A stretch of DNA of 36,279 nucleotides from Terriglobia bacterium (GTDB lineage: Bacteria; Acidobacteriota; Terriglobia; Bryobacterales; Bryobacteraceae), in contig JAENWC010000003.1 of NCBI GenBank assembly GCA_016650235.1, positions 1 to 36,279 of the forward strand, given 5' to 3'. The notes below the pieces were generated by a model. That model searched no databases. It worked only from the letters and a program-made list of their open reading frames with translations, and was not told the DNA's origin. Positions 1 through 36,279 of this stretch are shown here, in pieces. The translations under genes and the position numbers were made by a program. The stretch's first letter is position 1, and every line of letters begins with the position of its first letter.

Positions 1-2488
1 CCGCGATAGCCGAGAGCGGCTCATCGCTGACCAGACTCACATTGTCAATGCGAAACTTTGGAACGCCCGCTGCAACGGTACTAGTGAAGCGCAACTCCAC
101 CGTCTTGCCGCGGTAGGCCATGAGGTTAAAAGTGCGTTTGCTGTAGTCCTTGGCCAGCGCATCGGAGGCGGTGGCGCTGTCAAAGATGGTGGCCAGCGTC
201 TCGACCACAACGCCCTGCTCATTACGAATCTGCGCCTCAAGCCGGTCTCCCACCACGGGCACCGCGCTCTCCACCCGCAACCGGAAACTTAAGTTAGCGC
301 TGGTCGCCGTCTCACTGATCTGAACCTTTTGCCAGAGGGAAGCGTTGCCTGTGAAGGCTGCGTGGCGGGACCCGAGGAAAGAGTCCATAGTGGAAGATTG
401 CAGAACAACACCTGGAGTAGTCAGCCATTTCCCGCCGTCCTCAAAGCCGCCATCGGCAATCAGTTGGTTGACACCCCTGGTTCCAAACGAGGCTGACGAT
501 ACGCCGGCTTTGGCGGTGTAGTCGAGGGCGCGCGCCAGCACGGTGTGCGTGCCCGGCGCCAGTTTGGCGATGCTGACATATCCGGAATAGGGAGCCTTTG
601 TGCGGGAAAAAGCAGGCTGCCCATCGATCTGGAAGTCGATGCGCAGAACGCCCGTGTCATCGTTGGCGGTTGCCGACACGAGCATGCTGCCCTCCCCTTC
701 ATCGATATCCGACAGGGTAACGGCTGGGATGCTCGGGGGAACGCTGTCCACGGCCGGAGCGCCCAGGCCGACCGCGGCAAATGCGTTCTGCGTGATGCGC
801 ACGCCCATGGATTCGGACCCATAGAGGTATTCCGCCGCCTGAAGAAACGCGCCGCGCAGCTCAAAGAAATTCGGCTCATCCGGCAGGTAGCCTGCTGTTG
901 CGACGTACCAGACCTGGCCGGCTTCCTGCACGCCCAGCCCCGCCATTCCATTCGGGAAGAACTTGCTGTAGGTTGGATTGGCACGGTCCGAGGGAGCGCC
1001 TCTGGAAAGCAGCACGAAGAGCCGCCCGTAGATGGCGCCCACGGTATGCTCTGGCCGTCCCCCAGCAGTGGAGTCCCACTCTCTCATCCCGCCCACACGC
1101 GCCGGATCCACCATCCGGGGCCTCCAGTTCCAAGCTGCTTCCACATCGGCCAGCACAGGCCCGCTCCCCTTGGCGCCTAAATAGTAGAACTCGACAATCG
1201 AGGCCACAATATCGCCATGCCCTTCACCCACTCCGCCAGCCTCGCCGCCATCAAACCCTTCGCTCTCGATCAGACTGAACCACATGCCGTGTCCCAACTC
1301 GTGAGCCACGGTTTCCAGATCTGTGGGAGTTGCCGTCGAGGAAGCTGCGCCGTCACCAAAGAAAGCCGCCTTCGCCGTCTTCAGCCAGAAGGCCGCCTCC
1401 TGATTGATGCCAAAGTGGACGCGCGTATCAATGCTTGAGCCTTTGCCGTCCAACCCGGCCTGTCCGTACACGCCCGCCAGCGTATCCCAGGCGCGTTCCA
1501 CGGCAAACGCCACGTCCACGGCAGCCGTTTGCCCGTTGGCCGACGCGCTTCCGTTGGCGGCGTCATAACGCCTGCCATCACCCCAAACATTGGAGGAGCT
1601 TTTATACGTCATCGAGGCCGCACTTTTGTAGCTGGTGCTGTTGTCCAGATTGCGTGTGGAATTGCCGCCGCCGGCGCCTCGGGTAGCGTCGGTCAGATCA
1701 AACGCCTGCGTCTCGAGATTCTGCGTTGCGTTGAGTGCCACGGTCCCATGGAACAAGGACCTGCCAATGCCTTGCGAAGCCTGGATGATCTGGTCATTCA
1801 CTCGCTGTGACCACCGGCGGATCACCATTCCGGAGGCCGCATCCACCAACCACCCCGTGGGCTCACGCTCATCCTCCAGACTGCCTCCGGTGGAGGAGAG
1901 TCCGAACCATGCCAAACGGTATCCGGAGGTCTGCCACTGATACTCCTCCATCGCGGGCACGTCCAGCAGTACGCGTTTGCTTAAATCTTCGGTGAAGGTG
2001 AGCGTTCGCACCGGCACAATCACCAGTTGCAGTACCACGGAAGGCTCCACGGCGCCCGGCCCCGCTTCCTGCACAATGGCGGCGCGCGCGGCTGCCGCAT
2101 CCACGGCGGGAGTAACATCAAGATTGATATCAGTGAAGAGTTTGGAGGTGGGCTGCTCGAACCGATCCTGCTCATCCACGTGAGCGATGGCCCCGCCGCC
2201 CATCACACGGACTCCTTTGTAGGACTGCTGGTAGCGCGCATGCGTGCGGCCGTACAGATCCGTAATCGCGGACCGCGGCTCAAGCGTATGCGCACCGCTC
2301 AGCCCCAGATCCGGCCGCAACGCCTGCATGCGATCGGTGGCAAGCCGTACGCGGCGGTCCTCTTCGCTGCGAATGCGCGCCAGTTCCCCGGCCTCCAGCG
2401 GCTTTTTTTGCGCCAAGCCGGGGACGGCGGTGATCATCAGCATCAATGAGGCTAGGATGACCTGGATGGGTTTGAAATGAGCAGGCAT
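1..2488 (-). CDS. Secreted thermolysin-family (M4-like) zinc metallopeptidase, 3' end beyond the window
   Basis: Reading from an ATG at 2488 the frame stays open for 829 codons to the left edge, so the C-terminus is missing. Residues 1-25 form a signal peptide ending near GLAQ. Residues about 60-180 look like an FTP-type inhibitory propeptide (RYQQSYKGVRVMGGG). The catalytic core carries HELGH (H396, E397, H400) and GEGHGDI, where E422 and D426 match the spacing of thermolysin E166 and D170; H481 in PEHTVGAIYG fits the transition-state histidine. An Ig-like module (about 600-690) and a beta-rich carbohydrate-binding-like stretch follow. Family knowledge says such enzymes are exported as zymogens and degrade extracellular protein. 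The substrate is unknown. The gene has its own 104-bp upstream gap and is not obviously in an operon with the restriction genes before it. I followed the frame codon by codon and saw no stop. Confidence 0.9.
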   Translation of the reverse strand, partial: MPAHFKPIQVILASLMLMITAVPGLAQKKPLEAGELARIRSEEDRRVRLATDRMQALRPDLGLSGAHTLEPRSAITDLYGRTHARYQQSYKGVRVMGGGAIAHVDEQDRFEQPTSKLFTDINLDVTPAVDAAAARAAIVQEAGPGAVEPSVVLQLVIVPVRTLTFTEDLSKRVLLDVPAMEEYQWQTSGYRLAWFGLSSTGGSLEDEREPTGWLVDAASGMVIRRWSQRVNDQIIQASQGIGRSLFHGTVALNATQNLETQAFDLTDATRGAGGGNSTRNLDNSTSYKSAASMTYKSSSNVWGDGRRYDAANGSASANGQTAAVDVAFAVERAWDTLAGVYGQAGLDGKGSSIDTRVHFGINQEAAFWLKTAKAAFFGDGAASSTATPTDLETVAHELGHGMWFSLIESEGFDGGEAGGVGEGHGDIVASIVEFYYLGAKGSGPVLADVEAAWNWRPRMVDPARVGGMREWDSTAGGRPEHTVGAIYGRLFVLLSRGAPSDRANPTYSKFFPNGMAGLGVQEAGQVWYVATAGYLPDEPNFFELRGAFLQAAEYLYGSESMGVRITQNAFAAVGLGAPAVDSVPPSIPAVTLSDIDEGEGSMLVSATANDDTGVLRIDFQIDGQPAFSRTKAPYSGYVSIAKLAPGTHTVLARALDYTAKAGVSSASFGTRGVNQLIADGGFEDGGKWLTTPGVVLQSSTMDSFLGSRHAAFTGNASLWQKVQISETATSANLSFRLRVESAVPVVGDRLEAQIRNEQGVVVETLATIFDSATASDALAKDYSKRTFNLMAYRGKTVELRFTSTVAAGVPKFRIDNVSLVSDEPLSAIA

Positions 2489-2510
2489 AGGAATAGGGAG
2501 GGTCAGGACC

Positions 2511-2523
2511 ATTCTAATAGAAT
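2511..2523. promoter_or_regulatory. Short palindrome upstream of the metallopeptidase gene
   Basis: ATTCTA-A-TAGAAT is a perfect inverted repeat with 6-bp arms and one central base. It lies 23-35 bases before the metallopeptidase ATG in an otherwise empty 104-base gap. On the minus strand TAGAAT could serve as a -10 element, although no convincing -35 was found. It could be an operator or part of the promoter, or chance in an AT-rich gap. Confidence 0.25.
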
Positions 2524-2592
2524 GCAGCGCAGTCTAGAAGGTTACTCACGAACTGCTTTTCATCCCTTTGCCCAAGAGGAACACAGTTCGCG

Positions 2593-4179
2593 CTAGTGAG
2601 CGATCAGCTCTGACCCAAATAATTCCGCCTGCCTCACCGGCCGCTCTTGTTGCGGCAGGAGTGTCTCAATCTGCGGAACTGGAACATTTGCCAATTCTTT
2701 CGGTTCGAGCTTGTGAAGCCCTCCCCCATACACTCTACCTTCGCTCAGCAACTGGGCTGGAGTGATCTCGTTTAGAATTTGCCAGATGCGGCGTATCAAA
2801 GAGGGGTCTCGCTTGATAGCGGATGCCAAGATCGGATTTGGGTACATGGCGAGATAAACATTCGCCACAGTGGCACGGGAATTGTTGAGGATGAAGCGAA
2901 ACGGCCGGCCACTCTTTGCATCGCCGCGGCCGAGGTAGGTGCAGACGATTGGTGGAGGTGGGCGGTTCTCCTGGCCGTACCACAGTGAGCGATGCGCGCA
3001 CAAATACCGCTCGTGGAGGCCGCGAGACTTGCCATCTTCCAGGTAGGCGTACAGCGCAGGAAATCGCGCTTTGATTTCTTCTTCCGGCAGCTTCGTGTCG
3101 AGCAGATAGAGGCGGCGCTCCATTTTGGGATCGCCGTTCTTGTCTGCCTTGACCTCGTCTTCGGTGAGATAACGCGGACTCGGTAGGACAGGCGTGAAGA
3201 CCTCCATCGGAAGGCCACGAGCCTTGATATCTTCTTCGGAGAGGATGAAATAACTGTTGTCCCCCGTGGCGAGTCCGCGCGTGATCTTGAAAAAGTCGGC
3301 AATGGTTGGAATGCCCGCATGGCTCCGGACATCGGAGACTGGAAAGCGTGTCCACTTTGGCTCATGAGAGAGCGCTCGGCCTGAAACCTTGCGGGAGAGC
3401 TTCGGCTCAAAGAGTGTCCCACCAAAGGTGAAGGTCACCTCGTGATCTTCGGGTGGAGGCGTATTGCGGAACCACACGACAGCGGAGGATACGAGAGCGT
3501 CGGCAAACTGTACGTCATTCGGGTCGAAACGATGGACGTGGAGCAGCGTCACGCGGTCGAGCAGATAGCGCTTAACAGCGCGGCCATAGTTAACGTCCAT
3601 GAATTCGCTCGGAATGAGCCATCCGGCGATGCCGCCGCCAGCCATCCATGCGTGGGAGAGGCCGAGGAAATGGCAGTAGAGACCGGCAAGGCCGCTAATC
3701 TTCAGACCACTCGCTTGCTGTGTGCGAAGCTGCAGACGGTGTTTATCGCCGTTCTTCATGTGATGATGTCGCACATAGGGGGGGTTACAGATGATCAGAT
3801 TGAAGCGGGGAGACGGCTCCTCAAGTGTGAAATCAGCGAGCTTCATCGTCAGGTCTGAGTCTTTCCAAAATCGCACCGCGGGCGCTCCATAGTGGGGATC
3901 AATCTCGAAACCGAGAGCTTCGCTTATTTGCTCGCACGGAAAAACGGAGCGAAAAGCGGAATAGAAAGAACCAGTACCGACGGCGGGGTCAAGAAAACGG
4001 ACTTTCGTTCGTTCCGGGAGAAGAGTCCGGGCGTATCGGAGGATGTCCTGCGCGAGGGCGGTAGGCGTCGCAAACTGGCCGAGTCGGTTTCTCTCGGCCT
4101 GTGTCTTCTTGCTGTCCAATTCAGACTGAAGGGCGGCCCGTTCAGTTTCGATGGTATTCGTCGTCTGGGCCATGGTCAT
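2593..4179 (-). CDS. N6-adenine DNA methyltransferase of a type II restriction-modification system
   Basis: A 528-residue class I SAM-dependent methyltransferase. Motif X-like LGQFATP is at residues 33-39, SAM-binding FLDPAVGTG at 62-70, FEIDP at 91-95 and the catalytic NPPY at 132-135, the signature of N6-adenine (gamma-type, TaqI/Eco57I-like) enzymes. The C-terminal half would hold the target recognition domain. An upstream in-frame ATG at 4224 exists, but the ATG at 4179 overlaps the endonuclease stop codon in ATGA, the usual coupling, so I chose it. The partner is the endonuclease gene just upstream. It should protect the host genome by methylating the site its partner cuts. The exact site cannot be read from sequence; XamI-type enzymes cut GTCGAC. 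Confidence 0.93.
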   Translation of the reverse strand: MTMAQTTNTIETERAALQSELDSKKTQAERNRLGQFATPTALAQDILRYARTLLPERTKVRFLDPAVGTGSFYSAFRSVFPCEQISEALGFEIDPHYGAPAVRFWKDSDLTMKLADFTLEEPSPRFNLIICNPPYVRHHHMKNGDKHRLQLRTQQASGLKISGLAGLYCHFLGLSHAWMAGGGIAGWLIPSEFMDVNYGRAVKRYLLDRVTLLHVHRFDPNDVQFADALVSSAVVWFRNTPPPEDHEVTFTFGGTLFEPKLSRKVSGRALSHEPKWTRFPVSDVRSHAGIPTIADFFKITRGLATGDNSYFILSEEDIKARGLPMEVFTPVLPSPRYLTEDEVKADKNGDPKMERRLYLLDTKLPEEEIKARFPALYAYLEDGKSRGLHERYLCAHRSLWYGQENRPPPPIVCTYLGRGDAKSGRPFRFILNNSRATVANVYLAMYPNPILASAIKRDPSLIRRIWQILNEITPAQLLSEGRVYGGGLHKLEPKELANVPVPQIETLLPQQERPVRQAELFGSELIAH

Positions 4180-5138
4180 ATTCCAAACAAGGCAAGGTCG
4201 TCGATACGGTGCTCCCAAACCCAATCGATAGCCTCTGCAGCTTCATAGCCAAGGTAGCCGCTGTCAAAGTAACCGCAGAGGAAGAGATTGAACTGCACCT
4301 TGTTGCCATAGGTGCTGCGGAGCTGCGCCATTTTGACAGCCTCTTCTTTGCGCCGCTTGTTCGTGTTGGTAAAGTCGCCGGCTGACTTGGCCTCGAAGAA
4401 CACTGGAAACTCGCCAAGCGTCGAGGTCTTTGGCATGATAACAGCGTCAACCGGGATGTTGACGCTCTGCACTCCACCTTCAAGCTTAACTGGCACGTTC
4501 ATGCGGAAGCTGAAGGCGCCTGGAGGCATGGCGTCAAAGCGAGTGCCTTCTCCAGCGGGAAGCTGTTTGTAACCGCGTGCTTCAAGCCACGCCTTGACCG
4601 CTGCGAGTTGTCGTTTTTCCTGCGCATTGCGGATGATCGGGTTGGCAACGGCACCACAGAGACGGTCGGCCACGATAGTTGCAGCTCTGTGAATCTCCGT
4701 CTCGGACGGCGGCTCATTCCGGCCTAACCAGACAAAAATATCCGGGTCAGCCATTTTCTCGACGATGGCTGCGATCTTTGCGAGTTGGAGGTCGATCTCG
4801 GTCACCGGCATGCGGGCTGGTAGCTTCTTCCCTAGCTCCATGGATTTCACGAGATTCTTTGACACCCTAGAAAGACCGATCAGCCGGTCAACGGCTAACG
4901 GTGGACAAGTGGACATGCGAAGCGTCGGGAGGATCTCCGGATGCTTTCGCATTACGGCCGGTTGGACGTCGGTGATGTTGGCGGTCGCGTGAAGTGCCGC
5001 CTCAACGTCCTTGGTCGTCTGAATGCGAGTTGTGCGGAAAGCCTGCGGTGCGAACTTCATGAACCACTCGTTGTACATATCGACCGATTGGGCGATGTCT
5101 GCTTTCCACTTCTGCGGTTTGTCGAGGTTGACTGGCAT
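4176..5138 (-). CDS. XamI-like type II restriction endonuclease
   Basis: A 320-residue protein resembling the RE_XamI family from its N-terminus (WKADIAQSVDMYNEWF) onward; this is recognised from memory of the family, not from a search. A plausible PD-(D/E)xK active site is D231 (IPVDAVIMPK) followed by E249-A-K251 (VFFEAKSAG), in a beta-strand context typical of restriction nucleases. It comes first in the operon and its TGA overlaps the methyltransferase ATG by ATGA. A GAAG-rich stretch precedes the ATG but sits very close to it. The stretch 2593-5138 looks less GC-rich than the flanking genes by eye, consistent with horizontal acquisition, as is common for such pairs. Confidence 0.85.
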   Translation of the reverse strand: MPVNLDKPQKWKADIAQSVDMYNEWFMKFAPQAFRTTRIQTTKDVEAALHATANITDVQPAVMRKHPEILPTLRMSTCPPLAVDRLIGLSRVSKNLVKSMELGKKLPARMPVTEIDLQLAKIAAIVEKMADPDIFVWLGRNEPPSETEIHRAATIVADRLCGAVANPIIRNAQEKRQLAAVKAWLEARGYKQLPAGEGTRFDAMPPGAFSFRMNVPVKLEGGVQSVNIPVDAVIMPKTSTLGEFPVFFEAKSAGDFTNTNKRRKEEAVKMAQLRSTYGNKVQFNLFLCGYFDSGYLGYEAAEAIDWVWEHRIDDLALFGI

Positions 5139-5280
5139 CCTTCTACTTCAGTTCACAGGTTTTCGGACCCTTGTAAAGCGGCCTGATACTTCGTCTCTCA
5201 CTAAACTGTACCAAGACCCATGTTGTTGAAGCAGTGGGTTTTTTCGTGTTAACCCGCAATTGGTCAAGCCACGCTTTCGC

Positions 5281-5350
5281 TGGAAAGGGTTCGGGGAAAA
5301 TCGGGAGGACCCATCCGAGGCCGGCGGAACCCTTTCCAAGAGCCCTTTCC
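5281..5350 (+). promoter_or_regulatory. Inverted repeat with a duplicated right arm upstream of tyrS
   Basis: TGGAAAGGGTTC at 5281-5292 is perfectly complementary to GAACCCTTTCCA at 5327-5338 (12-bp arms, 34-base loop). The core CCCTTTCC recurs at 5343-5350, so the single left arm could pair with either right copy. The block lies 38-107 bases before the tyrS ATG, between the divergent restriction and tyrS operons. A TACAAT at 5370-5375 could be a -10 box, which would put the block upstream of transcription and make it an operator. If transcription starts earlier, it would be an RNA leader with alternative hairpins. No T-run follows, so it is not a simple terminator. Confidence 0.4.
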
Positions 5351-5387
5351 TAGATTCCCGGCCCGTTCGTACAATGATAGTGTGCCC

Positions 5388-6572
5388 ATGCTTCCCGTTG
5401 ACCAACAGCTCACCTATCTCAAGAAGGGGCTGGCCGAACTGATTCGTGAAGACGATCTTAAGGAGCGCCTGCTGCGGGCCGCCAAGGAGAACCGTCCGTT
5501 ACGAGTGAAAGTTGGTTTCGACCCCACCGCGCCCGATCTGCATCTCGGCCACACCGTCGTCATTCGCAAGATGAAACACTTTCAAGACCTGGGCCATCAC
5601 GTGATTTTTCTCATTGGCAGCATGACCGGCATGATCGGCGACCCCAGCGGCCGCAACATCACTCGTCCGCCCTTGTCACGCGAGGAGTTGGAGCGTAACG
5701 CGGAAACTTACAAGACGCAGGTGTTCAAAATACTCGACCCGCAAAAGACCGAGATCCGGTTCAACAGCGACTGGCTGGCGCCGTTGCGGTTTGAGGAACT
5801 GGTCCGTTTATGCTCGCGCTACACTGTGGCGCGGCTGCTGGAGCGCGACGATTTTTCCAAACGCTACAAGGAAGGCACTCCGATCTCCGTGCACGAGCTC
5901 CTTTATCCGCTCGCCCAGGCTTATGATTCCGTGGAGCTGCGCTGCGATGTGGAAATGGGTGGTACGGACCAGAAGTTCAATCTGCTGGTGGGCCGCGAGA
6001 TCATGCGGGACTACGGCCTGCCTCCGCAAATCGTCGCCACGCTGCCCATTCTCGAAGGCCTGGACGGTGTGGAGAAAATGTCCAAGTCCAAGGGTAACTA
6101 CATCGGCATTACCGAGTCGCCGGAAGAGATGATGAAGAAGCTCATGTCCATCAGCGACAGCCTCATGCCACGATACTTTGAGCTCCTCACCGACATGAGT
6201 TTGCCTCAGATCGGGCAACTGCTCGCGAGCATGCACCCACGCGAGGCCAAGTTGCACTTGGGAAAAATGATCGTCACCGATTTTCATTCCGCCAGCGATG
6301 CCGAACGAGCCGCGGCGGAATGGCAGCGCGTGGTGAGCCGCGGCGAGATCCCGGCCGACATACAGGTGGTCACGCTCGACGGCATGGTTCGCCGCATCGA
6401 TAAGGTGATCGCACAAGCCGGTCTTGCATCCTCCGTAAGCGAGGCCGGACGCAAGATCCGCGCCTCTGCCGTCGAGGTGAATGGTGAAAAGGTGACCGAA
6501 TTGGTGGAACTTGGGTCGCCGGGAGAATACATCATCCGGCTCGGCAAGACTTGGCGCAAAGTAATTCTCTGA
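5388..6572 (+). CDS. tyrS: Tyrosyl-tRNA synthetase
   Basis: Class I aminoacyl-tRNA synthetase that charges tRNA-Tyr in the cytoplasm. The HIGH-type motif is HLGH at residues 52-55, followed by GDPSGR. The second signature is KMSKS at 230-234. The C-terminus carries an S4 RNA-binding domain (about residues 330-394, [12 protein letters not shown]). Length, 394 residues, fits bacterial TyrRS of the long KMSKS type. I chose ATG 5388; a GTG two codons upstream at 5382 is also possible. It opens a tightly packed plus-strand run: its TGA overlaps the next ATG by one base (TGATG). Confidence 0.97.
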
Positions 6573-7798
6573 TGCTCTCATTGCAGGAAAACATCGTACA
6601 ATCCGTGGCCGCCCTGCGCGCCTACCGTTTGCGCTCGATCCTCACCATCGTCGGCCTCACCATGGGCGTTGCCACTATCATCACGGTGATGACTTTGATT
6701 CAAGGGGCCAATATCTATGTGGAGGAAAAGATCGCCAATCTCGGCTCCAATGCCTTTCAGATCTCCCGGATCCCACTGGCCGCCACCGATTTCAACGTCA
6801 TCCTGAAGGCCCTGAAGAACAAGCACCTGACGATAGAAGACATGCGCGAGGTGCAGCAGCATTGTCTCCACTGCGCGATGGTGGGCGCCCGCGCCTCCCA
6901 CTCCGGGCGCGTCCGTTATGTCGACACCGAACTCACAGACACCACTATCATCGGCCAAACAGCCACGATGGCTGAAATCGATACGCGCACGGTTCTGCAG
7001 GGGCGCTACTTCACCCCGACCGAGAATCAGCGGGCAAGCCAGGTCTGCCTCATCGGCGCCAAGATCGCGGAAGATCTCTTCTCCGGCCTCGATCCACTCG
7101 CCAAGAGCGTCCGCGTAGGCATCCATGAGTTCATGGTCATCGGAACCTACGAGAAAATCGGCTCCGTGCTCGGCCAGGATCAGGACAACTTCCTTGTCAT
7201 TCCGATGGGAGCCTACCAGAAAATGCGCGGGTCCCGGATCAGCGTCGTCATCGAGGCCAAGGCCGCGGGGGCCGGCACGGTGTTTGAACAGGCTCAGGAT
7301 GAGGCCCGGCTGGCTCTGCGCGCCAAGCGCCAACTTGGTCCCACCCAGGAAGACGACTTCTTTATTGGAACCGCGGCCAGCTATATCGAACTATGGCACA
7401 GCATCAGCGCCGCCTTTTTCGCCGTTTTCATCATGGTGAGCGCCATCTCCGCCATCGTCGGCGGCATCGTCATCATGAACGTGATGCTGGTGAGCGTCAC
7501 CGAACGCACCAAAGAGATCGGGATACGCCGCGCCGTCGGCGCTACACAGTCCGACATCCTGGGCCAGTTCCTTTCGGAAAGCGTGCTGCAATGCTTGCTG
7601 GGAGGCATCGCGGGCATTGGCTTCGGGTTCGCCGCCGCTGTCCTGCTGCGCACGTTTACGAGTTTCCCTGCGTCCGTGCAAACCGCGGTCGCCTTGTTCG
7701 GATTCGCCCTGAGTTCCGGCATCGGGCTTTTCTTCGGTATTTATCCGGCCACGCGCGCCGCCAGACTCGACCCGGTGGAAGCGCTGAGGGCGGAGTAG
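6572..7798 (+). CDS. MacB/FtsX-type ABC transporter permease (first of a pair)
   Basis: A 408-residue protein with the MacB layout. There is one N-terminal membrane helix (about residues 20-45, RLRSILTIVGLTMGVATIITV), a long periplasmic MacB_PCD-type domain, then three C-terminal helices. The FtsX-type cytoplasmic motif ERTKEIGIRRAVGA is present. No Walker ATPase domain is fused or adjacent, so the MacB-like ATPase must be encoded elsewhere or the protein works otherwise. The ATG at 6572 shares a base with the tyrS stop, preferred over an in-frame TTG at 6551. It probably forms a heterodimer with the next permease. Substrate unknown; members export peptides, lipids or antibiotics, or act as mechanotransmitters. 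Confidence 0.9.
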   Translation: MLSLQENIVQSVAALRAYRLRSILTIVGLTMGVATIITVMTLIQGANIYVEEKIANLGSNAFQISRIPLAATDFNVILKALKNKHLTIEDMREVQQHCLHCAMVGARASHSGRVRYVDTELTDTTIIGQTATMAEIDTRTVLQGRYFTPTENQRASQVCLIGAKIAEDLFSGLDPLAKSVRVGIHEFMVIGTYEKIGSVLGQDQDNFLVIPMGAYQKMRGSRISVVIEAKAAGAGTVFEQAQDEARLALRAKRQLGPTQEDDFFIGTAASYIELWHSISAAFFAVFIMVSAISAIVGGIVIMNVMLVSVTERTKEIGIRRAVGATQSDILGQFLSESVLQCLLGGIAGIGFGFAAAVLLRTFTSFPASVQTAVALFGFALSSGIGLFFGIYPATRAARLDPVEALRAE

Positions 7799-7804
7799 GC
7801 TGCT

Positions 7805-9076
7805 ATGACACGCGTTGAGATCCACGAGAATGTCCTGGTTGCGTTCGACACACTGCGGACACACAAGGTTCGCTCCGCCCTCACGGTGCTCGGCATCGTC
7901 ATCGGCGTCACCTCGGTGATCTCGGTGGCTTCCATCATCCAGGGTCTCAACGGTTACGTCGCGGCGCGGGTGGAAAAGATGGGCTCGCGCACCTATTTCG
8001 TTTCCCGCTTCTCCATGAGTTCCGGATTTGGACGGGTGCCTGAAAAGATTCGCAAGCGCAAATACTTCAGCCCGGACTACGCGGCATTTCTCCAGCAGGT
8101 CTGCCCGTCTGTGGAGAGCGTCGGCACTTTCACCGGCCGCCCCCTCACGCCTGGCTCATTTGGCGCTGATCAGGCCAACGAAATACGGTACGGCTCGGAA
8201 CGTGTGGAACGCATCATTCTGCGCGGCGTGGAACCGGATATCGCCAAGTCCATTCCACTGTTTGCCATCGCGCACGGCCGTCCCATCACGCGTTTTGATC
8301 TTGACCATGCCCGCGAAGTGGTCCTGCTGGGAGACGCCATCGCCAACTCGCTGTTTCCGGCCGTGGATCCGCTCGGAAAGATGGTGCGCCTGAACGGCAA
8401 ACTGATGGAGGTGGTTGGCGTTTTCGAGCAGGACCCCGGCCTGTTTGGGACTCCTGGCGTCGATCAGATCGCCGCCATGCCGCTCACCACATTCCTCAAG
8501 CACTACCCGGAGACGCGCGAGTTTCTCATTGTCTTTATCGCCCGCAAAGACGTCGACCCGGCCCTCGCCACAAATGAAGTGATCGAGGCCATGCGTCGGA
8601 TCCGCCGCGTCCCGCATCAAGAGGAAAACGATTTTGAAATATTCTCCCCCGACTTTCTGAGTGCGCTGTGGGGCCAGCTCACCGGCGCACTGGTTCTGCT
8701 TACCGCCGCCATCAGCTCGGTGGGCCTGCTGGTGGGCGGCATCGGGGTGATGAACATCATGCTCATCTCAGTCACGGAAAGGACCGCTGAAATCGGACTT
8801 CGCAAGGCCGTTGGCGCGCGAAAGTCCGATATTCGCATGCAGTTCCTGGTGGAGGCGATGGTCCTCAGCGTCACGGGCGGGCTGCTCGGAATTCTCGGTG
8901 GCGGGGTGGTCTCGCTGCTGGTGCGCGCCCTTGTGCCCAACGTTCCTGCTACACTGTCATACTTCTGGGCTTCTGCCGGGGTCTTGATCTCGGTCGGTGT
9001 CGGGCTGTTCTTCGGCTACTATCCCGCCAGCCGCGCCGCCAGGCTTGACCCGGTCGTCTGCCTTCGCTATGAGTGA
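7805..9076 (+). CDS. MacB/FtsX-type ABC transporter permease (second of a pair)
   Basis: A 423-residue paralogue of the preceding permease with the same layout: N-terminal helix (KVRSALTVLGIVIGVTSVISV), periplasmic domain, then helices around residues 290-315, 345-370 and 385-410. The cytoplasmic loop ERTAEIGLRKAVGARKSDI is the FtsX-family hallmark. It begins six bases after the upstream stop, and its end overlaps the GNAT gene by eight bases. The two permeases differ clearly in their periplasmic parts, which argues for a heterodimer and not a recent duplication. No ATPase gene lies in the window. Confidence 0.9.
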   Translation: MTRVEIHENVLVAFDTLRTHKVRSALTVLGIVIGVTSVISVASIIQGLNGYVAARVEKMGSRTYFVSRFSMSSGFGRVPEKIRKRKYFSPDYAAFLQQVCPSVESVGTFTGRPLTPGSFGADQANEIRYGSERVERIILRGVEPDIAKSIPLFAIAHGRPITRFDLDHAREVVLLGDAIANSLFPAVDPLGKMVRLNGKLMEVVGVFEQDPGLFGTPGVDQIAAMPLTTFLKHYPETREFLIVFIARKDVDPALATNEVIEAMRRIRRVPHQEENDFEIFSPDFLSALWGQLTGALVLLTAAISSVGLLVGGIGVMNIMLISVTERTAEIGLRKAVGARKSDIRMQFLVEAMVLSVTGGLLGILGGGVVSLLVRALVPNVPATLSYFWASAGVLISVGVGLFFGYYPASRAARLDPVVCLRYE

Positions 9077-9893
9077 ACTCCGACTTTTACAGCCCGTGGA
9101 CCTCGAGGATCTCCTGACGCTCAGCGCGCAAGCTGGTTGGAACCAGACGCGTGAGGACTGGATGCGCCTGCTCTCCCTGGCGCCGGAAGGGTGCATCGGG
9201 GTCGAAGAGGAGGGCCGGATTATCTCCTCCACCACTGCCATTCGCTACGGAAAAGAGCTGGCCTGGATCGGGATGGTCCTCACCCATACGGACTTCCGCG
9301 GGCGCGGCTTTGCCCGCAGCCTGCTGGCCCATTCGCGGGATCTGCTGCGGCACCGCGGCACCGGTTGCATCAAGCTGGATGCGACCGATGAGGGCAAACC
9401 CATCTACTCGGCACTCGGTTTCGCCGAGGAACGCGCGATCGAGCGCTGGCGGCGCGCTCCGGCCGTTTTCGAGGAGCCGCCGGCCGAGGGCGTCTTCCCT
9501 TACATCCATGATCCGGTGCTGGACCGGCGTGGCTTTGGCGCCAACCGTCATCGGCTGCTGCGTGAACTGGCCGCGGTCGAATCGGCCTGCCTGCCCACCA
9601 GTTCTTACGCCATGGGACGGCCGGGCGCGCAGGCTGCCTATTTCGGACCCTGCATCGCGCGCAGCTATGATACCGCCCGCGTATTGCTGGAATGGTTCCT
9701 TTCCCGCCATGGCGCGGAAGAAATCTACTGGGATCTGTTTCCCAACAATAAACCAGCCGCGGAACTGGCCCGCCGCTACGGCTTTGAACCGGTGCGCACA
9801 CTCACGCGGATGGCCCTTCAATCCGGCGGCGGTCCCCTATTCAGCGCCAATGAATCCGCCGTCTATGCCATCGCCGGCTTTGAGCTCGGCTGA
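9069..9893 (+). CDS. Two-domain GNAT family N-acetyltransferase
   Basis: A 274-residue protein with an N-terminal GNAT fold. The acetyl-CoA-binding motif A region is GMVLTHTDFRGRGFARSLL (R/Q-x-x-G-x-G/A type), followed by KLDATDEGKPIYSALGF. The C-terminal half (about 150-270) resembles an Acetyltransf_18-like second domain, including a second GNAT-like stretch (IYWDLFPNNKPAAELARRYG). It should transfer an acetyl group from acetyl-CoA to an amine; the acceptor is unknown. The ATG at 9069 overlaps the permease end (ATGAGTGA). Longer in-frame starts lie inside the permease and are unlikely. The gap to folP is 14 bases, so it shares the operon. Confidence 0.88.
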   Translation: MSELRLLQPVDLEDLLTLSAQAGWNQTREDWMRLLSLAPEGCIGVEEEGRIISSTTAIRYGKELAWIGMVLTHTDFRGRGFARSLLAHSRDLLRHRGTGCIKLDATDEGKPIYSALGFAEERAIERWRRAPAVFEEPPAEGVFPYIHDPVLDRRGFGANRHRLLRELAAVESACLPTSSYAMGRPGAQAAYFGPCIARSYDTARVLLEWFLSRHGAEEIYWDLFPNNKPAAELARRYGFEPVRTLTRMALQSGGGPLFSANESAVYAIAGFELG

Positions 9894-9907
9894 AAAGTTG
9901 TCACCGA

Positions 9908-10753
9908 ATGCCTAGAAAAAGATCTATCTGGAAACTGCATGACCGCGAGATCCAACTCGGTGACAACACGCTGCTGGCGGGCGTGTTGAACGTGACACCG
10001 GACTCCTTCTCCGACGGCGGCCAGTTTTTTGATCCGGACCTCGCCTACGCGCGCGCTCTTCAAATGGAAGAGCAGGGCGCCGACATCATCGACATCGGCG
10101 CTGAATCCACGCGCCCCGGCGCGAAGCTGATCGACGAAGAGGAAGAGATCCGGCGCCTCATCCCGGTGCTCAAGCGCCTCCGGGGCAAGCTGGCCATTCC
10201 CATCTCAGTGGACACCTACAAGTCCAATGTCGCCGCACGCGCCATCGAGCTGGGCGCAGAGATTATCAACGATCCCTCCGGGCTCACGTTGGACCCCAGC
10301 CTGGCCAAGGTGGTGTCCCAGCACAACGCCGGCCTCATCATCAACCATATGCGCGGCACGCCCGATTCCTGGGCGCGCCTGGGTCCGTTGCCCGACGCTT
10401 CCGGCACCGTGCGCCGGGAACTGGATGCCTGCGTGCACCGGGCCCGCCGCGCCGGCATGGATCTGTTGCGCATTGTCATTGATCCAGGCTTGGGGTTCGG
10501 AAAGCGCAAGGATGAGTCGGCGCGCCTGATCGCGGACCTGCGGCAGCTTGAGATGCTCAACCTGCCCATCCATATTGGGCCTTCGCGCAAATCGTTTCTC
10601 GCGCAAACCTCTCCGCAAGCCACGCTTATGGGAACAGCCGCGGCGGTTACCGCCTGCGTGCTCCACGGGGCGCACATCGTTAGAGTGCATGATGTGCTCG
10701 AGATGCTCCCGGTGGTGCAGGTGGCGGATTCGATTCTTCACGCGGCGCCATAG
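9908..10753 (+). CDS. folP: Dihydropteroate synthase
   Basis: A 281-residue cytoplasmic TIM-barrel enzyme of folate synthesis that condenses 6-hydroxymethyl-dihydropterin pyrophosphate with p-aminobenzoate. All landmark motifs are present in order: LNVTPDSFSDGG, IDIGAESTRPG, ISVDTYK, INDPSG, NHMRGTP, IDPGLGFGK, GPSRKSFL and the terminal IVRVHDV. This is the sulfonamide target; the first and second loops look intact and of ordinary length. It follows the GNAT gene by 14 bases and precedes cysS by 57 bases. The combination with tyrS and cysS appears to be a general housekeeping operon and not a folate cluster. Confidence 0.97.
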   Translation: MPRKRSIWKLHDREIQLGDNTLLAGVLNVTPDSFSDGGQFFDPDLAYARALQMEEQGADIIDIGAESTRPGAKLIDEEEEIRRLIPVLKRLRGKLAIPISVDTYKSNVAARAIELGAEIINDPSGLTLDPSLAKVVSQHNAGLIINHMRGTPDSWARLGPLPDASGTVRRELDACVHRARRAGMDLLRIVIDPGLGFGKRKDESARLIADLRQLEMLNLPIHIGPSRKSFLAQTSPQATLMGTAAAVTACVLHGAHIVRVHDVLEMLPVVQVADSILHAAP

Positions 10754-10810
10754 GCTCCTGCTAGCATAAGAAGATACGCTCCCGGGCCTCGCCCAACGTT
10801 TCAAACCATC

Positions 10811-12211
10811 ATGGCATTGCGTTTCTATAACACGTTGACTCAGCAAGTGGAGGTATTTACCCCACAGGACGGACATACGGTCCGCATGTACACGTGCGGT
10901 CCCACCGTCTACAACCACGTTCACATCGGCAATCTTCGCACGTTCACTTTTCAGGATCTGTTGCGACGCTGGCTGATCTACCGCGGCTACGCCCTGCAGC
11001 ACGTCATGAACATCACCGACGTCGAGGACAAGATCATCCGCAGTGCCATGCAGCAGGGCAAGTCCATTGGCGAGTACACTGCCGTTTACGAAAAGGCTTT
11101 TCTCGAGGATATAGACCGATTGCGCCTGCAGCGCCCTGAAAAACTGGTCCGCGCCACCGAGCACATTCCGGAAATGGTGGACTCCATCGAAAAGCTGACT
11201 GCGGGCGGCTATACCTACCGCAGCGAAGATTCCGTTTATTTTCGCATTGCGAAGTTCCCCAATTACGGCAAACTGTCGCACATAGATTTCTCCGGCCAGC
11301 GCGCCGGCGCGCGCGTGGACGTGGACGAGTACGACAAGGACGACGCCCGCGACTTCGTCCTATGGAAAGGGCCCAAGGACGGCGAGCCGAGCTGGGAATC
11401 CTCACTCGGCCCGGGCCGCCCAGGCTGGCACATCGAGTGCTCGGCCATGGCCATGAAGTACCTGGGCGAGACGCTCGACATACATACCGGCGGCATCGAC
11501 CTTACCTTCCCGCACCACGAAAATGAGATCGCGCAGGCCGAGGCGGTCACCGGCAAACCATTCGCGCGCTTCTGGCTCCACGCCGAACACCTCATGGTCG
11601 AGTCGCAGAAGATGGCCAAGTCGCTGGGCAATTTTTATACATTGCGCGATCTGCTCGATCAGGGCTACGCCCCGGAGGTGATCCGCTATCTGCTTGCATC
11701 GGTCCCCTATCGAAAGAAGCTCAACTTCACCTTTGATGGCCTCCGCGCCGCGGCCACTGCGCTCGAACGGCTCCGTAACTACAAACTGCGCCTGGAAACG
11801 TCGCGATTTACCGACGGTACGGATGACGGTGTTTTGTCCGCCACGCAGAAGGCGAGAGAAGCCTTTGACGGCGCGCTCGATGACGACCTGAACACAGCCG
11901 AAGCGCTGGGCGCCATCTTCGAATTTGTCCGCGATACCAACACCGGTATGGATGCCGGCCAATTCCGTTCCGGCAACGTGCAGACCGCCGCCGCTCTACT
12001 GGCGCACTTCGATTCCATCTTTGATGTGCTGCGCCCGAGCCTGCAGGAAGGCGGCCTTTCCGACCAGGAAGTGGATGCCCTGATCCTGGAACGCACGCAA
12101 GCCAAGCAGTCCCGCAACTTTCAACGCTCCGATGAAATTCGCAACTTGCTTGCGGAAAAGGGCGTCATTCTGGAAGACACCAAAGACGGTGTCCGTTGGA
12201 AACGAAAATGA
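10811..12211 (+). CDS. cysS: Cysteinyl-tRNA synthetase
   Basis: A 466-residue class I synthetase charging tRNA-Cys. The N-terminal signature MYTCGPTVYNHVHIGN includes the zinc-binding cysteine and the HIGN form of HIGH. The remaining zinc ligands are expected in GWHIECSAM and the FPHHENEIAQ region. KMAKSLGN is the KMSKS loop. The C-terminal helical DALR-type domain ends in EDTKDGVRWKRK, typical of full-length CysRS. Its TGA overlaps the start of the following sulfur amino acid PLP enzyme by ATGA, so charging and cysteine metabolism may be co-expressed. Confidence 0.97.
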   Translation: MALRFYNTLTQQVEVFTPQDGHTVRMYTCGPTVYNHVHIGNLRTFTFQDLLRRWLIYRGYALQHVMNITDVEDKIIRSAMQQGKSIGEYTAVYEKAFLEDIDRLRLQRPEKLVRATEHIPEMVDSIEKLTAGGYTYRSEDSVYFRIAKFPNYGKLSHIDFSGQRAGARVDVDEYDKDDARDFVLWKGPKDGEPSWESSLGPGRPGWHIECSAMAMKYLGETLDIHTGGIDLTFPHHENEIAQAEAVTGKPFARFWLHAEHLMVESQKMAKSLGNFYTLRDLLDQGYAPEVIRYLLASVPYRKKLNFTFDGLRAAATALERLRNYKLRLETSRFTDGTDDGVLSATQKAREAFDGALDDDLNTAEALGAIFEFVRDTNTGMDAGQFRSGNVQTAAALLAHFDSIFDVLRPSLQEGGLSDQEVDALILERTQAKQSRNFQRSDEIRNLLAEKGVILEDTKDGVRWKRK

Positions 12212-13386
12212 ACCTGCATACCAAAGCCGTACACGCCGGAGACAGGAAAAAGGCGTCCCAGGCCATTCCCGTCACCACACCCATTGTCACCGCCTCCAGT
12301 TACCTCTACGAGAGCATGGAGCAGCTCGACCGCGTGTTTTCAGAAGAGGATGAAGGCTACTGTTACGCGCGCTACGATAATCCGACCTCGCACGCCCTGG
12401 AAGAGGTCATCACTTGCATGGAAGGCGGCTTCGGCTCGCTCACCACTTCTTCGGGGATGAGCGCTCTCCAAGTCGCTCTCCAGGCCGCGCTCACCGACCG
12501 CCGCCGCTCCATCGTGGCCGCCGGAGCCCTGTACGGCGCTTCCACACGCATGCTGATGAGCGTATTTGAACCCGCCGGCGTCGATGTCCGCTTCGTCGAC
12601 ATCTGTGATCTCGAAGCCGTGCAGGCCGCCATCACCGATGCCAGGCCCGGCTGCGTTCTTCTGGAGACCATCTCGAATCCATTGCTCCGCGTGGGGCAGA
12701 TCGACCGCATCGCGCAGATGGCGCGCGAGGCCGGCGCCGCCACCGTGGTCGACAGTACCTTTGCCACGCCGCTCCTGGTACGCCCCCTTGAGTTAGGCGC
12801 CAACCTCGTGGTCCATAGCCTTACAAAATACCTGGCAGGACACGGCGACGTGCTCGGCGGCGTCATTGTCTCCGACGAGCCTCACTTTGCAACAATCCGC
12901 GCGCTTGCCAGGATCTGCGGCCCGAACCTCGGCCCGTTTGAAAGCTATCTGGCCATGCGCGGCATCAAGACCTTTCCGCTGCGAATGGAGCGCCAGTGCG
13001 CCAACGCCTGCCGCATTGCCACTTCGCTTGCCTCGCACCCGGGCATCGCAAAAGTCTACTTTCCGGCGGACCCGAACCATCCGGACGCAACTACTATTCA
13101 GCGGATCTTTCCCGCCGGCCTGTACGGCGCGATGATCAGTTTTGAATTGAAGGACGCCGCGCGTGAGCAGGTGTTCGCCTTCATGGACCGCCTGAAGCTG
13201 GTAGTGCGTGGCACCTCGCTCGGCGACGTACACTCACTCATGAGCTATCCGGCCATGAGTTCCCATCGCGACCTTGCGCCCAAACACCGCCAGCGCCTGG
13301 GCATCGGTGACAATCTTGTCCGCCTCTCGGTTGGCATTGAGGGTCCCGAGGATATCCTGGCCGATCTGGAACAGGCCCTCGGCTAG
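12208..13386 (+). CDS. Cys/Met metabolism PLP-dependent enzyme (cystathionine synthase/lyase type)
   Basis: A 392-residue fold-type I enzyme of the transsulfuration (gamma) family. The N-terminus TKAVHAGDRKK and the motif YARYDNPTSHALE are typical. The PLP lysine is K207 in HSLTKYLAGHGD, after VVDSTFATPLL. The C-terminus DNLVRLSVGIE is standard. The family includes cystathionine gamma-synthase, gamma-lyase, beta-lyase, O-acetylhomoserine sulfhydrylase and methionine gamma-lyase, which cannot be told apart reliably by eye. The ATG at 12208 overlaps the cysS stop (ATGA) and is preceded by GGAAACGA; an in-frame ATG at 12196 inside cysS is less likely. It closes the tyrS-cysS run. Confidence 0.93.
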   Translation: MNLHTKAVHAGDRKKASQAIPVTTPIVTASSYLYESMEQLDRVFSEEDEGYCYARYDNPTSHALEEVITCMEGGFGSLTTSSGMSALQVALQAALTDRRRSIVAAGALYGASTRMLMSVFEPAGVDVRFVDICDLEAVQAAITDARPGCVLLETISNPLLRVGQIDRIAQMAREAGAATVVDSTFATPLLVRPLELGANLVVHSLTKYLAGHGDVLGGVIVSDEPHFATIRALARICGPNLGPFESYLAMRGIKTFPLRMERQCANACRIATSLASHPGIAKVYFPADPNHPDATTIQRIFPAGLYGAMISFELKDAAREQVFAFMDRLKLVVRGTSLGDVHSLMSYPAMSSHRDLAPKHRQRLGIGDNLVRLSVGIEGPEDILADLEQALG

Positions 13387-13494
13387 TGAGTAGTGGATCA
13401 GCTTGGGAATCTATCCGAGGTGGTCTTACGAATCACTGTTGCGGTGCGGCCCACGCTCCTGGCAGTCGCATGCAACGGCTGGTCAGATGGGAGC

Positions 13495-13894
13495 TTAGGC
13501 GAGAAAAGACGGTTTCTTACAAATGGCGTAAGGGCGGATGAAATTCGGCGCGATACGCTTGCCAGTGTTTTCCAGGAACAGGTCCTGCGGAGAATGCGAA
13601 TCATTGAACTCTCGCATCTGTTTGACGTTATACTCCGTAATCTTACCTTTGATTACGATTTTGTCGAGTATGCCCCAATAAAGCAGGCGAATGCAGTCCG
13701 TCGCGTCAGCAAACACTATAGGTATTACCTCGCCTGCGGCCTTGGCCTCCTCCCACAGACGGCGGCCAGTCTTCCAAGCCCTCGCCTCCTCAATAGTCCT
13801 ATCTTTATCGCTCCTCGCCGTCTTGGCTCGCTTGAGTTTATCTCTATGAGCGATCCGTGTAGATGCAGGATTTGAAGAGCACCTGGGGCATCAT
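13495..13894 (-). pseudogene. Frameshifted remnant of a small protein of unknown function
   Basis: On the minus strand a convincing protein ends at 13495, including GILDKIVIKGKITEYNV, TGKRIAPNFIRPY and AICKKPSFLA. In the same frame, protein-like sequence extends upstream (AHRDKLKRAKTARSDKD, then RRLWEEAKAAGEVIPIVFAD) to about 13870, but this frame has no ATG, GTG or TTG before 13716 and meets a stop upstream. An ATG-ATG at 13894 opens in another frame (MMPQVLFKSCIYTDRS) and stops after 16 codons. A single frameshift near 13845-13870 would join them into about 133 residues. I do not recognise the family. The GTG at 13716 could still make a 73-residue fragment. Confidence 0.55.
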
Positions 13895-13912
13895 GACGGC
13901 AGCATATCAGCA

Positions 13913-13981
13913 CCGCCAGGCAACCTGGTGCGGCTCTCGGTTGGCATAGAAGCCCCCCACTACGCGTGGGCGCGCGGTTAG
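13913..13981 (+). pseudogene. C-terminal remnant of a transsulfuration-type PLP enzyme
   Basis: The frame ending at a TAG at 13979-13981 reads PPGNLVRLSVGIEAPHYA. NLVRLSVGIE is identical to the C-terminal motif of the PLP enzyme that ends at 13386. The DNA differs mainly at third positions (for example CTG-GTG-CGG against CTT-GTC-CGC), so this is the decayed tail of an old paralogue and not a recent copy. Nothing else of that gene is visible upstream, where the frameshifted minus-strand gene now sits. Confidence 0.5.
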
Positions 13982-14000
13982 ACGAGGTGAGCGCTTCGGA

Positions 14001-14327
14001 TCAATCAGAGCCGGGAATCGTAATTGTGTTGCCCGGCTGGATCGTTTCGAGCGCCGCTAGAATCGCGTCCACCAGTGGCGACAGGTCTTCGATCTGATTG
14101 GTTCGGGAGCGGACCAGGATGACGGAGAGCTACCGGCCGACTGGATGCTGATGAGGCATTCCCTGGTCAACCGTCAACAGAACATTGTAGCCTGCAATCT
14201 CGGCAGCCAGCAGCAGTTCACCGTTCTTTTTGCCCTTGAAGCCTGCCCATTGAACGGTATGGGCCTCGTGGCTGGAGAAACTGTGCCGGAAATCGAGTGG
14301 CAGGCACTCATCCAGCAAAATCCTCAT
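14001..14327 (-). pseudogene. DUF5615 PIN-like toxin-type gene with a premature amber stop
   Basis: From the ATG at 14327 the frame reads MRILLDECLPLDF, then NVLLTVDQGMPHQHPVGR, and hits TAG at 14130-14132. It then continues in the same frame with SVILVRSRTNQIEDLSPLVD and GNTITIPGSD to a TGA at 14001-14003. The full 109-codon frame matches a complete DUF5615 (Mut7-C/PIN-like) protein, so only one codon, probably a former AAG or CAG, is broken. Such proteins usually sit downstream of a DUF433 gene and are proposed toxin-antitoxin partners. The TAG removes about 40 C-terminal residues. The gene may be dead, or the site may be a sequencing error. Confidence 0.8.
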
Positions 14328-14537
14328 GCGATTCTGGCCAGCAATGAGTCCTTCGCTTCCTTCGAGCGCCTGGATCGCCATCTCGCGCGTGACAGTGGGA
14401 AACTGCCGCAGGAACTCACCGAGCGAATACCCACCCTCGAGGTAGTCGATCCGGTTCTTGAACGGAACACGCGTGCCACGAAAACATGGCGTTCCATTCA
14501 TTACATCCGGATCGATCACGATTACTGGATGTTCCAT
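14324..14537 (-). pseudogene. DUF433 antitoxin-type gene with a +1 frameshift, now reading into DUF5615
   Basis: The ATG at 14537 starts EHPVIVIDPDVMNGTPCFRG, then TRVPFKNRIDYLEGGYSLGE, a typical DUF433 protein. After AIQALE the frame as written gives GSEGLIAGQNR and runs straight into the ATG of the DUF5615 gene. Removing one G at about 14359-14360 restores ALEEAKDSLLARIA and a TGA at 14324-14326 that overlaps the DUF5615 ATG as ATGA, the normal arrangement. So a single-base insertion has created an in-frame antitoxin-toxin fusion of about 135 residues that ends at the amber codon at 14130. A functional fusion cannot be excluded, but two lesions in a row suggest decay. Confidence 0.78.
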
Positions 14538-14652
14538 CGTTGGCCATCCAGTTGTACCGCGCTCGCGGTGGAGGCGGCGCGGCAATCACTTCCGCGCGGA
14601 GGGCTTTTCGCGGCCCAGCGGCCCTGAACGATCATAGACCCGGCAGTTCCCG

Positions 14653-15933
14653 TTACTCAAGTATCAACACCGGCACGGTAGCCGTAAACTTGTGCCCGTC
14701 CATCGACTCGATACTCGCCGACAACGTGTACCGGCCCGGCGCGATCGGCTGGTTGGGCACGCTGTAGAGCGGAACCTGCTGCAAGTAGTGCGTCTCGCCT
14801 TGTTGGTAGATCACTTTGGGCTGTTCCGGCGGAAAGGCGCCGCTGGACCGGCGGTAGACCGCCTGTCCATTTTCACGCAACAGTTCCACTTCGAAGATCC
14901 GGCTGTCGGGAAACATGAGCTCAAGCGGCACAGCGCTCGTGTTGCGCAGGGTCAGCCGCGCCCGCAGGCAGGGCTTGAATGTGTTGGGCGGATCGGCGCC
15001 TGGCCCCAGTCCGCACGCCACAAAATAACAGGGAACCGCGCAGTTGGTTACTTTCCCCGGCTGCAGCGTCAATACGTGGGAGTCGGTGGATAGGCTGAAG
15101 GACAATTCCGGCGCGGAGTATACGGTGCGATCGCCAAGTCTTGCATAGACCAATTCGATCCCGTTGAGAAACCCGCCCGAGGAACCGGCCAGCAAGCCTG
15201 TCTGCCGGCTCACAATACCCACGCCGGCTACAATCACGCCCATTGAGATTTCCAACCCGCCACCGGTCCGGAACCTGTTCCCATTGTGGAAGGCGCCTGC
15301 CGGCACGGTTGCCTCAGGTTCAGCGCCGGTGATTTGGAGAATCCCTGACTGGTCCTGCGGAATGCCGGGATCAAGCCATAGCCGCTCGCTCGATGCCGGG
15401 TCCGCGGGACCCTTCACGAATATTTTCCCGGACGCCGCGGTTCGATAAGCCGTGTTCTCCCGCCCGTCGATCGCCAACACATAGTAGACCTTTCCATCCA
15501 CTTCTTGCGATCGAGTCACCGTCCATGTCTGATAGTCCGAAGTGATCTGGCGGCTTGAATATTGATACACCCATTGGTTTCCCACGGCCAAGGGAAGCAT
15601 GCTCCTGGATGAGTCTCCACACGTCACATTGGCTCTTGCTTGGGCCAGCACTTTGCCTGAGGCATCAATAAGGAAAAACAGCATTCCGTCAGTTACCCAA
15701 TCGCCCGTGCTGGCGGCGCCGGTCGGGCTGGTTGCGGAATTCATCGGTGTTCCATCGGAAGCGCCCACGCGAATCAGTGTCGATGCGGCGTCCGGCGCAT
15801 CCCACAGGATTCTGGCCCGCCCCAGCCCCGCTTCGTTGCATTCGACGATCGGATCCGGCGTCACAGCCATGGTGGGAGTTTGCGCGGTGAGGTTTCCCGT
15901 CGCGATCAGGGCGGCCAAGATCCAATTACGCAT
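14653..15933 (-). CDS. Secreted protein with a C-terminal BsuPI-like domain
   Basis: A 426-residue protein with a signal peptide (residues 1-18, MRNWILAALIATGNLTAQ). An N-terminal beta-rich section resembles a small Ig/fibronectin-like domain, and a middle section from about residue 110 (LPLAVGNQWVYQYSS) is of a kind common in secreted proteins of unknown role. The C-terminal 110 residues (RARLTLRNTSAVPLELMF through PGRYTLSASIES) resemble the BsuPI intracellular proteinase inhibitor fold, often found in exported proteins. The start at 15933 shares a base with the dehydrogenase stop (TGATG); a GTG one codon upstream is possible. It is the last gene of the cytochrome/FMN dehydrogenase operon. 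Function unknown; a binding or protective role at the envelope is possible. Confidence 0.8.
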   Translation of the reverse strand: MRNWILAALIATGNLTAQTPTMAVTPDPIVECNEAGLGRARILWDAPDAASTLIRVGASDGTPMNSATSPTGAASTGDWVTDGMLFFLIDASGKVLAQARANVTCGDSSRSMLPLAVGNQWVYQYSSRQITSDYQTWTVTRSQEVDGKVYYVLAIDGRENTAYRTAASGKIFVKGPADPASSERLWLDPGIPQDQSGILQITGAEPEATVPAGAFHNGNRFRTGGGLEISMGVIVAGVGIVSRQTGLLAGSSGGFLNGIELVYARLGDRTVYSAPELSFSLSTDSHVLTLQPGKVTNCAVPCYFVACGLGPGADPPNTFKPCLRARLTLRNTSAVPLELMFPDSRIFEVELLRENGQAVYRRSSGAFPPEQPKVIYQQGETHYLQQVPLYSVPNQPIAPGRYTLSASIESMDGHKFTATVPVLILE

Positions 15934-17117
15934 CACATCATCCGCAACAAGGTGCGATCAATCTGGGCGAGATTGGCTTTGCCGCACAACCCCATCGCTA
16001 ACGCGAGTTCCGTCCGTAGCAACTCGAGCACACGCTTGGCCCCCGCCTCGCCAAAAGCGCCCAATCCCCATAGCGGCGGCCGGCCCACGCATACCGCCGT
16101 CGCGCCCAGCGCCAACGCCTTCAGCACGTCGGTTCCGCGCCGGAATCCGCTATCGATCAGCACCGGCATCTTCCTATTGACCACCGCGACGATCTCCGGC
16201 AGCACCTCTATGGTTGCCGGAGCATACTCGAGATAGCGCGCGCCATGGTTGGAGACGACAATGCCATCGGCCCCGTGCTTCACGGCCAGTTCCGCATCCT
16301 CCGCGGTGAGAATCCCCTTGATCAACACCGGCAGCCCGGCGCGCTTCTTCAAATCATCAAAAAAGCTCCAATCCAACCGGTGCACCAAGGTTGTGCCCAA
16401 CCCGTAGACCGACGGCCTGGAGGGCGGCTCCGATTCATCCCGGCGGCGGCGCGCTTGTGGGGTTGTGCTGGTTCCCGACGGCACCTGCGCCCGAACGCGA
16501 TTGCGCAGCAGCCGCTCCCTGTGCGAGCTATAGCCGGCATCCACGGTCAGAACGATGGTCTTGAATCCCGAATCCTTGGCACGCTGCACTCTTTCCCACG
16601 TACCTTCCAGATCGGGACCCGGGTAAAGCTGGAACCACTTCGGAAAACTTGTGGCGGCTGCCACCTTCTCCAACGGCTGGCTGGAGTTGGTGCTGAGGAT
16701 CTGTATGGTCTCGACAGAGGCGGCCGCTCTCGCCGTGGCGAGTTCACCTTCCGGCGTGGCCAAGCCGTGCCCGGCGGTGGGCGCCACCAGGATAGGACAA
16801 CTCACCTTATCCCCAAACAAAGTGAGTGAGAGGTCCAGGTTACTTGCGTTCACCAGCATCCGGGGGCGGAACATGATCTTGTCGAATGCATCGCGGTTGT
16901 GCCGGAGCGACCACTCGTTATCCACGCCGCCGGCGATAAAATCGTAGTTCTGCCGGGGCAGGCGCATCTTGCAGATCGGTTCAAACTCGAACACGTTCAC
17001 TAGCTCTTCCAGCCCCGGAACCAGATGATCGCTATAGGGCAAATCCCGCTGGCCCCGCAGGAGCGGTGAGCCCGCCAAGAATCCCAAAAATCCCTGTAAC
17101 GCTTCTCTGCGATTCAT
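15933..17117 (-). CDS. FMN-dependent alpha-hydroxy-acid dehydrogenase, apparently Tat-exported
   Basis: A 394-residue enzyme of the lactate/glycolate oxidase-dehydrogenase TIM-barrel family, which oxidises 2-hydroxy acids to 2-oxo acids with FMN. By motif alignment to glycolate oxidase the key residues are Y165 (FQLYPG), D193 (LTVDAG), K267 (VLIKGI), H291 and R294 (SNHGAR), and the phosphate-binding IDSGFRRGTD. The substrate-carboxylate tyrosine (Y24 in spinach glycolate oxidase) appears as F60 in NYDFIAGG. The N-terminus MNRREALQGFLGFLAGS resembles a twin-arginine signal, unusual for this family, which is normally cytoplasmic or membrane-facing. AGGAG precedes the ATG by six bases. The gene lies 17 bases after a pentaheme cytochrome gene, a likely electron acceptor. 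Substrate unknown. Confidence 0.93.
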   Translation of the reverse strand: MNRREALQGFLGFLAGSPLLRGQRDLPYSDHLVPGLEELVNVFEFEPICKMRLPRQNYDFIAGGVDNEWSLRHNRDAFDKIMFRPRMLVNASNLDLSLTLFGDKVSCPILVAPTAGHGLATPEGELATARAAASVETIQILSTNSSQPLEKVAAATSFPKWFQLYPGPDLEGTWERVQRAKDSGFKTIVLTVDAGYSSHRERLLRNRVRAQVPSGTSTTPQARRRRDESEPPSRPSVYGLGTTLVHRLDWSFFDDLKKRAGLPVLIKGILTAEDAELAVKHGADGIVVSNHGARYLEYAPATIEVLPEIVAVVNRKMPVLIDSGFRRGTDVLKALALGATAVCVGRPPLWGLGAFGEAGAKRVLELLRTELALAMGLCGKANLAQIDRTLLRMM

Positions 17118-17134
17118 ATTTTCTCCTCTAAAAG

Positions 17135-17638
17135 CTAGCGCTGGTCATGGCACAACAGGCAATCGTTGGATGCGCCCTTGGTGCGATGGCAGTCCATGCA
17201 GGCCGCCATCGAAATGTCCTTCTCCCGGCGCATAACTTCACGCTCGGCCACCGGGCCATGGCAGGTCCCACAGTTTACACCCTCCACACTCACGTGCTTG
17301 CGGTGATTGAAAGAGACGTAGTTGGGAATGCGGTAGACCGGCGCCCAGCGGGGATTGACGCCCTTCGCGTGCCAGCCGGCAAGTTTCTGTATGTGTGGAC
17401 TATCCTCTTTTACGGCAACGTGGCAGGTCATGCACTTTGCTGTTGCGGGCAGCGTGGCAAAGTCTCCATTGCCGGGAATCGGATGGCACTCCGCGCAGGC
17501 GATCTTCAATTCTCCGGCGTGTTTCAAATGGCTGTACGGCAGCGGCTGCTCCGGGGCGGGGCGCTGATATCTGGGTTCGGGCGCCTGCGCGAGCAGTGCC
17601 GGCCCGACACAGAATAGGATTGCCGCGCCAAGTCGCAT
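17135..17638 (-). CDS. Pentaheme c-type cytochrome (class III/c7-like)
   Basis: A 167-residue periplasmic protein with a signal peptide (residues 1-18) and five CxxCH haem-attachment motifs at C48-H52 (CAECH), C69-H73 (CMTCH), C123-H127 (CGTCH), C147-H151 (CMDCH) and C160-H164 (CLLCH). Extra histidines H37, H40, H90, H112 and H115 could be distal ligands for bis-His haems. The pattern YSHLKHAGELKIACAECH and VSFNHRKHV followed by CGTCH resembles cytochrome c7/c3 proteins that pass electrons in the periplasm. It is the first gene of a three-gene operon with the FMN dehydrogenase. Its start lies only 39 bases from the divergent enolase gene. Confidence 0.92.
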   Translation of the reverse strand: MRLGAAILFCVGPALLAQAPEPRYQRPAPEQPLPYSHLKHAGELKIACAECHPIPGNGDFATLPATAKCMTCHVAVKEDSPHIQKLAGWHAKGVNPRWAPVYRIPNYVSFNHRKHVSVEGVNCGTCHGPVAEREVMRREKDISMAACMDCHRTKGASNDCLLCHDQR

Positions 17639-17677
17639 TCACGTTATCGTATCACCCAGAGTGAGATATGCTCATGA

Positions 17678-18910
17678 ATGACCCCTATGAACAGGCGACA
17701 GTTTCTCTACACCGCGGCAGGTCCATTTGCCGCGCCATGGCTGGCGCACCTGCACGGCGCCTCGGAAAAAGCCCGCGCGCTCAATCTCAAGATCACTGAT
17801 CTGAAGACGTTTACCGTGAACGTCGGCAGTGTCAATTGGGTTTTTTGCAAGGTCTACACCAACCAGGGACTCACCGGGCTCGGCGAAGGCTCGATCACCA
17901 GCAAGGAAGCCACGCTCGCACAGGCCATCCTGGAGCATCACCGGTACCTTGTGGGCAAGGACCCAACCGATATCGAACTCCACTGGCAGGCCATGTTCCG
18001 TTACCCGCGCTGGCGCGGCGGCCCCATTCTCAATAGCGCCATCTCCGCCGTCGAAATCGCGTTATGGGACATCCTGGGCAAGGCGCTCGGAATGCCCATC
18101 TACAAACTCATGGGCGGCGCGGCACGCCAGCGCATCCGGCTTTACAAGGACGTCGGGTCCACTGTCGACGCCTTCCTCAAGGCGAAACAGGAGGGCTACA
18201 CCGCCGCCAAGTCCGGCTTCATTCGCGTCGACAATGATCTGGTCTTACCCAACTTCGCCGTCCGCGAAGGAGCGCTTCGCCTGGCCGAGGTGCGCAAGGC
18301 GGTCGGCGAAGATTTCGACATTTGCATCGATGCGCATGGCAAACTGACCACGGCCATGGCCATAGACTTCTGCACCCGCATCGAGGAGCTGCGTCCCATG
18401 TTCGTAGAGGAGCCCACGCAATTGGAAGATCTGGGTGAGCTGGAATTGCTCCGCCAGAAAACGAAAGTTCCGCTGGCCACCGGTGAGCGCTCCTTCACTA
18501 AATACGGATTTGCCGACTTCTGCTCACGCCATCTGGTCAATTACGTGCAGCCCGATGTCTGCCACGCCGGCGGCATTCTCGAAATGAAGAAGATCGGGGT
18601 AATTGCCGAAACCTACCGCATCGAGATGGCGCCGCACAATCCGCAAAGCGAGGTCAGCACGCTCGCCTCGCTCCATGTCGACGCCACCACGCCGGCCTGT
18701 ACCATACAGGAGTACAATCCCAACACGCAACCATGGGTGACCGACCTTTTCCAGGGCGGCGCAGTGCGCGTGAATAATGGTTTTGCGGAATTGCCTGACC
18801 GCGCCGGACTCGGTGTGGATCTGGACGAAAAGGTGGCCGCCGCCCATCCCTACAAGCCGGTGACCCGCCCGAAATACGTCTTTTCCGATGGAGGCGTCGC
18901 GGACCATTGA
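17678..18910 (+). CDS. Tat-exported enolase-superfamily dehydratase (galactonate/mannonate dehydratase-like)
   Basis: A 410-residue protein of the mandelate racemase/muconate lactonizing family. A twin-arginine signal (NRRQFLYTAAG) precedes the mature enzyme, implying a periplasmic sugar-acid dehydratase. Metal ligands D218 (CIDAHG), E244 (FVEEP) and E270 (TGER), and catalytic H220 and H320 (APHNPQS), keep exactly the spacing of E. coli galactonate dehydratase (D183, E209, E235, H185, H285). It therefore likely dehydrates a sugar acid to a 2-keto-3-deoxy acid, with Mg2+. ATG 17678 is chosen; ATG 17687 would give a shorter Tat signal and is equally possible. The stop overlaps the next LRR gene by one base (TGATG). 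The 39-bp gap to the divergent cytochrome gene suggests shared regulation. Confidence 0.9.
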   Translation: MTPMNRRQFLYTAAGPFAAPWLAHLHGASEKARALNLKITDLKTFTVNVGSVNWVFCKVYTNQGLTGLGEGSITSKEATLAQAILEHHRYLVGKDPTDIELHWQAMFRYPRWRGGPILNSAISAVEIALWDILGKALGMPIYKLMGGAARQRIRLYKDVGSTVDAFLKAKQEGYTAAKSGFIRVDNDLVLPNFAVREGALRLAEVRKAVGEDFDICIDAHGKLTTAMAIDFCTRIEELRPMFVEEPTQLEDLGELELLRQKTKVPLATGERSFTKYGFADFCSRHLVNYVQPDVCHAGGILEMKKIGVIAETYRIEMAPHNPQSEVSTLASLHVDATTPACTIQEYNPNTQPWVTDLFQGGAVRVNNGFAELPDRAGLGVDLDEKVAAAHPYKPVTRPKYVFSDGGVADH

Positions 18911-20874
18911 TGCGCTACTTCATACTATTCCCGCTTTCTTTCTCCCTGCTCGCACAAGAACCCCAGCGTGACATCGCCGAGTGGATTCTTCGGCAGGGTG
19001 GCGGCGTGATTGTTGCTGGATCCACCATCCAAATCCGCGATCTCGAGCGGCTGCCGTCCGGTGATCTCCGCATTGAGGTGGCGGACTTCACCGGCACCCT
19101 GATCACACCGGATGACCTCAAGCGCATCCGCCATCTCGATTCCATCCGCGAGCTCTTTCTGCCTGCCCCCATGTGGAACGAAGGTGCCGGCAGCAAACGC
19201 GATTCCAACGAAGCATTCGAATACCTGGCCGGTCTCAAGACGCTTGCCAAGCTGCACCTCAGCGTACACTTTCTCACCAACATCAGCGTGCAGGATAAGG
19301 GCATCACGCTTCTCTCTCCCCTTTCCGGGTTGCAGGAACTCCGCATGGCGCAGACGCGCATCAAGGGGAAATCGCTGGCGCCCTTTGTCAACATGCGCGC
19401 CCTCGATCTCAGCTACACTCCCTTCGACGATGAGGGCATGCAGGCGCTGGCCGGGATGAAGCATCTGGAGCGGCTTGTGGTCAAGGATACGCTGGTCACC
19501 GATCGCGGTCTGCTCCACCTGGAACAACTTACCGCTCTCACGCACCTGAATCTCTATGGCTGCCGCATCACCGATGCCGGAATGGCCTCGCTCAAGAATC
19601 TTACTCGTCTGCGCCAGCTCAATCTGCTCGGCTCACAGGTGACCGACGCCGGCCTGGACGCACTCGCGGACATGCGCGACATCGAAGAGTTGAACCTGTA
19701 CCGCAGCCAGATCACCAACGCGGGGCTGGAGAAGCTGCACCGGATGAAGAAACTGGCGGCGCTGGACCTGCGCTATTCTCGTGCTACACGGAGCGGCGTC
19801 GACGCCCTGCGCGCCGCCGTGCCCGGTGTCAAAGTGATGTTTCTCGATGCCGCGCCAGCCCGTGCCACGGCCGCCGCGAAGCTGGAAGGAGACACCGATG
19901 CGGCCATCGCCAAGTGGGCAGCCGCCATTGGCGGCAAGGCGTCGCTGAGCGCCAGTGGCAAGATTGTCGAACTGAACCTTGCCGCCACTGCCGTCACCGA
20001 CTCGCAGTTGAGGCCGGTCGGCGCTCTCTCTTCAATCCGGAAACTGAATCTGTCGGCAACCGAAGTCGGGGATGTGGGACTTCGCGCTCTTGCCACTCTG
20101 ACGGCGCTGGAAGAGCTGAACCTGAGCAACACCACTGTCTCTGACGCGGGGCTCGCGGTGCTAGCGCCGTGCAAACTTTTACGCCATCTGGCGCTCAACA
20201 ACACGGGCATTCGCGGAACCAGCCTCGCCGCTTTTCCCGCTCTCCGGCGGCTTGAACTTTCCGGCTCCCGGCTGGGCGACGCCGGTCTGGAAACGATCGG
20301 ATCGATTCTCACGCTGGAAGATCTCACCATCAGTCACACAGATCTCACCAGCGCCGGTCTGGCGCACCTCAAGACCCTCACCGCCCTGTCCGCGCTCGAT
20401 GCATCGAGCAACGATATCGACGACAGCGGCATGCCGCACCTGGCCGCGTTGCGCAGCCTGAAGGAATTGTCGCTCAACTATGGCCGCTTCAGCGGCAAGG
20501 GGCTCGCGCATCTCAGTGCTCTCACCGCGCTTGAGCATCTCGAACTGGCCCGGACAAAGATCGATGACCAGGGCATCGAATCCCTGGCCCCGCTTGTCAA
20601 CCTTCATTACCTGAATCTGAACTACACCGGCATCACCGACGCCGGCCTTGCCGCGCTTCAGAACCTGCCCGCTTTGACACATCTCCTGCTCGACACCGGC
20701 AAGATCACCGACGACAGCGTGGCCCGTCTGGCTGGCATGAAGACTCTCCGTCACCTCAACCTCTACCACACCCTTGTCGGCGAGCAGGGGCAGAAAACGC
20801 TGCAACAGGCGCTCCCGGAATGCCGCATTATTTGGGATCGCGAATCCGCTCTTCCCACAAGGAGAGGCAGTTGA
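18910..20874 (+). CDS. Exported leucine-rich repeat protein with two LRR modules
   Basis: A 654-residue protein with a signal peptide (residues 1-16, ending LLAQ) and more than twenty repeats of the bacterial pattern L-x-x-L-x-x-L-x-L-x-x-T-x-I-T-D-A-G-L. Two modules are visible. The first runs from the N-terminal cap ([17 protein letters not shown]) to about residue 315. The second opens at about 325-360 with a similar cap ([20 protein letters not shown]), after which repeats resume. No membrane helix or catalytic domain is seen, so a periplasmic or surface binding role is likely; the ligand is unknown. The ATG at 18910 overlaps the dehydratase stop, showing translational coupling to a periplasmic enzyme. 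Confidence 0.9.
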
Positions 20875-20876
20875 AT

Positions 20877-21773
20877 ATGAGAACGGTTTTGTTCCTCTGC
20901 ATATGCACCGCGCTTGCCCAGGGAGCCGGTTTCGACGCTCTCACGGAGAAGAACGCAGCTGGGCAAATTATTGGACTCTCGTTCCGCGGAGCCTTTGTCT
21001 CCGATGCGGACCTGGATGAGGTGGCCGCGATGGGCCAGCTTGAAAAGCTAGACCTGTCCGAAACCCGCATCACCGACCTCGGCCTGCTCCGCCTCAGACC
21101 GCTCCGCAACGTTCGCGAACTGAACCTGTTCTATGCCGAACTCATCACCGACGAGGGCCTCGCCGTTCTAAAGGACTGGCCGCGCATACAGCGCGTCAAT
21201 CTGCGGGGCACCAAGGTCACCGACAACACGCTGGCCCTGCTTGCAGGCAAGGATTCCATCACCGCGCTCGATGTCGGATTCGCGGAGGTGACCGACAGCG
21301 GTTTGCAGTATTTGCCGCGCCTCAAGGGATTGCGCGAGCTCGCCTTCGGAGGCAACAAGATGACCGATGTCGGCCTGCAGGTTCTGCGCTCCCTGCCCGC
21401 GCTCACCCATCTGGACATCGCCGGGAAACAGCGGACCGATTCCGGACTCTGGTTTGTCGCCGTGACCGACTTCTCCCTCGATCCTGTCGCCACTCTGTCC
21501 CACCTGCGCGAGCTCAATCTTTCCGGCACGCAGGTCACCGCTAAAGGGCTGGAAAAGTTGACGCAGCTCACCAAACTCGAAAAGCTGAATTTGTACGCCG
21601 CCAAACGTGTGGGCGATGACGCCGTGCCGCGGCTTGCCGCCATGCCTGCTCTGCGGTGGGTAGACTTGGCCGATACCGCCATCACCGCTCAAGGGTTAAG
21701 CAGCCTCCGATCTTCCAAACCAAATCTCACCGCTCTCGGCAAACCAGCCGAGCCTCAGCCTCCTTCCAAATGA
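20877..21773 (+). CDS. Second exported leucine-rich repeat protein
   Basis: A 298-residue LRR protein with a signal peptide (residues 1-16, [16 protein letters not shown]) and about nine to ten repeats such as [19 protein letters not shown] and [19 protein letters not shown]. It is a shorter relative of the preceding LRR protein. AAGGAG lies 12 bases before the ATG, inside the end of the upstream gene; the ATG is only two bases past that gene's stop. Its own TGA overlaps the next gene by ATGA. One repeat ([20 protein letters not shown]) is irregular and longer. The role is probably protein or ligand binding in the envelope; no specific function can be assigned. Confidence 0.88.
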
Positions 21774-22900
21774 AGATCGAAACCAGAGCTGTCCATGCCG
21801 GCCGAAAAGTCGATCCGTCCACGGGCGCTGTCACTCCCCCCATCGTGCTCTCCTCCACTTTTGAGCGCGACGCGGACGGCAAGTATTCCCGCGGCTTCGG
21901 CTACTCTCGCGAGGAAAATCCTAACCGCGCCATGCTCGAGCAATGTCTCACCTCACTCGAAGGCGGCAAGGAAGCCCTCGCTTTTTCCTCCGGCCTGGCA
22001 GTGGTGACGGCTCTGATTCAGGGACTGGAGCCGGGCGACCACATCATTGCTCCCGAAGATGTCTATTACGGCCTGCGCCAGGTAGTTGGTCAGGTCTTCG
22101 GCAAATGGAAACTCGACATTTCTTACGTCGACCTCACCGATCTGGAAGCGCTCGGAGCCGCCATGCGCCCTGCCACCAGGCTCCTCATCCTGGAGACGCC
22201 CTCCAATCCATTGATGAGGATCACAGACCTGGCCGCAGTGTCTGCTATTGCGCGAAAGGCAAACGTCATCACCGTCTGCGACTCTACTTTCGCTACTATG
22301 ATGCTGCAGCGCCCGCTCGAACTCGGTATCGACATGGTGATGCACTCCACCACCAAGTACATCGGAGGCCACAGCGATGTCGTGGGGGGCGCTCTCATCA
22401 CGGGATTTGATAATTATCTCTTCGAGCGTTGCCGCTCCTCGCAGCGTCACGGCGGCGCCGTTCCTTCCCCTTTCGATTGCTGGCTCACCTTGCGCGGCAT
22501 CTCTACTCTTCCGCTCCGCATGCGCGCTCATTCCGACAACGCCGCTCAAGTGGCCGCGTTTCTCGCCGCACATCGCGCCATCGAAGCCGTTCACTATCCG
22601 GGCTTGCCCAGCCACTCGGGTCACACCGTCGCCGCTCGGCAGATGTCCGGATTTGGCGGCATGCTCTCGGCGCAGGTTCGTGCATGCCGCAACACCACCA
22701 TGGCTGTGGCCGCCGCTACGCGCGTGTTCACCCGCGCCACCAGTCTCGGCGGTCCCCACAGCTTTATCGAGCACCGTGCCTCGATTGAGGGACTCCAATC
22801 CCGAATACCGCAGAATCTGCTGCGTATGTCCATTGGCCTGGAAAACCCCGGCGATCTGATTGCCGATCTGGACCAGGCTCTTGCATCCAACGTGAGGTAA
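21770..22900 (+). CDS. Cys/Met metabolism PLP-dependent enzyme (gamma family), second copy
   Basis: A 376-residue transsulfuration-family enzyme: [34 protein letters not shown], then the PLP lysine K196 in [16 protein letters not shown] after [21 protein letters not shown] followed by [16 protein letters not shown] is like cystathionine gamma-synthase and gamma-lyase. It is clearly different from the first PLP enzyme (for example K196 against K207 and a different C-terminus), so the two are old paralogues. It has no export signal, in contrast to its operon partners. ATG 21770 overlaps the LRR stop (ATGA). Exact activity (synthase, lyase or sulfhydrylase) is not resolvable by eye. Confidence 0.93.
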
Positions 22901-22904
22901 ATCT

Positions 22905-23375
22905 ATGCGACCACTCTCTATTCTCCTGATGGCTGCCGCCGCTCTGGCGCAGCAACCACAATTTGATCTCCTCATCCAAGGCGGTCATGTCATTGACCCG
23001 AAAAACGGCATCAGCAAAGTCATGGATGTAGCTATTACCGCAGGCCGCATCGCGGCTGTGGCACCGAACGTTCCGGCGGCGCAGGCCAAGCGTATCGCCA
23101 ACGCCACCGGCCTCTACGTCACCCCGGGCCTCATCGACATACACGTCCATGTCTACACCGGGACCGGCCGGCGGGGCCTCACTGGCGACAGCAGCGTCGC
23201 TCCCGATAGCTTTTCTTTCCGCTCCGGCGTCACCACCATGGTGGATGCCGGCACTTCGGGTTGGCGCAACTTTCCCGGTATAGAAACGCCGGTGATTGCA
23301 GCATCGCCTCCAGCACCAGGCGCGCGCCGCCTTTCTTGTGCAGCACCAAATAACGCGTTCGCTCATCCGGAGTGA
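22905..23375 (+). pseudogene. Exported amidohydrolase, truncated after about 124 residues
   Basis: The start (signal peptide 1-15, then FDLLIQGGHVIDPKNGISKV) and the metal-binding GLIDIHVH (H80, H82) identify a dihydroorotase-like/deacetylase-type amidohydrolase, normally about 400 residues or more. Homologous sequence runs to GVTTMVDAGTSGWRNFP and stops at about 23276. The remaining 30 or so codons are antisense to the neighbouring DUF1595 sequence and are not amidohydrolase. The later metal ligands (carboxylated Lys, two His, Asp) are absent, so the product should be inactive. It lies four bases after the PLP gene, as the last gene of the coupled operon. Confidence 0.85.
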
Positions 23376-24039
23376 GCGGACGATGAAAAGCTATCCGGCC
23401 GAACTCGTCCACAAACCCGGGACCGGTATCCTTCAAGGTGGCTGCGGCGGCCAATTTCTCCGCCGCGGCCCCATATGCTTCGGCGAGCAACGGCGAGATT
23501 CCCTGCGCCGTGTACTGATTCTTGAACCCGTCAATAAAATCTTCCGGAGGAAACTGCCGCGAAGGTCCAGTGTTATCACCCAGCAGATCACGCACCGTGT
23601 TGTCGTATTGGGCGTGAGTCATCCGGCGCAGCGCTGTCTTTTCGCCGGGAGCAACAGTCACTTTGGCCCGCTTGGTAGCGGTTGTCGTGGCCAGATGCTG
23701 CACCCATTGCTTGAGCTTGGCCTCTTCCGCGCTGCCCGGGTGCAGACGCAGCCCGCCGGCGTGCTTTACCCGATTGGCCGGCTTGCTCAGCAGCAGGGAT
23801 TGCTCGGGATGCTCCCGGTCCACCAGCGCGCGCAGAGAGTCGCCAAAGGCTTCCCATTCCGCCTCGCTCGCGCTCTCTTCGGGAAACAACAGGCGCGTGG
23901 TGGAGGAGACGCCGTCGGCATTGTGGCAGCCGCGGCAGTCCGCCTTCTTCAGGGACGGATACACGTCGCGCAAAAAACTGGGGGTCTGGCCGAACACGCT
24001 CAGACAGAGACCCATGAGGCAGACAAAACGCCATTGCAT
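23230..24039 (-). pseudogene. Planctomycete-type cytochrome/DUF1587/DUF1595 protein, C-terminally truncated
   Basis: A 269-residue product with a signal peptide (1-18) and one CxxCH haem site at C35-H39 (CRGCH) in a PSCyt1-like domain. A DUF1587-like segment follows (RMTHAQYDNTVRDLLGD), then the start of DUF1595 (PLTPDERTRYLVLHKKGG and LEAMLQSPAFLYR). Full proteins continue with DUF1592, DUF1588 and DUF1585 to about 700-800 residues. Here homology ends at about 23275, and the last 15 or so codons read backwards through the amidohydrolase gene. The same point truncates the opposite gene. Only 24 bases separate its ATG from the divergent acyl-CoA synthetase gene. Confidence 0.85.
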
Positions 24040-24063
24040 AAGGAACCTTTATTCTATATCTAC

Positions 24064-25470
24064 ATGGCACTCTCCGATCATTTCGATCTCTCCCTGCTCC
24101 TGCGCAAAGACGAGGTTGGGCTGGAATGGCTCGGTCGCGAATACACTTTCGGCGAGATCGACACCCGGTCCAACCGCTTGGCCCGTCTTCTGCTCCAGCG
24201 CGGCCTCACCAGCGGCGATCGTCTCTGCGTCTACCTTGCCAACCGTATCGAGATGATTGACCTCTACCTGGCTTGCATCAAGACCGGCGTCATTTTCGTC
24301 CCCATCAACATTCTCTATCGCGAGCGCGAGATTACCCACATCATCGCGGACGCCGAACCGAAGGCACTGGTAGCAACCGGAGGTGCGTGGGATCCGGAAG
24401 ATCTCACCAGAGAATCCGAGGGTCTCGATGCCTCCCGCCCCCATTGCACGCTCGACGGAGACTCCCCCGCCGCCATCGTCTACACCTCCGGCACCACTGG
24501 CGTTTCCAAGGGCGCCATACTTACCCACAACAACTTCGCCGCTAATGCCATCAACATCGTCACGTGCTGGCAGATCACAAGCGCAGACCGCTTTCTCCTG
24601 CCGCTACCTCTCTTCCATGTGCACGCCCTCGGCAACGGGCTACACTGCTGGCTCACCGCGGGCTGCCGCATGCGGCTGCTGGAAAGGTTTGAGCATCAGA
24701 GGGCGGCGGCGGAATTTCTCGACTTCCAGCCCACCCTTTTCTTCGGCGTGCCCACCATCTACGTGCGCCTCCTGGACATCGCACAGGAGACCGCAAAACA
24801 GATGGGGGAAAAGATGCGCCTGTTCGTTTCAGGCTCGGCCCCGTTGCCGGCTCACGTGCTGGAGGAGTTTCGCTCACTCTATGGTCATGTCATCCTGGAA
24901 CGCTACGGCATGACCGAGACGCTGATGAATATGAGCAACCCTTACGCGGGGGAGCGGCGCGCCGGCACCGTCGGCCTCCCTCTCCCCGGCGTCTCCGCGC
25001 GCATTGAAGCCGGCGAGGTGTATCTGAAGGGCCCCAACGTATTCCCCGGCTACTGGCGCAACCCTGCCGCGACCGAAGCGGCCTTCAGCGACGGTTGGTT
25101 CAAAACGGGAGACATCGCCACGTGCTCCCCCGATGGCTACTTCACCCTGCAGGGACGCCGCAGCGACCTGATCATCTCCGGCGGATTCAATATCTATCCG
25201 CGCGAAATTGAAGAACTCCTACTGGAGCAGCCGGGCGTTGGCGAGGTGGCGGTGGCCGCCCAGCCGGACCGGTTGAAAGGCGAAGTCCCCGTGGCCTACA
25301 TCGTTGCCAAGGGCCGGCTCAATATCGAACAGATCGAACAAGTCTGCCGTTCACAGCTCGCCTCATTCAAGGTACCGCGGGCATTTGTAACAGTGGACGC
25401 GCTTCCACGCACTGCGCTAGGCAAGGTGCAGAAACACCTGCTGCCGAAGCCTGCTACAAAGCGAAGCTGA
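24064..25470 (+). CDS. Acyl-CoA synthetase, malonyl-CoA synthetase (MatB)-like
   Basis: A 468-residue ANL-superfamily adenylate-forming enzyme. P-loop YTSGTTGVSKG is at residues 140-150, A5 motif YGMTET at 281-286, TGD at 348-350, and the C-domain lysine is K454 (ALGKVQK). ERYGMTETLMNMSNPYAGER and GTVGLPLPGVSARI are close to the MatB pattern, including the arginine before YGMTET that binds the second carboxylate. That suggests a small dicarboxylate such as malonate as substrate; other short acids are possible. It would make malonyl-CoA from malonate, ATP and CoA in the cytoplasm. The ATG at 24064 has no clear Shine-Dalgarno sequence. Its 3' end overlaps the convergent MFS gene by 17 bases. 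Confidence 0.9.
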   Translation: MALSDHFDLSLLLRKDEVGLEWLGREYTFGEIDTRSNRLARLLLQRGLTSGDRLCVYLANRIEMIDLYLACIKTGVIFVPINILYREREITHIIADAEPKALVATGGAWDPEDLTRESEGLDASRPHCTLDGDSPAAIVYTSGTTGVSKGAILTHNNFAANAINIVTCWQITSADRFLLPLPLFHVHALGNGLHCWLTAGCRMRLLERFEHQRAAAEFLDFQPTLFFGVPTIYVRLLDIAQETAKQMGEKMRLFVSGSAPLPAHVLEEFRSLYGHVILERYGMTETLMNMSNPYAGERRAGTVGLPLPGVSARIEAGEVYLKGPNVFPGYWRNPAATEAAFSDGWFKTGDIATCSPDGYFTLQGRRSDLIISGGFNIYPREIEELLLEQPGVGEVAVAAQPDRLKGEVPVAYIVAKGRLNIEQIEQVCRSQLASFKVPRAFVTVDALPRTALGKVQKHLLPKPATKRS

Positions 25471-26578
25471 CCGCCAGCATCATCAGCGACATGGCAGGCA
25501 ACAACAGCAGCGCTTTCTTGAGCCGCTTCGGATCATCCCCGGCGATGCCGCCAATGAGAGGCGAACTCACCACCAGTCCCAACCATCCGGCTGTTACCGC
25601 GATTCCCGTGGCGGTAGCCGCCATGGTTGGAAACTTCGCGCTCACCACGGCGAGCGTCGTCGGAAACACAGGAGCCATCGCCACGCCCGCCAATAGCACC
25701 AGCACCCAGGCCACGGACGGGCTCGCGCTTTGCAGCATCAGGAAAGTAGTGGCCGCCATTAATACGGCCGAGCCCATCAGCACCTGCTCCGGCGGAACGC
25801 TGGTCAAGATGGGAGACACGGCCACGCGGCCCACCAGCAACCCCAGCGCGAAGCCCAGCGACAGCATCGTCAATGCCTTCGCTTCCGGAACGCCCTGTGC
25901 AATCAGATGCCGCGCCAGCCAGTTCCAAACACCCACCTCACAGGCGACGTAAAGAAATAACAACAGCGACAACGCAATCAGCGCGGGCTCCGACATCAGT
26001 CCTGCTACGGCTGAAGCCTGGAAACTCACCTGTCCGGACGGGGCGGGCATCGGAGTTACCGCGTGTACCGCCAGGGTCAGTCCGGAAAGCGTGGCGGCAA
26101 AGATCAACAGTTTGGAAGAGTTGTTTGCAAACAAACGCGCCGCCACCAGAGGCGTCACCAATCCGCCCAGCCCAAAAAACAGGTTCAGCAAGTTGAACAC
26201 ACCCGCTGTGGAAAGCGAACTCACCTGAATATGCGGCGGCAGGCCGTTAGCCCCCACCACAACAGCGCCGCCTCCCATCCCGAGTAGCAGCATGAACCCG
26301 GCAACGGCTCCATAGCCACCGGCGGTCCGCAGCCCAAACATCGCCAGCACAATCAAACCCAGACCCAAAAGCAGCCCGGTCTTCATTCCCTGCACGTCCA
26401 TCATCGGCCCGACGAAAAATGAACCCACCATCAGTCCCACGGCCTGCGCCATGGCGATATTGCCGTTCTGTTTCGGCGTCAGCGAGAAGCGCTTGGACAA
26501 TTCCGGCAGGATGGTGCCCAGCATCGCCGCGATCATTCCGTAGACAAAGATGGCCAGGATGGCCGCAAGGATTAGCAT
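25454..26578 (-). CDS. Major facilitator superfamily transporter
   Basis: A 374-residue, very hydrophobic inner-membrane protein with about 11-12 predicted helices. The loop between helices 2 and 3 (VGPMMDVQGMKTG) is the degenerate MFS motif A. The general layout resembles the FucP/sugar-type MFS group. Charged cytoplasmic loops are few, and the C-terminus is FAL. Convergent with the acyl-CoA synthetase and overlapping its end by 17 bases, so the two genes are not co-transcribed. Whether it imports malonate or a sugar cannot be told from sequence. Confidence 0.88.
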   Translation of the reverse strand: MLILAAILAIFVYGMIAAMLGTILPELSKRFSLTPKQNGNIAMAQAVGLMVGSFFVGPMMDVQGMKTGLLLGLGLIVLAMFGLRTAGGYGAVAGFMLLLGMGGGAVVVGANGLPPHIQVSSLSTAGVFNLLNLFFGLGGLVTPLVAARLFANNSSKLLIFAATLSGLTLAVHAVTPMPAPSGQVSFQASAVAGLMSEPALIALSLLLFLYVACEVGVWNWLARHLIAQGVPEAKALTMLSLGFALGLLVGRVAVSPILTSVPPEQVLMGSAVLMAATTFLMLQSASPSVAWVLVLLAGVAMAPVFPTTLAVVSAKFPTMAATATGIAVTAGWLGLVVSSPLIGGIAGDDPKRLKKALLLLPAMSLMMLAVSFAL

Positions 26579-26635
26579 TGTTCCGTTCTCCTGTGACTCC
26601 GCATCTTATCAGAATTCAGCTACAATCACCTTCTG

Positions 26636-27009
26636 ATGATCCTGGGAATTGAACACGTCGCTATCGCTTCCGCAGATCCGCGGAAACTTGCATCTGGTAT
26701 GTACAGACGCTCGGATTTGTCGAGAACTACAATTCCGGCAGAACCGTATTCGTGAAGGCTCCGAACGGCTCCATGATCGAGATCATCACCGCCGAAGGGG
26801 ACCGTGGCGCACAGACGATGAAGCTTCCCGGATTGCGCCACCTCGCACTGGTTGTGGATGACCTTGATGCGGAATACTCGCGCCTGCGCGCCGCCGGTAT
26901 CCTCTTCCAGAGCGAACCGCAGGAAGCCAAGGGAACGCGAACCGTGTTCTTCAGCGATCCCGAAGGCAACTACCTGCACTTGATCCAGCGCCAGTCGCCG
27001 CTTCCCTAA
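26636..27009 (+). pseudogene. Glyoxalase/VOC-family protein with a one-base frameshift
   Basis: The ATG at 26636 starts ILGIEHVAIASADPRKLA, the first VOC strand with its metal His. The frame then goes wrong, giving an early TGA near 26752. Shifting by one base at about 26692-26697 restores WYVQTLGFVENYNSGRTVFV, then MKLPGLRHLALVVDDLDAEY and RTVFFSDPEGNYLHLIQRQS to the TAA at 27007-27009, a complete VOC protein of about 125 residues. One base, as in GCA-TCn-TGG, seems deleted. The family includes lyases, isomerases and dioxygenases; activity unknown. TACAAT at 26621-26626 may be a -10 box. Assembly error is the main alternative. Confidence 0.85.
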
Positions 27010-27034
27010 TTCAACTGCTCCATTCAATCGCGTG

Positions 27035-28309
27035 TTAAAGGAAGCTGTACTTCCGGGCCTTATCGTCCCAGACCACCTTCTTGTTGTTGCGCAGCGAAAG
27101 CGTCGCCATGTGTCCGGAAATCGCCGCCTGTTGGCCTACCTCGACAGGAGCCACCAGCGTTGCCTTCCCCTGTACCGCTTCCACCAGATTGCGCAAGTGC
27201 GCCTCCACCGCAAGATTGTCATTGCCAGGCAGTTCCACGCGCATATCCTTGCGGCTCGCCACACGGGCCGGCGGTTTGCCGCCAAATTTCTGCGGCGAAA
27301 ACGTCAGGATGGATCGGTTCATCACCTCGATGGTGCCCTCATCGCCCATGAACTGTTCCCCGTAACCATAATGATCGTTGCCGAAATAGCAACTGTAGTT
27401 GATGTGGAACCGGTCCGGGTATTCGTAAAGCGCGCTCAGCGTATCGGGCACATCGCGATCATCATCCTTGTCGGTCCAGCGGTAGATGCCGCCGGAGGCC
27501 ATGCACGAAGTAGGCACCGTCTTGCCCATCACAAAATTGGTGATGTCGGTCTGATGCACCAGCAGATCTGTGGAAATGCCGCCGGAGTAATCCCAGTACA
27601 GACGCCATTGGAAGTAGCGCTGCTTGTCAAAAGCGCGCTTGGGAGCCGTTCCCAGAAAACGGTTCCAATCGGTATTCTTCTCGTTGGTGTCGGCCGGAAT
27701 GTTGTACCGCCATGCCGGGGCCGCGTTGGGCAAGGCGTTGCGGTACCAGAAGGCGCGCACGTAGTGGCAGTTGCCGATCATGCCCTGCGCGATCAACTGC
27801 TTCGCCATCCCGTAGAGCGAATTGCTGCGGTTCTGCGTGCCCACCTGCACGAGTTTCCCCGCCGTTTTGGCCACTTTGAGAATCTCTTCGCCCTCCTCGA
27901 TGGTGTGGGCCAGCGGCTTTTCGATGTAGACGTTCTTGCCCGCCTTCAGCGCTGCAATCGTCATCGCATGGTGCAGATGCTCCGGCGTGGCGATGATCAC
28001 CGTGTTGATGTCCTTGTTGGCCAGCACCTGGTTATAATCCACCACCGCCTGCGGCGTGTTCTTGCCCATGGTCTGCACGCGGTCTTTCCCGCGGTTCAGG
28101 TTGCCCTCGTAGGTGTCGCACACCGCAAGCACCTTGATCATTGGGCCGCTGCCCACGTACAGCCGCTCTGTCAGATAGTAGCCGCGGCTGCCGGTTCCGA
28201 TCACCCCCACCGTGACCTGATCGGCCGCGGACAAAGATGGAACAAACGCGGGAGCCGCGCTCACCGCGGCGGTTTTGACGAAGTTCCGGCGGTTCAATAG
28301 GTCGGACAT
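27035..28309 (-). CDS. Tat-exported Gfo/Idh/MocA family oxidoreductase
   Basis: A 424-residue protein with a twin-arginine signal (LNRRNFVKTAAVSAAPAF). Next come the Rossmann motif GVIGTGSRG (G38-x-G40-x-x-G43), ATPEHLHHAM and the catalytic-region E130-K131-P132 (IEKPLAHT). The C-terminal alpha/beta domain includes GGISTDLLVHQTD, where the HQTD histidine is the usual family catalytic base. Typical exported members act on sugars or cyclitols with a tightly bound NAD(P). Strong AAGGAG precedes the ATG. It is followed upstream by a DUF1080 hydrolase, a common pairing in sugar-degrading Acidobacteriota. Substrate not assignable. Confidence 0.94.
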   Translation of the reverse strand: MSDLLNRRNFVKTAAVSAAPAFVPSLSAADQVTVGVIGTGSRGYYLTERLYVGSGPMIKVLAVCDTYEGNLNRGKDRVQTMGKNTPQAVVDYNQVLANKDINTVIIATPEHLHHAMTIAALKAGKNVYIEKPLAHTIEEGEEILKVAKTAGKLVQVGTQNRSNSLYGMAKQLIAQGMIGNCHYVRAFWYRNALPNAAPAWRYNIPADTNEKNTDWNRFLGTAPKRAFDKQRYFQWRLYWDYSGGISTDLLVHQTDITNFVMGKTVPTSCMASGGIYRWTDKDDDRDVPDTLSALYEYPDRFHINYSCYFGNDHYGYGEQFMGDEGTIEVMNRSILTFSPQKFGGKPPARVASRKDMRVELPGNDNLAVEAHLRNLVEAVQGKATLVAPVEVGQQAAISGHMATLSLRNNKKVVWDDKARKYSFL

Positions 28310-28359
28310 TTCATGTCTCCTTGCTGGCGAAAGTACATTTCAGGATAGCAAAGCGGAAA

Positions 28360-29163
28360 CTATTGCTTGCGGATCTTGATGCTGCGGAACCAGGCGGCAT
28401 CGCCATGGTTTTGGAGCGCGATGGGGCACCGCTTCTTCGGCTGTTCCGCCAGCGCTTTGTAGATGGGCGAATCCGTGGTCCAACGGGCGGCGGTTTTTTC
28501 GAGTGTCGCCGCCGCATTCAATTCCCCGTCCACGACCTTGACGCCGTTGAGCCAGTGCTCGATGTGATTGCCTTTGACGACCACGCGGGAATGATTGAAC
28601 TCGCCCACCGGCTTGGCGGCGGATTGCGAAGCGGCAATCATCGAGTAGAGCGCGCCGGTCTGGTAGTAGCCGCCGCGGCGGGCGTCGGCGTGGCCGGCGT
28701 CGTCGATCATCTGGTATTCGAAGCCGACGATGTATTCCTGCGTGGCTTCCGTGCGCTTGGTCTTGCGCGTACGAATGGCGTCATTGGCCAACTCCTCAAA
28801 GCGCTTGAACTCTTTGATGCGGCGCTCATCGACAAAGAATCGGTCCTGGATGCGATATTTAAGGCCGCTGTTGCCCTTGGCTCCGATCTTCCATTCCCAG
28901 CTCAGTTCGAAGTCGCCGAAGGTCTCCGCGGTGAAGAGATCTTCGCGCAGCTTGGGGTGGGGCACGGACTTGAGCGCGCCATCTTCGATGGTCCAGGAGC
29001 CGCCGGCGGGCGTGTTCTTTCGGACATCCTTCCAACCCTCCATCGATTTGCCGTCAAAGAGCAGTTTCCAGCCAGCGGCTTTCTCGGCGGCGTTGAGCTG
29101 GTTGGGAACATCCGCGGCGCAGAGGGCGCCGGCGAATAACGTAGTCAGAATCAGAAGGCGCAT
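28360..29163 (-). CDS. Exported DUF1080 (3-keto-disaccharide hydrolase-type) protein
   Basis: A 267-residue secreted protein with a signal peptide (residues 1-17, MRLLILTTLFAGALCAA) and the DUF1080 jelly-roll signature: WKLLFDGKSMEGWKDV, FGDFELSWEWKIGAKGNSGL, EYQMIDDAGHADARR, then HYWL-type HIEHWLNGVKVV and PIALQNHGDAAWFRSIKIR. Family members bind or hydrolyse 3-keto-glycosides. The adjacent exported Gfo/Idh/MocA oxidoreductase would fit making or using a keto-sugar, so the two probably act together. I chose ATG 29163 because it starts directly at the signal peptide; an ATG 18 codons earlier would add a poor N-terminus. A 41-bp gap separates it from divergent addB. Confidence 0.92.
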   Translation of the reverse strand: MRLLILTTLFAGALCAADVPNQLNAAEKAAGWKLLFDGKSMEGWKDVRKNTPAGGSWTIEDGALKSVPHPKLREDLFTAETFGDFELSWEWKIGAKGNSGLKYRIQDRFFVDERRIKEFKRFEELANDAIRTRKTKRTEATQEYIVGFEYQMIDDAGHADARRGGYYQTGALYSMIAASQSAAKPVGEFNHSRVVVKGNHIEHWLNGVKVVDGELNAAATLEKTAARWTTDSPIYKALAEQPKKRCPIALQNHGDAAWFRSIKIRKQ

Positions 29164-29204
29164 ACGCTTCAAGGTATCAGAATATGCTGTAAGATCCACA
29201 TAGA

Positions 29205-32200
29205 GTGATTTCTCCATCCCTCATTCACTCCTGCTCCAATCAGGTTCTGTTGCGGAAGGCGTCGGCCTTCCTCGCCGCACTCCCGGCAGGCCCCGGCGCC
29301 GTCATCCTCAGCGCCACGCGCCAAGCCGGCGATGAACTGCTCCGCCAAGGTCCGGGAACAGGTTTCCTGGGAATGCACCGGTTCACGCTCCCCCAACTGG
29401 CCGCTTCGCTTGCCGCCAAACGGGCCGGCGAAAGAAACCTCGCTCCGCTCAGCCATCTTGGCATGGAAGCCCTCGCGGCTCGCGTCGTTCACAGCGCCAC
29501 AGGGCGCAAGGCGCTCGACTACTTTGCCCCGGTAGCCGCCATGCCCGGCTTCGCGCGCGCCCTGGCCGCCACCATCCTTGAGCTCCGCATGGAGCAGGTG
29601 GATCCTGAAGATCTCGTCCAGACCGGCGCGCCGGGCCAGGACCTCGCCGTTCTCCTCACTGCTTATGAGGAAGAGATGCGCGAGCGCTCCCTCGCCGACC
29701 TCCCGTTGTTGCTGCAACTGGCCTCGGAGGAGTCCTCCAGTCATCCCCTCCTCGGGCGTCCCCTCCTGTTGCTCGACGTCCCGGTCCGCGCTCTTCTTCA
29801 CCGGCAACTCATCGCCAGGCTTGCCGCGCAGTCCCCCTTGGTTCTCGCCACGGTTCTGAGTGGTGATTCCGAGACCATCGCCGCACTGGAACAGGTCCTT
29901 TCCACAACGGCCGTAGCGGCCGATGAATTCGCGGAGTCCACCTGCCTGGCCCACACGCGCCCCCAACTGTTCGCGCCGCAACTGGCTTCCGCCGCACCTG
30001 TGGATGACACCCTCCAGATGTTCTCCGCGCCGGGCGAAAGCCTGGAATGTGTCGAGATCGCACGCCGCATACACGCCGCCGCTGCCTCCGGCGTGGCCTT
30101 TGATCAGATCGCCATCCTGCTGCGGAATCCGGAACGCTATCAGCCACTGATCGAGGAAGCGCTGCGCCGCGCCGATGTCCCCGGCTACTTCAGCCATGGC
30201 ACGTTGCGCCCGGACCCGGCAGGCCGCGCATTCCTGGCTCTTCTGCTCTGCGCCGCGGAGGACTGCACGGCAACGCGCTTTGGCGAATATCTCTCCCTGG
30301 CGCAGGTTCCGGACCTCGATGCGCAAGGCGCGCCCATACGCACCGAACTCGGCTGGACAGCAACCGCGGACGAATTGCTCACCGGTTTCTTTGGAGCCGC
30401 TGCCGCGGTGGAACCAGATCCTGAGGCAGCGGCCAGCCCGGCTACGCCCACGGGATGGGAGCGGCTGCTGGTAGACGCCGCCGTGGTGGGCGGGCATCAC
30501 CGCTGGCAACGGCGTTTGCGTGGACTCGAAGCCGAACTCAAGCTGCAGCGGGCCGCGGCGCAGGATGATGACTCGCTGCTGAGCAGCCTGGACCGCCGGC
30601 TGCACCAATTAAAAGCTCTGGAAAGCTTCGCGCTCCCGCTCATTGAGCTGCTCTCCAGCCTCCCCAAACAGGCGTCCTGGGGCGATTGGATTGAGCGCCT
30701 CACCGTTCTGGCTGAAACCGCCTTGCGCCGCCCGGAATCGGTACTCTCCATGCTGAATGAACTCCGGCCCATGAGCGATGTGGGGCCGGCTGCACTGGAC
30801 GAGGTCCATGGGGCACTCGCCGGCCTGCGCTTCCTCCGCCGGCAGCCTCCCGCGCGGCGTTATGGCCGCGTGTTCATCGGCGCCATCGAGGAGGCCCGCG
30901 CCCGCCACTTCCAGATCGTTTTTCTTCCCGGCCTTGCCGAAGGCATCTTCCCGCGCCGCGCCCAGGAAGACCCGTTGCTGCTGGATGTTTACCGCGCACA
31001 ACTGCAACAACCGCTGGCTGTACAGGATGACCGCGTGATGCGGGAACGGCTCCTGTTGCTGACCGCCGCGGCCTCAGCGCGGCAGTTGATTGTGTCCTAC
31101 TCGCGCATGGACGCCGCGCTTTCACGGCCGCGCGTACCATCTTTCTACGCGCTCGAAATGGTGCGCGCCGCCGAGGGCCGGCTTCCGGATCTCCGCGCTT
31201 TTGAAAAACAGGCCGAGCAGGCCGCGCCCATAAGGCTCGGATGGCCCGCCCCGCTCGATGAGTCGCAAGCCATCGACGACGCCGAGTATGACGTGGCAAC
31301 TCTTTGCGGAGCCGTGGAAGCGGGAGTGGCGCGTTACATGGTGGAATCGAATGCCGCCCTCGGCCGCAGCCTGCGTACACGCTTTCGCCGCTGGCAGAAG
31401 AAATGGTCCGCTGCGGATGGAATCGTAGCTCCCGACGCGGCCACGGTGCAAGCTCTCTCCAGCAGCCGCTTGTCCCAGCGCAGTTTCTCGCCCACCTCGC
31501 TGCAGCAGTTCGCAGCTTGCCCCTACAAGTTTCTTCTCTACTCCATTTTTCAATTGCGCGAGCGCGAGGATAGCGTCGCTCTCGAACAAATGGACCCGCT
31601 TACGCGCGGCCAGCTCTTCCACGCAATCCAGTTCGAACTGTTTCGCGAACTCAAGGGCGGCAGTCTGCTTCCCATCGCGCCGCACAACACGGCTGAAGTA
31701 CTCGACCGGGCCGACACCGTTCTCGATCGTGTCGTGGCGCATTACCGCGAGGAACTGGCCCCGGCCATCGATCGTGTATGGGAAAGCGAGGTGGAGGAAC
31801 TCCGCACCGACCTCCGCGGCTGGATCCGCGAGGTGGCCACGTTCGACCTGGAATGGATGCCGGTCCGGTTCGAATTCGCGTTCGGTCTTCCCCTCGATGC
31901 GCATCGCGACGAGGCCAGCAGTCCGGACGAGATTGTCATTGCAGGCGCACGCCTCCGTGGATCCGTTGATTTGGTGGAGCGCCACACCAAGCGGAATCTG
32001 CTCCGGATTACAGACCACAAGACGGGCAAGGCTCCCGGGAACCTGCCTGCCTATGTCGGCGGAGGCGCAGTGCTGCAACCCGTGCTCTATTCCCTGGCCG
32101 TCGAACAACTGCTGGGAGAGCCCGTGGAATCGGGCCGTCTGTCCTATTGCACCCAGCGCGGAGGCTACACCCGTGCCGAGATACGCATGTCTCCCTCCGC

Positions 32201-32396
32201 AAGGTTGCATCTCGGACAGGTACTCACCACCATCGACACGTCCATCGAGAAAGGGTTCCTCCCCGCCGCGCCACGCAAGGACGCCTGCAAATACTGCGAG
32301 TACAGACCCATCTGCGGACCCTACGAAGAACAGCGCGTCCTGAGGAAGCCGCAAGAACAATTGGAATCTTTGTTGGAGTTGAGGGATCTGCTATGA
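29205..32396 (+). CDS. addB: AddB-type inactivated helicase with PD-(D/E)xK nuclease domain
   Basis: A 1063-residue subunit of an AddAB-type double-strand-break end resection enzyme. The N-terminal half follows the UvrD fold but lacks a Walker A P-loop (ILSATRQAGDELL instead), as expected for AddB. The C-terminal nuclease has D922 (RGSVDLVE) and D937-x-K939 (ITDHKTGK), then LQPVLYSLAVEQ. Cysteines C772 (AACPYKF), C1028, C1031 and C1037 (CKYCEYRPIC) form the iron-sulfur cluster staple of this nuclease family. The start codon is GTG with a poor Shine-Dalgarno sequence, so translation start is less certain. Its TGA overlaps addA (ATGA). Confidence 0.92.
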   Translation: MISPSLIHSCSNQVLLRKASAFLAALPAGPGAVILSATRQAGDELLRQGPGTGFLGMHRFTLPQLAASLAAKRAGERNLAPLSHLGMEALAARVVHSATGRKALDYFAPVAAMPGFARALAATILELRMEQVDPEDLVQTGAPGQDLAVLLTAYEEEMRERSLADLPLLLQLASEESSSHPLLGRPLLLLDVPVRALLHRQLIARLAAQSPLVLATVLSGDSETIAALEQVLSTTAVAADEFAESTCLAHTRPQLFAPQLASAAPVDDTLQMFSAPGESLECVEIARRIHAAAASGVAFDQIAILLRNPERYQPLIEEALRRADVPGYFSHGTLRPDPAGRAFLALLLCAAEDCTATRFGEYLSLAQVPDLDAQGAPIRTELGWTATADELLTGFFGAAAAVEPDPEAAASPATPTGWERLLVDAAVVGGHHRWQRRLRGLEAELKLQRAAAQDDDSLLSSLDRRLHQLKALESFALPLIELLSSLPKQASWGDWIERLTVLAETALRRPESVLSMLNELRPMSDVGPAALDEVHGALAGLRFLRRQPPARRYGRVFIGAIEEARARHFQIVFLPGLAEGIFPRRAQEDPLLLDVYRAQLQQPLAVQDDRVMRERLLLLTAAASARQLIVSYSRMDAALSRPRVPSFYALEMVRAAEGRLPDLRAFEKQAEQAAPIRLGWPAPLDESQAIDDAEYDVATLCGAVEAGVARYMVESNAALGRSLRTRFRRWQKKWSAADGIVAPDAATVQALSSSRLSQRSFSPTSLQQFAACPYKFLLYSIFQLREREDSVALEQMDPLTRGQLFHAIQFELFRELKGGSLLPIAPHNTAEVLDRADTVLDRVVAHYREELAPAIDRVWESEVEELRTDLRGWIREVATFDLEWMPVRFEFAFGLPLDAHRDEASSPDEIVIAGARLRGSVDLVERHTKRNLLRITDHKTGKAPGNLPAYVGGGAVLQPVLYSLAVEQLLGEPVESGRLSYCTQRGGYTRAEIRMSPSARLHLGQVLTTIDTSIEKGFLPAAPRKDACKYCEYRPICGPYEEQRVLRKPQEQLESLLELRDLL

Positions 32397-35300
32397 GTAC
32401 GCCCGTTGCGCCGCGTTTTGACGATGCCGCCGCGCGCCAGCGTATCCGCCATTCGCTCAGCGAAAGCCTCCTCGTGGAAGCTTCCGCTGGAACGGGCAAG
32501 ACCTCGGAACTGGTGCGCCGCATCGTCGCCGTTCTCCAGCACGGGCTCACCACGGTCGACAAGATTGTTGCGGTCACCTTCACCCATAAAGCGGCGGGCG
32601 AGCTGAAACTCCGCCTGCGCCAAGGCCTGGACCGCGTGCGCGCCACCGCCACGGAGGAGGCACACAAGAAGAACCTGGAAGACGCATTGGCTCGTCTGGA
32701 AGAGGCCTCCATTGGAACCATACACGCCTTCTGCGGACAGATTCTCCGTGAACGCCCCGTGGAAGCCCTCGTCGATCCCGCCTTCGAGGAGCTAGCCGAT
32801 CAAGAGGGGCCCCGCCTCTACGAGCGCGCTTTTCGCGACTGGCTCGAGCACAAGCTGAGCGAACCGTCCCCGGGCCTCCGGCGTTCTCTCATACGCCTGG
32901 CCTGGCGTGAAGACGGGGACCGCATGCCTCCGATCGAGCAATTGCAATGGGCCGGACGATCCTTAATCGAGTGGCGCGATTTTCCCGCGCCCTGGAGCCG
33001 CATCTCCTATGGCCGCCACGCCGAAATCGACCAACTTGTGGATCGTGTGATCGAAGCCTCCCAGCGCGTCTCCAAAGCGTTCCGCCCTATTCATGAACTG
33101 GCTGGTTGGATTCAACGCGCCGAACAGGTCCGCACGCGCGACTACGATACGTTGGAGGCGCTGCTCATCAAGCTTTTGGCGGACCTCAAACGTGACAGCA
33201 AGAAGGGCGTCGACGACATCAAGGCAGCGCTCGAAGGCTTCCGCTCCAGCGCCGATGCGGACCTCGCGGCGCAAGTGCGCGAAGAGATGCAGGATCTGGT
33301 GGACCGCTATGACGATCTGAAACGCCGTTCCGGCAAGCTTGATTTTCTCGACCTGCTCATCCTCGCCCGCAACCTGGTGCGCGATTGCCAGCCCGTACGA
33401 ACCTATCTTCATTCGCGCTTCACCCACATTTTCGTCGATGAGTTTCAGGACACAGATCCGCTGCAGGCCGAACTCCTTCTCCTGCTGGCATCCGATGATC
33501 CTGCGCAAACCGATTGGCTGGAAGTAACTCCCGCACCGGGCAAATTATTCGTCGTGGGCGACCCCAAACAGTCCATCTATAAGTTCCGCCGCGCCGACGT
33601 GGTTCTGTATGAGTCCATCCGGCAGCGCCTGTCAACCCGCGGCGTGGACACCGTCCATCTCACGCGCAGCTACCGCGCGGTGCGCCCCATCCAGGAATGC
33701 GTGAATGCGGCCTTCGAACCGGAGATGACCGGCGATGCCGCCTCCGGACAGGCTTTATACGTTCCTCTCGAGGAGCACGCGCCTGCCCCTGAAAATCAGC
33801 CCGCGGTGGTGGTGCTTCCGGCCCCACGCCCTTACGGCAAAAAGCGCGGGGTAACCAAAACGGCAGTCAACGAGTGTCTGCCGGATACGGTGGCCGCCTT
33901 CATCGATTGGCTCATTTGCGACAGCGGGTGGAAGGTGCGCGACGGCCAGGAACAGGTTCCCGTCGCCGCGCGCCATGTCTGCGTCCTGTTCCGCCGCTTC
34001 ATCAACTATGGAGACGACATCACGCGCGATTACACCAAAGGGCTGGAGGCCCGTGGTATTCAACACCTGCTGGTGGGTTCCAAATCCTTCCACGCGCGCG
34101 AAGAAGTGGAAACGCTGCGCGCGGCGCTGGCCGCCGTTGAATGGCCGGAAGATGAGCTGTCCGTCTACGCCACGCTGCGCGGGGCTCTGTTTGCCATTGA
34201 CGATGGCACGCTGCTCAAATTCCGGCATCAAGCCGGACGTCTGCATCCTCTGGCTCCTGTGCCGAAGGATTTGGACAAGAACTTCCAACCCGTCACCGAA
34301 GCGCTGGCGCTGCTGGCCGGCCTGCATAAGGAACGGAACCTGCGCCCCGTCGCCGGCACCATCAACCGTCTGCTCGAGGCCACTCGATCACACGCCGCGT
34401 TCGCCTTACGCCCGGCCGGACATCAGGTGCTGGCCAACGTTTATCGCATCTACGACCTCGGCCGCGGCTATGAGGCCGGCGGCGGCATATCCTTCCGCGG
34501 CTTTGTGGAAGAACTCGCCGCGCAGGCGTCGAAAGCGGAATCCTCCGAGGCTCCCATGCTTGAGGAAAGCGCCGGCGGCGTCCGTATCATGACCGTACAT
34601 GCAGCCAAGGGGCTCGAATTCCCCGTTGTCATTCTCGCTGACATCACCGCCAACCTCGCGGCAAAGAATCCCGAGCGCCATGTGGACCCTGGGCAAGGAC
34701 TCTGCGCTATGCGCCTCCTGCGATGCGCGCCGGTCGAGCTTTCTCAACATGAGTCCGAAGAGCGCGCCCGGGAACTGGCCGAAGGTGTTCGCGTGGCGTA
34801 CGTCGCCGCCACACGCGCCCGCGACCTGCTGGTGATTCCCGCCGTGGGAGACAGCCAGATGGACGGCTGGCTGGGCCCGCTCAACAAGGCCATCTACCCC
34901 GCGCTCGACCGCCGCCGCCAATCGAGTCCGGCGCCCGGATGCCCCACATTCGGCGCGGCATCCGTTCTCGAACGCCCCTTGGATTTCCTCGAGCAGGACG
35001 AGGCTTCCATCAAACCGGGGCTGCATGTTCCCCAACGTGGTTCTCACTCGGTGGTGTGGTGGGATCCAGGCCTATTGAAGCTCGGAGTGGAAGGTGACTT
35101 TGGTCTGCGCAACGAAGCCATACTGAGCGAAGGTCCGCGCGCCGCCGAAGGCATGGACCGTTATCAAAGATGGCGTACGGACCGGCAGCAGACGATTGAG
35201 CGGGGCAGTCGTACCAGTGTCGACGTCTTCACCGCCTCAGACCTTACCGCGGCGCCGCCCGGCTTTACTTGCCAGGTCACCACGGAAGCGCTCCCGCGCG

Positions 35301-35743
35301 CGTCCGGCCGCCCTTCCGGCAAACGCTTTGGAACGCTGGTGCATGCGGCCTTGCGGGAAGTGGCCCTCGATGGCGGATGGAATGAAGTGATCGCCGCCGT
35401 GCAAGTCCACGCGCGCCTGCTCGGCTTGACCGAATCCGATGCCGAAGCGGCCCGCGATGCCGTCATGACCGCGCTCGATCATGCTCTGCTCCGCGGCGCC
35501 CGGGCCTCCTCGGACTGCCATCGTGAGTGGCCGCTGCTGCTGCACCTGGACGATGGCCGGATCCTGGAAGGCGTCCTGGATCTCGCTTTTCTCGACAACG
35601 GCGTATGGCAGGTTGTGGACTTCAAGACCGATGAAGACTTACCTTCCAAGCAGACCCGCTATCAGGATCAAGTGAAGTGGTACGCCATGGCCCTTACGAA
35701 ACTTACCGGCCATCCGTCTCGTGGCTGGCTACTGGGCGTTTAG
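32393..35743 (+). CDS. addA: AddA-type helicase-nuclease
   Basis: A 1116-residue UvrD-family ATP-dependent helicase fused to a C-terminal nuclease. Walker A is ASAGTGKT (residues 30-37), followed by VTFTHKAAGELKLR (motif Ia). Motif II is FVDEFQDTDPLQ, motif III GDPKQSIYKFR, motif V/VI VHAAKGLEFPVV and VAYVAATRARDL. The nuclease has D1063 and D1076-x-K1078 (VVDFKTDED), then YQDQVKWYAMAL with the expected QxxxY. With AddB it processes DNA ends for recombination repair; RecBCD is the functional counterpart. Start ATG 32393 shares ATGA with the addB stop. The stop overlaps the convergent DUF72 gene by 15 bases. Confidence 0.95.
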   Translation: MSTPVAPRFDDAAARQRIRHSLSESLLVEASAGTGKTSELVRRIVAVLQHGLTTVDKIVAVTFTHKAAGELKLRLRQGLDRVRATATEEAHKKNLEDALARLEEASIGTIHAFCGQILRERPVEALVDPAFEELADQEGPRLYERAFRDWLEHKLSEPSPGLRRSLIRLAWREDGDRMPPIEQLQWAGRSLIEWRDFPAPWSRISYGRHAEIDQLVDRVIEASQRVSKAFRPIHELAGWIQRAEQVRTRDYDTLEALLIKLLADLKRDSKKGVDDIKAALEGFRSSADADLAAQVREEMQDLVDRYDDLKRRSGKLDFLDLLILARNLVRDCQPVRTYLHSRFTHIFVDEFQDTDPLQAELLLLLASDDPAQTDWLEVTPAPGKLFVVGDPKQSIYKFRRADVVLYESIRQRLSTRGVDTVHLTRSYRAVRPIQECVNAAFEPEMTGDAASGQALYVPLEEHAPAPENQPAVVVLPAPRPYGKKRGVTKTAVNECLPDTVAAFIDWLICDSGWKVRDGQEQVPVAARHVCVLFRRFINYGDDITRDYTKGLEARGIQHLLVGSKSFHAREEVETLRAALAAVEWPEDELSVYATLRGALFAIDDGTLLKFRHQAGRLHPLAPVPKDLDKNFQPVTEALALLAGLHKERNLRPVAGTINRLLEATRSHAAFALRPAGHQVLANVYRIYDLGRGYEAGGGISFRGFVEELAAQASKAESSEAPMLEESAGGVRIMTVHAAKGLEFPVVILADITANLAAKNPERHVDPGQGLCAMRLLRCAPVELSQHESEERARELAEGVRVAYVAATRARDLLVIPAVGDSQMDGWLGPLNKAIYPALDRRRQSSPAPGCPTFGAASVLERPLDFLEQDEASIKPGLHVPQRGSHSVVWWDPGLLKLGVEGDFGLRNEAILSEGPRAAEGMDRYQRWRTDRQQTIERGSRTSVDVFTASDLTAAPPGFTCQVTTEALPRASGRPSGKRFGTLVHAALREVALDGGWNEVIAAVQVHARLLGLTESDAEAARDAVMTALDHALLRGARASSDCHREWPLLLHLDDGRILEGVLDLAFLDNGVWQVVDFKTDEDLPSKQTRYQDQVKWYAMALTKLTGHPSRGWLLGV

Positions 35744-36279
35744 AATCTCTTCCGCATACAAGGCGCCGGCCGCGGTCTCTTCATGCTTGAAGAACACATA
35801 CACATCCTTGCCCTCCGCCACCAACTCGCGCGCCTTCCTTCCGATCTCCTGCCGCTCTTCGACTGTGTAGTCAGCCTTACGCAGCCGGAAGTAGACAAAG
35901 TCGGCCGTAACGCGTTCCGGAACCGTAAGCCTTTCCGACTCCGCCAAGCACAGCGCGACGTTGTGCCGGGCGAGCAGATCGCACACCGGATCCTCCAACC
36001 AGGACTTGTGCCGGAACTCGATGGCGCAGCGTACATCGGTTGGAAGGTCTCCCAGAAATCCGGCCAACTTCTCCATGTCGCACGCCATGTTCGGGGGAAG
36101 CTGGAATAACACAGGCCCCAACCGCCCCTGCACCCGCAGCGGATCGATCGCTTTGAAGAAGACTTCCGTGAACTCGGACCGCGTCAGGCGCAGGATGTGC
36201 GTGATCCGCATGTGCGCCTTCACCACAAACACAAATCCGGGCGAGGTCTGCTCCAGCCAGCCTGACAGCGTTCCTGGCG
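35729..36279 (-). CDS. DUF72 family protein, 5' part beyond the window
   Basis: The open frame runs from the right edge to a stop at 35729, so the N-terminus is missing. Visible motifs are GFVFVVKAHMRITHILRL, GPVLFQLPPNM, CAIEFRHKSW, ADFVYFRLRK and VYVFFKHEETAAGALYAEEI, matching the C-terminal three quarters of DUF72 (YecE-like) proteins. These TIM-barrel proteins are widespread in bacteria and their biochemical role is not established. The upstream part reads GTLSGWLEQTSPGF. An in-window GTG at 36232 begins mid-family and is not the true start. The 3' end overlaps addA by 15 bases. Confidence 0.9.
   Translation of the reverse strand, partial: PGTLSGWLEQTSPGFVFVVKAHMRITHILRLTRSEFTEVFFKAIDPLRVQGRLGPVLFQLPPNMACDMEKLAGFLGDLPTDVRCAIEFRHKSWLEDPVCDLLARHNVALCLAESERLTVPERVTADFVYFRLRKADYTVEERQEIGRKARELVAEGKDVYVFFKHEETAAGALYAEEILNAQ

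Follow-up and report, generated by a model that had tools for sequence, protein, structure and literature searches.

Two adjacent genes in a Bryobacteraceae genome (Terriglobia bacterium, GenBank assembly GCA_016650235.1) probably form a periplasmic entry point to respiration, in which a Tat-exported FMN-dependent dehydrogenase would reduce a dedicated haem wire of the ActA type that feeds the cytochrome c and alternative complex III (ACIII)–oxidase chain. We put the probability of this reading at roughly two in three. The dehydrogenase would fold with its flavin in the cytoplasm, be exported via Tat and oxidise a small substrate in the periplasm; a 2-hydroxy acid, or a compound closely resembling one, is the likeliest candidate. 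Electrons would then pass to its own co-expressed, soluble pentahaem cytochrome, an ActA derivative, and this haem wire would relay them to the cytochrome c pool of the periplasm and to the chain of ACIII and cytochrome oxidase. The genome encodes both ACIII and COX1, with one COX1 directly downstream of ACIII. Several such modules would run in parallel, with ActA-type cytochromes acting for a range of periplasmic dehydrogenases, and the pair would be one of them.

Gene layout and conservation

The window, meaning the whole stretch of DNA analysed, covers 36,279 nucleotides of contig JAENWC010000003.1. The locus consists of three tightly packed ORFs, all on the minus strand, within positions 14653–17638 of the window (Table 1). 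An earlier note had placed a pentahaem cytochrome, an FMN dehydrogenase and a BsuPI-domain protein here, and the ORFs, CxxCH motifs and Pfam matches agree with it. The cytochrome and dehydrogenase genes are spaced by 17 bp, with AGAGGAG preceding the dehydrogenase start codon, and the dehydrogenase and BsuPI genes overlap by 4 bp. This layout fits a single transcript for all three genes, and the overlap suggests that the BsuPI gene is probably co-transcribed with the dehydrogenase gene.

Table 1. Features of the locus, in window coordinates
Feature	Position	Strand	Description
Pentahaem cytochrome c, ActA-type, stand-alone	17135..17638	-	167 aa, five CxxCH, Sec-like signal peptide; proposed dedicated electron acceptor
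FMN-dependent dehydrogenase, 2-hydroxy-acid family PF01070	15933..17117	-	394 aa, RR leader at residues 1–23
Tat-like signal of the FMN dehydrogenase, MNRREALQGFLGFLAGSPLLRGQ	17049..17117	-	RR followed by a hydrophobic stretch
BsuPI-domain protein, secreted (predicted)	14653..15936	-	427 aa, secretion signal, Pfam BsuPI 5.2e-07, above the family cut-off

Conservation was assessed in a set of 22 orthologues of the FMN dehydrogenase, at least 60 % identical, from 257 Bryobacterales genomes. A five-haem gene lies 1–25 bp upstream of the dehydrogenase in 17 of these 22, and the same neighbourhood is present in a second family of the order (loci L102 and L105), as the earlier note's proposal of a conserved neighbourhood had anticipated. 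More broadly, 16 of 74 related FMN genes have a multihaem gene next to them; for the other genes of these stretches the figure is 2 of 282 (Fisher p = 3e-10, a value that overstates independence because the loci are related). Chance adjacency was rejected on the basis of both the gene order and this comparison, and the cytochrome and FMN dehydrogenase are a conserved two-gene unit.

A linked pentahaem gene is absent from the remaining 5/22 orthologues. For four of these the best pentahaem of the genome is linked to a GMC gene, so the partner cytochrome has been lost or is shared in this subclade. In three genomes (G054, G049 and G263) related cytochromes are retained, unlinked, alongside relatives of the FMN gene. 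No close orthologue of the dehydrogenase was found in 148 other sampled Acidobacteriota genomes (E 1e-100), and the close unit therefore looks confined to Bryobacterales.

Twin-arginine leader

The RR leader is kept in all 22 orthologues, in line with the earlier note's expectation of a Tat-type leader in homologues, and R3 and R4 are invariant in alignment A2. Across the wider family, 72/85 acidobacterial homologues, versus 1/37 others, have RR and then a hydrophobic stretch before the mature domain starts. The Pfam TAT_signal profile, which is short and insensitive to this leader, matched just 1/71 FMN homologues, and the similarly insensitive NCBIfam profiles gave nothing informative on the leader as a Tat signal. 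The conserved RR, the hydrophobic region and a Tat system are all found, TatC being encoded in the genome, and the FMN dehydrogenase is a predicted Tat substrate.

Identity of the cytochrome

By sequence, the cytochrome is related to ActA, which carries five haems in ACIII, but it stands alone. Its relatives in the PDB are ACIII subunits (8k9e, 4e-29; 6f0k, 2e-24; 6btm, 4e-24). All five CxxCH motifs (C48, C69, C123, C147 and C160) and the distal residues H37, H40, H112, H115 and M144 are invariant among 82 aligned relatives, a set that takes in nine ActB-linked ActA. This complement of five CxxCH, four distal His and one distal Met matches that of ActA, in which four haems are bis-His and one is His/Met ligated (PMC5928083); M144, being invariant, would be the distal ligand of the His/Met haem. 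With ActA haem potentials of −45 to +230 mV (PMC5928083), electron transfer from a reduced flavin to ActA-like haems would be expected to run downhill. An AlphaFold2 prediction of the cytochrome with eight orthologues gave a mean pLDDT of 48 and a pTM of 0.28 and was set aside.

The cytochrome differs from ActA of ACIII in several respects. ActA is anchored by a transmembrane helix, whereas the window protein is probably soluble with a cleaved leader, and it falls in a separate clade on the tree. Its neighbours are the FMN_dh and BsuPI genes, with neither ActB nor NrfD-like membrane subunits among them. The possibility that it is a piece of a local ACIII was rejected, as the true ACIII sits on other contigs.

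Dehydrogenase partners of ActA-type cytochromes

Related genomes hold up to nine ActA-type copies. Besides ACIII, their neighbours include FMN, GMC (with gluconate-dehydrogenase subunit 3), PQQ and GSDH dehydrogenases. Among 83 distinct ActA-type cytochromes, Pfam-checked neighbours were ActB for 9, FMN_dh for 11, GMC for 13 and PQQ dehydrogenases for 18, two cytochromes being counted twice. Partner labels cluster on the cytochrome tree (20 changes versus 50.8 when shuffled), and the cytochromes next to FMN genes fall into a single supported clade (9 rows, 99/93) plus that of L102. The earlier note overlooked both the ActA-type identity of the cytochrome and the pairing of its family with other dehydrogenase classes.

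We tentatively propose, at somewhat under even odds, that Bryobacterales and nearby Acidobacteriota use ActA-type pentahaems as a general adaptor. Once separate from ACIII, these cytochromes may have been re-used as dedicated acceptors for at least four unrelated classes of periplasmic dehydrogenase (FMN, GMC with gluconate-dehydrogenase subunit 3, PQQ and GSDH), each docking a haem wire that would deliver directly to the ACIII–oxidase supercomplex or another common hub. A literature search covering open-access full texts found no account of the pair or of the adaptor idea.

Active site and substrate

Membership of the dehydrogenase in the FMN_dh family is clear (Pfam 3.7e-118, 395 bits versus a gathering cut-off of 24.9). 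Five of the seven canonical residues, in glycolate oxidase numbering Y24, W108, Y129, D157, K230, H254 and R257, are kept: Y129, D157, K230, H254 and R257 correspond to Y165, D193, K267, H291 and R294. The other two are changed, Y24 to F60 and W108 to N144, which makes activity on ordinary 2-hydroxy acids less certain, and therefore no substrate can be named. The earlier note's hydroxy-acid label accordingly keeps the backing of the five retained residues and is left uncertain by the two substitutions.

It is possible, though rather unlikely, that the protein is not a hydroxy-acid enzyme at all and that the exported clade uses another substrate, as the superfamily member MftD acts on a peptide. 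Of the family members found inactive in an experimental survey, most were missing one or more of the seven residues (PMC8491902), and in the FMN_dh subclades that pair with six-haem and four-haem cytochromes almost every member has Thr or Ser in place of Y129. Against this, the catalytic His, Arg, Lys and Asp are retained, about half of the close orthologue group keeps Tyr at position 24, and the NCBIfam L-lactate oxidase and LldD models score highest, albeit under their cut-offs (246 versus 645 and 204 versus 550, respectively). As W108 is also replaced in the compared LldD and lactate oxidase rows, the incomplete residue set would weaken rather than exclude 2-hydroxy-acid activity.

Alternative acceptors

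The dehydrogenase could instead be a periplasmic 2-hydroxy-acid oxidase that uses O2 and makes H2O2, with the cytochrome serving another enzyme or quenching peroxide and the linkage reflecting co-regulation only. The solved structures nearest to it by sequence are those of lactate and glycolate oxidases. Ala115 occupies the position of glycolate oxidase A79, a site that we take to bear on O2 reactivity and at which Ala is found in oxidases as well; the compared lactate oxidase also has Ala here and the paralogues of the same genome have Gly, and with Ala at this position the enzyme could react with O2. We nevertheless consider this explanation improbable. The haem ligands of the cytochrome are all filled, leaving no open site for peroxide chemistry, and ActA relatives adjoin the other dehydrogenase classes described above. 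Further, two other FMN dehydrogenases of the genome adjoin unrelated six- or four-haem cytochromes, as do other FMN_dh subclades, and pairing of the family with three unrelated multihaem families favours electron transfer over co-regulation.

The cytochrome might instead hand its electrons to quinones by way of an NrfD-type membrane complex, bypassing cytochrome c, as QrcA does in sulfate reducers, but this is quite improbable. QrcA (NF041781), a homologous multihaem cytochrome of the menaquinone reductase complex, is the best NCBIfam match (1.7e-20), and the genome has two NrfD loci. However, the score of 73.4 bits is far under the cut-off of 180, QrcA has six haems rather than five and works with QrcBCD, each NrfD locus has its own ActA and ActB genes, and none of the orthologues examined has a membrane gene beside the pair.

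That the pair works with the BsuPI protein as a third subunit is highly improbable: the protein has a secretion signal and its gene overlaps that of the dehydrogenase, but this adjacency is seen only in the window, being found beside 0/21 other orthologues, and the homologues of relatives lie elsewhere in their genomes. It was therefore rejected as a conserved subunit and is a local addition to the pair, contrary to the three-gene unit of the earlier note, whose interpretation holds for the cytochrome–dehydrogenase pair and the RR leader.

Comparison with known systems

A close parallel to the proposed pair is flavocytochrome b2, the L-lactate:cytochrome c oxidoreductase of the yeast intermembrane space, in which an FMN_dh domain in an oxidising compartment passes electrons to haem and then to cytochrome c (PMC6472588). 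The catalytic domain is alike and the electron route proposed here is similar. In flavocytochrome b2 the haem lies in a fused b5-type domain, whereas Pfam found no such domain (PF00173) in the window enzyme, and the haems are on a separate gene for a c-type pentahaem of another fold, in a bacterial host and beside an enzyme with an RR leader. The best reading is that the pair may work like flavocytochrome b2 with its haem part replaced.

In gluconate 2-dehydrogenase and fructose dehydrogenase, too, a flavoprotein of the periplasm has a c-type cytochrome subunit of its own, but both the flavoprotein and cytochrome families differ from those of the pair. Acidobacterial GMC and subunit-3 genes also carry an ActA-type pentahaem. 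LldD L-lactate dehydrogenase and (S)-mandelate dehydrogenase share the FMN_dh family and catalytic residues with the window enzyme, but they face the cytoplasm, reduce quinone and have no RR leader; on the family tree the acidobacterial clade does not include the proteobacterial LldD rows.

Implications

Acidobacteriota are abundant in soils, and how electrons from outside substrates enter their respiration is poorly known. Most genes of these two kinds are presumably annotated just as 'alpha-hydroxy-acid oxidising protein' and 'cytochrome c3 family protein', which would hide the pairing. If the proposed entry point is correct, periplasmic dehydrogenases would be wired through a haem-wire family derived from a respiratory complex, and the pair would be a bacterial counterpart of flavocytochrome b2. 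A single cytochrome family would then predict which genes encode periplasmic dehydrogenases, and the hub would be directly testable. As a natural flavin-to-multihaem couple, the pair might also be useful in bioelectrodes. It appears that an exported flavin enzyme allows some Acidobacteria of soil and fresh water to oxidise a small molecule on the outer side of the inner membrane, with the electrons draining to a dedicated five-haem cytochrome.

Gene organization at the locus

The earlier note had joined three genes in one module: a pentahaem cytochrome, a Tat-signal FMN dehydrogenase and a BsuPI-domain protein. Their coordinates confirm that they are tightly packed at that place, with a 17-bp gap containing a strong ribosome-binding site between the cytochrome and FMN dehydrogenase genes and a 4-bp overlap between the FMN dehydrogenase and BsuPI genes. 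This spacing suggests a single transcript for all three.

Features at the pentahaem cytochrome–FMN dehydrogenase locus
Feature	Position	Strand	Order of transcription
Secreted pentahaem cytochrome c, 167 aa	17135-17638	-	first
FMN dehydrogenase, 394 aa, N-terminus MNRREALQGFLGFLAGSPLLRGQ	15933-17117	-	second
BsuPI-domain protein, 427 aa	14653-15936	-	third
Reading frame with DUF433 antitoxin-like domain and presumed toxin start	14133-14585	-	
Enolase-superfamily dehydratase	17678-18910	+	
Secreted leucine-rich-repeat protein	18907-20874	+	
Secreted leucine-rich-repeat protein	20820-21773	+	

Pfam matched the DUF433 part alone of its reading frame, which runs on into what we take to be the start of a PIN-like/DUF5615-type toxin and ends early; the whole looks like a decayed toxin-antitoxin pair, its toxin half being presumed. 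The divergent dehydratase resembles galactonate dehydratase, scoring slightly below the NCBIfam cut-off, and bears its own twin-arginine (RR) leader (MNRRQFLYTAAG), unusual for enolase-superfamily dehydratases; its gene was absent beside the closest orthologue (L092). The two leucine-rich-repeat genes adjoin.

Conservation of the gene pair

Orthologues of the FMN dehydrogenase were defined by at least 60% identity, and 22 were found in 257 Bryobacterales genomes, the window included. A neighbourhood with the cytochrome had been set beforehand as a test, and in 17/22 a same-strand pentahaem gene lay immediately upstream, separated by ~1–25 bp. The BsuPI gene was downstream in the window only, its homologues being located elsewhere in other genomes, and the proposed three-gene unit was not retained: judged by gene order, the conserved unit is two genes, pentahaem cytochrome and FMN dehydrogenase. 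Among the five unlinked orthologues, the one in genome G263 is accompanied by a 60%-identical pentahaem at another place in that genome. The other four are all from one genus, where the best pentahaem has a GMC dehydrogenase as its linked partner. The pentahaem is also upstream of the FMN gene at two loci (L102, L105) from another family of Bryobacterales, and genomes G054 and G049 have both FMN genes and cytochromes closest to those of L102, not adjacent, a case of co-occurrence without linkage.

A same-strand gene with at least three haems lay no more than 150 bp away for 16/74 related FMN genes, compared with 2/282 other genes taken from the same stretches (p = 3e-10, which overstates independence, the loci being related). 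No orthologue was found at E 1e-100 in 148 other sampled Acidobacteriota genomes (0/148), so the unit in its close form seems restricted to Bryobacterales. One record titled 'Acidimicrobiia bacterium' (L037, VFZE01000031.1) carries the same FMN gene as G001:C31, which belongs to the window's genus; its organism name looks wrong.

The pentahaem cytochrome

By sequence, the cytochrome matched the pentahaem subunit ActA of alternative complex III (ACIII; PDB 8k9e, 4e-29; 6f0k, 2e-24; 6btm, 4e-24). Five CxxCH motifs, His 37, 40, 112 and 115, and Met144 were invariant in 82 aligned relatives, the same ligand set as in ActA, where four bis-His haems and one His/Met haem form a wire of ~45 A with reported potentials of -45 to +230 mV (PMC5928083). 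Identity as QrcA was rejected (73 bits, cut-off 180; five haems against six).

Active site and probable export of the FMN dehydrogenase

The closest solved relatives were lactate oxidase and glycolate oxidase. Relative to glycolate oxidase, D157, K230, H254, R257 and Y129 were kept (D193, K267, H291, R294 and Y165), but Y24 and W108 were changed to Phe60 and Asn144; the LldD and lactate oxidase sequences in the comparison also lacked W108. In a published survey of the FMN_dh family (PF01070), proteins without activity were mostly missing one or more of the seven active-site residues compared here (PMC8491902). Scores against the NCBIfam LldD and lactate oxidase models were far below cut-offs. 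With the core kept and these two residues changed, FMN oxidoreductase activity based on the family's hydride-transfer core is very probable, but the substrate is not to be named; one rival reading has the enzyme act on something that is not a 2-hydroxy acid.

The Tat-like signal of the earlier note held as a conserved RR leader, kept in 22/22 orthologues (typical form RRxAxRxLAxFxAASPLARAQ). In the acidobacterial FMN_dh clade ~35–40 residues precede the mature domain, and RR plus a hydrophobic stretch was present in 72/85 acidobacterial members vs 1/37 proteobacterial, actinobacterial and other relatives. TatC is encoded in the window's genome. FMN insertion is normally cytoplasmic, so Tat would be the expected route. 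Pfam's short Tat profile matches just 1/71 homologues, so Tat export is a prediction, though one well supported by this conservation.

Predicted electron transfer and cytochrome linkage in the FMN_dh family

Most likely, the FMN dehydrogenase would be exported folded, oxidise its own substrate in the periplasm and reduce the soluble pentahaem wire, which may be re-oxidised by the cytochrome c / ACIII / haem-copper oxidase chain. The genes of this chain are present in the window's genome, with the ACIII operon closely followed by one COX1. Alternatively, the cytochrome might deliver electrons to quinone in a Qrc-like manner, or the FMN protein might be an H2O2-forming oxidase.

Within Acidobacteriota, the RR-led FMN_dh family falls into several subclades. 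That of the window has the ActA-type pentahaem upstream; a six-haem subclade has its cytochrome downstream in 12/13 (including L046, with just three haems readable in frame), and a four-haem subclade downstream in 9/16, in some cases after an intervening gene. A further subclade has no linked cytochrome. The window's genome has five full-length FMN_dh genes, one each pentahaem-, six-haem- and four-haem-linked and two without. That members of one enzyme family are linked to three mutually unrelated cytochrome families is hard to account for without electron transfer.

The six-haem gene overlaps at L141:253-2048, L133, L119, L047, L051 and L123, and near L047, L051, L121, L123 and L133 there is repeatedly one or more of a set of ATP-synthase-like (atpI or atpB) and DHDPS-like genes. 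The four-haem cytochrome has an extra N-terminal domain at L114, L109, L111, L112, L124, L125 and L150; a gene of ~254 aa recurs beside the FMN gene in L112, L114, L124, L125 and L150 (and L131).

Partners of ActA-type cytochromes

ActA-type sequences were found in 60/61 related genomes, up to nine per genome. The 83 distinct copies were classed by same-strand neighbours (L105 and L219 counted in two classes), with class representatives checked with Pfam. PQQ dehydrogenases adjoined 18, GMC flavoproteins 13, FMN_dh 11, ActB (ACIII or an ACIII-like complex) nine, a thiamine-diphosphate enzyme four, GSDH-type sugar dehydrogenases three and a molybdopterin enzyme one; 26 had another partner or none clear. 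On the cytochrome tree, ActB-linked copies formed a single clade (support 99/97) and FMN-linked copies a clade of nine (99/93) plus L102, while L105 has a PQQ-type cytochrome between a PQQ gene and the FMN gene. Partner class clustered strongly, with 20 changes vs 50.8 with shuffled labels, to which relatedness contributes.

At L195:3117-5503, L210, L214 and L197 the PQQ dehydrogenase gene is directly followed by the pentahaem gene. A gluconate 2-dehydrogenase subunit 3 gene usually precedes the GMC gene at the GMC loci listed; at L208:5036-7744, L205, L209 and L213 both lie in one run with the pentahaem, a variant of gluconate-dehydrogenase-like systems differing in the cytochrome. In one genus of a sister family (L166-L178, L211), the pentahaem lies by DXP-reductoisomerase-like and site-2-protease-like genes, with no dehydrogenase in reach. 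The thiamine-diphosphate enzyme at L227, L229, L231 and L239 is possibly a new class of electron donor.

Flavin dehydrogenases with their own cytochrome are already known, namely flavocytochrome b2 and the gluconate and fructose dehydrogenases (PMC6472588). The open-access literature searched held neither a free-standing ActA-type pentahaem as a dehydrogenase's own cytochrome nor a description of its use across dehydrogenase classes.
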